Source of the DNA: Abditibacteriota bacterium
Lineage (GTDB): Bacteria > Armatimonadota > UBA5829
NCBI GenBank assembly: GCA_017552965.1
Contig: JAFZNQ010000009.1
Location: 62,001 to 126,000 of the forward strand
Direction of reading: 5' to 3'
DNA: 64,000 nt
The number at the start of each line of letters is the position of its first letter. The stretch's first letter is position 1. Below are positions 1-64,000 of this stretch, piece after piece. A program made the position numbers and the translations under genes. The notes beneath the pieces were generated by a model. It did not search any database. It saw nothing but the letters and a program-made list of their open reading frames with translations, and had not been told where the DNA came from.

Positions 1-173
1 TCGGTGATAAAAATAAAGGTCTCGCCGTGCCCCGCAGCCTTTTTCATATCTGCCTTTATATCCGCTATCTTCCCGGGAAGATAGTTCTTCCAGTATTCGG
101 GCAATTCCTGGGCAAACGAACAGGCCGAGATCATCACCGAGATGAGCATGGACCACAAAAGGATCTTCATCAT
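1..173 (-). CDS. Secreted metallophosphoesterase, N-terminal fragment (cut by window edge)
   Basis: Only the first 57 codons are present; the gene runs off the left edge. It starts with a Sec signal peptide (hydrophobic stretch ending in SACSFAQ) followed by ELPEYWKNYLPGKI and a segment ending in ETFIFIT. This matches, almost residue for residue, the N-terminus of the complete metallophosphoesterase at 273-1259, so the two are tandem paralogues. Two adjacent ATG codons (173 and 170) are possible starts; the one at 173 lies 9 nt after an AAGGAG ribosome site (183-188). The catalytic domain is outside the window, so function is assigned only through the neighbour. Confidence 0.85.
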   Translation of the reverse strand, partial: MMKILLWSMLISVMISACSFAQELPEYWKNYLPGKIADIKADMKKAAGHGETFIFIT

Positions 174-195
174 ATACTTTAGCTCCTTGTTATCT

Positions 196-224
196 GTCCG
201 GCGGAGCGGACTCTCCTGCCGGAC
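196..224. other. Inverted repeat between tandem phosphoesterase genes
   Basis: GTCCGGC (196-202) pairs with GCCGGAC (218-224) around a 15-nt loop. It lies downstream of the 273-1259 gene and just upstream of the ribosome site of the next gene. No T tract follows on the minus strand, so it is not a typical terminator. It may stabilise the upstream mRNA end or limit read-through. Confidence 0.4.
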
Positions 225-272
225 GACATAGTTTTTAACAATTCAATTATAGCACTTTTTTCGGGATAATGG

Positions 273-1259
273 TCAATAGCGGAACTGTCTGTCGACTCCG
301 GCTCCTATCCTCTTCATATATATCATCCGGCTGTCGGTATCTATGGTGACCACGTCAAAGGCCGACTCGTGAATGGTGCCCCGGGGCCTCAGAGGCTGCC
401 GGGGGTCCCAATAGGAGGCCTGTATCTCCCCCGAGTCACAGGTGGTGGCTATGATGGGATAGCCCGCCTCGCTGTACATATGAAAATCCGTGTGGTTGTG
501 TCCGCAGAACACCCCTATGATATCGGCCCGGGTCTTGCCGTACAGGCGGTCAAGCACCGCCTTTACCCTCCTGCCATCTTCATACAGACCGGGCGCGACA
601 ATCCCCTTTGCAGCTTCCTGTCCCCTGAGAAATATATGCAGGAATACTGCCGCGTGCCAGCCCTTGGGAGCCGACTTTATCTGCTGCTCCAGATAGCGGA
701 GCTGATCCTCTTCCACGAACTTGTTGTTGTCGTCTCCCGTGTCCAGAAATATATGCCTGATCCGGGAGCGTTTGTCGTCCAGAGCAAAATACATCCTGTC
801 GCCGTTGGTGTAGCTCCGGCGGGAATACTTTCTGACCAGAGACAAAAACTGCTCGTCCGTGACAGCCTGATAGCCCACGTAATTGGTGTCGTGATTGCCT
901 CTCAGGACCACAGGATCGGTAAAAGAAAAGAGTGACAGATATTTTTCCATGGTCTCAAGGCCTGTTTTTGCAGTGGCGTGAGCATTCATATAATCCCCTG
1001 CCATTATCACCCAGTCAATGCCTGTCCGGTCCATGACTTCTCTGATGAGAGACGGAGACATCATGGAGTTGTGAGGAACGTGTATATCGGTAATGAATAC
1101 AAAGGTCTCGCCGTGTCCCGCAGCTTTTTTCATATCGGCTCTGATCTCGGCGACTCTGCCGGGCAGATAGTCCGCCCAATAGCCTGGCAGCTCTGCGGCG
1201 GCCGAGAGATATGAGAGGAGTGTGAGGACAGCGGCTGCAGCAATGGATCTGGTGATCAT
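273..1259 (-). CDS. Secreted calcineurin-like metallophosphoesterase
   Basis: This 328-residue protein has a cleavable signal peptide (about residues 1-22, ending SAAA) and a calcineurin-like phosphoesterase fold. The metal-binding motifs are in order: TDIHVPHN (DxH), GDYMN (GD), GNHDTN (GNHD), a His in the FLHIF segment, and GHNHTD (GHxH). Members of this family hydrolyse phosphomono- or diesters with two metal ions; the substrate cannot be told from sequence. The signal peptide puts it in the periplasm or outside the cell. It has its own promoter (1289-1318) and a GGGAG ribosome site. It is the complete copy of a tandem pair with the gene at 1-173; three further, more distant relatives lie at 56547-59043. 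Confidence 0.88.
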   Translation of the reverse strand: MITRSIAAAAVLTLLSYLSAAAELPGYWADYLPGRVAEIRADMKKAAGHGETFVFITDIHVPHNSMMSPSLIREVMDRTGIDWVIMAGDYMNAHATAKTGLETMEKYLSLFSFTDPVVLRGNHDTNYVGYQAVTDEQFLSLVRKYSRRSYTNGDRMYFALDDKRSRIRHIFLDTGDDNNKFVEEDQLRYLEQQIKSAPKGWHAAVFLHIFLRGQEAAKGIVAPGLYEDGRRVKAVLDRLYGKTRADIIGVFCGHNHTDFHMYSEAGYPIIATTCDSGEIQASYWDPRQPLRPRGTIHESAFDVVTIDTDSRMIYMKRIGAGVDRQFRY

Positions 1260-1288
1260 AGTGTTCTCCCTGGATCTTTGTCAGATTT

Positions 1289-1318
1289 ATTATAATGCCC
1301 GCGCAGACGAAAAGTCAA
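1289..1318 (-). promoter_or_regulatory. Sigma70-type promoter for the phosphoesterase gene
   Basis: On the minus strand TTGACT (1318-1313) is followed after 18 bp by TATAAT (1294-1289). Predicted transcription starts near 1282, giving a leader of about 23 nt before the ATG at 1259. It is back to back with the promoter at 1339-1367. Confidence 0.7.
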
Positions 1319-1338
1319 ACCGGGACGGGGCTCCGCCG

Positions 1339-1367
1339 TTGACAAATCCCCTTATTAATAATATAAT
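1339..1367 (+). promoter_or_regulatory. Perfect consensus sigma70 promoter for the 11-gene plus-strand operon
   Basis: TTGACA (1339-1344), a 17-bp spacer, and TATAAT (1362-1367) match the housekeeping consensus exactly. Transcription should start near 1374, about 23 nt before the first ATG at 1397. No other promoter was noticed until 13891, and the eleven genes are almost contiguous. Confidence 0.8.
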
Positions 1368-1396
1368 TATAGTGACAAGCTTTATAGTGAGGTGGC

Positions 1397-2227
1397 ATGA
1401 TGATAAAATATATACCCGATTCCAATGGTCTGGAGCCCTCTTGCGCCGAGAGCAAGACCACAGACCTGGCAGTGTCCGCCCATCAGGACGACATTGAGAT
1501 CATGGCGGCAAAGGGAGTCATAGACTGCTTTGGAAAGGACGACCGGTATTTCGGAGCCGTGATAGTCACTGACGGAGCCGGCAGCCCCAGAGACGATCTG
1601 TATGCTGACTACACCGATGACGATATGAAGACCATCAGGGTCAAGGAGCAGAAAAAAGCCGCCTACGTAGGTGAATATTCCTTCTGCGCCTTCTTGGGCT
1701 ATACCAGCGCCCAGGTCAAGGACCGGTCCCAAAAGGCCGCCACAGAGGAGCTCAGCCGCCTCATAGCCCAGGCGTCTCCCGAGTGCGTATATACCCACAA
1801 TATATTTGACAAACATCCCACTCACGTAGCGGTATCTCTGAGAGTCATCGAGGCCATCAACATGCTGCCTGTCTCCGCAAGGCCCAAAAAGCTGCTGGGC
1901 TGCGAGGTGTGGAGAAGTCTGGACTGGATATCCGACGACAAAAAGATCATCCTGGACGTTTCCTCTCACGAAAACATATCCAATGCCATACTGGGCGTCT
2001 TTGATTCGCAGATATGCGGAGGCAAGCGCTACGATCTGGCCACCTCGGGAAGACGCAGAGCCAACGCCACCTATCTGGCGTCTCACGGCACGGACACGGT
2101 CTCGCTGGCAAATATCGGTGTGGATATGACTGAGCTCATATCCGAGAGCCCGGTGACTCCGGAGGAATTTGCTGAGAAATATCTGGACATGTTCCGCCGG
2201 GAGCTGCTCTCCAACATACATGGATGA
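1397..2227 (+). CDS. PIG-L/LmbE family deacetylase
   Basis: This 276-residue protein has the PIG-L fold signature near residue 29: AHQDDIEIMA, a variant of the usual AHPDD(E) zinc motif with Gln for Pro. A second zinc-ligand segment is HPTHVAV at about residue 139. The family are zinc-dependent deacetylases of N-acetylglucosamine-type sugars (MshB, BshB, PIG-L); the substrate here is unknown. No signal peptide is present, so it should act in the cytoplasm. It is the first gene of the operon, and its last 8 nt overlap the uvrC start (ATGGATGA), which suggests translational coupling. The neighbours do not include the other genes of mycothiol or bacillithiol synthesis. Confidence 0.85.
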   Translation: MMIKYIPDSNGLEPSCAESKTTDLAVSAHQDDIEIMAAKGVIDCFGKDDRYFGAVIVTDGAGSPRDDLYADYTDDDMKTIRVKEQKKAAYVGEYSFCAFLGYTSAQVKDRSQKAATEELSRLIAQASPECVYTHNIFDKHPTHVAVSLRVIEAINMLPVSARPKKLLGCEVWRSLDWISDDKKIILDVSSHENISNAILGVFDSQICGGKRYDLATSGRRRANATYLASHGTDTVSLANIGVDMTELISESPVTPEEFAEKYLDMFRRELLSNIHG

Positions 2228-4085
2228 CGGCTATATAAGCATCACTGACCGGGTGGCGGAAAAGCTGTCCATGCTGCCGGACCAGCCCGGCTGTTATCTC
2301 ATGAAGGACGATGACGGCCGCATCCTCTACGTGGGCAAGGCCAAGTCTCTGAAAAACAGAGTCACCTCCTATTTTCACAGATCCACAGCCCTGACCCGAC
2401 GCAAAAGAAGGATGGTCTTCGAGATCAGGGACCTGGACTTTGTGGTGGTGGACACCGAAAGGGAAGCCTTCATACTGGAAAACAACCTCATCAAAAAGCA
2501 CATGCCTCCCTACAACGTGCTTTTAAAGGATGACAAGAGCTATCCCTATATCGCAGTTACTCTGTCCGACACTTATCCCCGGGTACTGGTAAGGCACAAG
2601 CTGCGCCGCAGCAAAAACGACCGGGACAGGTATTTCGGTCCCTACACCGACGGAGCGGCTGTCAAGGAAACGGTCAGTCTTATACGCCGTATATTCCGCG
2701 TCCCCTGCGGCTACAGGGAGCCGGACAAGGCCAAAAAGGGCTGTATGTACTGGCACATAGGACAGTGCGTGGGAGTGTGCGCCGGCAAGGCCACTCACGC
2801 CGATTATATGGAGGCCGTGAGTGACGTCATCGCTTTTCTCGAAGGCAAAAGGACCGAGCTCATAAAGGAGCTCAGGGCAAGGATGCTCTCTGCCAGCGAC
2901 AATATGGATTTTGAGCAGGCAGCCAGATTGAGGGATCAGATCAGATCCATAGAGCGTATCTCGGGCAATCAGAACATCATATCCGGAGATCTGGCCGACA
3001 GGGACGTACTGGCCCTGGACATGTCCGGCGGCTTTGCCTGCGTGTACGTCATACAGATGCGCAAGGGCTGCGTCATAGGCCAGAATTCCTTTGAGCTGAC
3101 CAACGCCGATGAAGAAGCGCCGGAGGCCGCCCTTTCGGGATTTGTGTCCTCGTATTACGGCGAGCAGAACATCCCGCCGTCAGAGATATTGGTGAGCTGC
3201 GCCGCCGAGGAAGGACTGGCAGACACCCTCTCCGCCCTCAGGGGCTCCCGGGTCTCTGTCATCATGCCCCGGAAGGGCAGGAAAAAGGAGCTGCTTTTGC
3301 TGGCAGTCAACAATGCTGCCAAGCAGCTGGATATGATCAAGAAAAGGTTTACAGCCGCAGACAGCTTCAACACCGAAAGCCTTGCCGAGCTGGCTGAAGC
3401 CGCCGGGATGGACCATCTGCCTCTCAGGATGGAATGCTATGACATCAGCCACATACAGGGCGACTGCACCGTGGCTTCGCTGGTCACCTTTATCAACGGT
3501 GTCCCCGACAAGGATCTGTACCGCCATTTCAAATTAAGGTCCACCGAGGGCAAGCCCGATGATTTTATGTCCATGAAGGAAGCGCTCACCAGAAGGCTGA
3601 CAGGGTCTCTGAGAAAGACTCCCGCCTTTGAAGCTCTGCCGGATCTGTTTGTGATAGACGGCGGCAAGGGTCAGCTTTCCTCAGTACTGGAGATCCTGAG
3701 GGAAAACGGGGCGGAAGACGCCAGAGTCATCAGTCTGGCAAAGCGGGACGAGATCATCTTCCTGGAGGACATGTCCCCTGTAGTATTGCCCAAAAGGTCC
3801 AGAGGTCTCATGCTGCTGCAGCGCATCAGAGACGAAGCCCACAGGTTCGCCATCACTCATCACAGGACCCTGAGATCAAAGACTGTCCGACAGTCCCGGC
3901 TCCAGAAGATCGAGGGCATAGGCCCTGCCAGAGGCAAGGCCCTGATAAAAGCCTTCGGCAGTCTGGACAAGCTCAAGTCGGCAGACGTGGAGGAGCTCAT
4001 GTCGGTACCCGGCATCAGCCGCATCTATGCACAGCGGATATACGACCATTTTCATGCCGCGGAAGAAGGTCGGAAGGATATATGA
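2220..4085 (+). CDS. uvrC: Excinuclease ABC subunit C
   Basis: UvrC makes the two incisions flanking DNA damage after UvrAB loading. From the ATG at 2220 the protein is 621 residues, normal for the family. It opens with the GIY-YIG nuclease domain (PGCYLMKDDDGRILYVGKAK, about residues 19-38), then the UVR motif (NMDFEQAARLRDQI), an RNase H-like nuclease half (LRMECYDISHIQG, DLFVIDGGKGQL), and C-terminal helix-hairpin-helix repeats (IEGIGPARGKALI, VPGISRIYA). An in-frame extension to 2169 lies inside the upstream gene and has no family similarity, so the start overlapping the preceding stop is chosen. The stop overlaps the rapZ ATG (ATGA). Confidence 0.95.
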   Translation: MDDGYISITDRVAEKLSMLPDQPGCYLMKDDDGRILYVGKAKSLKNRVTSYFHRSTALTRRKRRMVFEIRDLDFVVVDTEREAFILENNLIKKHMPPYNVLLKDDKSYPYIAVTLSDTYPRVLVRHKLRRSKNDRDRYFGPYTDGAAVKETVSLIRRIFRVPCGYREPDKAKKGCMYWHIGQCVGVCAGKATHADYMEAVSDVIAFLEGKRTELIKELRARMLSASDNMDFEQAARLRDQIRSIERISGNQNIISGDLADRDVLALDMSGGFACVYVIQMRKGCVIGQNSFELTNADEEAPEAALSGFVSSYYGEQNIPPSEILVSCAAEEGLADTLSALRGSRVSVIMPRKGRKKELLLLAVNNAAKQLDMIKKRFTAADSFNTESLAELAEAAGMDHLPLRMECYDISHIQGDCTVASLVTFINGVPDKDLYRHFKLRSTEGKPDDFMSMKEALTRRLTGSLRKTPAFEALPDLFVIDGGKGQLSSVLEILRENGAEDARVISLAKRDEIIFLEDMSPVVLPKRSRGLMLLQRIRDEAHRFAITHHRTLRSKTVRQSRLQKIEGIGPARGKALIKAFGSLDKLKSADVEELMSVPGISRIYAQRIYDHFHAAEEGRKDI

Positions 4086-4966
4086 AAACCAAGAGAATAG
4101 TCATCATCACCGGTGTATCCGGTTCGGGAAAATCACTGGCGCTCAACAGCCTGGAGGAAATGGGCTACTACGTGTGCGACAATCTGGCCCCGCAGCTGCT
4201 GCCGTCTCTGGTGGACCTGCTCTCGCCCAACGAAGCCATACCGGGTCTTGCCGTGGTCATAGACAAGCGCTCGGGAGAGCTGTTTGACGAAGCCCTGACC
4301 TGCGTCAAGGAGCTGAAGTCCCGTCCCACCGCAGGCTTTGTGTCGCCCGTGGTACTGTATCTGGACTGCGCGGAAGAAGAGCTCATCAGAAGGTTCAGAG
4401 AGACCAGGAGAAAGCATCCCCTCTCCTCCCCCGACATCAGTATTCTGGACGCCATCAGGAACGAACGGGCCGTATTGCAGGACATGCGCGGCGCAGCCGA
4501 CAGGATCATAGACACCTCCAAAAGCTCGGCAGATATGCTGCGCAAGAGCCTGAAGCAGCTCTTTGACTCCGACTCCGTCAAGGAAGATCTGAATATCACC
4601 ATCATGTCCTTCGGATACAAATACGGAGCTCCTCTCGAAGCGGATCTCATGTTTGACGTCCGTTTTCTCAAAAACCCCTACTGGGTCAGCGGTCTCAGAG
4701 AGCTCACCGGGCTGGATAAAGCCGTGAAGGAATACGTGCTGTCGGACTCCAAGACCAAGAACTACCTGAAAAAGCTCTACGGTCTCATCGATTTTACCAT
4801 TCCCGAATATACCCGGGAAGGCAAAGCCTATCTCACCATAGCCATAGGCTGCACCGGAGGCAGGCACAGATCCATCACCATAGCCGACGAGCTGGGAAAA
4901 TATCTCATATCCAAGAACTATCCCGTGAGGATAGATCACAGAGAAGCATTCAGATTTGGGCGGTAA
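4082..4966 (+). CDS. rapZ: RNase adapter / nucleotide-binding protein RapZ (YvcJ)
   Basis: The protein is 294 residues, close to the usual length. The N-terminal P-loop GVSGSGKSLA (about residues 11-20), the following DNLAPQLLP segment, and the C-terminal GCTGGRHRSI motif are the RapZ/YvcJ signatures. In E. coli RapZ guides RNase E to the small RNA GlmZ and so controls GlmS; in Firmicutes YvcJ is a nucleotide-binding protein of less clear role. It overlaps uvrC by 4 bp and is 3 bp from yvcK, the same order found in many Gram-positive genomes (uvrC, yvcJ, yvcK). Confidence 0.94.
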   Translation: MKTKRIVIITGVSGSGKSLALNSLEEMGYYVCDNLAPQLLPSLVDLLSPNEAIPGLAVVIDKRSGELFDEALTCVKELKSRPTAGFVSPVVLYLDCAEEELIRRFRETRRKHPLSSPDISILDAIRNERAVLQDMRGAADRIIDTSKSSADMLRKSLKQLFDSDSVKEDLNITIMSFGYKYGAPLEADLMFDVRFLKNPYWVSGLRELTGLDKAVKEYVLSDSKTKNYLKKLYGLIDFTIPEYTREGKAYLTIAIGCTGGRHRSITIADELGKYLISKNYPVRIDHREAFRFGR

Positions 4967-4969
4967 AAG

Positions 4970-6268
4970 ATGAAAAACAGATTTGTATCCGACCTGAAGC
5001 TCCTGTATCCCGGCCTCGGGATCAAGCGCTGGTTCCTGCTGCTGGGAGCAGGCGTTGCTCTCATTGCCTTTGGCCTCATGCTCACTCTGGGGACCGATAT
5101 ACTGAAGATCGAGAGGTATTTTGCTATCCGTCTTTTCAGCTCCACAGGCCTTATGCTGACAGACGGGACCACCAACACAGTCATTTGCTTCCTGTTCCTG
5201 CTGGTCGGCATCATCTGCATATTGCTGGCCGTGAGACAGATAGTCATCAATGTGTTCCGTACAGTCCACCCCCATGCGGACTCCCGTATCGCGGACATGG
5301 TCTTTGAAAAGCATCTCCTGTCGGAGGGACTGAAGATCACGGTCATAGGAGGCGGCACCGGTCTTTCCACTCTCCTGAGAGGACTGAAGGAGTATTCGGC
5401 CAATATCACTGCCATAGTGTCCGTGACGGACAACGGCGGCAGCACGGGCAGACTGAGGGAAGAGCAGGATATTCCGGCTCCCGGAGATATCCGCAACTGT
5501 ATCATCGCTCTGGCAGACAAGGGAGAAGATATGGAGAAGCTGTTCCAGTACAGATTCAACACTCTGGTACCGGAGTTGGAAAAACACTCCTTCGGCAACC
5601 TGTTTATAGCCACTCTCACTCAGCTCACAGGTTCCTTTGAGACCGCTGTGGAACGGTTTGCGGACATCCTCGCTATCAGAGGCAAGGTGTATCCCTGTTC
5701 AGGGGACTCCATAGACCTGATCGCCACCTTTGAGGACGGTACCGAAGTCAGGGGCGAGACCGATATCGTGGATTACAACAAGCCCATCAAGAGCATCCGT
5801 CTCTCGGACCGCAATGCCAAAGCGCCCAAGGGAGCCGTGGACGCCATCATGAATGCGGACATCGTCATTCTCGGCCCCGGTTCGCTCTATACCAGCATAG
5901 TACCCAACCTGCTGGTAAAGGAAATAAGGGCGGCCCTTATCAAGACTCACGCCCCCAAAATACTGGTGTGCAACGTCATGACTCAGAAGGGCGAATCCGA
6001 CGGGCTGTCTGCCTCAGGGCACTGCAGCGCCATACAGAACGTCATAGGCAGAAAGAAGATACTGGACTACGTGCTGGTCAACACCTATCAGCCCATGAAC
6101 AGCCAGGCAGAAAAATACATGAAGGCCGGCCAATTCTACGTGAAGGCCGATCTGGACAATATAAACAAGATGGGGATCAAGGCCATCAGCGGGAACTTCA
6201 TCAATACCAGCAGTACCGTGAAGCATGATCCCGCAAAGGTAGCCGAGGCTATTATAAAGGTATTCTGA
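4970..6268 (+). CDS. yvcK: YvcK/CofD-like protein with N-terminal membrane domain
   Basis: The C-terminal 320 residues are a YvcK (gluconeogenesis factor, CofD-like) domain: GGGTGLSTLLRGLK (about residue 124), TDNGGSTGRLR, DIRNCI, and ILGPGSLYTSIVPNLLV. YvcK is needed for growth on gluconeogenic carbon sources and affects cell shape and wall-enzyme localisation in Bacillus, and binds UDP-sugars in some species. Unlike B. subtilis YvcK, this one has about 110 extra N-terminal residues with two membrane segments (about 20-42 and 64-86), so it should be anchored in the inner membrane. A whiA-type gene, usual next in Firmicutes, is absent; a DUF2993-like gene takes its place. Confidence 0.92.
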   Translation: MKNRFVSDLKLLYPGLGIKRWFLLLGAGVALIAFGLMLTLGTDILKIERYFAIRLFSSTGLMLTDGTTNTVICFLFLLVGIICILLAVRQIVINVFRTVHPHADSRIADMVFEKHLLSEGLKITVIGGGTGLSTLLRGLKEYSANITAIVSVTDNGGSTGRLREEQDIPAPGDIRNCIIALADKGEDMEKLFQYRFNTLVPELEKHSFGNLFIATLTQLTGSFETAVERFADILAIRGKVYPCSGDSIDLIATFEDGTEVRGETDIVDYNKPIKSIRLSDRNAKAPKGAVDAIMNADIVILGPGSLYTSIVPNLLVKEIRAALIKTHAPKILVCNVMTQKGESDGLSASGHCSAIQNVIGRKKILDYVLVNTYQPMNSQAEKYMKAGQFYVKADLDNINKMGIKAISGNFINTSSTVKHDPAKVAEAIIKVF

Positions 6269-6269
6269 C

Positions 6270-6932
6270 ATGAACATCAAACGCTTACCCAAAAAGACCG
6301 TCGTGATCGCAGCCATAGCCTGCGGCGTCTTCCTGCTGTGGATGGTGTCCTACCTCTGCATCAAAGCCGGCATAGAAAAAAAGCTCTCCGGCGAGATAGA
6401 AAACAAGACCCACAGCCCTGCCCGAGTGCGCATATATTCGGATATGTTTTCCATCTTCGGCGGCCGCATCAGAAAGGCAAACGTGGACATAACTACGGAC
6501 AACAACACGGGCTACGTAAAGCTGACCCTATCCGGTATACGCATCAACGCCCGTGATCCTCAGCAAAGCAATATCGGAAAGATGGTTTTTGACATCAAGG
6601 TGTCCGAGAACACCTTGCTCGGCATCATAAAAAGCGGCGCGCAGAATCTGAACATACAGATGTCCGGCGGTTACGTGACTGTCAGCACCAACCAATACAA
6701 CGCCGTGGGCGTGCTGCAGGCCTCGGGACCTTCCGTATATCTGCGCATCGTCAGGGCCTCTGCCGGGGGATACGCTGTGGATCCGTCCTCTGTAGACAAG
6801 CAGATCAATCCTATCATTAGCAAAGACAACCTGAACTTCAAAAGGTTTGAATATCTGGCCGGCGGCAGCAATGCGGGCTTTTATGTGATGACGGGCGAAG
6901 TCACCCGTCTTGACGGCCTGCGCGGCTTTTGA
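6270..6932 (+). CDS. DUF2993 (LmeA-like) membrane-anchored lipid-binding protein
   Basis: The 220-residue protein has one N-terminal membrane segment (about residues 10-30) and then a beta-rich domain. The pattern of an amphipathic helix (IEKKLSGEIENKT), an R/V-x-I-x-S-D-MFSIFGGRI segment and a following beta strand resembles the DUF2993/LmeA family, whose studied members bind phospholipids on the outer face of the membrane. This is a judgement from pattern, not alignment. It lies 1 bp after yvcK and ends 20 bp before the likely start of the next gene. Role unknown; an envelope function fits the context. Confidence 0.55.
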   Translation: MNIKRLPKKTVVIAAIACGVFLLWMVSYLCIKAGIEKKLSGEIENKTHSPARVRIYSDMFSIFGGRIRKANVDITTDNNTGYVKLTLSGIRINARDPQQSNIGKMVFDIKVSENTLLGIIKSGAQNLNIQMSGGYVTVSTNQYNAVGVLQASGPSVYLRIVRASAGGYAVDPSSVDKQINPIISKDNLNFKRFEYLAGGSNAGFYVMTGEVTRLDGLRGF

Positions 6933-6940
6933 CGACAACG

Positions 6941-6946
6941 AGGAGG
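6941..6946 (+). promoter_or_regulatory. Perfect Shine-Dalgarno fixing a TTG start
   Basis: AGGAGG at 6941-6946 is followed 6 nt later by TTG at 6953. An earlier in-frame TTG (6929) has no ribosome site and overlaps the previous gene. The start at 6953 puts the hydrophobic export signal directly at the N-terminus, as expected. Confidence 0.7.
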
Positions 6947-6952
6947 CAGCAA

Positions 6953-8260
6953 TTGTTCAACAAAAAAACCCGGGCAGCGCTGATGCTGTTCATATTTCTG
7001 GTCGGTCTCCTTATGGGCTGCTCCCTGGTGAACAAACAGATACGCAAGGCCAGCGATCCTCTGGATCACCTGAGCGCATCCACCGATGGAGCCCTGAGCA
7101 CCCTCTTCAATCCCACCAGTACCTTTTATGCAGTCATGCGGGCCATGAATACGGAATACGTGGAAAAGATCACCCCCGAGTTCGAGACCCGGATGTCCGT
7201 CAATCTCGTCAAGGGCATGCTGCGTGAAATGGGTGATCAGAATACCAGATACGTGGAGCCCGAGGAGGCCGCTCTGCTGATCAATGCGGAAAAAGGCGAT
7301 TTTGAAGGCATAGGCATCCGGTCCCGCATAATACCCACCGAGATAGACGGCATCCGGGAAGAACAGCTGCACGTAGGCTCTGTGATCCCGGGCTCCAATG
7401 CATACAAAGCAGGTCTCAAGGACGGAGATATCATCCTGTCCGTGAACGGCAAGGACGTATTGCCCTACAATCCTCTGGCCAGAGCCGAAAAGGCCCTCAA
7501 CGAATACAGGATGAAGCCGGACATCACCAAGCAAAAACAGCTGCAGAAATATCTGGATGACGAAAATGCCCGAGTAGATAAGGGCGTCATGATACTTGAA
7601 GCGGAAAAACAGCTGGAAAGAGGCTCCGAGGGCCATTTTGTTCTCGCTGTAAAACGGGGCTCCGAACAAAAGACTGTCGAAGTCGATGCAGGCAAATATC
7701 ATCTGGATATCATTGAGACCAAAGACATAGCCGGATACAAATATATTAGGATCAACTATATATCCGGGGATCTGAAAAAGGCTCTCTCAGGTGAGACGTC
7801 TGATGCCGGCAAGGGGCTGATACTTGACCTCAGAGACGTTTTCGGGGGCAGCAGCGAAGGGACCTCCGACGCGTTGTCGCTGTTCCTGCCTTCCAGGACA
7901 CTCTATCGGGTATCCGCTCAAAAGAGCAGACTGCTGAGGACTCCCGCCTGTTCCGAGCCCTGCCGAGCCCCTGTGATGGTGTTGGTGAACAGCGGTACCA
8001 GCAGAATGAGCGAGATCATGGCTGCTTCTCTCAAAGCCTTTTATCCCGACACAGTCATCTGCGGCGAAGCCACCGAAGGCGACTTTACCGAGCTCACCTA
8101 TTTCGGGCTGGACAACGGAGGCGGCTATACCATGACTTCGGGAAAATACATGACACTCGCCAACAAGGAACCCGAGCCCGTCAGCCCGGACGTGGCTTTT
8201 TCCGGCGACACCGGCGTTTTGCCCGACTCAGCCTTTATCGCCAAGGCCTTCGGGAGGTAA
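6953..8260 (+). CDS. S41 (C-terminal processing) peptidase homologue, predicted inactive
   Basis: The 435-residue protein begins with a hydrophobic signal ending in LLMGC, a plausible lipobox, so it is probably a lipoprotein. It has the tail-specific protease layout: helical N-domain (about residues 55-110), PDZ domain with GSVIPGSNAYKAGLKDGDII, and the S41 core (GLILDLRDVFGG, VNSGTSRMSEIMAAS). In active S41 enzymes the nucleophile is the second Ser of SASASE and the base is the Lys of FGKG. Here these positions are Arg351 (TSRMSE) and Asp or Gly (TEGDF, near 377), so catalysis is not expected. The adjacent paralogue keeps both residues. A regulatory or substrate-delivery role is possible. 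Confidence 0.85.
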   Translation: MFNKKTRAALMLFIFLVGLLMGCSLVNKQIRKASDPLDHLSASTDGALSTLFNPTSTFYAVMRAMNTEYVEKITPEFETRMSVNLVKGMLREMGDQNTRYVEPEEAALLINAEKGDFEGIGIRSRIIPTEIDGIREEQLHVGSVIPGSNAYKAGLKDGDIILSVNGKDVLPYNPLARAEKALNEYRMKPDITKQKQLQKYLDDENARVDKGVMILEAEKQLERGSEGHFVLAVKRGSEQKTVEVDAGKYHLDIIETKDIAGYKYIRINYISGDLKKALSGETSDAGKGLILDLRDVFGGSSEGTSDALSLFLPSRTLYRVSAQKSRLLRTPACSEPCRAPVMVLVNSGTSRMSEIMAASLKAFYPDTVICGEATEGDFTELTYFGLDNGGGYTMTSGKYMTLANKEPEPVSPDVAFSGDTGVLPDSAFIAKAFGR

Positions 8261-8263
8261 AAT

Positions 8264-9640
8264 ATGAAGAGTATCATCAAATATATCATCTGCTGCATCA
8301 TCGTCTTTATGCTCGGCGTGGCTACCCCCATATTGGTGTTTGCTCACGTCACCTCCGGCCGCACGGTGATAGACAGCGGCAGGCAAATGATGGCAGCTCT
8401 GAGGAACTTTCCTCAAAAGGGTCAGGTCGCGGGAGTCATCAGGAAACCCGACCTGAAGGCTACCGACACCTACACGGCAGTGATGAGGGATCTGGAAAAC
8501 ACCTATTACAAAAAGATAGATCCCGTAAAGGTCACCTATTCCGGTATCAGCGGGATGCTCACCACCTGCGAAGACCCCTTTACCTATTTCATCGAGCCCG
8601 AAGCCTACAAGTCCATGCGCGAGGAGACCGAAGGCAATTTTTCGGGCATAGGCGCAGTGCTCAAGAAAAACGAGCTGGGGGAGACCAAGATCCATGAGAT
8701 CATTGAAGGCGCTCCTGCCGAGGGCGCCGGTCTGCTGGCCGGTGATATCATACTGAAGGTAGATGATTTTGACTGCCATGACAAGGATCTGGACACCATA
8801 GTCAAGCGCATCCGCGGCGAGATAGGGACACAGGTGACTCTGACTATTTCCCGCAAGGGAGAAAAAACTCCCCGGACCATCACCGTCACCCGGGCAGTCA
8901 TACAGGAAACCACGGTGACAAGCCGTATGCTCACCGAAGCGGACGGCTTCAGAAAGGCCGACGGCATCGGCTACATCAGACTGCATCAATTCAATCAGAA
9001 GGCAGACGCGGAGGTGGACAAGGCCTGGACCAAGCTGGAATCGGAAGGGATGAAGGCCCTGATCTTCGACCTCAGGGGCAATCCCGGCGGTCTTTTGACC
9101 ATGGCTATCAGCGTAGGCAGCCGCTTTATAGACAAGGGTGACGTAGTGATCATCCGTGAAAAGGGCGGCAAGAGGATAGACGTTCCCATCGAACGCGCGG
9201 CGCAGGACCATCCGTTTCTTCCCGTAGCCGTGCTGGTCAACGGCATGTCTGCCAGCGCCTCGGAGATCGTCTCCGGCGCCATCAAGGACAATCACGCAGG
9301 CACTATCATCGGCACAGTCACCTTTGGCAAGGGGCTGGTACAGTCCATAGTGCCCATTATGACCGACGGAAGCGCCTGCAGCATCACCACCGCAAAGTAT
9401 TATACTCCCGCTGATATAGATATCAACAAAAAGGGTATCGAGCCGGACATCATGATCGAAGAAAGCGAGAATTACGATCCCGACAATATCAGGACGGACA
9501 ACCAGCTGAGCTGCGCCGTCAACGTGCTGCGGGTCAAGCTGGGCTTGAGGGACGAACGCACCCTGCAGAGCTATTACACTCAGTCGGAAAAGCTCCTCAG
9601 GGAGTACAGAAGCAAAAAAGCAAAGGAACGAAAGGAGTAA
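8264..9640 (+). CDS. S41 family C-terminal processing peptidase (Ctp), membrane anchored
   Basis: This 458-residue serine protease has a single N-terminal membrane segment (residues 5-27), an N-domain with DPFTYFIEP, a PDZ domain (IIEGAPAEGAGLLAGDIIL) and the S41 catalytic core (IFDLRGNPGGLL, then SASASEIVSG and TFGKG). Ser331 and Lys356 are 25 residues apart, as are Ser430 and Lys455 in E. coli Tsp. The family cuts exported proteins near their C-termini. It begins 3 bp after the gene for an inactive paralogue, so the two are probably co-translated and may act together outside the inner membrane. Confidence 0.93.
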   Translation: MKSIIKYIICCIIVFMLGVATPILVFAHVTSGRTVIDSGRQMMAALRNFPQKGQVAGVIRKPDLKATDTYTAVMRDLENTYYKKIDPVKVTYSGISGMLTTCEDPFTYFIEPEAYKSMREETEGNFSGIGAVLKKNELGETKIHEIIEGAPAEGAGLLAGDIILKVDDFDCHDKDLDTIVKRIRGEIGTQVTLTISRKGEKTPRTITVTRAVIQETTVTSRMLTEADGFRKADGIGYIRLHQFNQKADAEVDKAWTKLESEGMKALIFDLRGNPGGLLTMAISVGSRFIDKGDVVIIREKGGKRIDVPIERAAQDHPFLPVAVLVNGMSASASEIVSGAIKDNHAGTIIGTVTFGKGLVQSIVPIMTDGSACSITTAKYYTPADIDINKKGIEPDIMIEESENYDPDNIRTDNQLSCAVNVLRVKLGLRDERTLQSYYTQSEKLLREYRSKKAKERKE

Positions 9641-9642
9641 AC

Positions 9643-10149
9643 ATGGATACCTTGTGGGCCGGTTGGCGCTCTAAATACGTGGGGTCTTCCCAAAAAAGCA
9701 GCGGCTGTATATTCTGTGATTTTGCCCGGACCGATGAGCTCGAGGCCAATCACATCCTCTATCGCGGGGAGCTGTCCTATATAGTCATGAACAAGTTCCC
9801 CTACTCCAACGGACACCTGATGGTGATACCCAAAAGGCATCTGTCGGACTTTACCTTGCTTACCGCCGAAGAATCCGCCGAGGTGATGCATCTGGCCAGA
9901 TATGCCGTAGCGGCTCTCAGGGACACCTATTCCCCCCACGGCTTCAATATTGGCTGGAATATAGGCTCCGCGGGAGGCGCCGGCATAGCCGCCCATATGC
10001 ACATGCACATAGTGCCCAGATGGGAGGGCGACACCAATTTCATGCCCGTTATCGGCGAGACCAAGGTGATACCGGAGGATCTGGACGTGTCCTTTGCCAG
10101 GATCAAATCCAGCCTTGACAGGATACTTGCGGCGGCCGGTCATGAATAA
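9643..10149 (+). CDS. HIT family nucleotide hydrolase/phosphorylase (Ap4A phosphorylase-like)
   Basis: The 168-residue protein carries the histidine triad HMHMHIV (about residues 126-132) and the typical first half NKFPYSNGHLMVIPKRH. The N-terminal W..W..KY segment (LWAGWRSKYV) and CIFC motif resemble the Ap4A phosphorylase-like HIT branch found in actinobacteria and Terrabacteria. It is cytoplasmic and likely acts on diadenosine polyphosphates or nucleotidyl conjugates. The last 8 nt overlap the next gene's start. Confidence 0.9.
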   Translation: MDTLWAGWRSKYVGSSQKSSGCIFCDFARTDELEANHILYRGELSYIVMNKFPYSNGHLMVIPKRHLSDFTLLTAEESAEVMHLARYAVAALRDTYSPHGFNIGWNIGSAGGAGIAAHMHMHIVPRWEGDTNFMPVIGETKVIPEDLDVSFARIKSSLDRILAAAGHE

Positions 10150-10885
10150 GGCAGATATGCTGGCCAGGCTCAGGGAAGAGACCCTCGCCTGCCATAAATG
10201 CAGGCTCTCATCCACCAGGACCAAGGTGGTGTTCGGCGAAGGCGATCCCGAGTCGCCTCTCGTTATCGTGGGAGAGGGCCCCGGAGCCACAGAGGACGAG
10301 ACCGGCATTCCCTTTGTGGGCAAGGCCGGCCGGCTCCTTACGGAATGTCTGATGGAATGCGGTATAGAGCGCAAGCGCGTATTTATCTGCAACGTGGTAA
10401 AATGCCGGGCCTGTATCGTGGGCGAAAAAACCATAAAAAACAGGCCTCCCGAGCCCGACGAGATCGACAGCTGCAAGGACTGGCTCCTGGGGCAGCTGGC
10501 CATATTGCAGCCCATGGTCATTCTGGCTCTTGGCGCACCGGCTACCAGATTTCTTCTGGGAAGACAAAACGTGGCCATGACCAAAGAGAGAGGCGTCTTT
10601 TATGAAAGTGCTTTCGGGATACCGGTCATTCCTTCATTGCATCCGTCCTATATACTGCGCAATCAGTACAAGGACGGTGACGGAGGCAAGAGTCTGCTGG
10701 TGGCAGATATAGAAGCTGCCAGAAAAAAGGTGATAGAGCTCAAGCGCGCCAAAAAGCGCAGCGAGGAGACCGGCGACAAGGCGCCCAAAGTTCCTGCGGA
10801 AAGGCCCGCAGAACAGGATGCCGCCCCGGAAAGCGCGGAGCCTTTTGACAAGTATTCCTTCAGGGAAAAGGAGCTGGGGATATGA
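10142..10885 (+). CDS. Uracil-DNA glycosylase, family 4 (4Fe-4S)
   Basis: The protein is 247 residues from the ATG at 10142. It has the CHKC pair of the iron-sulfur cluster near the N-terminus (about residues 16-19), the family 4 motif GEGPGATEDETGIPFVGKAG, a second Cys pair around VVKCRACIVGEK and DSCKDW, and the HPSYILR motif that contacts DNA. Family 4 enzymes remove uracil from DNA. The last 45 residues form a charged, Pro/Ala/Glu-rich tail outside the fold. An in-frame extension back to 10094 lies inside the HIT gene and is not used. Confidence 0.92.
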   Translation: MNKADMLARLREETLACHKCRLSSTRTKVVFGEGDPESPLVIVGEGPGATEDETGIPFVGKAGRLLTECLMECGIERKRVFICNVVKCRACIVGEKTIKNRPPEPDEIDSCKDWLLGQLAILQPMVILALGAPATRFLLGRQNVAMTKERGVFYESAFGIPVIPSLHPSYILRNQYKDGDGGKSLLVADIEAARKKVIELKRAKKRSEETGDKAPKVPAERPAEQDAAPESAEPFDKYSFREKELGI

Positions 10886-12798
10886 GATATTGTTTGATTA
10901 TTATGCTGCTGTTTCTGTATGCGCCCCTGCTTGCCTCTCAGGTCACCCTGCGTGGCACTGTGGGTGATCAGGACCTTGCCTACACGGGCGAAGAGATCGA
11001 TGGTGAAAAGGCTTTCTCAGTGAAAAGCAACAGCATCTACGTGATGATCACCGAGCTCTATCCCTATTCTCCCACAAAGGACTGCCCTGCATACTCTTAT
11101 ACAGTGGACATCACCGGAGAAGCGCCCTTTGTCCGGCATTTCACGGGACCAGGCTTTGGTCCTGTGTCTTATTTTATCAGGCTGTCCTCGACGGCCAAAA
11201 ACAAAAAAGTGACAATCAGGGCCTCGGGAGAAGTCAAGCCGGTGATATCTCAGGTCAAAGGCGTATCTGCCGACGACCTGGCCCGGGAGAAAAAGCGCGA
11301 TTCCTTCATCATCTCGGGCCTCATCCCGCCGGTGTCTCCCAACCTGGAGGGCCTGGAGCCTCCCGTCAGAGAGCTGGCCGAATCTCTTCCGGACCTGCCG
11401 GAGGAATATCACATTTCAAAGGGAGTGAGCACCGAGATCAGGTATGCCAACACTCCCGACAACGTGCTCAGGGATATAGCCGACGCTTTTTATTTGCTCC
11501 ACGACAAATACTCCCTGAAGATCATCATAGGAATGGTATCCTGGTGGAGCGGCACTCCCCGTTTTGTTAACGACCCGGAGGGGCTGCCCTTCGGAGACGA
11601 AAAGTATCAGCAGATATGCTACAGCCCGGACCTGAAATTCCCTTTCAGCCAAAAGCTCAGTGATCTGCTGGGACCGAGATACAACACCCATTATACGTCC
11701 ACCCAGCCCAACCAATGGGCAAATACGCCCTGGCTCACCATGAATTCCGACGCCCTGTTTGAATTCAGGCGCGACACTCTCCGCAAGGCCTTTGAGATAC
11801 TGGGAGGAGCAGCGGATACCACCGACTGGATCGACAACGTATATATGGAAAATGAGCCCAAATATTTTGACATGGTCCTGGACAGGGACGGCGCCTACGG
11901 AGAGCGGCTGTGGGCCGACTTCAACCCTTTTGCTGTGGCAGCGGCCAAGAAAGACGGCGTGGAGCTGGACCCCGGGGACGGTCTTTCCGAAGAAGAGCTG
12001 CTGTGGCTCCACAGGAACGTGTCGGAATACAATACCCGCAGCGCCGGGATGTACAGGGAGATCATGCAGGAGCTTGGCTTTGGTCAGGATATCTACACCC
12101 ATTCCCTGTATCAGGGAAGGGACGTGTTTCCCTGCAATATGCTGAAGGGCAAGCCAGCGTCCGAGTGGGCAGTGTCGGCCAAGGCATTTACCGGTCTGGA
12201 AAGCTGCACCATCCCCATGCTGCCCTCGGACATATACAGAGTGAGGGAACACGGGCGCTGGACCAATCTCAATCGCGAAGAAAACGACGGCATGCCTCTG
12301 ACGCTGCACCTCTATGACCTGAGGCTGGCGTATATGATGGGCGCGGACTACTACAATTCATACAACTGGCACTCCATAGGTCAGGGCGCCTATGCCGGCT
12401 ATGCCTCTGACTTTGCAAAGGGCTTCCCCTGCCCCGCGGAAAAGCCTCAGGACGTCAAAAAGCAGGCAGCCGACGTTCTCGGCATCTGTCTGCCTTACGG
12501 ACTCCTCAGCTTCACGGAGCTCACAGTCAGGACTCGACCTCTGGAGAGGGAGCTGACGACCACTGCTGCCCTCAGTGATCCCGACGGCAACCTGATAGCG
12601 CAGGTGCCCATAAAAGCAGAGGCAAACACGGATACCATCAGGATAGTGTTCCCCTCCATGCTGGAGTGTCCCATGAACAAGGATCTGTCCCTTGTCATAC
12701 CCGGATGCGATCTGCTGACAGAAGGCGTCACCGTGGGTATAGATCTCCACGAGCAGCGTATGCTGTCCCGCTTGATAATAAACAACAAGGTGAAATGA
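10882..12798 (+). CDS. Secreted glycoside hydrolase-like protein of unrecognised family
   Basis: The 638-residue protein has a signal peptide (first 18 residues, ending LLAS), a beta-rich N-terminal domain (about 20-120) and a large central region with TIM-barrel features: IIIGMVSWWSG, DWIDNVYMENEPKYFD, YTHSLYQGRD and DYYNSYNWHS. The MENEP segment (Glu323, Glu325) resembles the acid/base NEP motif of clan A glycosidases, and TNLNREENDG could supply a second acid. The C-terminal about 100 residues form another beta domain. No known family can be assigned by eye. It overlaps the UDG gene by 4 bp and is followed by a sugar kinase gene, which suits carbohydrate use. Confidence 0.6.
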   Translation: MRYCLIIMLLFLYAPLLASQVTLRGTVGDQDLAYTGEEIDGEKAFSVKSNSIYVMITELYPYSPTKDCPAYSYTVDITGEAPFVRHFTGPGFGPVSYFIRLSSTAKNKKVTIRASGEVKPVISQVKGVSADDLAREKKRDSFIISGLIPPVSPNLEGLEPPVRELAESLPDLPEEYHISKGVSTEIRYANTPDNVLRDIADAFYLLHDKYSLKIIIGMVSWWSGTPRFVNDPEGLPFGDEKYQQICYSPDLKFPFSQKLSDLLGPRYNTHYTSTQPNQWANTPWLTMNSDALFEFRRDTLRKAFEILGGAADTTDWIDNVYMENEPKYFDMVLDRDGAYGERLWADFNPFAVAAAKKDGVELDPGDGLSEEELLWLHRNVSEYNTRSAGMYREIMQELGFGQDIYTHSLYQGRDVFPCNMLKGKPASEWAVSAKAFTGLESCTIPMLPSDIYRVREHGRWTNLNREENDGMPLTLHLYDLRLAYMMGADYYNSYNWHSIGQGAYAGYASDFAKGFPCPAEKPQDVKKQAADVLGICLPYGLLSFTELTVRTRPLERELTTTAALSDPDGNLIAQVPIKAEANTDTIRIVFPSMLECPMNKDLSLVIPGCDLLTEGVTVGIDLHEQRMLSRLIINNKVK

Positions 12799-12799
12799 T

Positions 12800-13891
12800 A
12801 TGCAACTGAATCTCAAGGACAACGCAGCCTTTGACATGGTGGCTCTGGGTGAAATAATGCTCAGGCTCGACCCGGGAGAAGGCAGGATCAAAACTGCCAG
12901 ACGCTTCAACGTCTGGGAAGGCGGCGGCGAATACAACGTCGCGAGAGGTCTCAGGCGATGCTTTGGTCTGAAGACTGCCGTCATCACCGCTTTTGCCGAC
13001 AATGAGGTGGGCCGTCTGGTGGAAGACTTTATCCTTCAGGGCGGAGTGGACACATCCCTTATCAAATGGGTGCCTTACGACGGCATAGGCAGGACAGTCC
13101 GCAACGGACTGAACTTCACCGAGAGAGGCTTTGGAGCCCGCGGCGCTCTGGGTGTGTCGGACAGGGGCAATACTGCCATATCCCAGATGAAGCCCGAAGA
13201 CTTTGACTTTGACTATATATTCGGAGAGCTGTGCTGCAAATGGCTCCATACGGGAGGCATATTCGCAGGCCTGTCCGAAAACAGCGCCCTGACCGCCATA
13301 GCAGCCGTGAAGGCTGCCAAAAAATATGGCACCATAGTATCCTATGACCTGAATTACCGTCCGTCCATGTGGAAAAATATAGGAGGCCTCCACAAGGCAC
13401 GGGCAGTCAACAGAGAGATCGCCCGATACGTGGATATCATGATAGGCAACGAGGAAGATTTTACTGCCTGTCTGGGCTTTAAGGTGGAGGGCAATGACGC
13501 CGATCTCAAGAGCCTCAATATAGAGGGCTACAAGAAAATGATCGGAGAGGTCACCCGGGAGTATCCCAACTTCAAGGCCATAGCCACCACTCTGAGGACC
13601 GTCAAGTCCGCCAGCCGCAACGATTTTTCTGCCATATTGTGCGTGGACGGCACTGTGTACAGCGCCCCATATTATGCGGATCTGGAGATCATGGACAGAG
13701 TAGGAGGAGGCGACAGCTTTGCATCGGGTCTGATATACGGGCTGATGACCACCGGGGACCCTCAATGGTCGGTAAATTGCGGGACTGCCCACGGCGTGCT
13801 CGCCATGACTACGCCGGGAGACACCAGCATGGCCAGCAAAAAAGAAGTGGAAGCTCTCATGCAGGGCAAGGGAGCCAGAGTGTCGAGATAA
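12800..13891 (+). CDS. PfkB family sugar kinase (2-keto-3-deoxygluconate kinase-like)
   Basis: This 363-residue cytoplasmic kinase has the N-terminal ALGEIMLRLDPGEG strand, the GGGEYNVARGL substrate loop, and the C-terminal PfkB signature DRVGGGDSFASGL with the catalytic Asp. The form of the N-terminus resembles KDG kinases, which would fit pectin or uronate breakdown, but fructokinase or another PfkB activity is not excluded. It is the last gene of the operon and is followed by a strong hairpin. Confidence 0.87.
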   Translation: MQLNLKDNAAFDMVALGEIMLRLDPGEGRIKTARRFNVWEGGGEYNVARGLRRCFGLKTAVITAFADNEVGRLVEDFILQGGVDTSLIKWVPYDGIGRTVRNGLNFTERGFGARGALGVSDRGNTAISQMKPEDFDFDYIFGELCCKWLHTGGIFAGLSENSALTAIAAVKAAKKYGTIVSYDLNYRPSMWKNIGGLHKARAVNREIARYVDIMIGNEEDFTACLGFKVEGNDADLKSLNIEGYKKMIGEVTREYPNFKAIATTLRTVKSASRNDFSAILCVDGTVYSAPYYADLEIMDRVGGGDSFASGLIYGLMTTGDPQWSVNCGTAHGVLAMTTPGDTSMASKKEVEALMQGKGARVSR

Positions 13892-13897
13892 TGCTGT

Positions 13898-13926
13898 ATG
13901 GCGTCCCGCCGCAAGGGGGACGCCAT
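13898..13926 (+). terminator. Terminator-like hairpin after the PfkB gene
   Basis: ATGGCGTCCC (13898-13907) pairs perfectly with GGGACGCCAT (13917-13926) around a 9-nt loop, followed by an AT-rich but not uninterrupted T stretch. It lies between two convergent genes and may serve both. Confidence 0.65.
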
Positions 13927-13930
13927 TATA

Positions 13931-14641
13931 TTATTTGCCTTGCAGCTGTCTGACCTCCGAGGGGGTCAGGGAGCGATATGTCCCCTCTTTGACTCCTGTG
14001 AGACCGATCCCTCCGACCTCCACCCGCGAAAGGTGCTTGACGTCATGACCTATGGATGCGAACATGCGTCTCACCTGTCTGTTGCGGCCTTCGTGAATGA
14101 CTATCTCCACTCTGGAGAGGTTTTTTCTGCTGTTGTAGGACACAAAGGAGGCGTGACAGGGCATGGTCCTGCGTCCGTCCAGCACCACTCCTTCTCTGAT
14201 GGTATCCATCTCTTCTCTGGTGATCTGTCCCATGCAGTAAGCCACGTATTTTTTGTCGATGCCCGAAGAGGGATGCATCAGCGCGTTGGCAAAATCACCG
14301 TCGTTGGTCAAAAACAGGAGACCGGTGGTGTTTTTGTCCAGCCTGCCCACGGGATACAGGGATTTGTCCGGCACCAGCGCCATCACCGAGGTCTCTCCTG
14401 CAAAGGAGGCTCTGGTGCACACGTACCCTGCCGGCTTGTTCAACAGCAGATACTTTTTGCGAGTGTTGATCCTGATAGGCTTGTCATAGACGCGGATGTC
14501 ATTTGCGTCTGGGTCTGCTTTCTGGCCTAAAACAGCTCTTTGTCCGTCTACTGTGACCGCGCCTGCCAGAATGATCTCTTCGCATTTTCTTCTTGATCCG
14601 AGACCCGCCTTTGCCATGATTTTTTGCAATCTTTCTTCCAC
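13931..14641 (-). CDS. Pseudouridine synthase, RsuA/RluB family
   Basis: The protein is 236 residues. It has an N-terminal S4 RNA-binding domain (LQKIMAKAGLGSRRKCEEII), then the pseudouridine synthase domain with KPAGYVCT, the catalytic motif GRLDKNTTGLL and the family end motif EGRNRQVRRMF. Such enzymes modify 16S (RsuA) or 23S rRNA (RluB, RluE, RluF); length and S4 domain fit RluB best. The start is GTG at 14641, which lies inside the upstream carboxypeptidase gene, so the two overlap by 143 bp in different frames. Confidence 0.9.
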   Translation of the reverse strand: MEERLQKIMAKAGLGSRRKCEEIILAGAVTVDGQRAVLGQKADPDANDIRVYDKPIRINTRKKYLLLNKPAGYVCTRASFAGETSVMALVPDKSLYPVGRLDKNTTGLLFLTNDGDFANALMHPSSGIDKKYVAYCMGQITREEMDTIREGVVLDGRRTMPCHASFVSYNSRKNLSRVEIVIHEGRNRQVRRMFASIGHDVKHLSRVEVGGIGLTGVKEGTYRSLTPSEVRQLQGK

Positions 14642-15863
14642 TTGCTATTACACCTGCCAAAATTAGTATGCAGCCTGCGGCGATCAAGATCACCTTGATC
14701 ACCTTCCAGAGAAATACTCCTATACCGGCAATGACCACTCCTGCCGTGAGGGTGCTGCCTGGCTTGACGTCCTCCGACGCCACTATATCCACGCAGGAAA
14801 CTTCCTTAAGTCCCCTGAAAGCCTTGGCCTTGCCAATGATATCGCCCTTTTTGATGGGCGCTGTCAGCTCATTGGACACTACGAATTTGTATTCCAAATC
14901 ACCGGCTTTTTCGTTCCTGGGAGTCAGACAGGACAGGTCCGATACCATGACTCCTCTGACCTTGTCGGGAGAATTGGAGACGTTGTACTCTATATTGAAC
15001 TTGTCTTTGGAGAACACGATCTCTTTTCTGAAATGACCGAAGCCAAAATCCATGAGGGCAATGGTCTCGTCGGTGACCTGAGGTGAATTGAGTATGCAGC
15101 TCACCAGCCTGATCCCGTCTTTTTCGGCAGAGGCCACCAGGCAGTTGCCCGCCTGCTTCACGTATCCCGCCTTGAGTCCGGTGGCGTATTTGTATTGTTT
15201 GGTGAACTTGGTCTTGTTGAAGATCAGCACGTTTTGCCTGTTTTCGGTACGGGAATCCAGTACGTATCTTCTGGTCATGGCCAGCTCGGGTATGATGGGA
15301 TATTTGAGAGCTTCCTTGCCCAGCAAACACATGTCATACGCAGACGAATAATGGTTCTTGTCGTAGAGGCCGTGAGGATTCACAAAATGGGTGTCCATCA
15401 TCCCCAGCTCCATAGCCTTCTTGTTCATGAGGGAGGCAAAGCGTTTGGTGTTGCCGCTTATGGCTTCCGCAAACAACACGCAGGTGTCGTTGGCAGATTT
15501 GACCACGGCCCCGGCCAGAGCGTCCTGCACGCTGATCTTTTCGCCTTTGGTCATGTAGAGAGAAGTAAAGGGAGTGGCCGCCACGTTTTCCGACGCAGTC
15601 AGCATGTCGTCCAGGGGAAGTCTTTCCAGCGCCAGGATACAGGTCATCAGCTTGGTGGTGCTGGCGTTGGGCAGATGGGCGTATTGGTTCTTCTTATAGA
15701 GCACCTGCCCCGTATCGGCATCCATCAGGCAGGCAGCCTTGCAGGTGAGGATGGGAGCGCCGCTTTTGTCATAGGTGATGGCGGGCTCTTTTTCGGCCTC
15801 CTGGCAATAAGCGGCGAGACTGACGAGAAGCAGAATAAGGACTGAGAAATATCTTTTATACAT
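14499..15863 (-). CDS. dacF: D-alanyl-D-alanine carboxypeptidase (DacF-like, S11)
   Basis: The enzyme trims the terminal D-Ala from peptidoglycan pentapeptides. The 454-residue protein has a signal peptide (to about residue 20) and the penicillin-binding motifs STTK (68-71) and SAN (123-125). The third motif, normally KTG, reads KAG (231-233), an unusual change. A PBP5-type C-terminal beta domain is followed by a membrane segment (about 375-405). The last 48 residues form a very basic tail encoded in the stretch that overlaps the pseudouridine synthase gene. No good ribosome site precedes the ATG; an extended -10 promoter is about 92 nt upstream. Confidence 0.9.
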   Translation of the reverse strand: MYKRYFSVLILLLVSLAAYCQEAEKEPAITYDKSGAPILTCKAACLMDADTGQVLYKKNQYAHLPNASTTKLMTCILALERLPLDDMLTASENVAATPFTSLYMTKGEKISVQDALAGAVVKSANDTCVLFAEAISGNTKRFASLMNKKAMELGMMDTHFVNPHGLYDKNHYSSAYDMCLLGKEALKYPIIPELAMTRRYVLDSRTENRQNVLIFNKTKFTKQYKYATGLKAGYVKQAGNCLVASAEKDGIRLVSCILNSPQVTDETIALMDFGFGHFRKEIVFSKDKFNIEYNVSNSPDKVRGVMVSDLSCLTPRNEKAGDLEYKFVVSNELTAPIKKGDIIGKAKAFRGLKEVSCVDIVASEDVKPGSTLTAGVVIAGIGVFLWKVIKVILIAAGCILILAGVIASGRKIAKNHGKGGSRIKKKMRRDHSGRRGHSRRTKSCFRPESRPRRK

Positions 15864-15954
15864 AATAAGACCAAGGGTTTATACGGCAGGACCGGCCGAC
15901 ATCTCCCGACGCTCCGGAGCTGCAAGAAGCCCGGGCTATGGGAGCTACATAAAT

Positions 15955-15963
15955 ATTATACCA
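15955..15963 (-). promoter_or_regulatory. Extended -10 promoter for dacF
   Basis: On the minus strand TGG directly precedes TATAAT (15960-15955), giving TATGGTATAAT, a TRTGn extended -10. No good -35 is visible. It lies within the left arm of the palindrome at 15957-15985, so a protein bound there should affect dacF. Confidence 0.55.
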
Positions 15964-15985
15964 TATATGCAGTTTATATGATATA
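15957..15985. promoter_or_regulatory. Operator-like inverted repeat between dacF and dinG
   Basis: TATACCATATA (15957-15967) and TATATGATATA (15975-15985) are inverted repeats matching at 10 of 11 positions around a 7-bp spacer. The left arm covers part of the dacF -10 element, and the right arm is about 30 bp upstream of the dinG -35. The regulator is unknown. Confidence 0.4.
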
Positions 15986-16016
15986 CTCGGCCGCCCCTGC
16001 AAAAGCCCCGGACCTG

Positions 16017-16045
16017 TTGAAAAAAACTGCCGTATAGGGTAATAT
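16017..16045 (+). promoter_or_regulatory. Promoter for the dinG-like gene
   Basis: TTGAAA (16017-16022), a 17-bp spacer and TAATAT (16040-16045). The AAGGAG ribosome site at 16081-16086 lies 6 nt before the GTG start. No obvious LexA-type site was seen. Confidence 0.55.
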
Positions 16046-16092
16046 ATAAATGTGATCAGTCTTGAGATACCCACTTATATAAGGAGCGTTCA

Positions 16093-18111
16093 GTGATCCA
16101 TCCGGATGACATACAGAAAATCATCGGCCCCGAGGGCATTTTTGCAAAAAAGACCCCGGGCTATGAGACCAGACGCCAGCAGATAGATATGAGTCTGTCT
16201 GTGGCCGATGCCTTCAACCACGGCCGGCTGCTGCTGGCGGAAGCAGGCACCGGCGTAGGCAAGACCCTGGCATATCTTTCGCCGGCTTACTATCTGGCCA
16301 GGGATGGCCGGGTCATTATCATATCCACCAACACCATCAATCTGCAGAACCAGCTGATCCGCAAGGACATCCCCGCCTTGTTTGATCCGGAAGAGATCAG
16401 CTACGCGCTGGTAAAGGGCCGCAACAATTACGTGTGCAGATCCGAGGTGGATTATGCCGCCGGGAGCATCCTCCACGACGGCGAGAAGCTTTTCAAGCGT
16501 TTTCTCAAATGGGTGGGCAAGACCGAGACCGGCGATTATGAAGACATCGACTTTGAGTTTCCCTACTGGGCCGAAGTCAGAAGCGACATGCATACCTGCC
16601 GCAAAAACGAGTGTCCCTACTTTCAGTCCGGCAGATGCTTCTATTACAACATGCGCAAAAAGGCCGAAGGGGCCAGGCTCATAGTCACCAATCACGCCCT
16701 GTTTTTCTCCGACTTGGCCCTGAAAGCCCAGGACAGGGGGCCGGGAGGAGACAAGGCCGGCGACATTCTGCCCGAATACAGCTGCGTGGTCTTTGACGAA
16801 GCCCATCATCTGGAAGAAGTGGCCAGCAACGTGTTCAGCGCAGAGCTGTCCAACCTGTCTCTGCCCTATATCCTGAAGAGGCTCAGGAATCGCAAAGAAT
16901 TTGACCTGTCCGATGCCCTGCTGGATTCGGTGGGCAAGCTCTCTGATATGATGTTTGGGCAGATCCGTACGGACAAGCCGGACTTTTTCATAGAGGACGT
17001 ATCCTCTCCGGAGCTCTTGTCCGCAGCCCGGGATCTGTCAGAGCAGCTGGGAGTCGTCATCGACGAGCTGGAGGACATAGAGGACAAGGATATTCGCGCT
17101 CAGGCCGAATCCTTTTGCGATATGCTCTCAGAGGTGCGTATGTCCATCGGAGACATACTCTTCGGTCAGAGCGAAGAAATGTTCAGATGGGGTGAAGTGA
17201 GAGGTGAGACCAGGAACATAGTCAGCCTTCACTCCACTCCCGTGTCGGTGTCCGACGGTCTGAGAGACAATCTGTTTGCCCGAGGCGACACTTCCATAGT
17301 GCTGACCTCCGCCACGCTGGCAAGCGGCGAGGGCTTTGATTATATCAAATCCCGTCTGGGGATAGATCTCATAGAGGACGAGGACAGAGTGCGGGAGTAC
17401 GTGTACGACAGTCCCTTTGACTACAGGGAGCAGATGCTGCTCTACGTCCCCAGGGATACTCCCCCTCCCTCAGACAGCATGGAATACGCCGCTCTTCTGG
17501 CAGATAAGACCGAGCAGCTGCTGTCCGTCACCCGCGGAGGAGCATTTTTGCTGTTCACCTCTTACAGCATGATGAACAAGGTGTACGATATCCTCGCCCG
17601 CAAAGGCAGCTATGACTACATCAGGCAGGGCGATATGCCCGGGGCGCAGCTCATAAAAGAATTCACCGAGGACCCCAACACGGTGCTCATGGGCACCTCC
17701 GGCTTTTGGGAGGGCGTGGACATACCCGGTGACAGGCTGAGACTGGTGGTCCTGGACAAGATCCCCTTCCCGGTGCCTTCCAGTCCTTCGGTAAAGGCCA
17801 GGTGCGACTATATCAAGGATCTGGGAAAGGATCCCTTTGACGACTATTCTCTGCCGGAGGCTGCCATCAGGCTGAAGCAGGGCATGGGCCGGCTGATCCG
17901 CACCCGCTCCGACAAGGGAGTAGTGGCTATACTGGATTCGCGTCTGCACACCAAGCGCTACAGATATAATCTTTACAAGGCCTTTCCCGGGTGCAAGGGC
18001 GTTACCACCATAGACAAGGTAAAGGACTGGGTGGACGCCAGAATGGATATAGACAGGATCCTGAAAGAGACGGCTCCGCAGGACGCCCCCGGGGACTCTG
18101 ATGACAAATAA
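16093..18111 (+). CDS. dinG: DinG/XPD-like ATP-dependent DNA helicase
   Basis: This 672-residue superfamily 2 helicase has Walker A AEAGTGVGKTLAY (about residues 50-62), the DEAH box FDEAHHLEE, and late helicase motifs TSGFWEGVDIPG and GMGRLIRTRSDKG. Four cysteines in NNYVC, TC, NECPYF and GRCFY form an XPD-type iron-sulfur domain. DinG unwinds DNA and R-loops in repair. There is no N-terminal exonuclease domain, unlike the Bacillus form. The GTG start has a strong AAGGAG site. The stop lies 34 bp before the next gene's start. Confidence 0.92.
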   Translation: MIHPDDIQKIIGPEGIFAKKTPGYETRRQQIDMSLSVADAFNHGRLLLAEAGTGVGKTLAYLSPAYYLARDGRVIIISTNTINLQNQLIRKDIPALFDPEEISYALVKGRNNYVCRSEVDYAAGSILHDGEKLFKRFLKWVGKTETGDYEDIDFEFPYWAEVRSDMHTCRKNECPYFQSGRCFYYNMRKKAEGARLIVTNHALFFSDLALKAQDRGPGGDKAGDILPEYSCVVFDEAHHLEEVASNVFSAELSNLSLPYILKRLRNRKEFDLSDALLDSVGKLSDMMFGQIRTDKPDFFIEDVSSPELLSAARDLSEQLGVVIDELEDIEDKDIRAQAESFCDMLSEVRMSIGDILFGQSEEMFRWGEVRGETRNIVSLHSTPVSVSDGLRDNLFARGDTSIVLTSATLASGEGFDYIKSRLGIDLIEDEDRVREYVYDSPFDYREQMLLYVPRDTPPPSDSMEYAALLADKTEQLLSVTRGGAFLLFTSYSMMNKVYDILARKGSYDYIRQGDMPGAQLIKEFTEDPNTVLMGTSGFWEGVDIPGDRLRLVVLDKIPFPVPSSPSVKARCDYIKDLGKDPFDDYSLPEAAIRLKQGMGRLIRTRSDKGVVAILDSRLHTKRYRYNLYKAFPGCKGVTTIDKVKDWVDARMDIDRILKETAPQDAPGDSDDK

Positions 18112-18145
18112 TACGGACCAAGGTCCGAAACATACAGGAGACAAC

Positions 18146-20155
18146 ATGGAAATCTTCAAGCTGATATTGTGCGCGCTGCTGCTGGTCCTCCTCGGAGGGA
18201 CTGCCGCCTGCGCAAAGGAAGTACAGAACTGGCATGACGATGCCTGCTTTGGCATCCATTTCGACCTTCACGCCAGCATGAGCGACACGATGCTGGGAGA
18301 AGGCCTCACAGAGGAAGCCCTGGAAGACTTTCTCAGGAGAGTAAAGCCCGATTGGATACAGTGCGACTGCAAGGGCCATTCGGGCATCACCAGCTGGCCT
18401 ACCAAGGTGGGCACTCCCTCCCCCGGCATCAAAAAGGATGCTCTCAGGATACACAGAGACGTGACCAAAAGAATGGGCGTCAAGCTGGGAGTCCATTATT
18501 CCGGCGTGTACGACATCAGAGCCTGTGAGCTGCATCCCGACTGGGAAGCCATAGGTCCCGACGGCTCCCGCTCCGGAGGTATGGTGTGTCTCACCTCCGA
18601 CTACGCAAAGGAGCTGGAGATACCCCAGATGGAGGAGATAGTCCGCGAATATGACGTGGACGGCTTTTGGGTGGACGGCGACTGCTGGGCAGTCCGCTGC
18701 TGCTGGTGCGACCGCTGCAAGGCCGAATTCAAAAAGAGGACCGGGCTCGATGCTCCCGAAGGCAGAGGCGGCGACAACTGGCTGGCTTACAACAAGTTTT
18801 TCAGAGACCTGTTTGACGAAAACGTCACCTCTTACACCAACGCCATACACGCTCTGAAGCCCGAGTGCACCGTCATCAGCAACTGGTACTACACCTTCGG
18901 ACACCCCTCTCCCGAAAAGGTGCCCACCGACTACATCTCCGGCGACCTCTCCCCCAACAAGGCTCTGAAGTCTGCCATGCTGGAAGGCGCCTTTTTGCCC
19001 AACAGGACCAAGGACTGGGATCTGATGGTATGGGGCTTCACTCCCAAGCCCAATGGTCCCTACACCGGCAAGTCCGCCCTGAGGCTTGTGCAGGAGTGCG
19101 GATATATCGCAGCCTGCGGCGGCTCTTCCATGATATATGAGCAGCCTCAGAGAAACGGCGTCTTTACCGACTGGTACACGGAAGAATTTGCGCAGGTCTC
19201 CAAGTTCATCAAAGAGAGAGGCATGGAGCTGAGGCACACGGAGCACTACAAGCAGGCTCTTATCCTCATGGATGAAGATTGGTTCTACAGACGCTATGGC
19301 ACCTTCCTCATCAGTCTGGACTCGTATCCCAACGTCACCGGAGCCGCCCAGATACTCAACGAGCTGCATATACCCGTGAGTATTGCAGAGACATATATGG
19401 TCCGCAACAGCCTCTCCGACTACAGTCTCATCGTGGTCCCCGAGATAGAGCTGCCCGAAGGCTTTATGAAGCAGCTTGCCGCATACGTGGAAAACGGCGG
19501 CAACGTGATATTTGCCGGCACCGACAACAAATACGCCGCAGAGCTGCTGGGCGTCAAAAACGGCGCTTCCCAGCCCTCCGGCCCCTTCTGGATAGAAGCA
19601 GGCAAAAGAGTCGCCTCCTTCAGCAACGAATGGGAAAAGGTCGAAGCCGATACCGCAGAGGTATTCAGATACAAGCTCTGGCAGCAGCAGCCTGATATCA
19701 ACAAGGGCTCCGAGCCCATTGTGACCATAAACAAGGTGGGCAAAGGCACCGCAGCCGGTATATATACCGGCATCTTCTCGTCCTATGACGTCACCGCCGA
19801 GCCCAGTATGAGGACCATCGTAGGTCAATTGATCGAAGCCATGGACGTGGACCTGGATATATTTGACGTACATGCTCCCTATTATACCCATTTGATCGCC
19901 AGAGAAAAGGATGGCAGGACATACGTGTCCTTTGCCAACACCGGCAGCGTAAAATCCCTTCTGATGAACGACGTGGACACAGAGGAGATCCCCGTCGTGA
20001 AGGAAGTATCCTTTAAGATAAAGCTGGACAAAAAGCCCGGCAAAGTATCCCTTCTGGCTGCTCCTTCCAAACGGCTCTCCCAGAGCTACAAGGACGGAGT
20101 CCTGTCCGTGAAGATAAAGGACATGGATATAGTGGATACGGTGATCATCGACTGA
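18146..20155 (+). CDS. Secreted glycosidase-like protein (TIM barrel plus beta-galactosidase-type middle domain)
   Basis: The 669-residue protein starts at ATG 18146 (CAGGAG site 5 nt upstream) with a signal peptide ending AACA. The barrel part resembles alpha-L-fucosidase/GH42-like proteins: CFGIHFDLHAS, VKLGVHYSGVYD, and DVDGFWVDGDCW (about 170-181), followed by a Cys cluster CCWCDRCKAEFKKRTG typical of uncharacterised bacterial glycosidase-like proteins. Residues about 385-500 look like a beta-galactosidase trimerisation domain (YSLIVVPEI, VENGGNVIFAGTD), then a small C-terminal beta domain. Substrate unknown. It shares a transcript with dinG unless a promoter was missed, and ends at a strong terminator. 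Confidence 0.65.
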   Translation: MEIFKLILCALLLVLLGGTAACAKEVQNWHDDACFGIHFDLHASMSDTMLGEGLTEEALEDFLRRVKPDWIQCDCKGHSGITSWPTKVGTPSPGIKKDALRIHRDVTKRMGVKLGVHYSGVYDIRACELHPDWEAIGPDGSRSGGMVCLTSDYAKELEIPQMEEIVREYDVDGFWVDGDCWAVRCCWCDRCKAEFKKRTGLDAPEGRGGDNWLAYNKFFRDLFDENVTSYTNAIHALKPECTVISNWYYTFGHPSPEKVPTDYISGDLSPNKALKSAMLEGAFLPNRTKDWDLMVWGFTPKPNGPYTGKSALRLVQECGYIAACGGSSMIYEQPQRNGVFTDWYTEEFAQVSKFIKERGMELRHTEHYKQALILMDEDWFYRRYGTFLISLDSYPNVTGAAQILNELHIPVSIAETYMVRNSLSDYSLIVVPEIELPEGFMKQLAAYVENGGNVIFAGTDNKYAAELLGVKNGASQPSGPFWIEAGKRVASFSNEWEKVEADTAEVFRYKLWQQQPDINKGSEPIVTINKVGKGTAAGIYTGIFSSYDVTAEPSMRTIVGQLIEAMDVDLDIFDVHAPYYTHLIAREKDGRTYVSFANTGSVKSLLMNDVDTEEIPVVKEVSFKIKLDKKPGKVSLLAAPSKRLSQSYKDGVLSVKIKDMDIVDTVIID

Positions 20156-20171
20156 CAGGACAAAAAAAGAG

Positions 20172-20197
20172 GCGGGCCCTATGGGTCCGCTTTTTTT
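20172..20197. terminator. Bidirectional intrinsic terminator
   Basis: GCGGGCCC (20172-20179) pairs with GGGTCCGC (20183-20190, one G-T pair) around TAT. Seven T residues follow on the plus strand and seven A residues precede it (20162-20168), so it can work in both directions. Confidence 0.85.
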
Positions 20198-20202
20198 GAG
20201 AC

Positions 20203-20267
20203 TTACCCACAGCTCAGTCAAGTGAGCCGTACACACCCATCGACAGGTTGTCCACAGCCTGTCCACA
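20203..20267 (+). repeat. Three DnaA-box-like sequences
   Basis: TTACCCACA (20203-20211), TTGTCCACA (20248-20256) and CTGTCCACA (20259-20267) lie in one orientation. The first two each differ at one position from the DnaA box TTATCCACA; the second equals the actinobacterial consensus. They sit between the terminators of two convergent genes. Binding by DnaA is inferred, not shown. Confidence 0.45.
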
Positions 20268-20270
20268 GAC

Positions 20271-20300
20271 AAAAATGCCGCCGGCAAGCAGTCCGGCGGC
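20271..20300 (-). terminator. Intrinsic terminator of tsaD
   Basis: On the minus strand GCCGCCGG (20300-20293), an 8-nt loop and CCGGCGGC (20284-20277) form a perfect stem followed by a short T tract (20275-20271). It lies 15 bp after the tsaD stop. Confidence 0.75.
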
Positions 20301-20314
20301 TCTGTTGTTGATTT

Positions 20315-21307
20315 TCAGCCTGTGATGGGTTCCGAAGCTTTTGCATCCAGATCCAGCCCCGAATCCTCTCCGGCCATATACCTGAACCAGGCGGCAGCGC
20401 CCACCATGGCGGCATTGTCCGTGCACAGTATGGGCGGAGGAACGGACACCCTGAAGTTCAGGCGGGCAGCCCTTTCCTTCATGGTCTTTTGGAGATAGCT
20501 GTTGGCTGCCACTCCTCCGGCCACCATTATCCGATCCACCCTTTTCATCTTTGCGATATCAAATATACGGTCTGCCAGCGTGTTGACCACGTTGGCCTGC
20601 AGGGAGGCTGCCAGGTCATTCACGTTGTAGTCCGGGTTCTTGTCTATGTATCTGATCACAGCGGTCTTCAGACCCGAAAAGGAAAAGTCCAGCGAATCGT
20701 CTATCCTGCCCTTGGGAAGTCTCACAGCCTTTGGGTCTCCCTTTGCTGCTGCTTTGTCTATGGCAGGCCCTCCGGGATAGCCCAGTCCCATGGCTCTGGC
20801 GGTCTTGTCAAAACACTCTCCTGCCGCATCGTCTCTGGTCCTGGCCATGATCTCGTATTGTCCGTGATCCTTCATGTATATCACGTCGCTGTGTCCGCCG
20901 GATACTACCGCGCACACCAGGGGAAAAGTGATATCCTCTCCCGAGAGCCAGTTGGCGTATATGTGCCCTTCCAGATGATGGACCCCTATAAGGGGTATCC
21001 CTTTTCCCAGCGCAATGGCTTTTGCCGCCGCGACTCCCACTACCAGAGCGCCTATAAGACCGGGGCGATTGACGCAGGCCACTGCGTCAATATCGTCCAG
21101 AGTGAGAGAGGCCTTGTCCAGAGCTTCGGTGACAGTAGGTATCACCAGCTCCAGATGCCGTCTGCTGGCCACCTCCGGCACTACGCCTCCGAAGGCTTTG
21201 TGTATGTCTATCTGTGAGGATATTACGTTTGACAGCAGTCTGCAGCCGTCTTCGACTACGGCGGCGCTGGTCTCGTCACAGCTTGTTTCAATGGCTAATA
21301 TCTTCAT
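20315..21307 (-). CDS. tsaD: tRNA N6-adenosine threonylcarbamoyltransferase
   Basis: TsaD transfers the threonylcarbamoyl group to A37 of ANN-decoding tRNAs. The 330-residue protein has the ASKHA fold: IETSCDETSAAVV at the N-terminus, the metal motif HHLEGHIYANWL (HxxxH), SGGHSDV and the C-terminal VAGGVAANSYLQ and CTDNAAMVG motifs. It overlaps rimI by 20 bp. TsaB and TsaE genes are not in the window. Confidence 0.96.
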   Translation of the reverse strand: MKILAIETSCDETSAAVVEDGCRLLSNVISSQIDIHKAFGGVVPEVASRRHLELVIPTVTEALDKASLTLDDIDAVACVNRPGLIGALVVGVAAAKAIALGKGIPLIGVHHLEGHIYANWLSGEDITFPLVCAVVSGGHSDVIYMKDHGQYEIMARTRDDAAGECFDKTARAMGLGYPGGPAIDKAAAKGDPKAVRLPKGRIDDSLDFSFSGLKTAVIRYIDKNPDYNVNDLAASLQANVVNTLADRIFDIAKMKRVDRIMVAGGVAANSYLQKTMKERAARLNFRVSVPPPILCTDNAAMVGAAAWFRYMAGEDSGLDLDAKASEPITG

Positions 21308-21761
21308 GTTTGATCCCGTCGTTTATTCTCAGGAGCATCACCAGCCCGTCCTCTCTGGGATGGGTGTAATAATCCTTTCTTCTGCTGATTATCTCAAAGC
21401 CGCAGGACTGATACAGCTTCCTGGCGGCCAGATTTGACTCTCTGACCTCCAAAAACAGCTCCGGCGACTCGTCCTTTCGGGCCTCTTCGATGCAATGCAT
21501 CAGGAGTATCCGTCCGTAGCCTCTGCCTCTGTATTCGGGCGCAACAGCCAGGTTGGCCAGATCCGAGCTCAGAGGATAATAAAAATAATATCCCGCCGTA
21601 TGTCCGTCCACCGTGAGGACAAAGGTCCTGATCCCCAGCTCCCTGTCCAGTATGTCGTCCGTGATCATACTGACGGACCAGGGATCGGCAAACGACGCTG
21701 TTTCTATATTGCGCACCGCCTCTATATCATCTATCCGGGCTCTGCGTATGGCGTATGACAT
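21288..21761 (-). CDS. rimI: Ribosomal protein alanine N-acetyltransferase-like GNAT protein
   Basis: This 157-residue GNAT acetyltransferase starts at ATG 21761 (MSYAIRRARIDDIEAV). It contains the RimI-like FADPWS segment, the acetyl-CoA loop EYRGRGYGRILL and the ending ESNLAARKLYQSCGFEI. RimI acetylates the N-terminus of ribosomal protein S18, and rimI commonly sits beside tsaD/tsaB as here. In-frame sequence upstream of 21761 overlaps xerD and is not used. The start is 1 bp after the xerD stop. Confidence 0.9.
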   Translation of the reverse strand: MSYAIRRARIDDIEAVRNIETASFADPWSVSMITDDILDRELGIRTFVLTVDGHTAGYYFYYPLSSDLANLAVAPEYRGRGYGRILLMHCIEEARKDESPELFLEVRESNLAARKLYQSCGFEIISRRKDYYTHPREDGLVMLLRINDGIKHEDISH

Positions 21762-21762
21762 A

Positions 21763-22653
21763 TCAGCTCCTGGGATGGGTCTCCCTGAACACCTCTTTGA
21801 TATGTCCCCCCGACAGATGGGTATATACCTCGGTGGTGTTGATGGAAGCGTGCCCCAGCATCTCCTGCAGGGCTCTGATATCCGCCCCTCTTTCGAGCAT
21901 ATGGGTGGCAAAGGAATGACGCAGCATATGGGGAGTGATGTTCTTCCTGATGCCGGCCTCGGCAGCATACTTTTTGACCAGCTTCCAGAACATTTCGCGG
22001 GTCATGGGCCTTCCGTATCTGTTGAGAAACACATAATCGCTGGCTGTTTTGCAGAGGACAGGTCTCGAACGGGCCATGTATCCGTCTATACACACCAGAG
22101 CCATCTCCCCCACCGGCACTATCCGTTCCTTGGAGCCCTTGCCAAAGATGCGTATGAGGCCGTCCTCTCTGTATATATCGTTGATCTCCACCCTTATCAG
22201 CTCGCTGACCCTCATGCCGCAGGCGTACATGAGCTCCAGCATAGCCTTGTCTCTCATTCCCAGCACGTCCGTGACGTCGGGGGCCGACAGCAGGGCCTCT
22301 GTCTCGGCCGGAGTAAGGGTCTTGGGCAGCTTGGGGGCTGTGGGCGAGTAGCTCACCTTTTTGGTGAAGTTGCGCTCTGTCTTTTGCTCCAGGGTCAAAA
22401 AAGCGGCAAAGCTTTTGATGGCAGCCAGTCTGCGTTTGACAGACATGGGAGACTGAGTCCCGTGCAGGGTCCCCAGATAGGCGATAACGTGATCGTCGGT
22501 GATGTCCGAAGGCTCTGTGATATGCTGCTCCTCGAGATATTCGGCAAACCTGCTCAGGTCTGCGCCGTAGGCCTGTATGGTGTTCTCGGACAGTCCTCTC
22601 TCGATGGCAAGATACACGAGAAACTCGTCTATAAGCAAATAATTAGTGTTCAC
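21763..22653 (-). CDS. xerD: Tyrosine recombinase XerD/XerC
   Basis: The 296-residue protein has an N-terminal SAM-like core-binding domain (residues 1-85) and the catalytic domain with all active-site residues: Arg in ACGMRVSELI, Lys in GKGSKERIVPV, HMLRHSFATHML (His and Arg), His in LGHASINTTEVY and the nucleophilic Tyr in VYTHL. Length and lack of extra domains fit the chromosome-dimer-resolving Xer proteins rather than a phage or transposon integrase. XerD is a better guess than XerC. It overlaps the mannosyltransferase gene by 11 bp. No dif site was identified. Confidence 0.88.
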   Translation of the reverse strand: MNTNYLLIDEFLVYLAIERGLSENTIQAYGADLSRFAEYLEEQHITEPSDITDDHVIAYLGTLHGTQSPMSVKRRLAAIKSFAAFLTLEQKTERNFTKKVSYSPTAPKLPKTLTPAETEALLSAPDVTDVLGMRDKAMLELMYACGMRVSELIRVEINDIYREDGLIRIFGKGSKERIVPVGEMALVCIDGYMARSRPVLCKTASDYVFLNRYGRPMTREMFWKLVKKYAAEAGIRKNITPHMLRHSFATHMLERGADIRALQEMLGHASINTTEVYTHLSGGHIKEVFRETHPRS

Positions 22654-24262
22654 TGTTTTTCCTGAATACGTATATCTGAGGATTCACGTAGCACATATCA
22701 TGAGGACAGCTCATCAGTGTGATATCCTTGCCGCAGGAAAAGGTCTTCTCCAGTTTGTAACGGCTTGAAATGATATCCAGGAGCTCCATGACCCGGTCGT
22801 CGCCCTTGTAATCCAGGCGCATGCCGGAGAGGAGCTTTTTGTAGTTCTCGGCCACCCGGGACGGCTCCCACAGCCTGAGAGTATCGTAGAATTCGTAGTC
22901 GCTGATCACCACTGTCTCCGGCATATCTTCGGACGACAGCATAGTCAGCATGTCCGCCTTGTCAAACTCTTCTTTTCTCAATGGCAGGGTGCCGTAACCG
23001 CACATTTTAGTATATGCGGGAGAATAGAACCAGGGGTAGTCTATGACGCCGATGGTCCCTCTGACGTCTGTCCGGACATATTTGCCGGCGGCATCCTGAG
23101 GTGTGACCCGGTCAAACACCCCATAAGCCTGACGGGCAGGCATGATGATGCATATACCGAAGAGCATCACCACGGCATACACAAACAGCTTGTAGGTCCT
23201 TTCTTTGGAGCCTTGCCCGAAGAGGCTGCCTAGGGCGTAGCCGACGTAAAGAGCCAGGCAGGGATACAGAGGCAGCATGTAGCGGCTGAAGTTCACCTTG
23301 CTCAGACTCATCAGGATATAATAGGGCACCACAAATGCGGCTGTCATCAATATGTATTTATTCTTGCGTACAAGGCCAAGCACAAGCCCTGCGACAGCGA
23401 TAAAACAGGTGACGGAACCAAAGCCCGTAAATAAATTGAAGCCTATGTTGAATACGAAGGGGCTTCCCAGTCCCTCAAACACGTTGCTGTGTCCGGAGGC
23501 AGTGTGAGCCATCTCATACCTTATGGCCTTGCTGACGCCTTCAAAGTTGACGAGGACGCCGGGGGTCGTCAGAAGAAAAGCCGCGGCAGCCGCCAGAGCT
23601 GCAAACAGCAGCAGCTTCAGCTTGCGGGCAAGAGAGTCCTCCGAAAGCCAGAGGGCTGCTGCGCAGCACAGAAACACCAGAGCGCAGTTGTATTTGCATC
23701 CCGCTGCCAGTCCCGAAGCCGCGCCTGCAAGAACAGCGGCGCCGGCAGAGGGCTTTTTGATAATATATGCGGAAGCAAGGACGGTCAGGGCCACGAACAG
23801 GGTCGACGGAGCATCGACCGCCGCAAAATGAGAATGCATCAGGTGCAGAGGGGCAAGAGCCAGAGCCAGGGCGGCTATGACTCCTTCTCTGACGCCAAAC
23901 TGCTTGGCGCCGGCAAGACACACCACAGGCACTGCAAGAGAGCCCAGAAGAGCAGCAGCATATCTGGCATACAAATACAGATCGGCCAGCTCGTTGCCGC
24001 CGAAGGTGATGCCGAACATCATAAAGATGCCGGAGAGATATATGAGGAGCGAAGGGTAATTGTAAAACCCCACGTCCAGGCTGAAGGAACGGGCCGCGTC
24101 AAAGGCGGTCTCCACTATGAGAAACTCATCCGGATGGATCGAATACTGCCTCTCGGCGGTGGGCAAGCCGTATCTTATGCCGCCAAACCTGAAAACAAAG
24201 GCCAGTATCGTGACCAAAAGAAGAAATACAAGGAGCAATATCCTTGAACGTTTGTCTCTCAT
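22643..24262 (-). CDS. PMT/ArnT-type membrane glycosyltransferase
   Basis: The 539-residue protein has at least ten membrane segments and the family's acidic motif in the first periplasmic loop (IHPDEFLIVETAFDAARS). Family members (GT39, GT83) use polyprenyl-phosphate sugars to glycosylate proteins or lipids on the outer face of the membrane. A soluble C-terminal region of about 130 residues follows. Donor and acceptor are unknown. It lies 5 bp after the M48 protease gene. Confidence 0.82.
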   Translation of the reverse strand: MRDKRSRILLLVFLLLVTILAFVFRFGGIRYGLPTAERQYSIHPDEFLIVETAFDAARSFSLDVGFYNYPSLLIYLSGIFMMFGITFGGNELADLYLYARYAAALLGSLAVPVVCLAGAKQFGVREGVIAALALALAPLHLMHSHFAAVDAPSTLFVALTVLASAYIIKKPSAGAAVLAGAASGLAAGCKYNCALVFLCCAAALWLSEDSLARKLKLLLFAALAAAAAFLLTTPGVLVNFEGVSKAIRYEMAHTASGHSNVFEGLGSPFVFNIGFNLFTGFGSVTCFIAVAGLVLGLVRKNKYILMTAAFVVPYYILMSLSKVNFSRYMLPLYPCLALYVGYALGSLFGQGSKERTYKLFVYAVVMLFGICIIMPARQAYGVFDRVTPQDAAGKYVRTDVRGTIGVIDYPWFYSPAYTKMCGYGTLPLRKEEFDKADMLTMLSSEDMPETVVISDYEFYDTLRLWEPSRVAENYKKLLSGMRLDYKGDDRVMELLDIISSRYKLEKTFSCGKDITLMSCPHDMCYVNPQIYVFRKNSEH

Positions 24263-24267
24263 ACAGT

Positions 24268-25458
24268 CTATCCTATCAGGGTCTGCCTTTTTCTGTCCAT
24301 GATGATCTTTCTCAGGAGCTTGTACACCTGCTGGCAGATCTCTTTTTCACTCTTGTGCATCAGCTCGGCGTCGCCGCTTTCGGTACTGAAGATGACCTTC
24401 TTTTTGACGGTGACCGAGCTGGGGTTCAGCTTGATATCAAACAGGTCCAGCTCATCGGCCATAATGGTCTGAAAATCATTTACTATCCGGTCGCATCTGG
24501 CCTTGTCCTGCTCGGGGTCCCCGGTGGATACTATGAGTATCTCCTCTCCGGTGAGCTTCAAGGAATACACCTGTCTGCCATCGGCTTCCTGAGCCTCGTA
24601 TTTGACGTCCACCCTACCCAGGACCTTGCTGCGCACTATAGGTATTTCCAGCCTTCTCAGCTTGGCCTTGATATCTATGACTCTTTCGCTGGAGAGAGGA
24701 TGAGATCTGTATATACCCATATTCACCAGCTCCGGGGTCTGCATGAGCCTTTCCATAGGCGTCAGCATGCCTACCGGATTATAGCCGGCCCTGATCATGA
24801 GATCTATGGCAGCCGAGTCAGAGTCGGTCTCTGCCTGCTGAGAATAGCCGTTGATAATGGCTATCTGATAGAGAGAGGATGCCATAGCCAGATTGGCTAT
24901 GGTCTCTGTGTCGCCCTTGGAGGCCAGAGCTCCCACGGCGATGGCTATGAGAGCCTGCAGCTGGGTCTTGGACTGCTCTTCTATAAGATGCACCAGGTGA
25001 TGATGAGCGGCATGAATGATCTCGTGAGCTATGATACCTGCCAGCTCGTCATCGGACTGGCAAAAATCGACGATACCCTTGTTGACGTAGATGAAGCCTC
25101 CCATCACCGAAAAGGCGTTGATATCTGCCGAATCCACCACCTTGAACTGATAATTGAAGGGAGTCAGATAGTCTGAGCCGTACTGGGCGGGAAAGGCCTG
25201 AGTGTTGGCTACCTGGGCCAGCCTGGTGCCAATAGCGGACACTCTGGCTGTCATCTGTTCGTCTTCCACGAACTTGTAGGTCTTGGCTATCTCTTCGGCG
25301 TTCTGCTGGCCGAGCTCCACCTCAGGCTGCCCGTATTTGGCAAGCAGCTTGTCTGTTTTGGCCGATGTTTCGCTCTCATCGGTCTGTCCGTATATACCTG
25401 CGCCAAGTATAAGGAGCAGGATCAACGAAATGATAGTAGCAGCCTTGATCGTCTTCAT
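24268..25458 (-). CDS. Exported M48 family metalloprotease
   Basis: The 396-residue protein has an N-terminal signal sequence (residues 5-25) and the zinc protease motif AHEIIHAAHHH (HExxH) with the third ligand expected in the QQAETDSDSAAIDLM segment. The arrangement VADSADINAFSVMGGFIYVNKG is typical of the BepA/YggG branch, periplasmic quality-control proteases. The C-terminal 130 residues are unassigned. It starts 1 bp after the GH27 stop and belongs to the GH27-M48-PMT-xerD-rimI-tsaD run. Confidence 0.88.
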   Translation of the reverse strand: MKTIKAATIISLILLLILGAGIYGQTDESETSAKTDKLLAKYGQPEVELGQQNAEEIAKTYKFVEDEQMTARVSAIGTRLAQVANTQAFPAQYGSDYLTPFNYQFKVVDSADINAFSVMGGFIYVNKGIVDFCQSDDELAGIIAHEIIHAAHHHLVHLIEEQSKTQLQALIAIAVGALASKGDTETIANLAMASSLYQIAIINGYSQQAETDSDSAAIDLMIRAGYNPVGMLTPMERLMQTPELVNMGIYRSHPLSSERVIDIKAKLRRLEIPIVRSKVLGRVDVKYEAQEADGRQVYSLKLTGEEILIVSTGDPEQDKARCDRIVNDFQTIMADELDLFDIKLNPSSVTVKKKVIFSTESGDAELMHKSEKEICQQVYKLLRKIIMDRKRQTLIG

Positions 25459-25459
25459 T

Positions 25460-26860
25460 TTACATGGTTTTGAGCAATCTGCAGCAATGGGGCGCCAGAG
25501 TGAGACCGTCTGTCACCACATCCTGTTGAGCCCACAGATCTCTGTAACGGCCTGACACGTCAAAATACGCGTCCTTCTCGCCCAGATTAAAAAAGGCCTC
25601 AAGGACCCGTCCGTCCGAAAGGGTCTTCCTGTATCGCTTTGTGAATGTATCTCCTTGTATCTCTACAGCCACCGGCTTGGCGGCGCAGGCAATATCCTGA
25701 TCCACGGCAATGACCTCATTGTTGCACAGGAGCGCTATGAGGAAATCATCGGCTCTGTCCAGCCTGCAGGATATCTGAATGGGAGAGTTGAACACGACTC
25801 TCATGGAGTATGCGGTCACCTGTTCATCCTCGGTGAGCTCGCAGGGCGAATCGTCATAATAGCCCACCTCCAGCATATCCAGATCATAAAAATGATATTT
25901 GCCTATATAGTCCAGCCATCTGTCGCTGTCCTTGATCACGTTGAGAAATATGGGCCAGCGGCAATCGGCATCTGCCTGACAACGCCAGGAATTGACGTAT
26001 GTGCGCCAATAGTCCCTGTAGGGAAAATCAGCCCACACGGTCACGCAATAGCCTATGTCCCTGTCGGCCTTGTCCAGAGCCTTTCTCATAATATCGGCGT
26101 TGACGGTGTCGGTGGGGCCCCAGTCATATTTCAGATAGTCTATCCCCCACTCCGTCCATTGGCGGACGTTGTTCTCTTCCAGGCGTTCGCAGCCTATGCC
26201 GCCCATGGTGTCGGCAAAGCGCAGGTCTCTGGGACCTCTGGTGCAGCCGGGATAATCGGCCCTGGGCGTATCGGCAAAGTTGCCCCAGCTGTGCATCATG
26301 GGCGATGAGTATATGCCGCAATGAAAGCCCATGCCGTGGAGCCGGCTGACCATCCCCTGCATGTCGGGAAACCTGTCATTGGGCTGTATGGCGTCAAAGG
26401 GCCCGCCGTATGCTCCCTGCCAGGAAGAGTCGATGTTGACGTAGTTATAGCCGCATTCGGATATGCCCAGCTCATCCATGAGAGCAGCGGTCTGCAGGAT
26501 ATCCTGCTCTGTGACCTGATTGCGAAAAGCGTTCCAGCTGGTAAAGCCCATGAGCGGAGTCGCCAGCACGTTGCCCTGCCCTATCTCCAGAGTCATGACC
26601 TTTTGGTCTGCGCCCTCAGGGTTATCGGCCCTGATGAGCACGGTGTATGAGCCGGGCTGCTCCGCGCTGCCGCTGATGATCCGCTTGTCGTCAAGACAGA
26701 GGCCCGATGGAAGACCCTCGCAGGTCACCGACATCGGCCCGGAGCCGGTGACCGGTATCCTGAAGAGAAAAGGCCTTCCCGGGGAAGCCCCGTATATGGC
26801 AGGAGTGTTGATACAGGGCTTGCCCTCAAAGGGCTTGCAGGGCGCGATCAGCGTATTCAT
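25460..26860 (-). CDS. Alpha-galactosidase-like glycoside hydrolase, GH27
   Basis: The 466-residue protein has a short Ig-like N-terminal domain (about residues 20-95, with GLPSGLCLDD and a following SGSAEQPGSYTVLI) and then a GH27 barrel: PLMGFTSWNAFRN, YVNIDSSWQG, GIYSSPMMHSWGN, the nucleophile motif DYLKYDWGP and the acid/base region YDLDMLEVG. GH27 enzymes release alpha-galactose or alpha-N-acetylgalactosamine; some act on beta-L-arabinopyranosides. No signal peptide is visible, so it should be cytoplasmic. The -10 element lies only 9 nt before the ATG, so the mRNA may be leaderless. Confidence 0.85.
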   Translation of the reverse strand: MNTLIAPCKPFEGKPCINTPAIYGASPGRPFLFRIPVTGSGPMSVTCEGLPSGLCLDDKRIISGSAEQPGSYTVLIRADNPEGADQKVMTLEIGQGNVLATPLMGFTSWNAFRNQVTEQDILQTAALMDELGISECGYNYVNIDSSWQGAYGGPFDAIQPNDRFPDMQGMVSRLHGMGFHCGIYSSPMMHSWGNFADTPRADYPGCTRGPRDLRFADTMGGIGCERLEENNVRQWTEWGIDYLKYDWGPTDTVNADIMRKALDKADRDIGYCVTVWADFPYRDYWRTYVNSWRCQADADCRWPIFLNVIKDSDRWLDYIGKYHFYDLDMLEVGYYDDSPCELTEDEQVTAYSMRVVFNSPIQISCRLDRADDFLIALLCNNEVIAVDQDIACAAKPVAVEIQGDTFTKRYRKTLSDGRVLEAFFNLGEKDAYFDVSGRYRDLWAQQDVVTDGLTLAPHCCRLLKTM

Positions 26861-26869
26861 GCTTTTTCA

Positions 26870-26875
26870 ATTATA
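26870..26875 (-). promoter_or_regulatory. -10 element very close to the GH27 start
   Basis: TATAAT (26875-26870 on the minus strand) is separated from the ATG (26860) by 9 nt, with no ribosome site between them. No clear -35 is present. Such spacing is seen for leaderless transcripts in Deinococcus and actinobacteria. Confidence 0.45.
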
Positions 26876-26915
26876 ATACTGTCCCGGAGAGAGAAATGTT
26901 TCGGCAAGCCGGGTC

Positions 26916-28271
26916 TCAGCTACGAATGACTCCGATGAGCTCTTCGCTCTTTTCCTTCATAAGGGCGGGAGTCCTGGCTTCCAGATTCAGCCTGATGAGA
27001 GGCTCCGTATTGGAAGCCCTTACGTTGAACCACCAGTCGTCAAACTCGGCCGAAAAGCCGTCCAGATGATAGGTAGCCTTAGCCTGAGGGGTATATATCT
27101 CCTCCAGCCTTTTCAGCACAGCTCCCGTATCCGCCACCTTGGAATTGATCTCCTTGGTCTTGTGATACCTTCTCAGAGGCGCAGCCAGCTCGCTGAGAGG
27201 CTTGCCTGTGGAGAGCATGAGCTTCAGGATATAGAGCAGGGCCAGATCGCCGTTGTCCGTGACGAAAAAGTTGCTGAAATAATAATGGCTGGACAGCTCT
27301 CCTGCGAAATAGCCGCCTTCCGCTCTCATCTGGGTCTTGATGGGACCATGGCCGACTCTGCACATCTTTGCTACGCCGCCGGATTCGGTAATGGCGTCCC
27401 GCACGGACCAGGAGGACCTCAAGTCATACATGATGGTCTTGCCGGGAGCGTCCTGCAGCATGGAACAGCCGATCAGAGCTGTGATGAAGTCGCCGGGGAC
27501 CACGTTGCCCTTTTCGTCAACAAAGCCCACTCTGTCCGCATCGCCGTCATAGGCCACGCCCAGATCGCACTTTTTATCCACCACAGTTTCCTTGAGCATG
27601 AGGAGAGTGTCCTCGTTCAGGGGATTTGCGGCATGGTTGGGGAAGGAGCCGTCGGGCCGCCAGTAGAGTCTTTCGGGCTCGTTTGCCAGCTTGGACAGCA
27701 GCGGGTCCAGAGTGATGCCGCCCATACCGTTGCCGCAGTCAACAGCCAGCCTGAGGCCCTTGATATCATAGAGATCGGCAGTCTTCAATACCAGATCGGC
27801 ATATCCGTCGGGGAGGTCAACGTCCACGGGCAGCCGGTTTCCATTTTTAGCCGGCTCTCCGTAAGCGGACTCTTCCGCGCAGCGCCACAGCACGTCATTG
27901 TCTATGACGCCCACAGCAGGCACGGCGCCTTTGAGGACTATCTTCATGCCGTTGTATTCCTTGGGATTGTGGCTGGCAGTCACCATGATCCCGCCTTCCG
28001 CCTCCAGCCTGTTGACAGCATAGTAATACAGGGGAGTCGAGGAAAGACCGATGTCATACACGTCGCAGCCCTGATCAATACAGCCGCTTACCAGAGCCCC
28101 GGCCAGCTCTTCACCGGTGAGACGCATATCATGGGCTATCACACAGGTCTTGCACCCGGCAATACTGACAAATGCTCTGGCGATATGATAAGCTGCATTG
28201 GCATCAAAATCCTCGGGCACCAGTCCGCGGATATCATAGGCTTTGAAAATAGATCTCTTGATATTGTTCAT
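26916..28271 (-). CDS. Phosphomannomutase/phosphoglucomutase
   Basis: This 451-residue alpha-D-phosphohexomutase has the four family motifs: the phosphoserine loop TASHNPKEYNGMKI, the metal loop YDGDADRVGFVD, the sugar-binding GELSSHYYF and the phosphate-binding RASNTEPLIRL. Length and motif forms are of the bacterial AlgC/ManB type, interconverting mannose- or glucose-6-phosphate and the 1-phosphates for cell-surface polysaccharides and nucleotide sugars. It lies 20 bp after mpg. Confidence 0.93.
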   Translation of the reverse strand: MNNIKRSIFKAYDIRGLVPEDFDANAAYHIARAFVSIAGCKTCVIAHDMRLTGEELAGALVSGCIDQGCDVYDIGLSSTPLYYYAVNRLEAEGGIMVTASHNPKEYNGMKIVLKGAVPAVGVIDNDVLWRCAEESAYGEPAKNGNRLPVDVDLPDGYADLVLKTADLYDIKGLRLAVDCGNGMGGITLDPLLSKLANEPERLYWRPDGSFPNHAANPLNEDTLLMLKETVVDKKCDLGVAYDGDADRVGFVDEKGNVVPGDFITALIGCSMLQDAPGKTIMYDLRSSWSVRDAITESGGVAKMCRVGHGPIKTQMRAEGGYFAGELSSHYYFSNFFVTDNGDLALLYILKLMLSTGKPLSELAAPLRRYHKTKEINSKVADTGAVLKRLEEIYTPQAKATYHLDGFSAEFDDWWFNVRASNTEPLIRLNLEARTPALMKEKSEELIGVIRS

Positions 28272-28291
28272 ACCGTTTCTCCGTATTATAT

Positions 28292-28870
28292 TCAGCGTTT
28301 ATAATGTGATACATAGTCCGTCATGGACTTGCAGTAAAACCTGTATTCCCATTCCCTGCCGCAGGAAATGCCTATCCTGGAGCCAGAAACTATTTCCGGC
28401 GGGTCATCTCCCCTGTCATAGACGGATATCAGACCGTCAAAGAGCCTGCGCCCCGAGGCTTCCCGGCCAATCCCAAAGGCCTTTGTCAGATTGGCAGGTC
28501 CCCGGGCAAGCAGCTTCTCGTCCCGGACTCCCCTTCTCTGACGCATGAGCTCGACGCCCCCTGTGGGCATAGCGGATCTGATGAGTACAGCCTCTCCCGT
28601 TCCGGCGGGAGCAGTGACTATATTCACGCACAGATGCAAGCCGTAAATCTGATACACGTATATGTGACCGGGAGCCAAAAACATATCCCGGTTTCTCTCC
28701 GTGAGGCCTCTGAAGGCATGGCAGGCCGGATCTCCGGAGAGATAGGCCTCTGTCTCTGTGATCACTCCGCTGACGCGGCCCTCCGGCGAATGGACCACCA
28801 GCAGCTTGCCCAGCAAATAACGGGCAGCGTTCAGAGTGTCGGACAGCTCTCCTATCCTGATACGTTTCAT
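28292..28870 (-). CDS. mpg: 3-methyladenine DNA glycosylase (AAG/MPG family)
   Basis: The 192-residue protein contains the catalytic segment ETEAYLSGDPACHAFRGLTERN-like signature, in which the first Glu of ETEAY activates water, plus GHIYVYQIYGLHLCVNIV and RGPANLTKAFGI typical of the AAG fold. It removes alkylated purines from DNA. Length is normal. It follows the SIS genes by 28 bp and precedes the phosphohexomutase. Confidence 0.93.
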   Translation of the reverse strand: MKRIRIGELSDTLNAARYLLGKLLVVHSPEGRVSGVITETEAYLSGDPACHAFRGLTERNRDMFLAPGHIYVYQIYGLHLCVNIVTAPAGTGEAVLIRSAMPTGGVELMRQRRGVRDEKLLARGPANLTKAFGIGREASGRRLFDGLISVYDRGDDPPEIVSGSRIGISCGREWEYRFYCKSMTDYVSHYKR

Positions 28871-28898
28871 ATAGCGTTTCTAGGCCGCCAGTCGGAGG

Positions 28899-29645
28899 CT
28901 ACATATAATGTATCCGGTCCTTGTTGCGCTCCAGCAGAGCCTTGTTGTATGCGTCGCCCTCATCCGTGTTGGCGGATATGAACACGGGAGCTTCCACTCC
29001 CTCGGCCGCCAGAATATCGCACACGGACACCGTGAGCTGATTGGCAATGGCTATGCCGGTGATACTGCTGACAGGACCTGCCATACCGTCTATCTTCACG
29101 CCGGCAGATACCACCGATATTTCCGAGCAGGAATCCCCGTAGGGAGCGCAGTTGTCAATGACTATGTCGCACAGCTCACAGAGCTTTTTGCCGGAAGAGT
29201 GCCTGCTCGTCACCCGGCGGGTATAGTCCATGGCTGTGATGCCGATCACCACCAGTCCCATATCCCGGGCCGCCAAAGCCATGTCCAGAGCCACTGCGTT
29301 CCTGCCGCTGGTGCTCACTATGATGATCACGTCTCCCTTTTTGGCGGGAGAGCTCTCCATCAACACCCGGCCATAGCCTTCTATGCGTTCAATGCGGCTG
29401 GTCATGGTCATGGGTCTTACGTCCAGATTCATACCGTGAGGCACTATGGGGTTGACCAGCATCAGACCGCCGGTGCGGTACACCATTTCCATGGTCACGA
29501 TAAAGGAATGGCTGGCACCGAAGGAAAATATCTGCCTGCCGTCCCTGATGGCGTCGGCCATAGCCTGCGCCGCAGACTGTATGTTGTCGGACTGTGTCCG
29601 GTCCAGCTTGTCCAGATAACGGGAGACCTCTTGGATATAACGCAT
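28899..29645 (-). CDS. SIS domain protein (UPF0309-like), copy 2
   Basis: The 248-residue protein has a sugar isomerase (SIS) fold: FSFGASHSF near residue 41, IIIVSTSGRNAVALDMA (phosphosugar loop STSG) and VVIGITAMDYT. A conserved DNCAPYGDSC segment follows. The proteins called UPF0309 have this layout and are presumed to bind phosphosugars. It is adjacent (1 bp) to a second SIS gene at 29647-30375 with the same domain order, so the two probably arose by duplication and may form a heteromer. Cytoplasmic; substrate unknown. Confidence 0.8.
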   Translation of the reverse strand: MRYIQEVSRYLDKLDRTQSDNIQSAAQAMADAIRDGRQIFSFGASHSFIVTMEMVYRTGGLMLVNPIVPHGMNLDVRPMTMTSRIERIEGYGRVLMESSPAKKGDVIIIVSTSGRNAVALDMALAARDMGLVVIGITAMDYTRRVTSRHSSGKKLCELCDIVIDNCAPYGDSCSEISVVSAGVKIDGMAGPVSSITGIAIANQLTVSVCDILAAEGVEAPVFISANTDEGDAYNKALLERNKDRIHYM

Positions 29646-29646
29646 T

Positions 29647-30375
29647 CTAATACCCCGTCTCGTTGAAGCGCTTGATACAGGCGTCGTAAAAGTCCTTGCC
29701 GTCCTTGCCGTTGATGGATTTGAACATGGTGGGCTTTACTCCCTCCTGATTCAGCTTTTCCACCGCGCTCCCTATGATAAGCCAGCTGCCGATTAGAGCG
29801 GACATGCCCGATATAGGGATGATATTGTAGTCATACCAGGGGGTCTTGACGCAGGCATCTCCGTAAGGGGTACCCAGATCTATGACTGCGTGGCATACGT
29901 CGCACAGCCTTTTGCCGGAGGGGTGCAGGCTCTGTACCTCCGCGGTGTAAGTGAGGGACGTAAAGCCTATGACCACTATCCCCTTTTCAGCCGCGGCAAG
30001 AGCTACTTCCACCGGGACGGAGTTCCGTCCGGACACGGAGCCCAGCATCAGGATATCTCCGGCTCTCATGTTGGACAGCTCTACGGCAGCCCTGACCTTC
30101 TTCAGCTCATTGTCGGGAGAAGCGGCCTTGCGGACTTCGGGCTCGGAAGAGTCTATGCTGACGCCGAATTCGAAGTTGCGTATAAAGGCGGGACCGCCGG
30201 CTCTGTTGATCAGGTCCTTTTCGTTGTAGTGGCCTATCTTGTACAGATACACCAGACCGCCGTTCTTCACAGACTTTGCGATAAGAGCCGCGGCGTTGTC
30301 TATGACGTCCTTTTGTTTTTGTTCATAAAAATTGGTGATAGCCCGGACGTTGTCCAGTATGTCGTAAAATATCAT
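29647..30375 (-). CDS. SIS domain protein (UPF0309-like), copy 1
   Basis: This 242-residue paralogue of the next gene shares GRNSVPVEVALAAAEKG (where the copy has GRNAVALDMA), VVIGFTSLTYT, HPSGKRLCDVCHAVID and APYGD-like GTPYGDAC. The first phosphosugar loop reads LGSVSGRNS rather than STSGRNA, and the GASHS loop is replaced by YKIGHYNEKD, so the two copies may differ in ligand. It overlaps plsY by 4 bp, giving translational coupling. No signal peptide. Confidence 0.78.
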   Translation of the reverse strand: MIFYDILDNVRAITNFYEQKQKDVIDNAAALIAKSVKNGGLVYLYKIGHYNEKDLINRAGGPAFIRNFEFGVSIDSSEPEVRKAASPDNELKKVRAAVELSNMRAGDILMLGSVSGRNSVPVEVALAAAEKGIVVIGFTSLTYTAEVQSLHPSGKRLCDVCHAVIDLGTPYGDACVKTPWYDYNIIPISGMSALIGSWLIIGSAVEKLNQEGVKPTMFKSINGKDGKDFYDACIKRFNETGY

Positions 30376-30995
30376 GTATTGTCCTCTGTATTTATCTCGG
30401 CCCTCTTGCCGAATTTGTTTTCAGTTCCGTTTTTGAGCCGCCGGAAATTGGGTATATGCTTCAGCACTATAGCCACAAACAATAGGCCCACCACCAGCTT
30501 GTATGCAAGAGGCATGGGCGGCGACTGCCACAGAAGAGTCATGACAAACACGCCGAAGGTGGCGATACAGGACCCCACCGACACGTATCTGCATATGATC
30601 AGCACCAGCACAAAGATGGCAAGCCCCAGCAGCGCTATGATGTAATTGTAGCCGAATATGACGCCCAGACTGGTAGCCACTCCCTTGCCGCCTCTGAATT
30701 TCAGGAAAAAGGAAAACGAATGGCTGAGCACAGCCACTGCGCCGGCCAGTATCACCAGCCAGGGAGACAGCCCGGCCCTTGACGCCAGAAACACAGGGAC
30801 AAAGCCCTTGGAGACGTCCAGCAAAAAAGATACGGAGCCCCACACGGGTCCCAATATGCGCAGGACGTTGGTGGCGCCGATGTTGCCGGAGCCGTAGTTC
30901 CTGATATCTATGTTTTTGACCAGCTTGCCTATAATGAACCCAAAGGGGATCGCGCCGAATACAAAAGCAAAGAGCATCACTCCCGCAATGGTCAT
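30372..30995 (-). CDS. plsY: Glycerol-3-phosphate acyltransferase PlsY
   Basis: PlsY transfers an acyl group from acyl-phosphate to glycerol-3-phosphate, the first step of phospholipid synthesis. The 207-residue protein has about seven membrane segments and the three family motifs: YGSGNIGATNVLR, FRGGKGVATSLG and a final VGLLFVAIVLKHIPN. In-frame sequence upstream of ATG 30995 overlaps der and is not part of the protein. It begins 1 bp after der. Confidence 0.94.
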   Translation of the reverse strand: MTIAGVMLFAFVFGAIPFGFIIGKLVKNIDIRNYGSGNIGATNVLRILGPVWGSVSFLLDVSKGFVPVFLASRAGLSPWLVILAGAVAVLSHSFSFFLKFRGGKGVATSLGVIFGYNYIIALLGLAIFVLVLIICRYVSVGSCIATFGVFVMTLLWQSPPMPLAYKLVVGLLFVAIVLKHIPNFRRLKNGTENKFGKRAEINTEDNT

Positions 30996-30996
30996 G

Positions 30997-32319
30997 TCAT
31001 CTGCCTCCTCTTTCCTTTTTGGCCTGCCTGAACACCAGTACAAGAGGCGTGCCTTCGTATGAATACACCTTGCGGATGCAGTTCTCCAGGTATCTCTTGT
31101 AGGAAAAGTGCACCAGCTTGGTATCGTTGACATTGACGACTATCCTGGGAGGCTTTACCTCTACCATGGAAGCGTATTTGATCTTCAGCTCCCTGCCCTT
31201 TCTGGAAAAGGGATGAGCGTCCACGGCGTTCTGGAGGATCCTGTTGAGCTCGCCGGTGGAGATGCGCATGGAATGATATGCGCATATGTCTATGGCTGTA
31301 TCCACGGCGGCGGGCACGCCCTTGCCAGTGAGGGCAGAGGTGAACACTATGGGCGCATAGCTCATAAAGGGCAGCTGAGCTCTGACACTGTCGGCATACT
31401 CCTTGATGGCTTCGTCCGTGACCAGATCCCATTTGTTGACCACTATCATGCAGGCCCTGCCGGAATCATGAGCAAAGCCGGCCACCCTCTTGTCGCCGTC
31501 CCTGAGTCCCTCGTTGCCGTCTATGACTATCATGGTCACGTCCGACCGCTCCATGGCTCTGATGGCCCTGAGCACCGTGTAGTACTCGATGCTTCCCTGT
31601 ATCTTGCCCGCTTTTCTGATGCCGGCGGTATCCACCAGGGACACCTTTTTGCCCTTGTGTTCAAAAAGGCTGTCGATAGCGTCTCTGGTAGTGCCGGCCA
31701 CGTCCGAGACGATCACTCTGTCCCGGCCCAGGATAGCGTTGACCATGGAGGACTTGCCTACGTTGGGCCTGCCTACCACGGCTATCTTGACTATATCCTC
31801 TTCTTCTCCGTCGGTCTCCCTGTCGGGCATGGCTGCCACGATCTGATCCAGCAGATCTGCCACGCACCTTCCGTTCAGGGCGGATATGGGCACCAGAGTC
31901 TCGAAGCCCAGCTCATAAAACTCTGCGCTGTCCCAGGATCTGTTGTCATTGTCGGCCTTGTTGGCCGCCACGATGACCGGCTTGCCGCAGCCTCTGAGCT
32001 TCTTGGCTACCTCGTAATCCAGAGGCGAAGAGCCGCAGGAGGAGTCCACCACGAATACCAGCACGTCGGCTTCTTCCAGAGCGGCGGCAGCCTGCTGGGT
32101 CACGGACTTGTGGATGGGATCTTCGTCATTGAAGACTATCCCGCCCGTATCCACTATGACAAACTCTCTGCCGTTCCAGTCTGCCTCGGCATAGATGCGG
32201 TCCCGGGTAACGCCTATCTGATCTTCGATGATGGACAGACGGTAGCCTATGATCCTGTTGAACAGAGTCGACTTGCCTACGTTGGGCCTGCCGACTATGG
32301 CCACTAAAGGTTTGTCCAT
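30997..32319 (-). CDS. der: Ribosome biogenesis GTPase Der (EngA)
   Basis: The 440-residue protein has two tandem GTPase domains, each with a P-loop (GRPNVGKSTLF near residue 9 and GRPNVGKSSMVN near 181), G3 motifs DTGG and DTAG, and G4 motifs NKAD and NKWD, plus the C-terminal KH-like domain (HFSYKRYLENCIRKVYSYEGTPL). Der is needed for 50S assembly. The ATG directly follows the stop of the small upstream gene, so they are co-translated. Confidence 0.96.
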   Translation of the reverse strand: MDKPLVAIVGRPNVGKSTLFNRIIGYRLSIIEDQIGVTRDRIYAEADWNGREFVIVDTGGIVFNDEDPIHKSVTQQAAAALEEADVLVFVVDSSCGSSPLDYEVAKKLRGCGKPVIVAANKADNDNRSWDSAEFYELGFETLVPISALNGRCVADLLDQIVAAMPDRETDGEEEDIVKIAVVGRPNVGKSSMVNAILGRDRVIVSDVAGTTRDAIDSLFEHKGKKVSLVDTAGIRKAGKIQGSIEYYTVLRAIRAMERSDVTMIVIDGNEGLRDGDKRVAGFAHDSGRACMIVVNKWDLVTDEAIKEYADSVRAQLPFMSYAPIVFTSALTGKGVPAAVDTAIDICAYHSMRISTGELNRILQNAVDAHPFSRKGRELKIKYASMVEVKPPRIVVNVNDTKLVHFSYKRYLENCIRKVYSYEGTPLVLVFRQAKKERGGR

Positions 32320-32649
32320 TTATTCTGCGACCAGATCCTTGGGGTCCACCAGTATGGTGTAGTCTATCTTGTACTGCTTCTGTTCGCCGGTCATGTTTCT
32401 CTTGGCTTCCTCGGACAGAGAGTTGAGCCATCTCTCCCTTTCCAGCTTTTCCAGCTCCTGGTGACGCTTCTGGAAATCGGGTCTGAGGCTGTCAAGATCC
32501 ACGTTGACGCACACGCTGCCGTCCCGGTTGATCTTCATCACAGTGCCCCTGAGACCGCCGAAATACTCAAAATACAGCTGATTATCTATATCTTCATCAG
32601 TCACAGGTCTTTTTACGATACTGACTCTGTCGCCTGATCTCACGCTCAT
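32320..32649 (-). CDS. Small SH3-like (KOW-type) protein upstream of der, function unknown
   Basis: The 109-residue protein from ATG 32649 has an N-terminal half with the look of a small beta barrel (SGDRVSIVK, FGGLRGTVMKINRDGSVCVNVD) and a charged helical stretch (FQKRHQELEKLERERWL). The GDRV..G..G.V...D pattern is seen in KOW/SH3-like RNA-binding proteins. I do not recognise the family. Alternative starts are ATG 32652 and an upstream ATG at 32679; 32649 has the best-placed AGAGGTG site. It is the first gene of the der-plsY operon. Confidence 0.6.
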   Translation of the reverse strand: MSVRSGDRVSIVKRPVTDEDIDNQLYFEYFGGLRGTVMKINRDGSVCVNVDLDSLRPDFQKRHQELEKLERERWLNSLSEEAKRNMTGEQKQYKIDYTILVDPKDLVAE

Positions 32650-32683
32650 CATACACCTCTTACTTGGTAAAATACTCATATAT

Positions 32684-32692
32684 ATTATATCA
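32684..32692 (-). promoter_or_regulatory. Extended -10 promoter for the der operon
   Basis: On the minus strand TGTGA precedes TATAAT (32689-32684), forming a TRTGn extended -10. A weak TTGGTT lies 18 bp upstream. Predicted start near 32677, about 28 nt before the ATG. Confidence 0.6.
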
Positions 32693-32760
32693 CATCAGAG
32701 GCCCAAAAACCAAACTCCCCCACGCATGCAGCAGAGTCTCGGACGTCATAGCCCCGGGGC

Positions 32761-32792
32761 AAAAAAAAGCAGAGAGCGCCACGTCTCTCTGC
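32761..32792 (-). terminator. Intrinsic terminator of the zinc-ribbon/SPFH operon
   Basis: On the minus strand GCAGAGAG (32792-32785), an 8-nt loop and CTCTCTGC (32776-32769) form a perfect 8-bp stem followed by eight T residues (32768-32761). Confidence 0.9.
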
Positions 32793-32806
32793 CTGAAGGC
32801 GACAGC

Positions 32807-33904
32807 CTATTTGTGAGTGAAGTAATATATGACTCCGATGATGATAAGGCCGATGACGATGGCCAGAGCCACCTTCCAGGGCGATACGGGAGCCTTGCCG
32901 CTCACTTTGCCTGTCTGTCCGTTGACCGTGAACTGGTATATCTTGCCTTCATACTTGAAGCTGGACATCCAGACCGGCAGGAGCAGATACTTGTAAGTGA
33001 TATGCGAATACTCCGTTTCGATATTCAGGTTCCTGACCTGATTGGTGGAGTATTTCCTGCGGATCTTTTCGGTAATGCCGTTGCGGATCTTTTCCTTGAT
33101 GGTGGTCTTGGCTTTTTGCCATGCATCCTTAATGCCCACGGAATAGCGTTCGCAGGCAAAGCCGGATATATATTTTGGCTCATAGGCCACGTTGTTTTCG
33201 GTATTGAAGGGCTCTATACCGGAGAGTATGCCCGCGTCATACTTGTTGGTGCCTATGACCAGCTCGTCGTCTATGTCCATCTGGAAAGTGCCTCTGGTCT
33301 TATGCCAGGTGGTCTCCTTGTTGCCGTCCTTGTCCTGTTCTTCCTCTCCGTATTCGGCCGTGTAGTCCGAATCGGTCTGGGTATCAAAGGTCCAGTAAGG
33401 CAGGTATATTCCTTTGAACTGGCGGGCGTGGGCGCCGGACTTGCAGGCGTTGGGACAGAAAAGCAGAGAACCGATCCACTTTCTGAAGTTTTCATCGGCA
33501 GTCTTCTGGTCCAGTTTGAAGGGCACTATACCCCCGGGAGCAATGGAAGTCTGATCAGACGCTTCCATGATCTGATTGGAGCCGCAGTAAGGGCACTCTC
33601 CGGCTATCTGCATAGCGTCATATATCATTTCGCCGCCGCAGGACTTGCACACCACGGTTTTTGTGGCTACACCCCAGTCGCAATTGGCAGTATGCTCCGC
33701 ATCATCAAAGTCTTGCTCCTCCGCTCTTTTGGGCTTGTGGTCTCCGTCATTATCAGGCGCAGCTATATCCTCTTTGTAGTCGCAATACGGACATTTCATG
33801 CCGCCACTGGAAGGATCATAATCCATTACCCCTCCGCACTGCGGGCATTTTTTATCGGTGCTTTCGTTGGTGGATACTACATTTGAATCAAATTCGTCAG
33901 CCAT
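32807..33904 (-). CDS. Zinc-ribbon protein with C-terminal membrane anchor (YdjG-like)
   Basis: The 365-residue protein opens with a zinc ribbon CPQCGG...CPYCD (about residues 20-42) and a second ribbon CKSCGG...CPYCGS (about 85-108). A conserved middle domain (GIVPFKLDQKTADENFRKW, YLPYWTFD, YKYLLLPVWMSSFKY) and a single C-terminal membrane segment (345-362) follow. This is the architecture of B. subtilis YdjG, encoded in ydjFGHI with a PspA homologue and an SPFH protein. Here the SPFH gene is directly upstream (9 bp), but no PspA gene is nearby. Probably part of a membrane-associated complex. Ends at a strong terminator. Confidence 0.82.
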   Translation of the reverse strand: MADEFDSNVVSTNESTDKKCPQCGGVMDYDPSSGGMKCPYCDYKEDIAAPDNDGDHKPKRAEEQDFDDAEHTANCDWGVATKTVVCKSCGGEMIYDAMQIAGECPYCGSNQIMEASDQTSIAPGGIVPFKLDQKTADENFRKWIGSLLFCPNACKSGAHARQFKGIYLPYWTFDTQTDSDYTAEYGEEEQDKDGNKETTWHKTRGTFQMDIDDELVIGTNKYDAGILSGIEPFNTENNVAYEPKYISGFACERYSVGIKDAWQKAKTTIKEKIRNGITEKIRRKYSTNQVRNLNIETEYSHITYKYLLLPVWMSSFKYEGKIYQFTVNGQTGKVSGKAPVSPWKVALAIVIGLIIIGVIYYFTHK

Positions 33905-33913
33905 AGCTCGCTC

Positions 33914-35350
33914 CTACTTGATATCGTTATCGTCAAATACATCCCCGCACTCGGGGCAGAACTTGGGAGGATTTGAAGTATCTTTGGGTTCCCAGCCGCA
34001 TTTGTCACACTTGTAAACGGGAGCGCCCTTTGGCTTGGGAGCGCCGCAATCTGCGCAGAATTTTCCCTTGTTGACAGCTCCGCAAGCGCAGGTCCAGCCC
34101 ACCTGCTCCTCGGGCTTGGGTTTGCCGCAGTTGGCGCAGAACTTACCCGTATTCTCGGTGCCGCAGCTGCACTTCCAGCTGCCGGCGGGAGCAGGCTTGG
34201 GCTTTCCGCAGGAAGCGCAGAACTTGCCCGTATTGGAGGTACCGCATTCGCAGGTCCAGGCAGGGGCCTGCATGCCGCCGGCGTTCTGCTGCATCTGATT
34301 TTGCTGCTGTTGCTGCTGAAGCTGCATCTGCATCTGCTGCATCTGCATTTGCATTTCGTTTACCTGAGCGTTGGCAGAAGCCTGATTAGTCATATTCATG
34401 CCGGCAAAAGCCATAAACGCTCCGCCCTGACCTTCGTTTCTGGCTGCATCCTGCATAGCGGAAGCAGTGGCTACGCCGTGAAGACCCGCTCTCAGACTGG
34501 GGTCCGCATTGGCTCTGGCTCTCTGGAGCTGCTTGAGCTCTGCTTCATCCTCTTCGGTGGCTCTCAGGGAATTGATACCCATGGATACGATAGTGATGCC
34601 TCTGAGCTTGGACCACTTTTCAGACAGCAGATTGTTGAGTATATCCGCCAGCTCCATGGCGTGGAGAGGGATGTCCGTATAGTCCATGCCCTTCGAAGCA
34701 AACTGGCCAAAGGCGGGCATCAGCCCCGCGATGAGCTCGGATCTGAGCTGACTGTCTATATTGCTTCTGCGATACTCGTCTTCCACGTTGCCGCAGACGT
34801 TGGTGTAGAACAGAATGGGATCCACGATCCTGTAGGAGTATTCCCCGTTGCATTTGAGACTCATAGCCAGCTTTATGCCCACGTATTCGTCCACGAACTT
34901 GTAGGTGATGGGGTTCACGGTGCCGTATTTGTTGCCCATGATCTCCTTGGTGTTGAAATAATAGACCCTCTGATCGTTGCCGGGGCTGCCGCCGAAGGTA
35001 AAACGCTTGCCGATGTTCTTGAAGGTCTCCTTGATGCTGGTCCCCAGATCTCCCGTGAAAATACTGGGCTCAGAAGACGTGTCATATACGAAGGTGCCGG
35101 GTTCGGCGCAGACCTCGACTATCTTGCCCTGCTCGACTATGATCATACACTGTCCGTCGGCTACGGCGATGGCAGAGCCGTTGGAGATGATGTTGTTTTC
35201 GCCGTGCCTGTTGGTAGAGCGGCCGCTGATACGCTTCTGGCCCTTTTGGACCAGAACGTCGGCCTCCATGGCTTCACAGTAAAAGTATTCTTTCCACTGA
35301 TCGGAAAGAACGCCGCCTGCCGCGCCTACGATAGCTTTGATTAATCCCAT
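33914..35350 (-). CDS. SPFH domain protein with Q-rich linker and four zinc ribbons (YdjI-like)
   Basis: The 478-residue protein has an N-terminal SPFH/virion-core-like domain (about residues 15-285; EPGTFVYDTSSEPSIF, RVYYFNTKEIMGNKYGT, ATEEDEAELKQLQ), a Gln/Met-rich linker (332-356) and four C-terminal zinc ribbons: three near-identical ones at 365-386, 392-413 and 419-440 (period 27) and a different one at 446-470. This resembles B. subtilis YdjI and its relatives, which act at the membrane together with a zinc-ribbon membrane protein such as the one encoded next. GAGGAG ribosome site; no signal peptide. Role likely in membrane organisation or stress; not proven. Confidence 0.85.
   Translation of the reverse strand: MGLIKAIVGAAGGVLSDQWKEYFYCEAMEADVLVQKGQKRISGRSTNRHGENNIISNGSAIAVADGQCMIIVEQGKIVEVCAEPGTFVYDTSSEPSIFTGDLGTSIKETFKNIGKRFTFGGSPGNDQRVYYFNTKEIMGNKYGTVNPITYKFVDEYVGIKLAMSLKCNGEYSYRIVDPILFYTNVCGNVEDEYRRSNIDSQLRSELIAGLMPAFGQFASKGMDYTDIPLHAMELADILNNLLSEKWSKLRGITIVSMGINSLRATEEDEAELKQLQRARANADPSLRAGLHGVATASAMQDAARNEGQGGAFMAFAGMNMTNQASANAQVNEMQMQMQQMQMQLQQQQQQNQMQQNAGGMQAPAWTCECGTSNTGKFCASCGKPKPAPAGSWKCSCGTENTGKFCANCGKPKPEEQVGWTCACGAVNKGKFCADCGAPKPKGAPVYKCDKCGWEPKDTSNPPKFCPECGDVFDDNDIK
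34031..34258 (-). repeat. Three tandem 81-bp units encoding zinc ribbons
   Basis: The coding units for residues 365-440 of the SPFH protein repeat with a period of 27 codons. Each encodes W-x-C-x-CG, then GKFCA-x-CG, then a KPKP or APKP linker. They arose by internal duplication. Confidence 0.85.
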
Positions 35351-35403
35351 TTTGTTCTCCTCAAATTTGGTATGTGATAGATTGTATATGTACTGTTTTT
35401 CGT

Positions 35404-36750
35404 TTAGCCTGCTGCTTCAAACTTTCTGTATTTGATCTCCTTGGGCAGGTCGATGGTGCCGTCCTTGCCGTTGAATACAGGCCTGAATTTGAAGGTCTTC
35501 TTGTCCGCTGTGATCACCTTTATCTCCATGTCGGCCACAGTCTCTCCTTTGCCGGCAAAGAGGATGATGGGCTTGCCGGAAAAGCTCTTGATGAGCGCTC
35601 CCGTCTGTCCCTTGTCGTTCACCTGATATATCTCCACTTTGGTATCCCTGTATCTGGGGATCAGGGTGAAGGTCCAGTCTCCCTTCAGCAAAGTCTCAAA
35701 GGGGCCGGTGAATTCCTCTCTGGCTATCTGCTCAAAATAAGAAGGCAGCTTGTCCTTGTCCGGCCAGTAATAATCGCCGGCAGGGCCGTAGTCGGTGAGC
35801 ACCGCAGCGGTAGCCGGATCATACTCCACGTAGGACGACACATTGATATAGTCGGGACAGGTGTTGCGATATCTCTCGGGGACATCGCCGGGCTCACCCA
35901 GCATGAGCAGCTTGCCGTCCTTGCTGTCGGCCTCAATATAAAAGTCCAGCATGCTCGCGTAGGTGTTTCTGTTGGCGCCGGTCTCCCTGAAGGGGCATTC
36001 CACAGTCATCCAGTCCTCGCCCAAAAAGTTGATGCGGGCGTTCTTGATGTCCCAGACCACCTTTGCGTCCCTTGAGGGCTTGTCAAAGGCCCGGTTCTTC
36101 TCGGGGATGAACTCTTCCAGGAATTTCACCAGATCCTTGGGGCGTCTGGCAGGGTCCATGCTGCCCACGGTGGGACTGGAGGCGAGCTTCCAGGCGCCGT
36201 CCTCCCATTCTATGTCCATAAAGCTGTCGCTGTAGGGGTCCATGGGCACGTCTTCGTTGTCGGCATTGACGTTGGGATTGAAGGTCCTCATCTTCAGGAC
36301 TGCCTTGCCCTTGGACTGCTCCGCTATCTCCAGAGTATCCACGTCCCAGCTCATAAACTTTATGTCCTGATTCTCGTAGGTGTTGATACGGGAATACAGG
36401 CCGCCCTCATAATCCTTGTACTGGGGATAAACGTTGAGGGCGTAGTCCGCGAACACGCTGCTGGCAGCCCTTTTGGTCATGATCTTTTCCACAGCCTTTT
36501 TCAGGTCTGCCACGGACTTGTATTTGTCGCTCTTAACAGGCAAAAAGGGGAAAGGCGATGCGGCGGCATAGTTTTCCCCGTCAACGCATTCCAGACCAAA
36601 GTAGAAAATGTCTATTATTTCCCTGGATGCCTTTATGAGCGAAGCGGCTTCCTTTTTTGCCTGCTCCACAGTGAGTGACTCAGGCGCTTCCGCAGCCATA
36701 GCCAGCATGCTGCATAAACAAAGAAATACAACGAGTGCCGTGTTCTTCAT
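35404..36750 (-). CDS. Secreted protein of unknown function
   Basis: The 448-residue protein has a clear signal peptide (residues 1-20, LAMAAEA) and no membrane segment after it. The N-terminal part (about 30-215) has the look of the IseA/YoeB D,L-endopeptidase-inhibitor fold (YKSVADLKKAVEKIMT, YPQYKDYEGGLYSR, FMDIEWEDGAWKLAS), but this is a weak impression. A second, charged half (about 230-445) ends in beta strands (GKPIILFAGKGETVADMEIKV). The AAGGAG site is well placed. It lies between the PHP and SPFH genes in one operon. Confidence 0.6.
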   Translation of the reverse strand: MKNTALVVFLCLCSMLAMAAEAPESLTVEQAKKEAASLIKASREIIDIFYFGLECVDGENYAAASPFPFLPVKSDKYKSVADLKKAVEKIMTKRAASSVFADYALNVYPQYKDYEGGLYSRINTYENQDIKFMSWDVDTLEIAEQSKGKAVLKMRTFNPNVNADNEDVPMDPYSDSFMDIEWEDGAWKLASSPTVGSMDPARRPKDLVKFLEEFIPEKNRAFDKPSRDAKVVWDIKNARINFLGEDWMTVECPFRETGANRNTYASMLDFYIEADSKDGKLLMLGEPGDVPERYRNTCPDYINVSSYVEYDPATAAVLTDYGPAGDYYWPDKDKLPSYFEQIAREEFTGPFETLLKGDWTFTLIPRYRDTKVEIYQVNDKGQTGALIKSFSGKPIILFAGKGETVADMEIKVITADKKTFKFRPVFNGKDGTIDLPKEIKYRKFEAAG

Positions 36751-36767
36751 AACGATGCTCCTTTTGA

Positions 36768-37442
36768 TTATTTATCCCTTTTAGGATGGTTTCCGGTAAT
36801 GCCCCGGGCAAATTTCTTGGTACAGGACCATATGGTCGTCAGGACCCCCAGGTCCTTGGCTCTCACTATCCTGGCTTCGCGGATCTTGGCCAGAAAATCT
36901 CCGGGCCCCGTAAAATCATCTATCTCCATTATAGCAGATCCGATGGCTTTTACATAATGGGCGTCCGAGCCTATCACGCCTGTCTTGCTGATGCTTTTGG
37001 CATACCACAAGGCCTTTTTGTTGCTGCGCCGGAGCAGCATCTTGGAGTTGAATATCTCTACCATGTCCACTCTGCGGCTGATCTTGGCCAGAGTTGCAGG
37101 CCTCAGATGAAAAGGTCTGATGATGTCAAAGGGGTGCGGCAAGAGCACCAGACCGTCCTGCTCCTTGATCCTGTCTATGGTCTCCTCTATGGAGAGCATG
37201 GGCTCTATGCGCCGGGACAAAAACAGTCCGATGATCTCCCCCTGTCTCGTCTTGATCTCTTCGCCTATGATCACAATGAGATCCCTCGCCAGCTCCCTGA
37301 GACGCAGGGCGCCGGCGATCTCGTTGTGGTCGCATATAGCGATAGCGCCGATATCGTGCTCCTTGCAGTAGTCGTATATGTCCTGCAAGGGGCTCTCGGA
37401 GCAGGGCGAATAATCGCTGTGAACGTGGAGAGCCAGTCTCAT
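36768..37442 (-). CDS. PHP domain phosphoesterase
   Basis: The 224-residue protein from ATG 37442 begins directly with the PHP motif LHVHSDYSPCSESP (HxH) and has CDHNEIAG, GEEIKTRQGEIIGLFL, LLPHPFD and VIGSDAHYV, the metal-binding motifs of the family. PHP proteins hydrolyse phosphoesters (histidinol phosphate, nucleotides or RNA ends); this stand-alone type is not assigned a substrate. Other in-frame starts (ATG 37481, TTG 37487) would add unrelated residues. An upstream 32-codon reading frame overlaps the start by 4 bp. Confidence 0.85.
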   Translation of the reverse strand: MRLALHVHSDYSPCSESPLQDIYDYCKEHDIGAIAICDHNEIAGALRLRELARDLIVIIGEEIKTRQGEIIGLFLSRRIEPMLSIEETIDRIKEQDGLVLLPHPFDIIRPFHLRPATLAKISRRVDMVEIFNSKMLLRRSNKKALWYAKSISKTGVIGSDAHYVKAIGSAIMEIDDFTGPGDFLAKIREARIVRAKDLGVLTTIWSCTKKFARGITGNHPKRDK

Positions 37443-37537
37443 AGAGAGCAGTCCTTTCGAAAACAGTCTCCCGGCAGACATACGCAAGGAGAGCCCGGCG
37501 CCGCAGAGGCTGTCATATCCTTAAACAGATCCTTCAT
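37439..37537 (-). CDS. Possible small Cys-rich leader peptide (32 aa)
   Basis: An ATG at 37537, 10 nt after GGGAG, opens a 32-codon frame whose TGA overlaps the PHP start as ATGA, the junction type common in this genome. The peptide is hydrophilic at first and ends PCVCLPGDCFRKDCSL, with four cysteines in CxCx4Cx4C spacing. It could be a metal-binding small protein, a coupled leader peptide, or a chance frame in a 154-nt leader. Nothing beyond position and spacing supports it. Confidence 0.35.
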   Translation of the reverse strand: MKDLFKDMTASAAPGSPCVCLPGDCFRKDCSL

Positions 37538-37596
37538 ATAAATATTGCTCCCGAAGGGTATATGTCGAGCCCTTCGAAGATTGAATCTACACTTTG

Positions 37597-37605
37597 ATTA
37601 TAGCA
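37597..37605 (-). promoter_or_regulatory. Extended -10 promoter for the PHP-SPFH operon
   Basis: On the minus strand TGTGC precedes TATAAT (37602-37597). A TTGACA is present but only 11 bp away, too close to act as -35. Start near 37590 gives a leader of about 150 nt before the PHP gene; it contains a GAAGGG...CCCTTC hairpin. Confidence 0.55.
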
Positions 37606-37640
37606 CATCTGGATGTCAATAGATACAGACAATGGGCTTG

Positions 37641-38561
37641 TCATTCAAAACGCAGCTCCAGGGTCATCCCGTCGGAGCCGGCCACAGTGGACGAAAAGAC
37701 ACCTCGGGCATTGTCCAGGTATTCTGCCGGCTCCCTGATCATCTGGGAAAAATGAGTCAGACACAGCTTCCCGACCCCGGCGGCAAGAGCTGTCTCGGCA
37801 GCGTCGGCAAAGGTCATGTGGCCCCGTTCCCCCGCGATGTCCTTTTGGTCGTTGCTGCCATAGGTGGCGTCGCATATGAGCAGATCGGCTCCGGCCGAGT
37901 GGGTCTCCAGGGCCCTGCAGCGAGCCGTATCGCCGGAATACACCACCCTGATGCCCCTGCGGGGTCCGCCCAGCACGTCATCGGGAGTGACGGTCCTGCC
38001 GTTTATGCGCACCGAAGAGCCCTGCTGCAGCAGCTTTCTTGCGGTGACCGGGACCCCCAGCCTGTCTGCTGCCTCCGGCGAGAGCCTTCTCTGCCGTCTG
38101 AGCTCAAACACATAGCCGCAGGAGCAGCATCCGTGTCTGGTGCCAAAGGAGGAGAGAAAAGCCTGACGGGGCCAGCGCTCGTCAAGCGCCGACAGAGAGA
38201 CGGGCTCCGAGACGTCGCACTGCAGTATGTCAAAATCGGTGATACCTGCAGCCTTGATGAGCGGAGCGGCGTATTTTCTGAAGCCGGCAGGTCCGGTCAC
38301 CCGGAGAGGCTCGGTCCTGCCCATGGCGCTCATGGTCTGGAGCAATCCGGGCAATCCAAATATATGGTCTCCGTGATAATGGGTCAGGGCGATGACGTCT
38401 ATCTTCAGGGGGCTGACTCCCGACCTCATGGCGGCAGTCTGCGTCCCCTCTCCGCAGTCAAATAGGATGTGCACCCCTTCCGATGCGAGGACGGCAGAGC
38501 TGAGGGCTCTTTTGGGCGCAGGCATCTGAGCGCCTGTCCCTAAAAGCGTGACCCGGACCAT
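37641..38561 (-). CDS. rnz: Ribonuclease Z
   Basis: The 306-residue metallo-beta-lactamase nuclease has LGTGAQMPAPKR at the N-terminus, the zinc motif LTHYHGDHIFGLPGLL, YSGDTARC, CDATYG, RGHMTFADAAETA and LTHFSQ. It matures tRNA 3' ends. Length is normal. It is the last gene of the long minus-strand run that starts at rhaA; it follows the DUF4091 gene by 6 bp. No T-tract terminator follows. Confidence 0.93.
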   Translation of the reverse strand: MVRVTLLGTGAQMPAPKRALSSAVLASEGVHILFDCGEGTQTAAMRSGVSPLKIDVIALTHYHGDHIFGLPGLLQTMSAMGRTEPLRVTGPAGFRKYAAPLIKAAGITDFDILQCDVSEPVSLSALDERWPRQAFLSSFGTRHGCCSCGYVFELRRQRRLSPEAADRLGVPVTARKLLQQGSSVRINGRTVTPDDVLGGPRRGIRVVYSGDTARCRALETHSAGADLLICDATYGSNDQKDIAGERGHMTFADAAETALAAGVGKLCLTHFSQMIREPAEYLDNARGVFSSTVAGSDGMTLELRFE

Positions 38562-38567
38562 GACCTG

Positions 38568-40850
38568 CTACCTGCGCTTCGAAGCGGGCTTCTCCAGAAG
38601 CTGCAGCATTTCTCTGTGGAGCCTGATATAGGTATCGTCGTCCGTCAGATAGCCCTTTCTGTCGACCACACTCTTTTTGAGCTTAAGCACCTCGAAGGGG
38701 TCGGCCTTGTATTTGTCTTCCAGCATAGTGAGCAGGTCAAATTCCTCCACTCCGTCGCGATAGTTGTCCAGACGCAGCGAAGGATATGGCAAGCTACTCC
38801 TGTCCTTTGAGGGATAAAACAGAGAGCCGTCTCCGTTGCCATAGGGAAAGGTCTCTGTGGTTTCCCAGGGGTCCACCACCCAGAAATCGGTCCCCCAATA
38901 GAGATATCCCTGAGCCTTGTATTTTTTCAGCCACCATCCCAGAGCCCTGTGGCTGGTGCCGTAATTGTCGATCTTCCAGTTGTCGGGATATTCGAACACT
39001 CTGTTGGATATACAGGTATAGGCCCAGTATTCTCCCTTGTTCTCTCTCACCTTGTCTCCTATCTCCGGCACGAACACGCCTATGTCGGCCACTATCACGT
39101 CGGCATGACCTATAAAGGGCTCCTGTTCATGATAATTGTAGGTGTGTATGATGCGGAGACCCGGTCCCTCTCTGTGTACCCATTCGCACAGCTTGATGAT
39201 CTGGTCCTGCTTGTCGGGGCTGGGCTCGTCGTATATATACAGATAAAATCTGTCCAGCCAGCCCCTCTCTTTCAGATGAGAAGCGAGCAGCCCCAGACGG
39301 GTCCTGAGATAATCCTTGTCTCCGATAGCGTCGATAGAATCGGCCCACCCCGTAAAGTAGCCGCAAAACTGAGTCATCCCCAGCCTGAACCAATAGTCCA
39401 CGTCCGCGTCAAACCGTCTCCAGTCCGCCACGGTCCGCCCCTTGCTGTCTGTGGAAAACACACTGCCAAAATCCAGCATGCCTTCGGAATTGTGCTGCTG
39501 GCAGCATATCCTGTACTTCAGATGCAGCTTGGTAAAGGCCTTGAAATGCTCGTCGGTCCATTGGTCGTAATAGGCGCTGTTGTTGGCCATGTTTCTGGTG
39601 ACGAAGATCTGCCGGAGATAGCTCTGAGGCAGCAGTGTGACGTCATATACCCTCAGGGACACCTGGAGTCTGGTGGGCTTTTCATCCTGCGGAGATACGG
39701 TAATGGAGCCCTTGTAATCTCCGGGCTCCGCATCTCTGGGGACCGAGACCGTAAACAGACAGGTGACGTTCTTGTCTTTGGCCACGTCAAAGGGCTCGTT
39801 GGGCAGGATGGGGTCCGGATAAAAGCCGGGGGTCTCAAAGCCTCCCGAGCCGGGAGTGGGATTCTTTACCTCTACGTATCCCAGAGGATGTATCTCCGGA
39901 TAGATGTAGCGGCCCTGTTTGTCCCTCAGGGGCTCAAAATCCAGCCTGACTCCCGAAAGGTCCCGGGTATTGGCGGTCACCAGCAGAGAGACGCTTTCGC
40001 TCTCGCCTCTGGCCGCGTCCATTCTGATGATCGCGCTCTTTTTTGTCTTTGGCGCCTGATCGTTCCGCAGCTTCAGGGTAGAGGGCATGGTGTACACGCT
40101 GTAAGCTTCTTTATGGGAGGCAGAAAAATAGCTGATGCCGTCTTCGATGGCCCGGGGAACGTACTGCATGTTCCTGACAGCATTTTCTTTTTCGGGAGAA
40201 GCAGGCCCCGTAAGTACAGTATAGAGCTCTTCCAGCCGGGCCTGCCCTGCGGCGCACCATTCACCCTTTTTGCCTCTGATCTTTTTCAGAGCCTCCTCAC
40301 ACTCCCGGGTCATGGTCCGGGATGCCAGCGTAAGGGTCAGGTCGTCTATGGCGTCGGCGAGACAGATGTGACTAATCCACAGCTCGCGGGCATCCTCAGG
40401 CTCCTTGTAATATACGTCCAGCAGACACACCTGTGTGATGTCTATGGAGGTGATAAGGCTTGTCTCTATGACGCACAGGGTATAATCGTGAGGCTTCAGC
40501 GGCACCTGATAATTGGCTCTTTTTCCGCTGGTGTCATCGATACGCAGCAGCGCAAAGGTCACGTCGGAGGGGTTGTACACCAGAGCGTAAAGATACTTGA
40601 AGGCGGAAAAGTCCGTCTGGTCAAAATATCCGTCTCCCAGCGTGGTGATCAGACTGGGGTATCTATCTTCACCTTCCCTGAACATGGGATAGGTCACCTT
40701 GACAAAGCTCATGCCGTCCCGTTCTTCCATAGAACCCGTTGCGCCGTAGCCGGAGGGATTGGTGGCCAGGACGGACAGATTGTGGACGTCAAAGCAGTAC
40801 GCGACAGGACATATGATCAATAATAAGGCGATAAACAGAATGGGTCTCAT
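38568..40850 (-). CDS. Secreted DUF4091 glycosidase-like protein
   Basis: The 760-residue protein has a signal peptide (residues 1-19, VAYC), N-terminal beta-sandwich domains (about 20-400) and a TIM-barrel-like part (LKERGWLDRFYLYIYDEPSPDKQDQI, VIVADIGVFVPEIGD) followed by the DUF4091 signature region (GYLYWGTDFW, SLFYPSKDRSSLPYPSLRL, DNYRDGVEEFDLLTMLE). DUF4091 proteins occur near carbohydrate genes in Bacteroidetes, Planctomycetes and Armatimonadetes; the YDEP segment could hold the catalytic acid. Substrate unknown. The gap to pyrF is 37 bp and holds a 16-bp palindrome. Confidence 0.8.
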   Translation of the reverse strand: MRPILFIALLLIICPVAYCFDVHNLSVLATNPSGYGATGSMEERDGMSFVKVTYPMFREGEDRYPSLITTLGDGYFDQTDFSAFKYLYALVYNPSDVTFALLRIDDTSGKRANYQVPLKPHDYTLCVIETSLITSIDITQVCLLDVYYKEPEDARELWISHICLADAIDDLTLTLASRTMTRECEEALKKIRGKKGEWCAAGQARLEELYTVLTGPASPEKENAVRNMQYVPRAIEDGISYFSASHKEAYSVYTMPSTLKLRNDQAPKTKKSAIIRMDAARGESESVSLLVTANTRDLSGVRLDFEPLRDKQGRYIYPEIHPLGYVEVKNPTPGSGGFETPGFYPDPILPNEPFDVAKDKNVTCLFTVSVPRDAEPGDYKGSITVSPQDEKPTRLQVSLRVYDVTLLPQSYLRQIFVTRNMANNSAYYDQWTDEHFKAFTKLHLKYRICCQQHNSEGMLDFGSVFSTDSKGRTVADWRRFDADVDYWFRLGMTQFCGYFTGWADSIDAIGDKDYLRTRLGLLASHLKERGWLDRFYLYIYDEPSPDKQDQIIKLCEWVHREGPGLRIIHTYNYHEQEPFIGHADVIVADIGVFVPEIGDKVRENKGEYWAYTCISNRVFEYPDNWKIDNYGTSHRALGWWLKKYKAQGYLYWGTDFWVVDPWETTETFPYGNGDGSLFYPSKDRSSLPYPSLRLDNYRDGVEEFDLLTMLEDKYKADPFEVLKLKKSVVDRKGYLTDDDTYIRLHREMLQLLEKPASKRR

Positions 40851-40870
40851 AAGTATTTCCGTACCTAGAC

Positions 40871-40886
40871 CTGCTCGGACGAGCAG
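40871..40886. other. 16-bp palindrome after pyrF
   Basis: CTGCTCG GA CGAGCAG is a perfect 7-bp inverted repeat with a 2-nt centre, 1 bp after the pyrF stop. No T tract follows, so it may be an mRNA-stability hairpin or a protein site rather than a terminator. Confidence 0.4.
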
Positions 40887-40887
40887 A

Positions 40888-41595
40888 TCACATCTCCTTT
40901 GCTATCCTTATGGCCGCTTCCGCTGGCGAAGCAGCCCTGGTGATAGGTCTGCCGATCACCAGATAGTCGGCTCCCGCCTTTATGGCGTCAGCGGGGGTCA
41001 TGACTCTCTTCTGGTCGCCCGTTTCGCTGCCGGCAGGCCTCACTCCGGGAGTGACGATGAGAAAGTCATTTCCGCAGGCCTTGCGGATGTGGGTGATCTC
41101 CATGGGCGACGCGACAACGCCGTCCAGTCCCGCTTCCCGGGCCAGCAGCGCCAGCCGGACCACAGCCTCCGCCGGCTCCCCTTCCATACCCAGCTCGCTG
41201 TTGAGAATGGCCTTGTCTATGCTGGTCAGGATAGTGACTGCTATGACCAGAGGACGAGGAATGCCCAGCCGGTCCGCCTCTTCATAAGCGGCCTTTTTGG
41301 CCGCTTCCATCATGATCCTGCCGCCGAGAGCGTGCACGTTGAACATCCACACGTTCCGGGCTGCGGCGCCGCGGGAAGCGCCGGCGACCGTGTTGGGGAT
41401 ATCCAGGAACTTGCAATCATAAAATATCTTGTCCGCGCCTGCCTCTTTGACCGCGTCAAAGATACCGAAGCCGCAATTGTTGAGGACCTCCAGTCCTATC
41501 TTAAAGGCTCCCACGTGGTCTTTGAGCTCGGTGACAAGCCTTACGGCCTGCTCGGTGGTATTGACGTCAAGGGGTATGATGATCTTGTTTTTCAT
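40888..41595 (-). CDS. pyrF: Orotidine 5'-phosphate decarboxylase
   Basis: The final step of UMP synthesis. The 235-residue protein has IIPLDVNTTEQA at the N-terminus, the catalytic motif FYDCKFLDIPNTVAGASRGA (DxKxxD), NVHALGG, VTPGVRPAGSETGDQKR (phosphate loop) and YLVIGRPIT. These are class 1 (E. coli, Bacillus-type) OMP decarboxylase features. It overlaps nth by 4 bp. Other pyrimidine genes are not in the window. Confidence 0.94.
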   Translation of the reverse strand: MKNKIIIPLDVNTTEQAVRLVTELKDHVGAFKIGLEVLNNCGFGIFDAVKEAGADKIFYDCKFLDIPNTVAGASRGAAARNVWMFNVHALGGRIMMEAAKKAAYEEADRLGIPRPLVIAVTILTSIDKAILNSELGMEGEPAEAVVRLALLAREAGLDGVVASPMEITHIRKACGNDFLIVTPGVRPAGSETGDQKRVMTPADAIKAGADYLVIGRPITRAASPAEAAIRIAKEM

Positions 41596-42260
41596 AAGAG
41601 CTCCGTTTTGCTGTATTCATAACACAAATGACTGATGGGACACACCTCGCACTTCGGCTTTCTGGCAGAGCATACCGCTCTGCCGTGAAACACCAGCACG
41701 TGGTTGAAGGCGGTGTAGTATTTCTCCGGCAGTATGTCCCTCAGGTCAAATTCTATCTTATCAGGCTGGGTGTTTTTGGTGAGACCCAGCTTGCCGGTGA
41801 TCCTCTTTACGTGAGTGTCCACTACCACCGAGGGTATGCCAAAGCAGTCTCCCAGCACCAGATTGGCCGTTTTTCTCCCTATGCCCGACAGCGAAAGCAG
41901 ATCCTCCATATTGTCCGGGACGGACCCTCCGTGATCGGCCAATATTCCCTGAGCGCACTCAATGATATGCCTGGCCTTGTTCCTGTAAAAGCCGGTGGAC
42001 CGGACCAGCTCGCAGAGCTCCTCAAAATCCGCCTCCGCAAAAGCTCGCACGTCCGGATACCTGTCAAACAGGGCCGGAGTGACCATGTTCACTCTCTCAT
42101 CGGTGCACTGGGCAGCAAGAATGGTGGCTACCACCAGCTGAAAAGGGTCCCTGAAGTCCAGAGAACAGCATGCATCGGGATAGACGTCCAGCAGGATGCG
42201 TACTATCTCCCCCGCCCTTTCGGACTTTTGCTCCTTGGTTTCGTGCGCAAAGTCGTACAT
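41592..42260 (-). CDS. nth: Endonuclease III
   Basis: The 222-residue base-excision glycosylase/AP lyase has helix-hairpin-helix LSGIGRKTANLVLG with the catalytic Lys, VDTHVKRI with the catalytic Asp, and the iron-sulfur motif C-x6-C-x2-C-x5-C at the C-terminus (CSARKPKCEVCPISHLC). It removes oxidised pyrimidines. It is 4 bp after the amidase gene and overlaps pyrF by 4 bp. Confidence 0.95.
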   Translation of the reverse strand: MYDFAHETKEQKSERAGEIVRILLDVYPDACCSLDFRDPFQLVVATILAAQCTDERVNMVTPALFDRYPDVRAFAEADFEELCELVRSTGFYRNKARHIIECAQGILADHGGSVPDNMEDLLSLSGIGRKTANLVLGDCFGIPSVVVDTHVKRITGKLGLTKNTQPDKIEFDLRDILPEKYYTAFNHVLVFHGRAVCSARKPKCEVCPISHLCYEYSKTELL

Positions 42261-42264
42261 ACCT

Positions 42265-43767
42265 TTACTCCTTGCCTATAGGCTCTTTTTGCATATAGAG
42301 TCTGACAGCCTTTACCACGTCGGATGCTATCTTGTTTCTGTAATCCTCACTGAAGAGAAAGGTCCTGTCATAATCGTTGTTGATAAAGGCCGCTTCCAGC
42401 AATATGCCCGGAACGCCGCCGGCATTGGCCGCCCGCAGCACGCCAAAGCCCGACTGATACATACGGGTGTCGGACCGGACCTTTCTGTCCGTGAGCTCAT
42501 TGTTTTGGGCCAGAAAGCCGTGAAACAGGGTGCCGAAATACTTGGACAGGGTAAAGTCCTTGTGATAATAGGTCTCTACGCCGGTCCCCGTATTCGGAGT
42601 GCCGCAGGAATTGATGTGAAAGCTGATAAAGAGATCCGAGGAGCGATCCACAGCATATTTGCCTCTGTCGGCAAGAGACATATCTGTGTCATCGGTCCTG
42701 GTCATATACACGGTCACACCCAGCTTTCTGAGCTCTTCGGCAGCCTTCAGGGCGTTCAGGAGATTGAGATCCTTTTCCAGAGTCCCGCCGTAAGTGGCGC
42801 CGGTTTCGGGACCGCCGTGGCCCGGGTCAATGGTAATGACAGCCTCCTCCAGAGGCTTTATGACGGGTGGAGCAAACACCAGCTTCAGGTCATTTCCCTT
42901 TTCCACAAAATAGGGCTCGCGTATATACCGGGACTCTACGGTGATGACCTCGGGCCCGGTCACCCCTGCCGACAGCGTACCGGCAGAACGGATCGGCTTT
43001 TCGGGCAGGAGACCCGACTCCAGAGTCAGAGTGTATATCCCCGTATAGACGTCGCAGGTCACAGAAGGACCGGTGAGGGCGCCGCCTTTGAGAGTCAGCT
43101 CGGAGGAGCCGTCTTTATTATCAGTCAGCTTCACTGACCTTACCTTGCGCACCACCTTTTGATCAAAATCTGTCAGGCTGACCCTTATCGTCCTGTCGTT
43201 GCCACGGGAAGTGAAAGGAGCTGCCGGACCAAACGAGAGATCGCAGTCTATAGTGAGCCGGGAGCCCTTTTGAGACTTGCTCATGCGGCTGATGATATTC
43301 TTTTCTGTGTCATATACGCACTCTGCGTCGTCCGGGAGCGCATTATCTATGACTACAGTCAATTTGCTGCCGGTGGCCCGCAGGGAATATGGGGACAGAA
43401 ATGCGAGATCTATCTCCAGCAAGTCGTCTGTCACCATTATCCCTGTGACAGTGTTCACAAATTCCAGTCTGCCCCGGCTATGCACAGCCTTTGCTCCGAG
43501 AGCCTTTTCGGCAAAAGCAGCCGTCACCACCAAAGAGCCGTCTATCTCGGTGGTCTCCGCCACACTTTCTCCCATGGTCAGAGTGCTGCCTTCGAGACTC
43601 GTCTCCAGCCGGAGATAGTCAAAAAGGGTGACCGGCACGAAGTATTCACCGGCTTCTTTTTTTGCCTTCAGACCGGTATATTTGCCTGCCACGTACAGGT
43701 CGGCGCTTTCCGCCGCATACAAGCAGCCGGCCAGCAGTATGAGAACTGTGATGATGGTGATCTTCAT
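42265..43767 (-). CDS. N-acetylmuramoyl-L-alanine amidase (Amidase_3), copy 2
   Basis: The 500-residue protein has the zinc amidase domain at the C-terminus: TIDPGHGGPETGATYGG, Glu in LEKDLNL, YMTRTDDTDMSLADRG, ISFHINS and the catalytic Glu in LLEAAFINN. Two beta-rich N-terminal domains (copper amine oxidase N-like, then AMIN-like) precede it. The start at 43767 has AAGGGAG upstream; the ATG 21 nt earlier would bury that site. The signal sequence ends LLAGC, a full lipobox, so it may be a lipoprotein. It follows a paralogue with the same layout. Confidence 0.88.
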   Translation of the reverse strand: MKITIITVLILLAGCLYAAESADLYVAGKYTGLKAKKEAGEYFVPVTLFDYLRLETSLEGSTLTMGESVAETTEIDGSLVVTAAFAEKALGAKAVHSRGRLEFVNTVTGIMVTDDLLEIDLAFLSPYSLRATGSKLTVVIDNALPDDAECVYDTEKNIISRMSKSQKGSRLTIDCDLSFGPAAPFTSRGNDRTIRVSLTDFDQKVVRKVRSVKLTDNKDGSSELTLKGGALTGPSVTCDVYTGIYTLTLESGLLPEKPIRSAGTLSAGVTGPEVITVESRYIREPYFVEKGNDLKLVFAPPVIKPLEEAVITIDPGHGGPETGATYGGTLEKDLNLLNALKAAEELRKLGVTVYMTRTDDTDMSLADRGKYAVDRSSDLFISFHINSCGTPNTGTGVETYYHKDFTLSKYFGTLFHGFLAQNNELTDRKVRSDTRMYQSGFGVLRAANAGGVPGILLEAAFINNDYDRTFLFSEDYRNKIASDVVKAVRLYMQKEPIGKE

Positions 43768-43774
43768 GACGTAA

Positions 43775-45331
43775 TTACTCCCTTGCATGGTTTACGGGTC
43801 TCGCTTCAAAATATCTGGTGACTGCCGTCAGGACGTCCTCGGCGATCTTTTGTCTGTAATCAGGTGAGGTCAGGAGAGCTCTGTCTCTGGAATTATTGAT
43901 AAATCCCATCTCCACCAGTATGCCGGGGACGCCTCCCGCGTTGGCGGCCCTCAGCACCCCGAGACCCGAAGAATAGAGAGCAGTATCCGAATGGAGCTTG
44001 CGATTCAAGAGAGAGTTGTTCTTCACGAATTCGCTGTGAAACAGCTCGCCGAAATATTTGGACAGGGTATAATCCTTGTGATAATAAGTCTCGATCCCTG
44101 TCCCGGTATCGGTGCCTTTGCAGGAATTGCAGTGAAAGCTGATCATCAGATCCGAATCCTTTTTGATGGCAAATGCGCCTCTGTCCTTCAGGGAGAGAGT
44201 GGAGTCGTCGGTACGGGTCATATGCACGTTCACGCCCTTCTCCGCCAGGGCTCTGGCTACCTCTCCGGCGGCCAGCAGATTCAGATCCTTTTCGAAAAAG
44301 CTGCCGTAAATGGCGCCCTTGTCGGTCCCCCCGTGCCCGGCGTCAATGGTGACCGTCACATCCGAAAGCTTTTTGACCAGTGGGGCATAAAACACTATGA
44401 CCGTATCCTTTGACTCGGGCCGGACCTCCACGTCCCTGATGTATTCGGAAGCCACCAGGAGAGTCTGGTTGTTGAGTACGCTGACCCTGAGGCCGTTGTC
44501 CGACGCCACTCCCTTGTAGGTGATCTTGCAGTTTTTGACGGAGACGGTGTACTGGCCCTTGTGTATGTCGCAGGACACTACCGGGTGAGTAAAGGCGCCG
44601 TTTTTCAGCACCAGCTCGCAGCTGCCGTCGTATTTGGGATGCAGCTCCACCTTTGAGATTTCGGGCAGAGTGGTGGTGCCGAAGACCTTCAGGTCATAGC
44701 GGATGATATTTTCTTTGCGGTGATATTTGGCGCTGTTGGGCACCTTGCCCAGCAGGTCGAACACCACTCTGGTCGTATTGGCCTCGGGAGTCCCGAACCG
44801 AACGCCGGATATGCGGGGATTGTCCACTGTGTAATCCGTATTCTCCGGAGACTTTTTGAGTGAGTCAAAATCGAATATCAATCGGTTGTCATATACAAAT
44901 ACGGTGTAAGGGCAGGGAAAAGCCAGGTCCAATTCCAGCAAGTCGTCTGTGATCTCTATGTTGCGGATCTTGTTTACAAAATTGATGCTGGAGGAGATGC
45001 TGGTCTCCACGACATCGCAGCCGGTGGCGTCGGCTATCTCATTGACGTTGATGAGATACACGTCCATCATCTTCACGCAGCTGATGACGGACTCGGTGCC
45101 CATTATCCTGATGTTGCCCTGGCCCATCTGTTCGTAATCAAGCCCCAGATGGTTGAATATATCGGGGGATACCAGCACGTCCCTGCCCTGCTTGACAGCC
45201 ATGGCGCAGGTCACTGCTTTTCCGTCCACCTTGACGTTGTATTTCGTATCCTTTGCAGACACTGCTGCGGAGGACAGCAGAGCCATGCAGATGATCGGAA
45301 GTATATAATATACGATATTGCGCAATGTCAT
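43775..45331 (-). CDS. N-acetylmuramoyl-L-alanine amidase (Amidase_3), copy 1
   Basis: The 518-residue paralogue of the next gene shares its layout: signal peptide (residues 1-26, AAVSA), beta-rich N-terminal domains, and Amidase_3 (VTIDAGHGGTDKGAIYG, FFEKDLNLL, HMTRTDDSTLSLKDRG, SFHCNS, GILVEMGFINN). It cleaves the bond between MurNAc and L-Ala, which is needed for cell separation. It lacks the lipobox seen in copy 2, so it should be soluble in the periplasm. It overlaps the PBP2 gene by 4 bp, with AAAGGA as ribosome site. Confidence 0.92.
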   Translation of the reverse strand: MTLRNIVYYILPIICMALLSSAAVSAKDTKYNVKVDGKAVTCAMAVKQGRDVLVSPDIFNHLGLDYEQMGQGNIRIMGTESVISCVKMMDVYLINVNEIADATGCDVVETSISSSINFVNKIRNIEITDDLLELDLAFPCPYTVFVYDNRLIFDFDSLKKSPENTDYTVDNPRISGVRFGTPEANTTRVVFDLLGKVPNSAKYHRKENIIRYDLKVFGTTTLPEISKVELHPKYDGSCELVLKNGAFTHPVVSCDIHKGQYTVSVKNCKITYKGVASDNGLRVSVLNNQTLLVASEYIRDVEVRPESKDTVIVFYAPLVKKLSDVTVTIDAGHGGTDKGAIYGSFFEKDLNLLAAGEVARALAEKGVNVHMTRTDDSTLSLKDRGAFAIKKDSDLMISFHCNSCKGTDTGTGIETYYHKDYTLSKYFGELFHSEFVKNNSLLNRKLHSDTALYSSGLGVLRAANAGGVPGILVEMGFINNSRDRALLTSPDYRQKIAEDVLTAVTRYFEARPVNHARE

Positions 45332-47118
45332 TCGTTTCCTTTCTTGTATTCAAAATAGCTTTCCAGGACTGCCTTTGCCACGGGAGCGGCAGACCCGGAC
45401 CCGCTGGCGCCTCTCTCCACTATGCAGGCTATGGCTATTTTCGGATCTTCGCACGGGGCATAACACACGAACCATCCGTGAGCAGGCCCGCCTGCGGCCT
45501 GAGCCGAGCCGGTCTTGCCTGCAATGCGGACCCCGGGTATGGCTGCAGCCTTGCCGGTGCCGCTGGCCACAGTCCTTTCCATTGCCTTTGCTATTTGCCC
45601 CAGGACTTCCCGGGAAGCGGACACCGAACCTTTTATCTCCTGCTTTGCCTCAAAAATGACAGAGCCCGTGGAGTCGGTGATGCGATCCAGGAGATAAGGT
45701 CTGCAGAGAGAGCCGCCGTTGGCTATGCAGCCTATGGCGCAGGCCATTTGCAGCGGCGAAGCCAGCACGTCGCCCTGTCCGATGGACACGTTGAGGGTAT
45801 CGCCCTTCATCCACTTTCTGTGGGCATGCTCCTCCAGCCATTCGGGATCGGGCACAAGGCCTGTCCTGCCGCCTTTGGAGGGCTCTTCGGGCAGGTCTAT
45901 CCCGGTGGATATGCCCAAGCCGAACTCACGGGAGGTCTCGCATATCTTGTCTATGCCCAGCCTGACGGACTCGGCGTAAAACCATACGTCGCAGGATTCG
46001 CTGACTGCCTTGTAAAAATCCACCCGGCCATGGCTGGTCCAGCACCCCTTTCTGTAGCTGCCCAGTCTGTAATAGCCGGGGCAGGACACAGTGGTGTGTA
46101 CCGATGCGGCCTTGTTTTGCAATATGCCGGCAGATATCACCGGCTTGAAGGTGGAGCCCGGAGGATACACACTGGCAGCCGCTCTGTTTATGAGCGGATG
46201 CTGCTTGTCATCCACCAGCTGTTTCCAGTCCGAGCGCTTCAGGCCTCTCACGAAAATATTGGGATCAAAATCAGGTCTGGACACCATGGCCAGCACCCTG
46301 CCTGTTGATGGTTCTATGGCAGCCAGGGCCCCGGTCTTGCCTTCGAGAGCCTCCCAGGCAGCCTTTTGAAGACGGGAATCCACCGTCAGATGAAGGGTAT
46401 TGCCGGGGACAGATCGCTGCTGTCCCAGATCCTTTACCACTCTGCCCGCCGCATTGACCTCGATCCTCTGACCTCCGTCAAGGCCCTTCAGCTGATCCTC
46501 ATAGTATTTTTCCAGGCCGAATACGCCTACGTAATCGCCCATCCGGTATTGCTTGCCCTGCTCCCGCGCCAGCTTCAGGCTCTCGCCGCTGATCTCTCTG
46601 AGATAGCCGGTGAGATGCGAAAAGTACCGGCCCCGGGGGTAATACCGGACAAAATCGTTTTCTATGACCACTCCGTCAAAGAGCATACGGTGCTCGCCCA
46701 GTGTGACTATGGTGGAAAAAGGCACGTCCACCGCTATCCTGACAGGCGCTCCCACCGGCAGTGACGAGTTGTTGACTATCTCGTGATAATCATCGATGCT
46801 GATCCCCAGTATATGACAAAACTCCGAGAGCTCCCGGGGCTTATCTTTGAATTTTTCGGGAATGGCGGAGATGATAAACAGCTTTTTGCTCTGAGCGATG
46901 GGAATACCTCTCGAGTCCACTATATTGCCTCTGGGGGCTTTGGTCCGTATGATCCTGATACGGTTGTTGTTGGCAGCCTCCAGCAGCATGCGCCCTTCCT
47001 TGATCTGCAGATACCACAGCCTGAAGCCCAGGGCTGCAACTGCTACCGCGAAGATAAAAGCCAGCCAGTAAATACGGGACCTTATCTCAAAAGGCTGAGC
47101 GTCATAGGTGTTTCTCAT
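45328..47118 (-). CDS. mrdA: Penicillin-binding protein 2 (MrdA)
   Basis: The 596-residue transpeptidase from ATG 47118 has an N-terminal membrane anchor (about residues 15-38), the PBP dimerisation domain (RGNIVDSRGIPIAQSK), and the active-site motifs STFK (in YPPGSTFKPV), SCD (in SESCDVWFYAES) and KTG (in IAGKTGSAQA). It cross-links elongation-phase peptidoglycan together with RodA and MreBCD, none of which are here. It overlaps the SPP-like protease gene by 4 bp and the first amidase gene by 4 bp. In-frame sequence upstream of 47118 is not part of it. Confidence 0.94.
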   Translation of the reverse strand: MRNTYDAQPFEIRSRIYWLAFIFAVAVAALGFRLWYLQIKEGRMLLEAANNNRIRIIRTKAPRGNIVDSRGIPIAQSKKLFIISAIPEKFKDKPRELSEFCHILGISIDDYHEIVNNSSLPVGAPVRIAVDVPFSTIVTLGEHRMLFDGVVIENDFVRYYPRGRYFSHLTGYLREISGESLKLAREQGKQYRMGDYVGVFGLEKYYEDQLKGLDGGQRIEVNAAGRVVKDLGQQRSVPGNTLHLTVDSRLQKAAWEALEGKTGALAAIEPSTGRVLAMVSRPDFDPNIFVRGLKRSDWKQLVDDKQHPLINRAAASVYPPGSTFKPVISAGILQNKAASVHTTVSCPGYYRLGSYRKGCWTSHGRVDFYKAVSESCDVWFYAESVRLGIDKICETSREFGLGISTGIDLPEEPSKGGRTGLVPDPEWLEEHAHRKWMKGDTLNVSIGQGDVLASPLQMACAIGCIANGGSLCRPYLLDRITDSTGSVIFEAKQEIKGSVSASREVLGQIAKAMERTVASGTGKAAAIPGVRIAGKTGSAQAAGGPAHGWFVCYAPCEDPKIAIACIVERGASGSGSAAPVAKAVLESYFEYKKGNE

Positions 47119-48062
47119 AGATGGATCTTCCGGACTGCAAAGAGCGCTGCGGCGAGACACAGGAATACGATGGCCATATAGCCCCACTCCCTGCGGGACA
47201 GGCTGAACTCCCTGAAGTTGGCCAGAAGTACCGCCAGACATACAGGCACCAGAGCGGGCAGATACGGCAGAAGGCCGGTGAGTATGAGCAGCATCCCCGC
47301 ATAGAGAAATGCAAATATCATCCAAAAGTTCTTCCGTCCGGCAAAGCCAAAGCGGAACACGCAGGCAAACACCATGGCCGGAAATATAAAATCACCGGCT
47401 CCTATGGTGCTGATGACACTGAATTTGCCCATACCTGCGGCAGGCAGAGAGCTGCTGACTGCGCCGATAGCGGCGGGTGCCTTGTTTATCACGCTGTGCA
47501 CAAAGCCGGAAGACACTGTCCACACGTCTATGATGGCGCAGCACAGCATAATGGGCACCAGCAGGTTCTTTTCCCTGACCACAAAGGACAGGAAATAGCC
47601 GAAAGCCATGGACAGAGTTACTATGAACACGCTGTACACGCCCATATGGGGAGCGCGTATGTTGTTGATGTTCTCCGCCAGAAGCCTCAGCTGCTTGATA
47701 TAGGTGGTATCGGGAGGCCAGGTCTTTACGTGGCTGTGTATCATCATCAGTATGGCCAGCATACCCAAAAGCCCTGCAAAAAAGAAGACGATATACACCC
47801 ACAGAGCAAAGCGCTGCTCGATAAGCTTGTACACAAAGGCAAACTGCAGCAGCATGGTCACAAAGGCAGAAGAGAGCGTGACGAACAGGAACACCGCAGC
47901 TGCTGCCTTTTTTCCTGCAGCATCACTCACGAGAGCGCACAATCGGTCCACTCTCATGAGCGGCAGCAGATACCAGCACGCCAAAAAGGCCGCAACGCAC
48001 ACAAGGCTCACCACCCAGGGCGTTCCGGCTGCTTTTGCCAGCGCGCTCTTAACGGCTTTCAT
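47115..48062 (-). CDS. Presenilin/signal peptide peptidase-like intramembrane aspartyl protease (GxGD)
   Basis: The 315-residue protein has about nine membrane segments. Asp179 lies in a hydrophobic segment (AIIDVWTV); GAGD at 221-224 lies in the next (STIGAGDFIFPAMVFACVFR); PAL at 269-271 begins the segment after one more helix (YLPALVPVCLAV). These are the three signatures of A22 proteases. D179 and D224 are 45 apart (46 in human SPP), and the text after GAGD and PAL resembles SPP (FP...RF; LVP.C). The usual Tyr before the first Asp is Ile. Prepilin peptidases also use GxGD but lack PAL. Start ATG 48062 is preferred over an upstream in-frame codon inside rhaB. The gene overlaps rhaB by 14 bp and mrdA by 4 bp. 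Confidence 0.8.
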   Translation of the reverse strand: MKAVKSALAKAAGTPWVVSLVCVAAFLACWYLLPLMRVDRLCALVSDAAGKKAAAAVFLFVTLSSAFVTMLLQFAFVYKLIEQRFALWVYIVFFFAGLLGMLAILMMIHSHVKTWPPDTTYIKQLRLLAENINNIRAPHMGVYSVFIVTLSMAFGYFLSFVVREKNLLVPIMLCCAIIDVWTVSSGFVHSVINKAPAAIGAVSSSLPAAGMGKFSVISTIGAGDFIFPAMVFACVFRFGFAGRKNFWMIFAFLYAGMLLILTGLLPYLPALVPVCLAVLLANFREFSLSRREWGYMAIVFLCLAAALFAVRKIHL

Positions 48063-49536
48063 CACAGAGAGCGTCAAATCTGTCGAAGACTTCCGACGGC
48101 ACCTCGGCATCCGGCTCGACGCGGCCGATGTTCTCGGAGCGCCTGATGATCTCTCTGGCTTCCCAGACGTCCTTTACGGCTCCCGAGGAAATGGCCTGGA
48201 CCATGATGTTGCCTATGACCGTGCCTTCGGCAGGCCCGGTCACCACTGTCCTCTGACAGGCATTGGCAGTGAGGCCCGACAGGATCACGTTTTTGATACC
48301 GCCGCCCACCATATGGATGCGCTTTATCTTCTGTCCGGTGATCTCCTCCAGATTCAGGATCACCTGCCTGTAAGCAAGAGCCAGGGAATCGTTGACGCAG
48401 CGAATGATCTCTCCCACAGTCTGAGGCACGTATTGACCGGTCCTGCGGCAGAAGTCCTGTATCTTGGCGGGCATATTGCCTGCGGACACGAATTCCTGCT
48501 GGTTGGGGTCGATCAGGCTTCTGAAGCCGGGACACTCCGCCGCCTGCTGAGTCATATCCCCATAGGATATGTCCTTGCCTTCGGCCAGCCAGAATCTCCG
48601 GCATTCCTGCACTATCCACAAGCCTGTGATGTTTTTGAGGAACCTGATGGTATTGTAGGCTCCGCCTTCGTTGGTGTAATTGCAGCGGGCCGAATCGGCA
48701 TTGACCACCGGGCCCGGGAGCTCCATACCCACCAGAGACCAGGTCCCGCAGCTGATAAAAGCCGCATCGGAGGATTCAAAGGGCACCGCCACTACGGCTG
48801 AAGCAGTGTCATGCTCCGGCACCGAAAAGACGGGGATGTCATAGGAGACTCCCATTTCGGCCTTGATATCCTCGGTGACACAGCCCAGGAGGGAGCCGGT
48901 ATCATTGATCTCGGGCAGTATGCGAGTGGGGACTCCGGCCAGTTCGGCTATATCCGTCGCCCAGGTCTTGTCGTATACGTTGAGCATCTGAGAGGTAGAG
49001 GCTATGGAATACTCGGTCTTTTTGACGCCGGTGATCCAGTAGTTCAGGATGTCGGGCACCATGAGCAGAGTCTCTGCGTTTTCCAAAGCCGCCGGATTGT
49101 CTCTGCCGGCCACATACAGCTGAAACAGAGTGTTGATATCCATGCTCTGGATGCCGACTCTCTGAAACACTGCGTCTCTGTCCATCTTTTCGGCATAAAA
49201 ACGGTCGGATGCTCCTACAAAGGATTCGTCCCTGTACTGACAGGGCAAAAAGCACAGCTCACCGTCAGAGTCCAGCAGGCCGTAATCCACTCCCCAGGTA
49301 TCGATGCCGATGCCCGCAATGGGAGTACGGGCGGCCTCGGCAGCCTTTCGGAGACCGATCTTGATCTCCTTGAAAAGGCTGTAGAGCATCCATTTCTTTT
49401 TGCCGTTGATGACTATATAGTCGTTGAGGAACCTGTGGGCCTCTTTTACGGACAGCCTGCCCTCGGAGAGCTCTCCCAGAAACACTCTGCCGCTCTCGGC
49501 CCCCAGATCCACTGCAGCAAATGTCATAGTGTCCAT
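48049..49536 (-). CDS. rhaB: Rhamnulokinase
   Basis: The 495-residue FGGY kinase phosphorylates L-rhamnulose. Its N-terminus AVDLGAESGRVFLGEL, GIDTWGVDYGLLD, MVPDILNYWITG, PEHDTASAVVAVPF and CGTWSLVGMELPGP match the RhaB branch. It shares 1 bp with the rhaA stop and overlaps the SPP-like gene by 14 bp. The third enzyme, rhamnulose-1-phosphate aldolase (RhaD), is not in the window. Confidence 0.95.
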   Translation of the reverse strand: MDTMTFAAVDLGAESGRVFLGELSEGRLSVKEAHRFLNDYIVINGKKKWMLYSLFKEIKIGLRKAAEAARTPIAGIGIDTWGVDYGLLDSDGELCFLPCQYRDESFVGASDRFYAEKMDRDAVFQRVGIQSMDINTLFQLYVAGRDNPAALENAETLLMVPDILNYWITGVKKTEYSIASTSQMLNVYDKTWATDIAELAGVPTRILPEINDTGSLLGCVTEDIKAEMGVSYDIPVFSVPEHDTASAVVAVPFESSDAAFISCGTWSLVGMELPGPVVNADSARCNYTNEGGAYNTIRFLKNITGLWIVQECRRFWLAEGKDISYGDMTQQAAECPGFRSLIDPNQQEFVSAGNMPAKIQDFCRRTGQYVPQTVGEIIRCVNDSLALAYRQVILNLEEITGQKIKRIHMVGGGIKNVILSGLTANACQRTVVTGPAEGTVIGNIMVQAISSGAVKDVWEAREIIRRSENIGRVEPDAEVPSEVFDRFDALCDESR

Positions 49537-50798
49537 CAGTGTCTTTCTCCCGCCACCTTGTTCTGATACCGGACGGCGTCATCGATCCATGCGTCACCCG
49601 TGGGGACGTTGTTTGACAGACAGAAGTAATCCCATACTGCGCTCCAGGGGCGGCATCTGGATTCGGTAAGACGGGCCAGTCTCTCGAAATAGGCTCCCTT
49701 GTTTTCCAGCTCCTTCAGGACGGAGACGGGCTGCAAAAGCCCCAGAAGCAGAGCCTTCTGAGCGTCACGCAGGCCCATGATCATGGCGCCGGTGCGATTG
49801 ATGGAGCCGTCAAAATAGTCCAGACCGATGTTGAAATGATCCGTGCCGAGACGCACCACCTGCTCCATGATATTCCGCAGGGTATCGTCCAGAATGGTCA
49901 CGTGGTCCGAATCCCAGCGGACAGGTCTGGAGATATGCAGCATGATCTCGTCCATAAAGCACAGGACGGAGCTGAATTTGTCGCTGATGTCTTCCGTGGG
50001 ATGAAAATGTCCGGAATCGTAGCATATCATGGTCCCGGGATGGGTCATGCAATAAGGAGTATAGAACTCGTTGGAGCCCACGGTATAGCTTTCGACTCCC
50101 ACGCCGAAGAGCTTGATCTCCAGAGAGTCAGCCAGCTCCGAACCGCTGTATTTGACCGACAGTATGTCATCCAGAGAATTCTTGAGGATCTCTCTGTGGG
50201 CCTTTCTGTCAATGGGTATGTCCTTGTAGCCGTCGGGGATCCAGATGTTGTTTACCACCCTCTTGCCGGTCTTTTTGCCCAGCCAGGCTCCTATCTTTCT
50301 GGAGCGCTTGGCGTGATCGATCCAGAAGCTCCTTATCTTGTCGTCCTTGCTGGACAGGGTAAAGTTGTCCGCAGCCAGAGGATGAGAGAAAAATGTGCCG
50401 TTGAAATCCAGACCGAAATCCTTGCTGTTGGCCCAATCGGCCCAGTAGGCAAAATGCTCGGGCTCTACCTGATCTCTGTCCACCTTTTTTCCCTTGAAGT
50501 CTCCGTAGATGGCGTGGAGGTCCAGCCTGTGCTTGCCGGCCACCTTGCTAAAGCTGAAGTCCAGGTCTTCCGTGACCTCTTCGATATTTCGGGCCTTGCC
50601 GGGGTTTGAGCCGGTGACGGCTATGCCGCCGGTGATCTCGCCGCCTCCCTCAAAGCCGGCCACGTCGTCAGACTGCCAGATGTGCAGGGAAATGGGTATG
50701 CTGCCCAGAATATCTATAGCCTTGTCGGTGTCGACGCCGGCCTCGGCATAAACTTCCTTTGCCAATTCGTAGGAAGCGATTATCTGCTTGTCGTTCAT
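49536..50798 (-). CDS. rhaA: L-rhamnose isomerase
   Basis: The 420-residue enzyme converts L-rhamnose to L-rhamnulose. Collinearity with E. coli RhaA is clear through the whole length: IPISLHIWQSDDVAGFE, GGIAVTGSNPGKARN, RLDLHAIYGDF, GLDFNGTFFSHPLAADNFTLS, WIPDGYKDIPIDR, ESYTVGSNEFY, SGHFHPTE and SRPVRWDSDHV, including the metal ligands. It has GAGG as ribosome site and its own extended -10 promoter (50829-50837). It is the first gene of a ten-gene run. Confidence 0.96.
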   Translation of the reverse strand: MNDKQIIASYELAKEVYAEAGVDTDKAIDILGSIPISLHIWQSDDVAGFEGGGEITGGIAVTGSNPGKARNIEEVTEDLDFSFSKVAGKHRLDLHAIYGDFKGKKVDRDQVEPEHFAYWADWANSKDFGLDFNGTFFSHPLAADNFTLSSKDDKIRSFWIDHAKRSRKIGAWLGKKTGKRVVNNIWIPDGYKDIPIDRKAHREILKNSLDDILSVKYSGSELADSLEIKLFGVGVESYTVGSNEFYTPYCMTHPGTMICYDSGHFHPTEDISDKFSSVLCFMDEIMLHISRPVRWDSDHVTILDDTLRNIMEQVVRLGTDHFNIGLDYFDGSINRTGAMIMGLRDAQKALLLGLLQPVSVLKELENKGAYFERLARLTESRCRPWSAVWDYFCLSNNVPTGDAWIDDAVRYQNKVAGERH

Positions 50799-50828
50799 AA
50801 TGAGTACCTCGTTAATAAATACACTTAT

Positions 50829-50837
50829 ATTATATCA
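50829..50837 (-). promoter_or_regulatory. Extended -10 promoter for rhaA and downstream genes
   Basis: On the minus strand TGTGA precedes TATAAT (50834-50829), with TTGTTC 16 bp further upstream. Start near 50822, about 24 nt before the rhaA ATG. A rhamnose-responsive site was not identified. Confidence 0.6.
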
Positions 50838-50882
50838 CAAAACAAAATGAGAACAAAATCACGTCCATAGACGGCACACCTG

Positions 50883-52133
50883 TCAGCCGAGAGTCAGCTT
50901 TTTGAGACAGCCGCCTTCCATGACCTTGATAAGGGGCACCTTTGAATTGGAGATCAGGTTTTTGATCACCAGATTGTCTATATTGGAATAGACCTTGATG
51001 TATTCGCTCTTGCCTTCAAAATCCTCTTCGTTGATATAGAGGCCGTCAATGTAGATATTGCCTATATCCGACGGGTGGCGCACTATGTCGCTGCCGTCGT
51101 CAAGACCTATGTCCATCAGTGAATAATGTTTGGTGTGGGCGTGCCAGAACACGTTCTTGATGACCAGATTCTCCACCTTGCCCCCTACCCTGAACAGCAT
51201 ATTGTTTACGTAGTCGTAGGTGGGCTTCTCGTGATCCACGAACACGTTCTCTATATACACCGAGCCTATATTGCCCTGAGCTTCCCTGTACCAGGGATTG
51301 ATGTAAAAGCCGTAGCTGTTGTAGGTGCCTGTGACGTTTCTGATGGTGACTCTGTCCAGCCTGCCGGTGCCGCGGCTCAGCAGCCTGATGCCCTGATCCG
51401 AATTGTTCATCATGAGGCCGTCTATGATGACGTCGGTGATATCGCTCTTGCAGTCGTATTCGTCCGGAGTGATGGCTATGATATCATCCCCCGCCGTACC
51501 CTGTATGTTGCGCAGATTGAGAAAACGGCCCGGGCCTATGAAGTGGAGACCGTCCTGATTCTGATACGGCATATGATCCGGCAGGTCTATCTTGATGTTG
51601 TCCATGTTCACCCTTTCAAAGTTCACGCAGTGAAAGGCGTAGGTCCTCTGATTTCTGAAGACCACGTCCTTGAGGGTGAGATCCCTGATGCCTACGAATT
51701 CCATGGCCATCACGCCTCTCCTATAAGCCGGCAAAAACTCACTGGGCACAAAGGTCTCGCATATTGCCTCATGGGGCTCCTGAGTGTGATGGACCTGATT
51801 GCGGCAATTGTGATTGAAGGTGCCGCCAAGTATGGTCACGTTGGAGGTCTTGATCTTGACGGCGCTCTTGCCGGAATTGGTGATCAGAAAATTGTCGGCA
51901 TGGTCTGCCAGATACAGACCGCAGGAGGCGTCGGGGCATTCTATGGTGGTATTGGAATGCACCGTGAGGCCGGTCGTCAGAGCGGCTCCGTCCAGAACCA
52001 GGTGGACTCTGCCATCCACCAGGGCCTTGTCCAGCAGGGCCTGCAGGGCGCGGGTGTCGTCAGTGCCCCCTCCCAGTATCACGTTGCTGTCCAGCCGGCA
52101 ATAATCGCTGGCGTAATATTTGTTGTTTTCCAT
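50883..52133 (-). CDS. GH28-like right-handed beta-helix protein (polygalacturonase family)
   Basis: The 416-residue protein from ATG 52133 (GAGGAG site) has a GH28-type N-terminus (GGTDDTRALQALLDKAL, LVLDGAALTTGLTVHSNTTIEC) and helical coils with asparagine-rich turns. The region FERVNMDNIKIDLPDHMPYQNQDGLHFIGP and TAGDDIIAI resembles the GH28 catalytic core (NTDG, DD). GH28 enzymes cut pectins, including rhamnogalacturonan. There is no signal peptide, so it should act on imported oligosaccharides. It lies between GH36 and rhaA, which supports a role in pectic sugar use. Confidence 0.75.
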   Translation of the reverse strand: MENNKYYASDYCRLDSNVILGGGTDDTRALQALLDKALVDGRVHLVLDGAALTTGLTVHSNTTIECPDASCGLYLADHADNFLITNSGKSAVKIKTSNVTILGGTFNHNCRNQVHHTQEPHEAICETFVPSEFLPAYRRGVMAMEFVGIRDLTLKDVVFRNQRTYAFHCVNFERVNMDNIKIDLPDHMPYQNQDGLHFIGPGRFLNLRNIQGTAGDDIIAITPDEYDCKSDITDVIIDGLMMNNSDQGIRLLSRGTGRLDRVTIRNVTGTYNSYGFYINPWYREAQGNIGSVYIENVFVDHEKPTYDYVNNMLFRVGGKVENLVIKNVFWHAHTKHYSLMDIGLDDGSDIVRHPSDIGNIYIDGLYINEEDFEGKSEYIKVYSNIDNLVIKNLISNSKVPLIKVMEGGCLKKLTLG

Positions 52134-52166
52134 TGTGGGCTCCTCGAAAGCAGTGTTGCTATTCTT

Positions 52167-52195
52167 ATTATAGTTAATCGGCGGCGATAAGTAAA
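52167..52195 (-). promoter_or_regulatory. Promoter for the GH28-like gene
   Basis: On the minus strand TTTACT (52195-52190), a 17-bp spacer and TATAAT (52172-52167). Start near 52160, about 27 nt before the ATG at 52133. Confidence 0.5.
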
Positions 52196-52223
52196 GAGAA
52201 AAGGGCGGCACCGGGACCGCCCT
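52195..52223 (-). terminator. Intrinsic terminator of the GH36 gene
   Basis: On the minus strand AGGGCGG (52223-52217), an 8-nt loop and CCGCCCT (52208-52202) are followed by TTTTCTCTTT. It lies 6 bp after the GH36 stop. Confidence 0.8.
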
Positions 52224-52229
52224 CATATA

Positions 52230-54089
52230 TCACAAGGGTCTGAATTCTATGATCAGACTGGAGCGCTTTTCGGGCAATTCGACCCGGATGCCGCTCATGA
52301 GCTCTTTGCCCGTGCGGATCGCAGTCTTCCTTTTGTAGGTCTCGTCGATAAAGGTCACCCTGTATGTGGTCCGTGGCTCCAGATCCACAAGCCTGATGGT
52401 TTTCACCGCTTCTTCATCCTCTGCTCTGCGAAATACAGCCACGCAGCCCCTGTTATTTTTGATAAGCTGATAAGCGAAGCCGACGGTTTCGGAGGGGCAA
52501 ATGTCCGTCAGGGCTTTATACCGTCCATCCCAGAACGGAGCAAGACGCCTGACCTCCTTCATGGCATTTTCGGCAAGCATGGGCTCGTACTGGGGATTGG
52601 CCATATCGTAATCGACTATTATACCGCTTGTCATGGCCGAACGGACCTCATAGGCCTTTTCCCACCAGCAGGATGCCGTATGGAAAGGCAGATAAGTATG
52701 GAGACCGGCGTTTTCGTTCTGGTGTATCATAGCGGTCTGAGGACCGCCTGAGCAGCTGGTATCGCTCTGCCACATGGGCATAGCGCGGCTCATGGTCTCC
52801 AGATCGTTGCGCCTGCCGCCGGAAGCGCAATTGTCGATATAGAGCTCCGGAAAACGCTCCAAAAGCTCATCCCAGTATTTATACAAGCCGGTAATATACT
52901 TGTTTTCGGTGATCCCCTTCTGCCCCGCAGGGTCGGCCGCGCGCCAGAATTCAAGAGGATCCGCGTTGAAGTCCTGCCTGTAGCAGTCTATACCGTTTTC
53001 TTCTATAAAATCACCTATAGTCCGGGCAAGCCATTTGCGGGCTTCGTCGTTTCCCATGTTGAAGATCCTGTTGCGGTGATCGGGAGGGTTTTGCAGGATC
53101 CAGCCGGGTTTGTCCTTGGCGAAGGTGTAAGTGTCAGATTCTATATCTATCCGCTCGGGCTCAAACCATACGATGAACTTCATGCCGTGTTCATGGAGAA
53201 CACGCGAGATATTCTTGAGGCCCTCAGGAAACCCCTCGCAGAAAGCGTAATTGCCAACACCCGTGGGAAAGCCGTCCCGGAACCAGCAGGCGTCGATCCA
53301 ATAGGTGTTGTAGAGCCCGGTCTTTATGGTGCGGTCTATCATGGCAAGCTGGCCTTGTTCCGTGGCAATATTACTTCTCGTGGCTTCTCCCCAGAAATAC
53401 CTGTCAAAGCACTGCATGGCAATGGGAACTCTGAAGCCTTTGCGTACAGCTGGGCTGTAATACTTCTTATGAAACTGCCTGAAACCGTTGGTGAGTTCAT
53501 AACGGTCAGGCGAACCGAAATACAGTAGCGAGCGGGTGCTGCGTATCTCCTCGCCGGGCAAAAGATACATATCGCAGTCCTCCTGGCCGGCTTTAAGTAC
53601 CACCGATCCGGGCAGTTTTTCAACAGTCAGGTCCCACTGCCCCGTCCATCCAATAGCGCCCACAAAGCCCTTGTCCTTGCCTGTAACGTCAAAATAGGGA
53701 AAGGCCGTAACCTGGCTGGATCGGCCATTCAGAGGCGAAAATGCCAGAATAGTTCCGTCAAACAAGGTCTTATTTACCGGCAGAAAATTTTGCTCGCTGC
53801 AATGATCTCCGGTGATGGAGTTGAATTCCGCTTTGCCGGATACAGGTATCTCTGTGTCCATTCCCAGCAAAGCTGTAATGCGTCCTGTTTTCCCGGATCC
53901 GGTATTTTTGATGTATAAAGTCCAGTCCAGGCTGTTCTCCGTTTTGGACTCGACCTTCAAAGTGACAAGAAGATTGTCAAACAGAGTCTTGCTGTACTCG
54001 TTTTTGCCGGTTTTGTCCAGGATGTCGATGGAAACGGGAACATACCTGCCGTCATAGACAAAGCTGGCTAATCTTTTGTTCTTAAGCAT
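52230..54089 (-). CDS. Alpha-galactosidase-like glycoside hydrolase, GH36
   Basis: The 619-residue enzyme has an N-terminal beta-sandwich domain (to about residue 210), a barrel with YWIDACWFRDGFPTGVGNYA, KFIVWFEPERID, the nucleophile region GIDCYRQDFN and the acid/base region YIDNCASGGRRNDLE, and a C-terminal beta domain. These are GH36 signatures (alpha-galactosidase or related). No signal peptide, so cytoplasmic. It stands alone with its own promoter and terminator. The GGAG ribosome site is 6 nt before the ATG. Confidence 0.88.
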   Translation of the reverse strand: MLKNKRLASFVYDGRYVPVSIDILDKTGKNEYSKTLFDNLLVTLKVESKTENSLDWTLYIKNTGSGKTGRITALLGMDTEIPVSGKAEFNSITGDHCSEQNFLPVNKTLFDGTILAFSPLNGRSSQVTAFPYFDVTGKDKGFVGAIGWTGQWDLTVEKLPGSVVLKAGQEDCDMYLLPGEEIRSTRSLLYFGSPDRYELTNGFRQFHKKYYSPAVRKGFRVPIAMQCFDRYFWGEATRSNIATEQGQLAMIDRTIKTGLYNTYWIDACWFRDGFPTGVGNYAFCEGFPEGLKNISRVLHEHGMKFIVWFEPERIDIESDTYTFAKDKPGWILQNPPDHRNRIFNMGNDEARKWLARTIGDFIEENGIDCYRQDFNADPLEFWRAADPAGQKGITENKYITGLYKYWDELLERFPELYIDNCASGGRRNDLETMSRAMPMWQSDTSCSGGPQTAMIHQNENAGLHTYLPFHTASCWWEKAYEVRSAMTSGIIVDYDMANPQYEPMLAENAMKEVRRLAPFWDGRYKALTDICPSETVGFAYQLIKNNRGCVAVFRRAEDEEAVKTIRLVDLEPRTTYRVTFIDETYKRKTAIRTGKELMSGIRVELPEKRSSLIIEFRPL

Positions 54090-54212
54090 TTTTTCTCCTT
54101 ACGGACTTTCGGCCCATGTCGCAGCCTATGAGACTGCGAAGATGATAAGCGGCAGGAATATGGCCGCATATTACATGTATCGGCTCTCCGGTTTTAAATT
54201 ATATCTAAAAGT

Positions 54213-54221
54213 ATTATATCA
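54213..54221 (-). promoter_or_regulatory. Extended -10 promoter for the GH36 gene
   Basis: On the minus strand TGTGA precedes TATAAT (54218-54213). A second TATAAT lies 15 bp downstream (54203-54198). No -35 consensus is visible at normal spacing. Confidence 0.5.
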
Positions 54222-54361
54222 CACCGGCCATCGAAGAATCTGCAACGGGCTCACTCTGTTTGTCTTTCCCCAAGATGGCGCCGGGGTGGTGTCGCGCCTT
54301 CGGTCATGCAGATCGACACCGGACATCCGGCGTCATATCAGCGGCAAAGCTCACCGGACAC

Positions 54362-54387
54362 AAAAAAGACTGCGCTTTCGCGCAGTC
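54362..54387 (-). terminator. Intrinsic terminator of glnN
   Basis: On the minus strand GACTGCGC (54387-54380), a GAAA tetraloop and GCGCAGTC (54375-54368) form a perfect stem followed by six T residues (54367-54362). Confidence 0.93.
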
Positions 54388-54395
54388 TCTGCTGT

Positions 54396-56501
54396 CTACA
54401 AGTATTTGAAAAGCAGGTCCGTATAGGTGGGTATAGGCCAATAATCCAGATCTATCACCGCTTCTATCTTGTCGGACTCGATACGCATCTGCAGCATCAG
54501 AGGCCTCAGCCTGCCAAACACCGCATCTGCCTTTTCCACGTTGTTTTCGATGGCCTTTATCTCCGTGATCATATCGGACAGCCTGTTCACCCGTTCCGTA
54601 AGACTGTCTATGGAGTCCAGCATCAGCTGCAGAGTGTCCTTTATGGCCTTCGAGGGCTCAAAGCCCGCCTTTTTGATGGCAGTGATATCGCTGCCCAGGC
54701 TGCCGGAGTAGCTTATCACCGAAGGTATGATATCCCTGCTGATCATCTTCTTCATGGTCGATGCTTCCAGGATCACCGCCTTGATATATCTTTCCAGCAA
54801 TATATCATATCTGGCCTGCAGCTCCACCTCGGAAAGGACCCCGTGCTTCAAAAAGAGTGCCTGTACCTCCGGAGCGATAAGCTCCTTCAGAGCCGAAGGG
54901 GTGGACACCAGATTCAGAAGGCCTCTCTTTTGCGCTTCTTCCACCCATTCCCGGGAATAATTGTCGCCATTGAATATGATGCGGCCGTTTTCCTTCAATG
55001 TCAGGGCTGCCAGGTCTCTGGCGGTCTGATGGATGTCTTTGGACTTTTCCAGCTTGTCGGCAAATTCGGACAGCACTTCTGCGATCATGGTGTTCAGGGC
55101 AAAATTGGGACCCGAGGTGGATTGAGCGGAGCCCACCATGCGGAACTCGAATTTGTTGCCGGTAAAGGCCATGGGAGACGTGCGGTTGCGGTCGTTGGTG
55201 TCCAGATACAGGGTCTGGATGCTCTGACTGAGCTCCAGAGCCTTGCGCTTGGACCTCTTGCCGGTCTTGCTCTTGATAAAGTCGGATATGGCATTCATGA
55301 GCGTGTCGCCCAGAAAGATGCTGATGATGGCCGGAGGAGCCTCGTTGCCTCCCAGTCTGTGGTCGTTCCCGGCGGTGGCGACGGTGGACCGCAAAAGCCC
55401 CTGATACTTGTCCACGGCTCTTAATACGGCGCAGATAAACACCATGAACCGGTCGTTCTCACTCATAGCGGAGCCCGGCGAAAACAGATTCTCGCCCGTA
55501 TTGGTGATCAGCGAGTAGTTGTTGTGCTTGCCGGAACCATTGAGCCCCTTGAAGGGCTTCTCGTGCAGGAGACACATGAAGCCGTGCCGCTCGGCCACTC
55601 TTTTCAGGGTGTCCATGATGAGCTGGTTCTGGTCGGTGGCCACGTTCACCGAGCCGAAATATGGGGCTATCTCAAACTGAGCCGGAGCCACCTCGTTGTG
55701 CTGCGCGTTGACGCATACTCCCAGCTTCCAGAGCTCGGAGGAGATCTCGTTCATAAAGGTGGCTACGCTCTCCTTGATGCTCCCGTAATAATGGTCTTCC
55801 AGGTCATCCTGGCCCTTGGCTGACAGCTCTCCGAACAGGGTCCTGCCGCAGAGCTTCAGGTCCAGCCGTTTTTCCGCCAGCTCCAGAGGCACCAGAAAAT
55901 ATTCCTGCTCAGCTCCCATAGCCGGGACTACCCGGGCGGTCTCTTTGTCTCCCAGAGCCCGCAGCACTCTGAGGGCCTGCTTATTGAGAGCGTCGATGCT
56001 GCGGAGAAGAGGGGTCTTCTTGTCCAGTATCTCTCCGTTCTGAGAGCAAAAGGCGCAGGGGATATACAGAGATATCATGTCGCCGTTTTCCTTGACGAAC
56101 ATGGGACTGGACACGTCCCACACTGTGTAGCCTCTGGCTTCAAAGGTAGCTCTCAGACCTCCCGAAGGGAAGGACGATGCGTCCGACTCGCCTTTGATGA
56201 GCTGCTTGCCGCCGAATTCCGCAATGGCTCTGCCTCCGTCATCGGGAGTAATAAAGGCATTGTGCTTTTCGGCAGTCACTTCCGTCATAGGCTGAAACCA
56301 GTGACAATAATGAGTGGCTCCCTTGCTGATGGCCCAATCCTTTATGGCGGCCGCCACTATATCGGCGGTCTCCGGATCCAGTGACTCGCCGAGGTCCATG
56401 GCTCTTTTGACAGCGGCAAATACGTCCTGCGACAGACGCTCGCGCATCACGGATTCGCTGAACACATTGGTCCCGTACATTGCAAATGGATCTGTTTTCA
56501 T
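54396..56501 (-). CDS. glnN: Glutamine synthetase, type III
   Basis: The 701-residue enzyme makes glutamine from glutamate and ammonia. Its size and motifs (THYCHWFQPMT, EKHNAFITP, SFPSGGLRATFEARGYTVWD, GAEQEYFLVP, GNDHRLGGNEAPPAIISIFLG) are those of GSIII, the large form found in Bacteroides, cyanobacteria and rumen anaerobes, not of the 450-residue GSI. AGGAGG lies just upstream. A GGCCC/GGGCC hairpin precedes it, after the phosphoesterase stop. It has its own strong terminator. Confidence 0.95.
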   Translation of the reverse strand: MKTDPFAMYGTNVFSESVMRERLSQDVFAAVKRAMDLGESLDPETADIVAAAIKDWAISKGATHYCHWFQPMTEVTAEKHNAFITPDDGGRAIAEFGGKQLIKGESDASSFPSGGLRATFEARGYTVWDVSSPMFVKENGDMISLYIPCAFCSQNGEILDKKTPLLRSIDALNKQALRVLRALGDKETARVVPAMGAEQEYFLVPLELAEKRLDLKLCGRTLFGELSAKGQDDLEDHYYGSIKESVATFMNEISSELWKLGVCVNAQHNEVAPAQFEIAPYFGSVNVATDQNQLIMDTLKRVAERHGFMCLLHEKPFKGLNGSGKHNNYSLITNTGENLFSPGSAMSENDRFMVFICAVLRAVDKYQGLLRSTVATAGNDHRLGGNEAPPAIISIFLGDTLMNAISDFIKSKTGKRSKRKALELSQSIQTLYLDTNDRNRTSPMAFTGNKFEFRMVGSAQSTSGPNFALNTMIAEVLSEFADKLEKSKDIHQTARDLAALTLKENGRIIFNGDNYSREWVEEAQKRGLLNLVSTPSALKELIAPEVQALFLKHGVLSEVELQARYDILLERYIKAVILEASTMKKMISRDIIPSVISYSGSLGSDITAIKKAGFEPSKAIKDTLQLMLDSIDSLTERVNRLSDMITEIKAIENNVEKADAVFGRLRPLMLQMRIESDKIEAVIDLDYWPIPTYTDLLFKYL

Positions 56502-56546
56502 ATTACCTCCTACGTAATTACAGACCTATACAAGGCCCATACGGGC

Positions 56547-57386
56547 CTACAAGACTATCTTTTTGGCATCTCCTTCCAGCGGCACCCACTCGGTCTCCAC
56601 CCGGTCGTCATACACCTTGTACAGCATAAAGCCTACAGGCAGTTTGCTCTGGGCGCAGCCCACCATGCTTCTGACGCATATATGGCGGGTGCCCTTGTAG
56701 GTGATGTCTGTCTCCCAATGGAGATGGCCTGCCAGCACGTATCCCACGTGATACTTTTCCAGCAGAGCGAGATACTTTTCCCTGAGGTCAGGCCTCACCG
56801 CATTGTAGGATTCCTCCTCGTCATAGCTCTCGGATATAAAGGGGATGTGGCACAGCACGAATATATGGTCATAGCCGCAGGTCCTGGAGCCCTCCAGATT
56901 GTTTTCCAGCCAGCGGCGCTGCCGCTCTTCATATTCGCCGCTGTTGCGGTATCTCTCCGTAGCGCAGGTATCCACGCACAGAAAGAGGGAATTGTTTTTG
57001 ACGAATTTATAATAATCTCTGCCATAATCCGCATAATACTTCTGCAGACCGTTGGGATTGATGATGATGTCATGATTGCCGGCAGCGCAATAGAGAGGAC
57101 ACTTGAGACCCTCCGTCGCTTCTCTGAACTTTCCCACGTAGCGGGCGTCGTTGGGATAAGACACCATATCTCCGGAGCAAAAGACAAAGTCGGGCTGCAT
57201 CTCATTGATCTTTTTTACAGCCTGCTTCAGCACGGTGTTGTCAAGAGATTCGGGAGTCCCCACCTCCACCTGCTTGATGGCAGCCAGCCACCCCATATGG
57301 GGGTCGGAAAGCTGGATGAAGGAAAAAGGCTTTGCCATAACTGCGCATGAACATATAAAAATAAAAACAGCAGCGATAAGTTTCAT
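56547..57386 (-). CDS. Secreted metallophosphoesterase, tandem copy 3
   Basis: The 279-residue protein has a signal peptide (residues 1-18, AVMA) and calcineurin-like motifs: QLSDPHMGWL (DxH), CSGDMVS (GD), AAGNHDIII (GNHD), LCHIPF and LAGHLHWETD (GHxH). Its sequence matches the next upstream gene at most positions, so the duplication is recent. The set resembles CpdA/CPPED1-like phosphoesterases, which hydrolyse various phosphoesters. It is 45 bp upstream of glnN and may be co-transcribed with it. Confidence 0.9.
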   Translation of the reverse strand: MKLIAAVFIFICSCAVMAKPFSFIQLSDPHMGWLAAIKQVEVGTPESLDNTVLKQAVKKINEMQPDFVFCSGDMVSYPNDARYVGKFREATEGLKCPLYCAAGNHDIIINPNGLQKYYADYGRDYYKFVKNNSLFLCVDTCATERYRNSGEYEERQRRWLENNLEGSRTCGYDHIFVLCHIPFISESYDEEESYNAVRPDLREKYLALLEKYHVGYVLAGHLHWETDITYKGTRHICVRSMVGCAQSKLPVGFMLYKVYDDRVETEWVPLEGDAKKIVL

Positions 57387-57396
57387 GATATACTCC

Positions 57397-58239
57397 TCAC
57401 AACATTATTTCTTGCGGATCGTCCGAAAGAGGGAGCCACTCCGTTTCCACTCTGTCGTCGTAAACCTTATACAAACGGAAACCCTTGGGTAACTTATTCC
57501 AATTCGGGTCTGATACAAAGCTCTGGACAGCGATATGACGCGTGCCGTCATAAAGAATATCCGTTTCCCAGTGCAGATGGCCTGCGAGCACAAATTCCAC
57601 GTTGTATTTTTTAAAGAGAGTCAGGTATTTCTCCCTGAGATCGGGTCTTACAGAGCTGTATGACTCTCCTTCGTCAAAGCTCCTTGCTATAAAAGGAACG
57701 TGGCACAAAACAAAGATATGGTCATAGCCGCAGGTTTTGGACCCCTCAAGATTGTTTTCCAGCCAGCGCCGTTGTTTTTTCTCGTAGGCATCGCAATTAC
57801 GGTATCTTTCCGTAGCGCAGGTGTCCACACACAAAAACAGTGAATTGTTGTAAACAAACTTATAATAATCCCTGCCAAAATCCTCGTAATAATGCTTAAG
57901 GCCGTTTTCGGTAATAATAATATCATGATTTCCGGCTGCGCAGTACAAAGGCATCTCCAGATCTTTTACCGCTTCCTTGAATTTGGCGACATATCCCTCG
58001 TGATTGGCAAAGGAAACCATATCCCCCGAGCAATAAACAAAATCGGGTTTCATGGCATTGATCTTCTTCACGGCTGCTTTCAGCTCTGTATTGTCAAGAG
58101 ACTCGGGAGCCCCCAATTCCACTCTCTTGATAGCTGCCAGCCAACCCATATGGGGGTCGGAAAGCTGGATGAAGGAAAAAGGCTTGCACACGGCTGCCAC
58201 CGAGCACAATAAAACAGCGAAAATAGCGATGAGCTTCAT
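57397..58239 (-). CDS. Secreted metallophosphoesterase, tandem copy 2
   Basis: This 280-residue near-duplicate of the downstream gene has the same signal peptide layout (AAVCKPF), QLSDPHMGWLAAIKRVE, CSGDMVSF, AAGNHDIIITENG, LCHVPFI and LAGHLHWETD. The DNA is visibly richer in A and T than the other two copies, while the protein stays conserved, suggesting relaxed codon choice or a different recent origin. Gap to the downstream copy is 10 bp. Confidence 0.9.
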   Translation of the reverse strand: MKLIAIFAVLLCSVAAVCKPFSFIQLSDPHMGWLAAIKRVELGAPESLDNTELKAAVKKINAMKPDFVYCSGDMVSFANHEGYVAKFKEAVKDLEMPLYCAAGNHDIIITENGLKHYYEDFGRDYYKFVYNNSLFLCVDTCATERYRNCDAYEKKQRRWLENNLEGSKTCGYDHIFVLCHVPFIARSFDEGESYSSVRPDLREKYLTLFKKYNVEFVLAGHLHWETDILYDGTRHIAVQSFVSDPNWNKLPKGFRLYKVYDDRVETEWLPLSDDPQEIML

Positions 58240-58248
58240 AGTGATGCC

Positions 58249-59043
58249 TCACAAATTGATATTATTTACGTCTTCACCGAGAGTGATCCACCTCTCACTG
58301 ATCCTGTCCGGATACACCCGAAACAGCCTGAAGCCGGCATATTCCAATCCTTCGGAGGGCTGGCACAGAGTGGTGCTGGTCAGGTGTCTGGTACCGCGGA
58401 CCGTCACGTCAAACTCCTTGTGGGTATGCCCTGCCAGCACGTATTCCACTCCGTTTTCTTCCAGCAGGTCCAGATACGGGCCTCTGAATTCGGACAAGAC
58501 GCTGAGGTTGTTGTCCTCTTCATCGGGAGCATACACCAAAAACGGCACGTGACATATCACGAAAATATGGTCATAGGACCTGCTGCGGGAGGCAGATAAA
58601 ACCGCCTCAAACCATTCCAGACCCCTTTTGGCAAGATCCCTGTCGATGAAATACTTTTCCATGCAGCAGGTATTCAGATTGACAAACAGACTTCCGCCGT
58701 ATTCGTAGGCGTCATTTTCCATGCCAAAGCTCTGCCTGTATATACCGATCTCATCGGGAGACATGAGAATGTCGTGATTGCCGCAGGTATAATGGGCGGG
58801 GCAGCAAAGCCCCGACACGCTCTCCTTGAATCTGTCGATGAGGAGCTGCTCTCTGGCAAAGCACACCATATCGCCGCAAAACACGGCAAGATCCGGCCGG
58901 AGGGCGTTGACCTGGGACACGCACCTCAGGAGATGAGTATTGTCCATACACGCCTCCGAGCCGAATGCTGCCTGCCTTACTGCGTACAGCCAGCCTATAT
59001 GAACGTCGGATATCTGAACGAATGAAAAAGACCCGGGTTTCAT
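58249..59043 (-). CDS. Metallophosphoesterase, tandem copy 1 (no signal peptide)
   Basis: The 264-residue paralogue keeps the metal motifs (QISDVHIGWLYAVRQA, FCGDMVCF, CGNHDILMS, ICHVPFL, LAGHTHKEFD) but starts only nine residues before the first one and has no signal peptide, unlike its two neighbours. The ATG directly follows the T tract of the nifJ terminator and has no ribosome site. It may be poorly translated, translated without a Shine-Dalgarno sequence, or truncated at the 5' end. Divergence from the other two copies is greater than between them. Confidence 0.82.
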   Translation of the reverse strand: MKPGSFSFVQISDVHIGWLYAVRQAAFGSEACMDNTHLLRCVSQVNALRPDLAVFCGDMVCFAREQLLIDRFKESVSGLCCPAHYTCGNHDILMSPDEIGIYRQSFGMENDAYEYGGSLFVNLNTCCMEKYFIDRDLAKRGLEWFEAVLSASRSRSYDHIFVICHVPFLVYAPDEEDNNLSVLSEFRGPYLDLLEENGVEYVLAGHTHKEFDVTVRGTRHLTSTTLCQPSEGLEYAGFRLFRVYPDRISERWITLGEDVNNINL

Positions 59044-59077
59044 AAAAAAGAAAATAGAGCCATCCGAAGACAGCTCT
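59044..59077 (-). terminator. Intrinsic terminator of nifJ
   Basis: On the minus strand AGAGCTGTC (59077-59069), a TTCG tetraloop and GATGGCTCT (59064-59056, two wobble pairs) are followed by ATTTTCTTTTTT. The T tract runs into the start of the next gene. Confidence 0.85.
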
Positions 59078-59087
59078 TATTTTTAGA

Positions 59088-62000
59088 TTATTGTGACAGC
59101 TTTTCGTATTTGGCAATACGTTTGTTGATGTCTTCCTGGCTGGCTTTGAGAAGAGCGTCTGCCTTGTCCGGATTGACCTTCTTCAGCAGCTTGTAGCGGT
59201 TCTCGCCGAGAGCGTATTCTTCGAAGGTGCACTTGATGGGCTTCTTGTTGACCTTCAGAGGATTGACGCCCTCTGCCACTGCAGGATTGTAGCTGTAGAG
59301 CAGCCAGTGTCCGCAGTCGATAGCCTTCTGCTGCTCGGCAACGCCCTTGGTGTTGTTGATGCCGTGAGCGATACAGTGAGCGTAGGCTATGATGATGGAA
59401 GGACCGTCGTAGGCTTCGGCCTCGATCATGGTCTTGACCAGATGTGCGGGATCTGCCAGAGATACGGCTGCCACGTAGGCGGTACCATAGCTCATGCATA
59501 TCATACCCAGATCCTTCTTGCCTGTCTTTTTGCCGGCGAAGGCAAACTTGGCGGTGGAGCCTCTGGGAGTGGATTTGGACATCTGTCCGCCCGTATTGGA
59601 ATAGACCTCGGTGTCAAGGACCAGGATGTTGACGTTCTTGTCCGAAGCCACCACGTGATCCAGGCCGCCGTAGCCTATGTCGTAGGCCCAGCCGTCGCCG
59701 CCCAGGATCCATACGGACTTCTTGACCAGATAGTCGGCCAGGGATTCCAGCTGCTTGCAATCGGGGCAGGTGCCGGGAAGAGCAGCCTTCAGCTTGGCCA
59801 CGCGCTCGCGCTGAGCGTCGATACCGGCCTTGTCGGACTGATCGGCGTTCTTGATCTCTTCGGCCAGCTTGGCGTCCACGACACCGGCTTCCACGGCCTT
59901 ATCCAGATATTCAAGAGCCATCTCGTTGAATTTGTCGATGGTCAATCTGTAGCCCATACCGAACTCGGCGTTGTCCTCAAACAGGGAGTTGCACCATGCG
60001 GGACCTCTGCCTTCAGCGTTGGTGGTGTAGGGAGTGGTGGGCAGGTTGCCGCCGTAAATGGACGAACAGCCTGTAGCGTTGGCTATGACAGCCCTGTCAC
60101 CGAAGAGCTGAGTGATGAGCTTCACGTAAGGAGTCTCGCCGCAGCCTGCGCAGGCGCCGGAGAACTCAAACAAGGGCTTCAGGAACTGAGAGCCGTTGAC
60201 CGAGGAGCGATCGAAATACTTTTCGTCGGTCTCGGGGATGGACAGGAAGAAGTCGAAGTTGTCTCTCTCGGGCATTCTGAGAGGCTCCTGCTTCTGCATG
60301 GAGATGGCCTTTTCCTTGGCGGGACAGGCTTCCACGCAGGCGCCGCAGCCGGTACAATCCTCGGGAGCCACCTGTACGGTAAAGAACATGCCGGCATCCT
60401 TGAGAGCCTTGGGCATCTTGCAGGCGGCAGACTTGAAGGTGGCGGGAGCCTTTTCCAGCAGAGCGGGATCATAGGCCTTCTGCCTGATGGCAGCATGAGA
60501 GCACACCAGAGAACAGCGACCGCACTGGATACACTTCGCAGGATCCCAGACGGGGATGTTGACGGCGATATTTCTCTTTTCGTACTGAGTGGTCCCTACG
60601 GGGAAGGTACCGTCGGCGGGCATCTTGGACACGGGCAGGGTGTCGCCTTCGTTGGCCATGATGACAGCGGTAAAGTCCTTCACGAACTCGGGAGCGTCAT
60701 CGGACACGGCAGCAGGCTTGTGCACCTTAGAGGTGACGGATGCGGGATAGTCCACCTTGTAGATGTTGGTGAGGGCTTCGTCCACTGCGGCGGTGTTCAT
60801 ATCCACCACGTTCTGTCCCTTCTTGCCGTAGGACTTGACTATAGCCTTCTTGATGGCTTCCACAGCCTTGTCTATCTCGATAATGCCGCTGATCTTGAAG
60901 AAGGCGGTCTGCATGATCACGTTGATGCGGGCGCCCAGACCCAGCTTTTCGGCAATGCTGATGGCGTCGATCACGTAGAAGTTGACCTTCTTGTCGATGA
61001 TCTGCTGCTGGACTTCTATGGGAAGAGTGTCCCAGACCTCGTCGGCAGAATGGCTGGTGGTCAGCAGGAAGGTGCCGCCAACAGCTATATTCTTCAGCAT
61101 ATCGTACTTTTCGATAAAGGAAGGATTGTGGCAGGCCACGAAGTCGGCGGTAGTGATGAGATACTGGCTGCGGATCAGATCCTTGCCGAATCTCAGGTGG
61201 CTGGTGGTGATGGAGCCGGCCTTCTTCGAGTCATACACAAAGTAGCCCTGAGTATAGTTGTCGGTCAGGTCGCCTATGATCTTGATGGAGTTCTTGTTGG
61301 CGCCCACGGTACCGTCGGAGCCCAGACCGAAGAACATGGCCTGATACACCTTGTCGGAAGCGGTGTCAAAGGAAGGATCGTAGCTGATGGACTTGCCGGT
61401 GACGTCGTCATCGATACCCACGGCAAAGTTGTTCATGGGCTTGTCCTTCTTGAGCTCGTCATATACGCCCTTGATCATGGCGGGAGTGAACTCCTTGCTG
61501 CCCAGACCGTAGCGGCCGCCCACTATGACGGGCATCTCGGAGAATTTGTCACACTTGTCGCAGGCCACGGCATCCTTGAAGGCCGCCACAACGTCCAGAT
61601 AGAGAGGCTCGCCGTAGGAGCCGGGCTCCTTGGTCCTGTCCAGAACAGCGATCTTCTTCACTGTCTTGGGGAGAGCCTTGATCATGTCGCAGGCGTAGAA
61701 GGGTCTGTAAAGATGGACCTTGAGCATGCCCACCTTCTCGCTCTTCATGTGCTCGATGGTCTCCTGGCAGGTCTCTGCGCCGGAGCCCATGATGATGATG
61801 ACTCTGTCGGCGTCCTCGGCGCCCACGTATTCAAACAGATGATACTGTCTGCCCACTATCTTGGCAAACTTGTCCATCTCTTCCTGCACGATGGCAGGCA
61901 CTGCCTGATAATACTTGTTGACGGTCTCGCGGCCCTGGAAATACACGTCGGGGTTCTGAGCGGTACCCTTGATGGTGGGATGATCGGGAGACAGGGCTCT

Positions 62001-62615
62001 CTTTCTGTGAGCGAGCACCAGATCGTCATCGATCATGGCTCTCATATCGTCGTATTCCAGCACTTCCACCTTCTGGACCTCATGACTGGTCCGGAAGCCG
62101 TCAAAGAAATGCAGGAAGGGTATCCTCGCTCTCAGAGTAGCGGCCTGAGCTATCAGAGCAAAGTCCATGGCTTCCTGTACGGAATTGGAGCAAAACATGG
62201 CAAAGCCAGTCTGACGGCAGGCCATCACGTCGGAGTGGTCGCCGAAGATCGAAAGACCCTGAGCTGCCAGAGCTCTTGCAGACACGTGAAAGACCGTGCT
62301 GGTAAGCTCGCCGGCGATCTTGTACATATTGGGTATCATCAGAAGAAGACCCTGGCTCGCGGTGAAGGTAGTGGTCAAAGCGCCGGTAGCAAGCGCGCCG
62401 TGAACAGCTCCGGAAGCGCCGCCTTCGCTCTGCATCTCGGTCACCGAAGGGATAGTCCCCCAGATATTTTTTTCTCCCTTGGCAGACTTTTCATCCGAAT
62501 GCTCACCCATAGGAGAAGATGGAGTGATCGGGTAAATGGCGATCACTTCGTTTGTAGCATGCGCGACATGTGCAACGGCTTGGTTTCCGTCCATGCCAAC
62601 CATCTTTCTTGCCAT
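59088..62615 (-). CDS. nifJ: Pyruvate:ferredoxin (flavodoxin) oxidoreductase
   Basis: The 1175-residue single-chain enzyme oxidises pyruvate to acetyl-CoA and reduces ferredoxin, a key reaction in anaerobes. Domains in order: pyrimidine-binding domain (IYPITPSSPMGEHSDE), domain II, gamma domain (VGANKNSIKIIGD), two 4Fe-4S clusters (CIQCGRCSLVC and CTGCGACVEACP), a third cluster region (CAGCGETPY), and the thiamine diphosphate domain (GDGWAYDIGYGG, SNTGGQMSKSTPRG). Length is typical. AAGGAGT lies 8 nt before the ATG; extended -10 promoter at 62695-62703. Flanked by terminators, so it is a single-gene unit. Confidence 0.97.
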   Translation of the reverse strand: MARKMVGMDGNQAVAHVAHATNEVIAIYPITPSSPMGEHSDEKSAKGEKNIWGTIPSVTEMQSEGGASGAVHGALATGALTTTFTASQGLLLMIPNMYKIAGELTSTVFHVSARALAAQGLSIFGDHSDVMACRQTGFAMFCSNSVQEAMDFALIAQAATLRARIPFLHFFDGFRTSHEVQKVEVLEYDDMRAMIDDDLVLAHRKRALSPDHPTIKGTAQNPDVYFQGRETVNKYYQAVPAIVQEEMDKFAKIVGRQYHLFEYVGAEDADRVIIIMGSGAETCQETIEHMKSEKVGMLKVHLYRPFYACDMIKALPKTVKKIAVLDRTKEPGSYGEPLYLDVVAAFKDAVACDKCDKFSEMPVIVGGRYGLGSKEFTPAMIKGVYDELKKDKPMNNFAVGIDDDVTGKSISYDPSFDTASDKVYQAMFFGLGSDGTVGANKNSIKIIGDLTDNYTQGYFVYDSKKAGSITTSHLRFGKDLIRSQYLITTADFVACHNPSFIEKYDMLKNIAVGGTFLLTTSHSADEVWDTLPIEVQQQIIDKKVNFYVIDAISIAEKLGLGARINVIMQTAFFKISGIIEIDKAVEAIKKAIVKSYGKKGQNVVDMNTAAVDEALTNIYKVDYPASVTSKVHKPAAVSDDAPEFVKDFTAVIMANEGDTLPVSKMPADGTFPVGTTQYEKRNIAVNIPVWDPAKCIQCGRCSLVCSHAAIRQKAYDPALLEKAPATFKSAACKMPKALKDAGMFFTVQVAPEDCTGCGACVEACPAKEKAISMQKQEPLRMPERDNFDFFLSIPETDEKYFDRSSVNGSQFLKPLFEFSGACAGCGETPYVKLITQLFGDRAVIANATGCSSIYGGNLPTTPYTTNAEGRGPAWCNSLFEDNAEFGMGYRLTIDKFNEMALEYLDKAVEAGVVDAKLAEEIKNADQSDKAGIDAQRERVAKLKAALPGTCPDCKQLESLADYLVKKSVWILGGDGWAYDIGYGGLDHVVASDKNVNILVLDTEVYSNTGGQMSKSTPRGSTAKFAFAGKKTGKKDLGMICMSYGTAYVAAVSLADPAHLVKTMIEAEAYDGPSIIIAYAHCIAHGINNTKGVAEQQKAIDCGHWLLYSYNPAVAEGVNPLKVNKKPIKCTFEEYALGENRYKLLKKVNPDKADALLKASQEDINKRIAKYEKLSQ

Positions 62616-62694
62616 AAATTTAGACTCCTTGTAAGAAATAGCTTTGCAGCGTATATATCAAACAGCGTCTGCTGCTATCTGAATACCATATTAT

Positions 62695-62703
62695 ATTATA
62701 ACA
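62695..62703 (-). promoter_or_regulatory. Extended -10 promoter for nifJ
   Basis: On the minus strand TGTGT precedes TATAAT (62700-62695); an overlapping second TATAAT lies at 62695-62690. No -35 consensus is visible. Start near 62688, giving a leader of about 73 nt. Confidence 0.6.
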
Positions 62704-62715
62704 CAACAGACAGGC

Positions 62716-62746
62716 AAAAAACCATACGGAGCCCCTTTAGGGCTCC
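62716..62746 (-). terminator. Intrinsic terminator of recR
   Basis: On the minus strand GGAGCCC (62746-62740), a 5-nt loop and GGGCTCC (62734-62728) are followed after 6 nt by a T tract (62721-62716). Confidence 0.7.
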
Positions 62747-62775
62747 ATCTTTTGCATATATTATTTATCTGTGTC

Positions 62776-63387
62776 TTAATCTACGTTTATTTCTCTGCGC
62801 CACTCGATGGCCTTTATCATAGTGGCCTGATCGGCATAATCTATCTCGCCCCCCACGGGCATCCCGCTGCCGATGCGGGTCACCTTTACTCCCAGACCTT
62901 TCAGCTGACGGGCCAGATAAAGACTGGTGACGTCTCCCTCGGTGTTGGAGTTGAGAGCCATGATGACCTCCCTGAAGGTCCCCTCCTCCACTCTCTTGAC
63001 CAGAGGCTTGATGTTGAGATCGTCGGGCAGCACGTTCTGACTGGGATTGATAAGGCCGCCCAGCACGTGATAAAGACCGTGATACTCGTGAGTGCGCTCC
63101 ATGGTAATGATGTCCCTCGGATCTGACACCACGCACAAATAGTCAGTGTTCCGTTTGTGATCAGCGCACACGGAACAGATGTCCTCCTGGGAATAGTTGA
63201 AGCATATCCGGCATTTCCTGATCTCTTTTTTTGCGGATATGATGGCCGCAGCCAGCTCCTCGGCTTCCTCTTCGGGCATATTGAGGATAAAAAAGGCTAT
63301 CCTCTCAGCCGACTTGGCGCCTACTCCGGGGAAGGCCTCCAGCCTGGATATCAGCCTGGCCAGGGGATTGGCATAATCCGAAAACAT
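62776..63387 (-). CDS. recR: Recombination protein RecR
   Basis: The 203-residue protein from ATG 63387 has the N-terminal helix-hairpin-helix (FPGVGAKSAERIAF), the C4 zinc motif (CRICFNYSQEDICSVC) and the Toprim domain (CVVSDPRDIITMERT, NSNTEGDVTSLYLAR). RecR acts with RecF and RecO in loading RecA on gapped DNA. Length is normal. In-frame residues upstream of 63387 overlap accA and are not used. It begins 1 bp after the accA stop. dnaX, often next to recR, is not seen here. Confidence 0.95.
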   Translation of the reverse strand: MFSDYANPLARLISRLEAFPGVGAKSAERIAFFILNMPEEEAEELAAAIISAKKEIRKCRICFNYSQEDICSVCADHKRNTDYLCVVSDPRDIITMERTHEYHGLYHVLGGLINPSQNVLPDDLNIKPLVKRVEEGTFREVIMALNSNTEGDVTSLYLARQLKGLGVKVTRIGSGMPVGGEIDYADQATMIKAIEWRREINVD

Positions 63388-63388
63388 G

Positions 63389-64000
63389 CTACTTTTCCTC
63401 CGAATACATGCCCAGCTTTCTGAAGCGGGCAAGACGGTCAGAGATCAGCTCTTCTTCACTCATGGCAGACAGCCTGTCCATATGCCTGACGAGGCTCTCT
63501 CTGATATTTGCAGCAGCCTGCTCGGTATCTCTGTGGGCTCCGCCCAGAGGCTCAGGGATGATCTCTTCGATGATACCCAGCGAAAGAGCGCTGTCGGCGG
63601 TGATCTTCAGAGACTCGGCGGCTTCAGCAGCCTTGGCCTTGTCTCTCCACAGAATGGAAGCGCAGCCCTCGGGAGGGATCACGGAATAGATGGAGTTCTC
63701 CTGCATGAGCACCGTGTTGGCCACGGCGATGCCTATGGCGCCTCCGCTGCCTCCTTCTCCTATGACCACAGCGATGACGGGACAGGCAAGGACGCTCATA
63801 TCCATCATGTTCCGGGCGATGGCTTCGCTGATGCCCCTGGCCTCGGAGCCCACGGTACAGTCGGCCGCGGGAGTGTCCACAAAGCAGATCACAGGTCTTT
63901 TGAATCTTTCGGCCAGACGCATCACCCGCATGGCCTTTCTGTAGCCCTCGGGCTTGGAGGAACCGAAGTTCCTGAACTGTCTGTCCTTCAGGTTGCGGCC
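63389..64000 (-). CDS. accA: Acetyl-CoA carboxylase carboxyltransferase subunit alpha (5' end outside window)
   Basis: The C-terminal 203 residues are present; the gene continues past the right edge. The segment NFGSSKPEGYRKAMRVMRLAERF, FVDTPAADCTVGSEARG, VIGEGGSGGAIGIAVAN, SVIPPEGCASILWRD and ITADSALSLGIIEEIIPEPLGGAH match AccA. It catalyses transfer of the carboxyl group from biotin to acetyl-CoA in fatty acid synthesis with AccD. The ATG at 63931 is internal, since the frame stays open with family sequence to the window edge. Confidence 0.95.
   Translation of the reverse strand, partial: GRNLKDRQFRNFGSSKPEGYRKAMRVMRLAERFKRPVICFVDTPAADCTVGSEARGISEAIARNMMDMSVLACPVIAVVIGEGGSGGAIGIAVANTVLMQENSIYSVIPPEGCASILWRDKAKAAEAAESLKITADSALSLGIIEEIIPEPLGGAHRDTEQAAANIRESLVRHMDRLSAMSEEELISDRLARFRKLGMYSEEK

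Follow-up and report, generated by a model that had tools for sequence, protein, structure and literature searches.

Two genes of the S41 family lie in tandem on the forward strand of the window, the 64,000-nucleotide stretch of DNA analyzed here, and all features of the pair given below are on that strand. ORF A (6953-8260, TTG start, 435 amino acids) encodes an S41/PDZ pseudoprotease and ORF B (8264-9640, ATG start, 458 amino acids) encodes an active-type S41A C-terminal processing protease (CTP) of the CtpA/CtpB type. A Shine-Dalgarno-like motif can be read from the sequence for each gene, GAGGAGG at 6940-6946 for A and GGGAGG at 8252-8257 for B. Since the latter sits within the last codons of A, translation of A and B is probably coupled. 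Both probably derive from one transcript.

The first-pass annotation described the two genes as adjacent paralogues sharing S41 and PDZ domains, and profile searches bear this out. The Pfam S41 domain (PF03572, cut-off 24 bits) scores 54.9 bits in A and 168.3 bits in B, PDZ domains exceed the Pfam cut-offs in both proteins (PF17820 at 38.9 bits for A), and A and B match each other with a phmmer E-value of about 5e-16. At the cut-off of 218.6 bits for the NCBIfam prc family (TIGR00225), B passes with 304.8 bits and A falls below with 93.5 bits. Scanning the whole source genome (2.78 Mb in 138 contigs) returned no Peptidase_S41 match beyond A and B, and Rfam and tRNA scans of the 64-kb window returned no matches.

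Alignment confirms that B has kept Ser331 (9254-9256) and Lys356 (9329-9331), separated by 25 residues, which we take to be the spacing in E. coli Tsp, and places Gln360 (9341-9343) as the third member of its S-K-Q set. The same columns in A hold Arg351 (8003-8005, in TSRMSE), Asp377 (8081-8083, in TEGDF) and Leu381. Arg351 had been correctly assigned in the first reading, which hesitated between Asp and Gly at the Lys position; the residue is Asp. B thus combines the S41 core, the PDZ domain and the Ser-Lys dyad of an S41A protease, and A has the core and the PDZ domain above their cut-offs and lacks the dyad. B also carries Arg184 (8813-8815), the likely counterpart by alignment of the PDZ gating Arg known as R168 in CtpB and R162 in H. 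pylori CtpA (HpCtpA; role from PMC12749690, which like the other papers below is cited from excerpts).

At its N-terminus (6953-7039) A has a membrane-anchor helix, amino acids 4-29 in the structural model, with a lipobox-like LLMGC. The proposal that A is a lipoprotein is plausible for the window sequence but is ruled out as a family trait, a simple scan finding lipobox-like N-termini in 6 of 119 A copies. A further feature of A absent from B is a helical insertion inside the PDZ domain, at about amino acids 170-209 (7460-7579).

Upstream of the pair lie RapZ- and YvcK-type genes, a weak LmeA-like ORF and an ORF that looks UvrC-like by eye; downstream are a HIT protein and a uracil-DNA glycosylase. 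In the YvcK/CofD-like protein (4970-6265) the CofD domain begins at residue 123; the additional N-terminal part of about 120 residues includes hydrophobic stretches, which suggests that the protein may be membrane-anchored. The ORF between its gene and A (6270-6932) encodes a membrane-anchored product whose LmeA-like match, at 19.1 bits, stays below the cut-off of 27.3. Elsewhere in the window, a 638-amino-acid ORF with a signal-peptide-like start (10882-12798) has no Pfam match at E-values up to 1, and three minus-strand ORFs stand in tandem at 56547-59043. Two of them begin almost identically (SFIQLSDPHMGWLAAIK) and the third resembles them; by eye they look like duplicates of a phosphoesterase-type protein.

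Loss of the dyad and descent of the pair

A profile of A was searched in 291 genomes of the phylum, 64 of which were searched again at a looser threshold, and 140 stretches were taken. Active-site columns were read in 296 ORFs from 173 genomes, with a copy called A-type when the A profile scored above the B profile; one row (L195, genome G084), another S41 protein reading S-M-S, was excluded from the A counts. The dyad counts omit one B and one A row with unreadable Lys or Gln columns and five B-type fragments without an active site. Both dyad columns are readable in 118 of the 119 A rows, and among these Ser occurs in 13, Lys in 2 and the two together in none. In the Lys column, 91 of the 119 A rows have Asp. 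The S-K-Q set is present in every one of the 170 B or single copies in which the three columns can be read. Relatives whose A carries both Ser and Lys, a case raised by the first-pass annotation, were sought and not found among the 118 readable copies. An alternative alignment restoring the dyad of A is likewise ruled out: none was found in the 296-ORF alignment, in which the GT..E and G..T.G columns on either side are in register.

Among the A copies read, only two, both of family f11 (L130 and L193, genomes G097 and G098), have kept Lys; their Ser is replaced by Gly, so the dyad was lost there by another route. In family f36, genome G242 has two adjacent S41 copies that are both S-K-Q (L150), a separate duplication in which the dyad was not lost. 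Around the lost dyad, Thr349, Glu354, Gly376, Asp292 and Arg294 rank among the most conserved columns of A; Thr349 has a frequency of 1.00 in the tree set of A and is Ala in genome G206. This conservation indicates that the groove of A has been kept while its chemistry is gone.

The search of relatives for the same pair, as proposed at the outset, found A in 22 of 45 families; the other 23 have single copies only, except for the two copies of G242. All 116 loci with both genes have them on one strand with A upstream, and the distance from the A stop to the first B start codon has a median of 2 nucleotides (n=115). An apparent B-first case (L194) consists of an A fragment at a contig start and a B whose open frame reaches the contig start, and in four genomes (G028, G068, G078 and G102) A and B are on different contigs, or only one is present, at contig ends. 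Two f27 genomes (G086 and G092, completeness 94 and 97%) show no CtpA-type copy of A or B, only other, mostly longer S41 proteins. Two 1.5 Mb genomes of family f16 (G179 and G180; L207 and L210) keep B beside a very diverged A-like ORF that scores 104 and 85 bits with the A profile.

In a 114-row tree (45 A, 45 B and 24 single copies), built with a quick method, unrooted and with several long A branches, a branch with SH-aLRT 100 separates all A copies from the other rows. The A branches are longer than those of B, so A evolves faster. An AU test finds the single copies compatible with one clade (p 0.722). As a pseudoprotease paralogue of the CtpA-type protease B, A is ancient and has a single origin.

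A is also under purifying selection. Within genera its dN/dS (Nei-Gojobori) ranges from 0.03 to 0.22, mostly near 0.1 and in many cases roughly double the B value for those pairs; 56 of the 62 listed A pairs were usable, 6 having no usable dS, pairs below 60% identity were skipped, and the ratios are rough because many dS values exceed 1. The suspicion that A is a pseudoprotease kept intact is therefore strongly supported: the gene is old, widespread, under purifying selection and always beside its active partner where the contig allows. With its S41 fold, lost dyad and gene maintained by selection, A belongs among the non-peptidase S41 members.

In some families the protease or the pair stands among cell-wall genes. 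An EnvC-like protein of the M23/PcsB-coiled-coil type precedes the protease in one or more loci of 16 of the 23 single-copy families; FtsE and FtsX usually come before the EnvC-like gene, and a LysM/G5 protein often comes after the protease. Among the families with a pair, f5, f6, f10, f15 and f21 place A between EnvC and CtpA (B) in an FtsE-FtsX-EnvC-CtpA cluster, and more such cases may be hidden because many f1-f5 and f8 loci were read with only 1.5 kb of flank. In the source genome the pair is not beside FtsE-FtsX-EnvC; that cluster is intact on contig C62 (27000-34500), where the 7.5 kb read around it holds no S41 gene. The cluster positions, together with the S41-free cluster on C62, make it seem that the pair arose by tandem duplication in the cell-wall cluster and was later relocated as a unit. 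Neighborhoods differ between families, and that of the window appears not to be conserved: an upstream YvcK gene was seen only in the source genome and one other (G001), a weak negative for the YvcK/LmeA/HIT arrangement given the many 1.5 kb flanks.

Constraint and predicted structure of the two paralogues

By comparing column entropies in 45 genomes with both genes, we find that A differs from B by domain: 2.28 versus 2.00 bits in the N-domain (+0.28), 2.07 versus 1.84 bits in the PDZ domain (+0.23) and 2.28 versus 1.54 bits in the S41 core (+0.74). The ratios of pairwise identity, A to B, rank the core in the same way (N-domain 0.82, PDZ 0.73, S41 core 0.63). Thus A has relaxed most in its catalytic core, and its dimerization and PDZ parts are constrained at levels closer to those of the live enzyme.

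Within the PDZ domain the GxG loop is retained in 115-116 of the 116 A copies with letters there. The gating Arg column, placed by alignment to the PDB sequences (CtpB Arg168, HpCtpA Arg162), holds Arg in 7 of 119 A copies, and 114 of the 117 B copies have Arg or Lys there. Nearly all A copies have about 35 extra PDZ residues, the segment having a median of 52 (tenth percentile 48) versus 17 in B and single copies; the sequence of the insertion varies, no A-only column reaching 70%. After the S41 core the tail has a median of 27 amino acids in A versus 46 in B, which makes a CtpA-like hexamer of A and B unlikely as such. His-85 is conserved in CtpA and not in CtpB (excerpts of PMC12749690). 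Its equivalent, taken as a mark of the CtpA-type hexamer, is absent from most B copies: His is found in 13 of the 117 B copies and in 2 of the 54 single copies, and B otherwise has mostly Tyr (62) or Phe (38), the window B having Phe.

AF2 models of A and B have mean pLDDT values of 85.7 (30 alignment rows) and 82.7 (26 rows). The PDZ insertion of A is predicted as helices at 176-187, 191-210 and 214-222. N-terminal helices are predicted in both proteins (54-68 and 75-93 in A, 66-80 and 87-101 in B) and align to those of CtpA and CtpB in the PDB. The predicted C-terminal helix is long in B (432-457), and A has one short helix (426-433). By Foldseek and VIA-align both models match CtpA, CtpB and D1 protease, the best match reaching Z 26.1 for A (rmsd 3.8, 320 aligned residues) and Z 32.6 for B (rmsd 5.3, 344 aligned residues).

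In the asymmetric entries, the chains preferred by one model are those that the other matches less well (Foldseek TM scores normalized by the model). Against chains A, C and E of HpCtpA 9jr1 the A model scores 0.56, 0.53 and 0.50 and the B model 0.43, 0.43 and 0.40; against chains B, D and F the values are 0.45, 0.46 and 0.42 for A and 0.62, 0.60 and 0.47 for B. The HpCtpA structure is described as having three subunits at rest, two active and one intermediate (excerpts of PMC12749690), which fits chains A, C and E resting, B and D active and F intermediate; we infer the chain states in 9jr1 and the 8sx entries. In the F105R variant 9ku0, where all subunits rest (same excerpts), chains A-D score 0.53-0.55 with the A model and 0.41-0.42 with the B model. 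VIA-align likewise chose opposite chains for the two models in 9jr1, 8sxe, 8sxf, 8sxg and 8sxh. The prediction thus puts A in the resting and B in the active PDZ arrangement, a difference that could reflect the alignments used for AF2. With CtpB, 4c2c (active) and 4c2e (resting) score 0.52 and 0.38 with the B model and are not separated by the A model (0.50 and 0.52).

Candidate roles of the pseudoprotease

Because a cell-envelope protease and its dead twin recur in about half of the families of the phylum, A is best seen as a kept working part rather than a decayed gene, most likely as a partner subunit of CtpA. As the first-pass annotation proposed, regulation or scaffolding would be the most natural role for A. 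Known CTPs offer a mechanism: in PaCtpA-LbcA one CtpA per dimer is activated (PMC11021448, excerpts), and each N-dimer of HpCtpA has one subunit that necessarily rests (PMC12749690, excerpts). Together with the present data, this rule points to A as a resting, docking or regulatory subunit and to B as the only cutter. We lean, at just short of an even chance, toward A being a pseudoprotease subunit that pairs with B in an A:B dimer, of which A would be the half that always rests. A would pair with B through the N-terminal helices that dimerize known CTPs, and its PDZ domain, with the extra helices, would be offered for docking of a substrate or partner. B would be the sole cutting subunit, positioned or licensed by A. 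The targets could be cell-wall hydrolases or their regulators; the substrates of PaCtpA are cell-wall hydrolases (PMC11021448, excerpts). The one-active-per-dimer rule may not hold for B, since most B copies lack His-85 and both subunits of CtpB can be active (PMC12749690, excerpts). Possible but on balance doubtful is a bolder version, in which Armatimonadota encode the two sides of the obligatorily asymmetric CtpA dimer in separate genes, giving an obligate A(resting):B(working) N-heterodimer, perhaps arranged A-B-B-A through the C-terminal helices of B, that tunes the turnover of peptidoglycan hydrolases in the FtsEX-EnvC pathway.

A could instead be an adaptor like LbcA or NlpI, binding substrates with its PDZ domain and extra helices and handing them to a B homodimer without replacing any B subunit. 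The retained GxG loop, the A-specific PDZ insertion and the short C-terminal tail would suit this role, and PaCtpA and Prc are known to need adaptors (excerpts of PMC11021448 and PMC12749690), but A retains the N-domain helices that dimerize CTPs, and its insertion is too variable in sequence to resemble a conserved docking site; we regard an adaptor as unlikely. Pairing with A might also take B out of active dimers, so that release or removal of A would be needed for more than a low level of cell-wall proteolysis. Pseudoenzymes often act by dominant-negative pairing, and an upstream, probably co-translated A in a predicted resting arrangement would fit a safety device. Inhibition is nevertheless quite improbable in our judgment, as the single-copy families manage without A.

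Less probable again is a role of A independent of B, either ligand binding in the manner of vertebrate RBP3, whose S41 fold without protease residues carries retinoids (excerpts of PMC11750400), or a new activity on Thr349 and Asp377, with adjacency a relic of tandem descent. The near invariance of Thr349 and the frequent Asp at the Lys position would agree with it. However, neighborhoods change across families and yet A adjoins B in 116 of 116 loci, and the f27 genomes that lack B lack A as well. Decay of a duplicate or a sequence error, to which the faster evolution of A might lend color, is a scarcely credible explanation: A is widely conserved in intact frames, and the relatives read, the low dN/dS and the single origin rule this out.

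Pseudoprotease partners and dead S41 proteins are already known, the latter from vertebrate RBP3 (PMC11750400, excerpts), and our search of the open-licence PMC literature found no bacterial S41 pseudoprotease paired with a live paralogue. Recent structural papers raise the question of why half of the subunits of CtpA-type proteases are left at rest. If A is the resting half of an A:B dimer, a separate gene for the resting role would let the resting and working roles be mutated independently, and a bacterial protease-pseudoprotease pair would have been kept across a large clade and linked by gene order to cell-wall remodeling. Such a pair would also warn that S41 annotation overcounts proteases in these genomes.

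Comparison with known systems

The closest systems are the CtpA of P. aeruginosa (with LbcA) and of H. pylori, with which B shares domain order, catalytic set and PDZ Arg, and whose structures the A and B models match over most of their length. There, one protein forms both subunits, and only its conformation keeps the resting subunit inactive, whereas here a second gene lacks the dyad; in addition, most B copies have no equivalent of His-85 and A has no long C-terminal tail. Bacillus subtilis CtpB, for which we know of no dead paralogue, has the same S41/PDZ fold, N-terminal dimerization and PDZ gating by Arg168. Unlike the proposed A:B dimer, it is a homodimer that can have both of its subunits active (PMC12749690, excerpts).

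Further parallels come from outside the bacterial CTPs. The vertebrate retinol-binding protein 3 (IRBP) consists of S41-fold modules without protease residues (PMC11750400, excerpts). It differs from A as a carrier of retinoids and fatty acids with no active partner encoded alongside. CspC and CspA of Clostridioides difficile are subtilisin-like. They too are bacterial pseudoproteases working as a pair (excerpts of PMC12880746 and PMC6636752), but they act in spore germination and both partners are dead. The AdoMetDC-prozyme pair of Trypanosoma brucei has an unrelated enzyme fold, and activation is demonstrated there whereas for A we only infer it; the likeness is that complex formation with a dead paralogue activates the live enzyme (excerpts of PMC5201418 and PMC6221367).

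Follow-up and report, generated by a model that had tools for sequence, protein, structure and literature searches.

Armatimonadota encode a family of membrane proteins, here called PSL (presenilin/SPP-like), which had previously been unannotated and whose members are likely to be diaspartyl intramembrane proteases of the presenilin/SPP kind (A22, GxGD). The new family is almost universal in the phylum and therefore probably ancestral to it; that its members catalyse proteolysis is inferred. The gene described here lies in the window, by which we mean the whole analysed stretch of 64,000 nucleotides from an Abditibacteriota bacterium.

Presenilin is known as the Alzheimer's-linked protease. 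Proteases of the presenilin/SPP type have been described from eukaryotes and archaea (PMC2947513, PMC9263693, PMC7768045), and the first presenilin-like proteases to be demonstrated outside the eukaryotes came from archaea (PMC2947513). In the literature that we searched, which excluded subscription papers, no paper named both presenilin and Armatimonadetes. We do not claim a first bacterial family, as the distribution of A22 proteins in other bacterial phyla was left unchecked.

The PSL gene and its surroundings

The PSL open reading frame covers 948 bases of the minus strand, with its ATG at 48062 and its TGA at 47117-47115, and is the only copy in the source genome. The start codon is uncertain, since a second open ATG is found at 48110. 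The following features are referred to below:

45328..47118, minus strand: PBP2-type transpeptidase (PF00905 and PF03717); its pairing with PSL is also seen in the same genus (L031)
47115..48062, minus strand: PSL gene, 315 aa, nine predicted TM helices (open reading frame, AF2 model, homologues in 268 of 291 Armatimonadota genomes)
47250..47258, minus strand: P269-A270-L271, the PAL motif before the TM9 equivalent (conserved; aligned to the PAL of presenilin-1)
47391..47402, minus strand: G221-A-G-D224 with the second putative catalytic aspartate, at the start of the TM7 equivalent (conserved; aligned to GLGD of presenilin-1)
47400..47510, minus strand: loop 185-221 with short helices 187-194 and 196-201 and strands 203-205 and 219-221 (AF2 model; the same elements in a second model)
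47511..47570, minus strand: helix 165-184 with the first putative catalytic aspartate (D179, codon 47526-47528), the presenilin TM6 equivalent (aspartate invariant in 60 of 60; helix in the AF2 model)
48049..49536, minus strand: rhamnulokinase-like FGGY kinase (rhaB), the upstream neighbour of PSL (PF00370 and PF02782; adjacency not conserved)

D179 is embedded in AIIDVWTV and stands 45 residues before D224 of the G221-A-G-D224 motif, which is followed by P269-A-L. A preliminary description, made from the sequence alone, had claimed the open reading frame 47115-48062, D179, GAGD at 221-224, PAL at 269-271 and the 45-residue spacing, and the sequence confirms all of these.

The PSL stop and the PBP2 start overlap by 4 bp (ATGA, 47118-47115), while the PSL start lies 14 bp within the end of rhaB (at 48049). 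Downstream of PBP2, the stretch 42265-45331 on the minus strand holds two Amidase_3 (N-acetylmuramoyl-L-alanine amidase) paralogues in tandem. Their ends overlap, and the first has a weak AMIN domain match. On the other side, a minus-strand row at 48049-56501 comprises rhaB, rhaA, GH28-like, melibiase-like and type III glutamine synthetase genes, which suggests plant polysaccharide use. One genome of the same genus came from goat rumen.

PSL is nearly universal in Armatimonadota and conserves a catalytic set

Using a profile of 22 members, we found PSL relatives in 268 of 291 Armatimonadota genomes, mostly one per genome, and 186 of 194 good genomes and 152 of 156 genera were positive. A plain protein search gave a match in 56 of 61 related genomes. 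The few high-completeness genomes without a match include G219 and G220 (1.5 Mb, one genus) and G040, G053 and G066 (another genus), and such genomes possibly point to loss or divergence in particular lineages. No relatives were found in the viral contigs or plasmids searched. A contig scan with a narrow pattern gave no PSL matches outside Armatimonadota, which does not prove absence; one match carried the label Bacillota (L044), but its placement was not checked.

The conservation of the family is shown directly by its alignments. In the first 30 homologues, G155, P170, D179, G186, G221, D224, F227, P269, N282 and E292 are invariant, and in the wider set D179, G221 and D224 are each retained in all 60 rows with a residue at the position. 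Residue 223, the third of GxGD, is G in 45 and A in 15 members, giving the family motif G-x-[GA]-D. At the PAL position, P is present in 57 and L in 56 of 59 members, and the middle residue (A 35, G 18, L 5, V 1) makes the motif mostly P-[AG]-L; some members (L049, L050) read PALP, as in presenilin. The GxGD and PAL motifs of the preliminary description therefore held for the window protein and are looser family-wide.

The strict pattern D-x35-75-GxGD-x35-70-PAL did not occur in any of 631 other genes called around PSL loci, 36 of which have four or more hydrophobic segments. Given this result and the conservation, the arrangement of D179, GAGD and PAL is far beyond chance.

In a few genomes, a second PSL-domain copy is fused into proteins of more than 1000 aa (L049 7116-10250; G041:C47 and G054:C23, with open frames of 1070 and 1081 aa, respectively). 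In these fusions, the PSL domain is preceded by a weak match to CarboxypepD_reg and followed by a long C-terminal region that has no Pfam match and looks hydrolase-like by eye.

Family profiles point to presenilin-1

Searches with the single window sequence gave no Pfam, NCBIfam or PDB sequence match, and no single PSL member exceeded a Pfam or NCBIfam cut-off. When 22 members were scanned singly, Pfam Presenilin was the model touched most often (4 of 22, best E 0.049, below cut-off). By contrast with these single-sequence searches, a match to presenilin is shown by family profiles: profile A1 (25 members) searched against 177,635 PDB sequences had presenilin-1 as its best match (2kr6, E 0.028), and for the broader profile A2 presenilin-1 was the sole match in the same set (E 0.0012). 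Both alignments place the family GxGD on GLGD and the family P-A-L on PAL of presenilin-1. In addition, hhalign of A2 against SPPL2a, PSEN1 and SPP fragments gave a probability of 76% (P 2.3e-5) on the GxGD helix; of these fragments, SPPL2a and PSEN1 were taken from search output, and SPP was not drawn from a database record. BLASTP of the window protein against the SPPL2a fragment found no match.

Searches with the curated A22 models were less informative. PF01080 and PF04258, run over 61 genomes with E up to 10, yielded scattered weak matches, only three of them on PSL genes (G028, G035, G036). We do not count these as evidence, because they are weak and scattered and because, for PF01080, E. 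coli-type controls match as well. PF06550, the model of the archaeal PSH family, matched nothing in 121 Armatimonadota genomes, with Haloferax and Methanosarcina as positive controls. PSL does not exceed the curated cut-off of PF01080, PF04258 or PF06550 and is therefore regarded as a new family of the A22 kind that is a member of none of the three models. DUF1614 (PF07758) was considered as a PSL relative and rejected, with no match in 41 genomes.

The predicted fold matches A22 proteases

For the window protein, AF2 gave a model with a mean pLDDT of 88.3 and a pTM of 0.85. A second model was made for L045 (Candidatus Hebobacteria; pLDDT 86.1), which is only about 20% identical to the window protein. 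In VIA-align, the top 24 rows for the window model are all A22 (Z 14.0 to 9.0), with PSEN1 at Z 14.0 (3.0 Å over 189 residues), SPPL2a at 12.1 and archaeal PSH at 10.8 (4y6k) and 10.5 (4hyg), whereas the first non-A22 fold, HGSNAT, follows at Z 6.0. The L045 model gave a very similar ranking (PSEN1 13.8, at about 3 Å over about 190 residues; SPPL2a 11.9; PSH 11.3), and its first unrelated fold reached 7.5 over 63 residues. Foldseek returned presenilin-1 or SPPL2a chains as the first eight PDB matches of the window model (probability 0.75-0.98, best E 0.02) and only A22 proteins in the top 14 of the L045 model (best E 0.0017, probability 1.00). These fold matches are shown, albeit for predicted models. 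Over the full length, Foldseek TM-scores reach only 0.28-0.42 for the best-ranking A22 rows, probably owing to a failure of the last helix and of parts of the N-terminal half to superpose.

The structural alignments also bear on the PAL motif. The alignment to 8oqz ends at model residue 287 and PSEN1 residue 451, which places P269 on P433 provided that there is no gap between; the alignment to 9k93 ends at 287/481 and places P269 on P463, the proline of the SPPL2a PAL motif. Both models have nine helices arranged as four, the catalytic helix and four more, including one helix after the TM9 equivalent, and in both a short strand directly precedes GxGD, with a further one about 15 residues before it. 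It is at the site of these strands that substrate-bound gamma-secretase is known to form its hybrid sheet. The match begins within the second PSL helix, where PSEN1 TM1 starts. Judging by the lengths aligned and the directions of the helices, without comparing coordinates, we infer that PSL has an added helix at each end and lacks two helices of presenilin, probably TM3 and TM4; such differences would account for the low full-length TM-scores. The models predict that the catalytic half shares the presenilin fold; the distance between the two aspartates was not measured.

The preliminary description had proposed a nine-helix presenilin/SPP-like aspartyl protease, to be checked by Pfam search and by comparison of an AlphaFold model with archaeal PSH. 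The nine helices held, but as 4 + 1 + 4 and not as the 5 + TM6-9 of presenilin. The proposed kinship is supported by family profiles, motifs and models, while protease activity remains inferred. Single-sequence searches with Presenilin and Peptidase_A22B stayed below cut-off, and it was the family profile against the PDB that led to presenilin-1; the PSH comparison gave a match (Z 10.8), with only A22 folds at comparable Z. A transporter or MreD-like match had been named as refuting, and none that was convincing appeared in the Pfam scans of PSL and its homologues.

Two other readings of these data have to be considered. First, PSL could have the A22 fold without being a protease, acting as a scaffold or carrier whose aspartates serve, for example, proton-coupled transport or lipid handling. 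In favour of this reading, the N-terminal half differs from presenilin, no PSL activity is known and a common fold does not prove function. Against it, the invariant set includes the catalytic set (both aspartates, the GxGD glycine and the PAL proline), some of which non-catalytic members would be expected to lose, and both models predict strands before GxGD. We consider it unlikely.

Secondly, PSL could be an enzyme of the prepilin-peptidase type (A24, TFPP/FlaK), the other GxGD class. A24 enzymes, which use an aspartate and GxGD in membrane helices, are common in bacteria, and we found A24 in 12 of 14 control genomes. PSL has no PF01478 match, though, the A24 gene of the source genome lies elsewhere (G000:C39), and PAL, the TM9 equivalent and the fold match all point to A22. 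FlaK is not in the VIA lists of the PSL models; these lists are limited and cannot exclude it. Overall, an A24 identity is very improbable. Nor does PSL stand in for prepilin peptidase, as the source genome has that separate A24 gene.

Charge bias predicts an outward active site

For PSL as an A22-type protein, the distribution of charges indicates the orientation in the membrane. Loops 82-88, 159-166, 236-245 and 283-293 have a mean Lys/Arg density of 0.253 per residue versus 0.069 in the alternate loops, and the predicted-inside loops are the richer ones in 60 of 61 alignment rows. This charge pattern is shown; by the positive-inside rule, the loop joining the catalytic helices is then predicted to face outward. 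The N-terminus and the four loops would be inside and the active site would open outward, as in SPP and unlike presenilin. Counting against this model, the C-terminal tails carry about 1.2 Lys/Arg in their last six residues, although they are predicted to be outside.

In the natural fusion L049, a CarboxypepD_reg-like region (E 4.7e-6, below the curated cut-off) is followed by a hydrophobic helix, an Arg-rich linker and the first PSL helix. This fusion supports an outward active site, because CarboxypepD_reg is usually extracytoplasmic.

The PBP2 neighbour is restricted to one genus

Across the phylum, the gene upstream of PSL is a divergent response regulator in 24 of the 57 loci with an upstream gene, and in 21 of 57, spread over several Armatimonadota families, a histidine kinase comes next. 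Of the one representative of each that was scanned, the regulator has an ANTAR domain and the kinase GAF and HisKA_2 domains. Such PdtaR/PdtaS-like pairs, divergent from PSL, are found at L083 1659-2261, L035 4825-6552 and equivalents. Downstream, leuS is the commonest gene (20 of 59 loci), sometimes followed by comEA- and comEC-like genes. PBP2 adjoins PSL in 2 of 60 loci only, namely the window and L031, which belong to two species of the same genus and have overlapping gene ends in both cases.

These data bear on a third alternative, in which PSL is a component of cell-wall elongation, for instance MreD-like, given its place beside PBP2, where mreD often lies. The overlapping PSL/PBP2 ends in the window and L031 and the two amidases after PBP2 speak for it. 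Against it stand the rarity of the PBP2 adjacency and the prevalence of leuS, the absence of PF04093 from all Pfam scans of PSL and its homologues, and the fold match to A22, so that we regard this reading as very unlikely as well. The preliminary description had also inferred, from the overlap with rhaB and PBP2, that PSL may cut signal-peptide remnants or membrane anchors of wall proteins. This part held only partly: since the PBP2 link is limited to one genus, a cell-wall role is hinted at for this genus only and does not characterise the family, and the rhaB adjacency is not conserved.

Proposed function and significance

In the A22 protease reading, D179 and D224 on neighbouring helices would activate a water molecule. 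PAL is known to bind the substrate strand (PMC7768045), and P269-A-L would hold an unwound substrate strand beside the aspartates, probably by adding it to the predicted sheet 203-205/219-221. SPP and presenilin are mutually inverted and cut substrates of opposite orientation (PMC7768045). Because the predicted PSL orientation is that of SPP, its substrates are expected to be single-pass N-in segments, namely type II membrane anchors and the remnants of signal peptides. That PSL is catalytic, which class of substrate it cuts and whether it takes part in the turnover of wall proteins or signals are all matters of inference, with no activity shown.

A replacement of SppA by PSL was considered and rejected, as 50 of 61 genomes, the source genome among them, have S49 peptidases.

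A bolder reading, which we favour by a narrow margin only, is that PSL forms a third branch of presenilin-type proteases, a bacterial one that the ancestor of the phylum already possessed, with a rearranged scaffold and an SPP-like orientation, and that it has a housekeeping role in dealing with signal peptides and type II anchors. Its scaffold would have kept the core catalytic helices, lacked two N-terminal presenilin helices and gained one helix at each end. If this is true, presenilin-type proteolysis extends beyond the archaeal-eukaryotic line.

A near-universal, mostly single-copy bacterial family would reopen the questions of the origin and the minimal scaffold of presenilin-type enzymes, and it may provide small, partner-free proteins for mechanistic work. 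It also makes bacterial aspartyl intramembrane proteolysis beyond prepilin processing testable, and the analysis proposes what a so far unannotated core gene of Armatimonadota may do.

Comparison with known systems

A24 prepilin peptidases and FlaK (PF01478) resemble PSL as diaspartyl membrane proteins with GxGD in bacteria; unlike PSL, A24 enzymes are not known to have PAL. Archaeal PSH/MCMJR1 (PF06550; PMC2947513) is likewise a prokaryotic single-chain GxGD protein with a matching fold, but its model is the one that finds nothing in the 121 Armatimonadota genomes. Presenilin (PSEN1, the catalytic subunit of gamma-secretase; MEROPS A22A, PF01080) shares with PSL the aspartate of the TM6 equivalent, GxGD in TM7 and PAL before TM9. 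At about 14% identity, PSL differs from it in having four instead of five helices before the helix of the first aspartate and an extra C-terminal helix, in lacking the long TM6-TM7 loop that carries the autocleavage site and, judged by charge, in its opposite orientation. In contrast to SPP and SPPL2a (A22B, PF04258), PSL is bacterial, has no sequence match above cut-off, different N-terminal helices and an extra C-terminal helix; with these proteins it has in common the motifs, the fold and the predicted outward active site.
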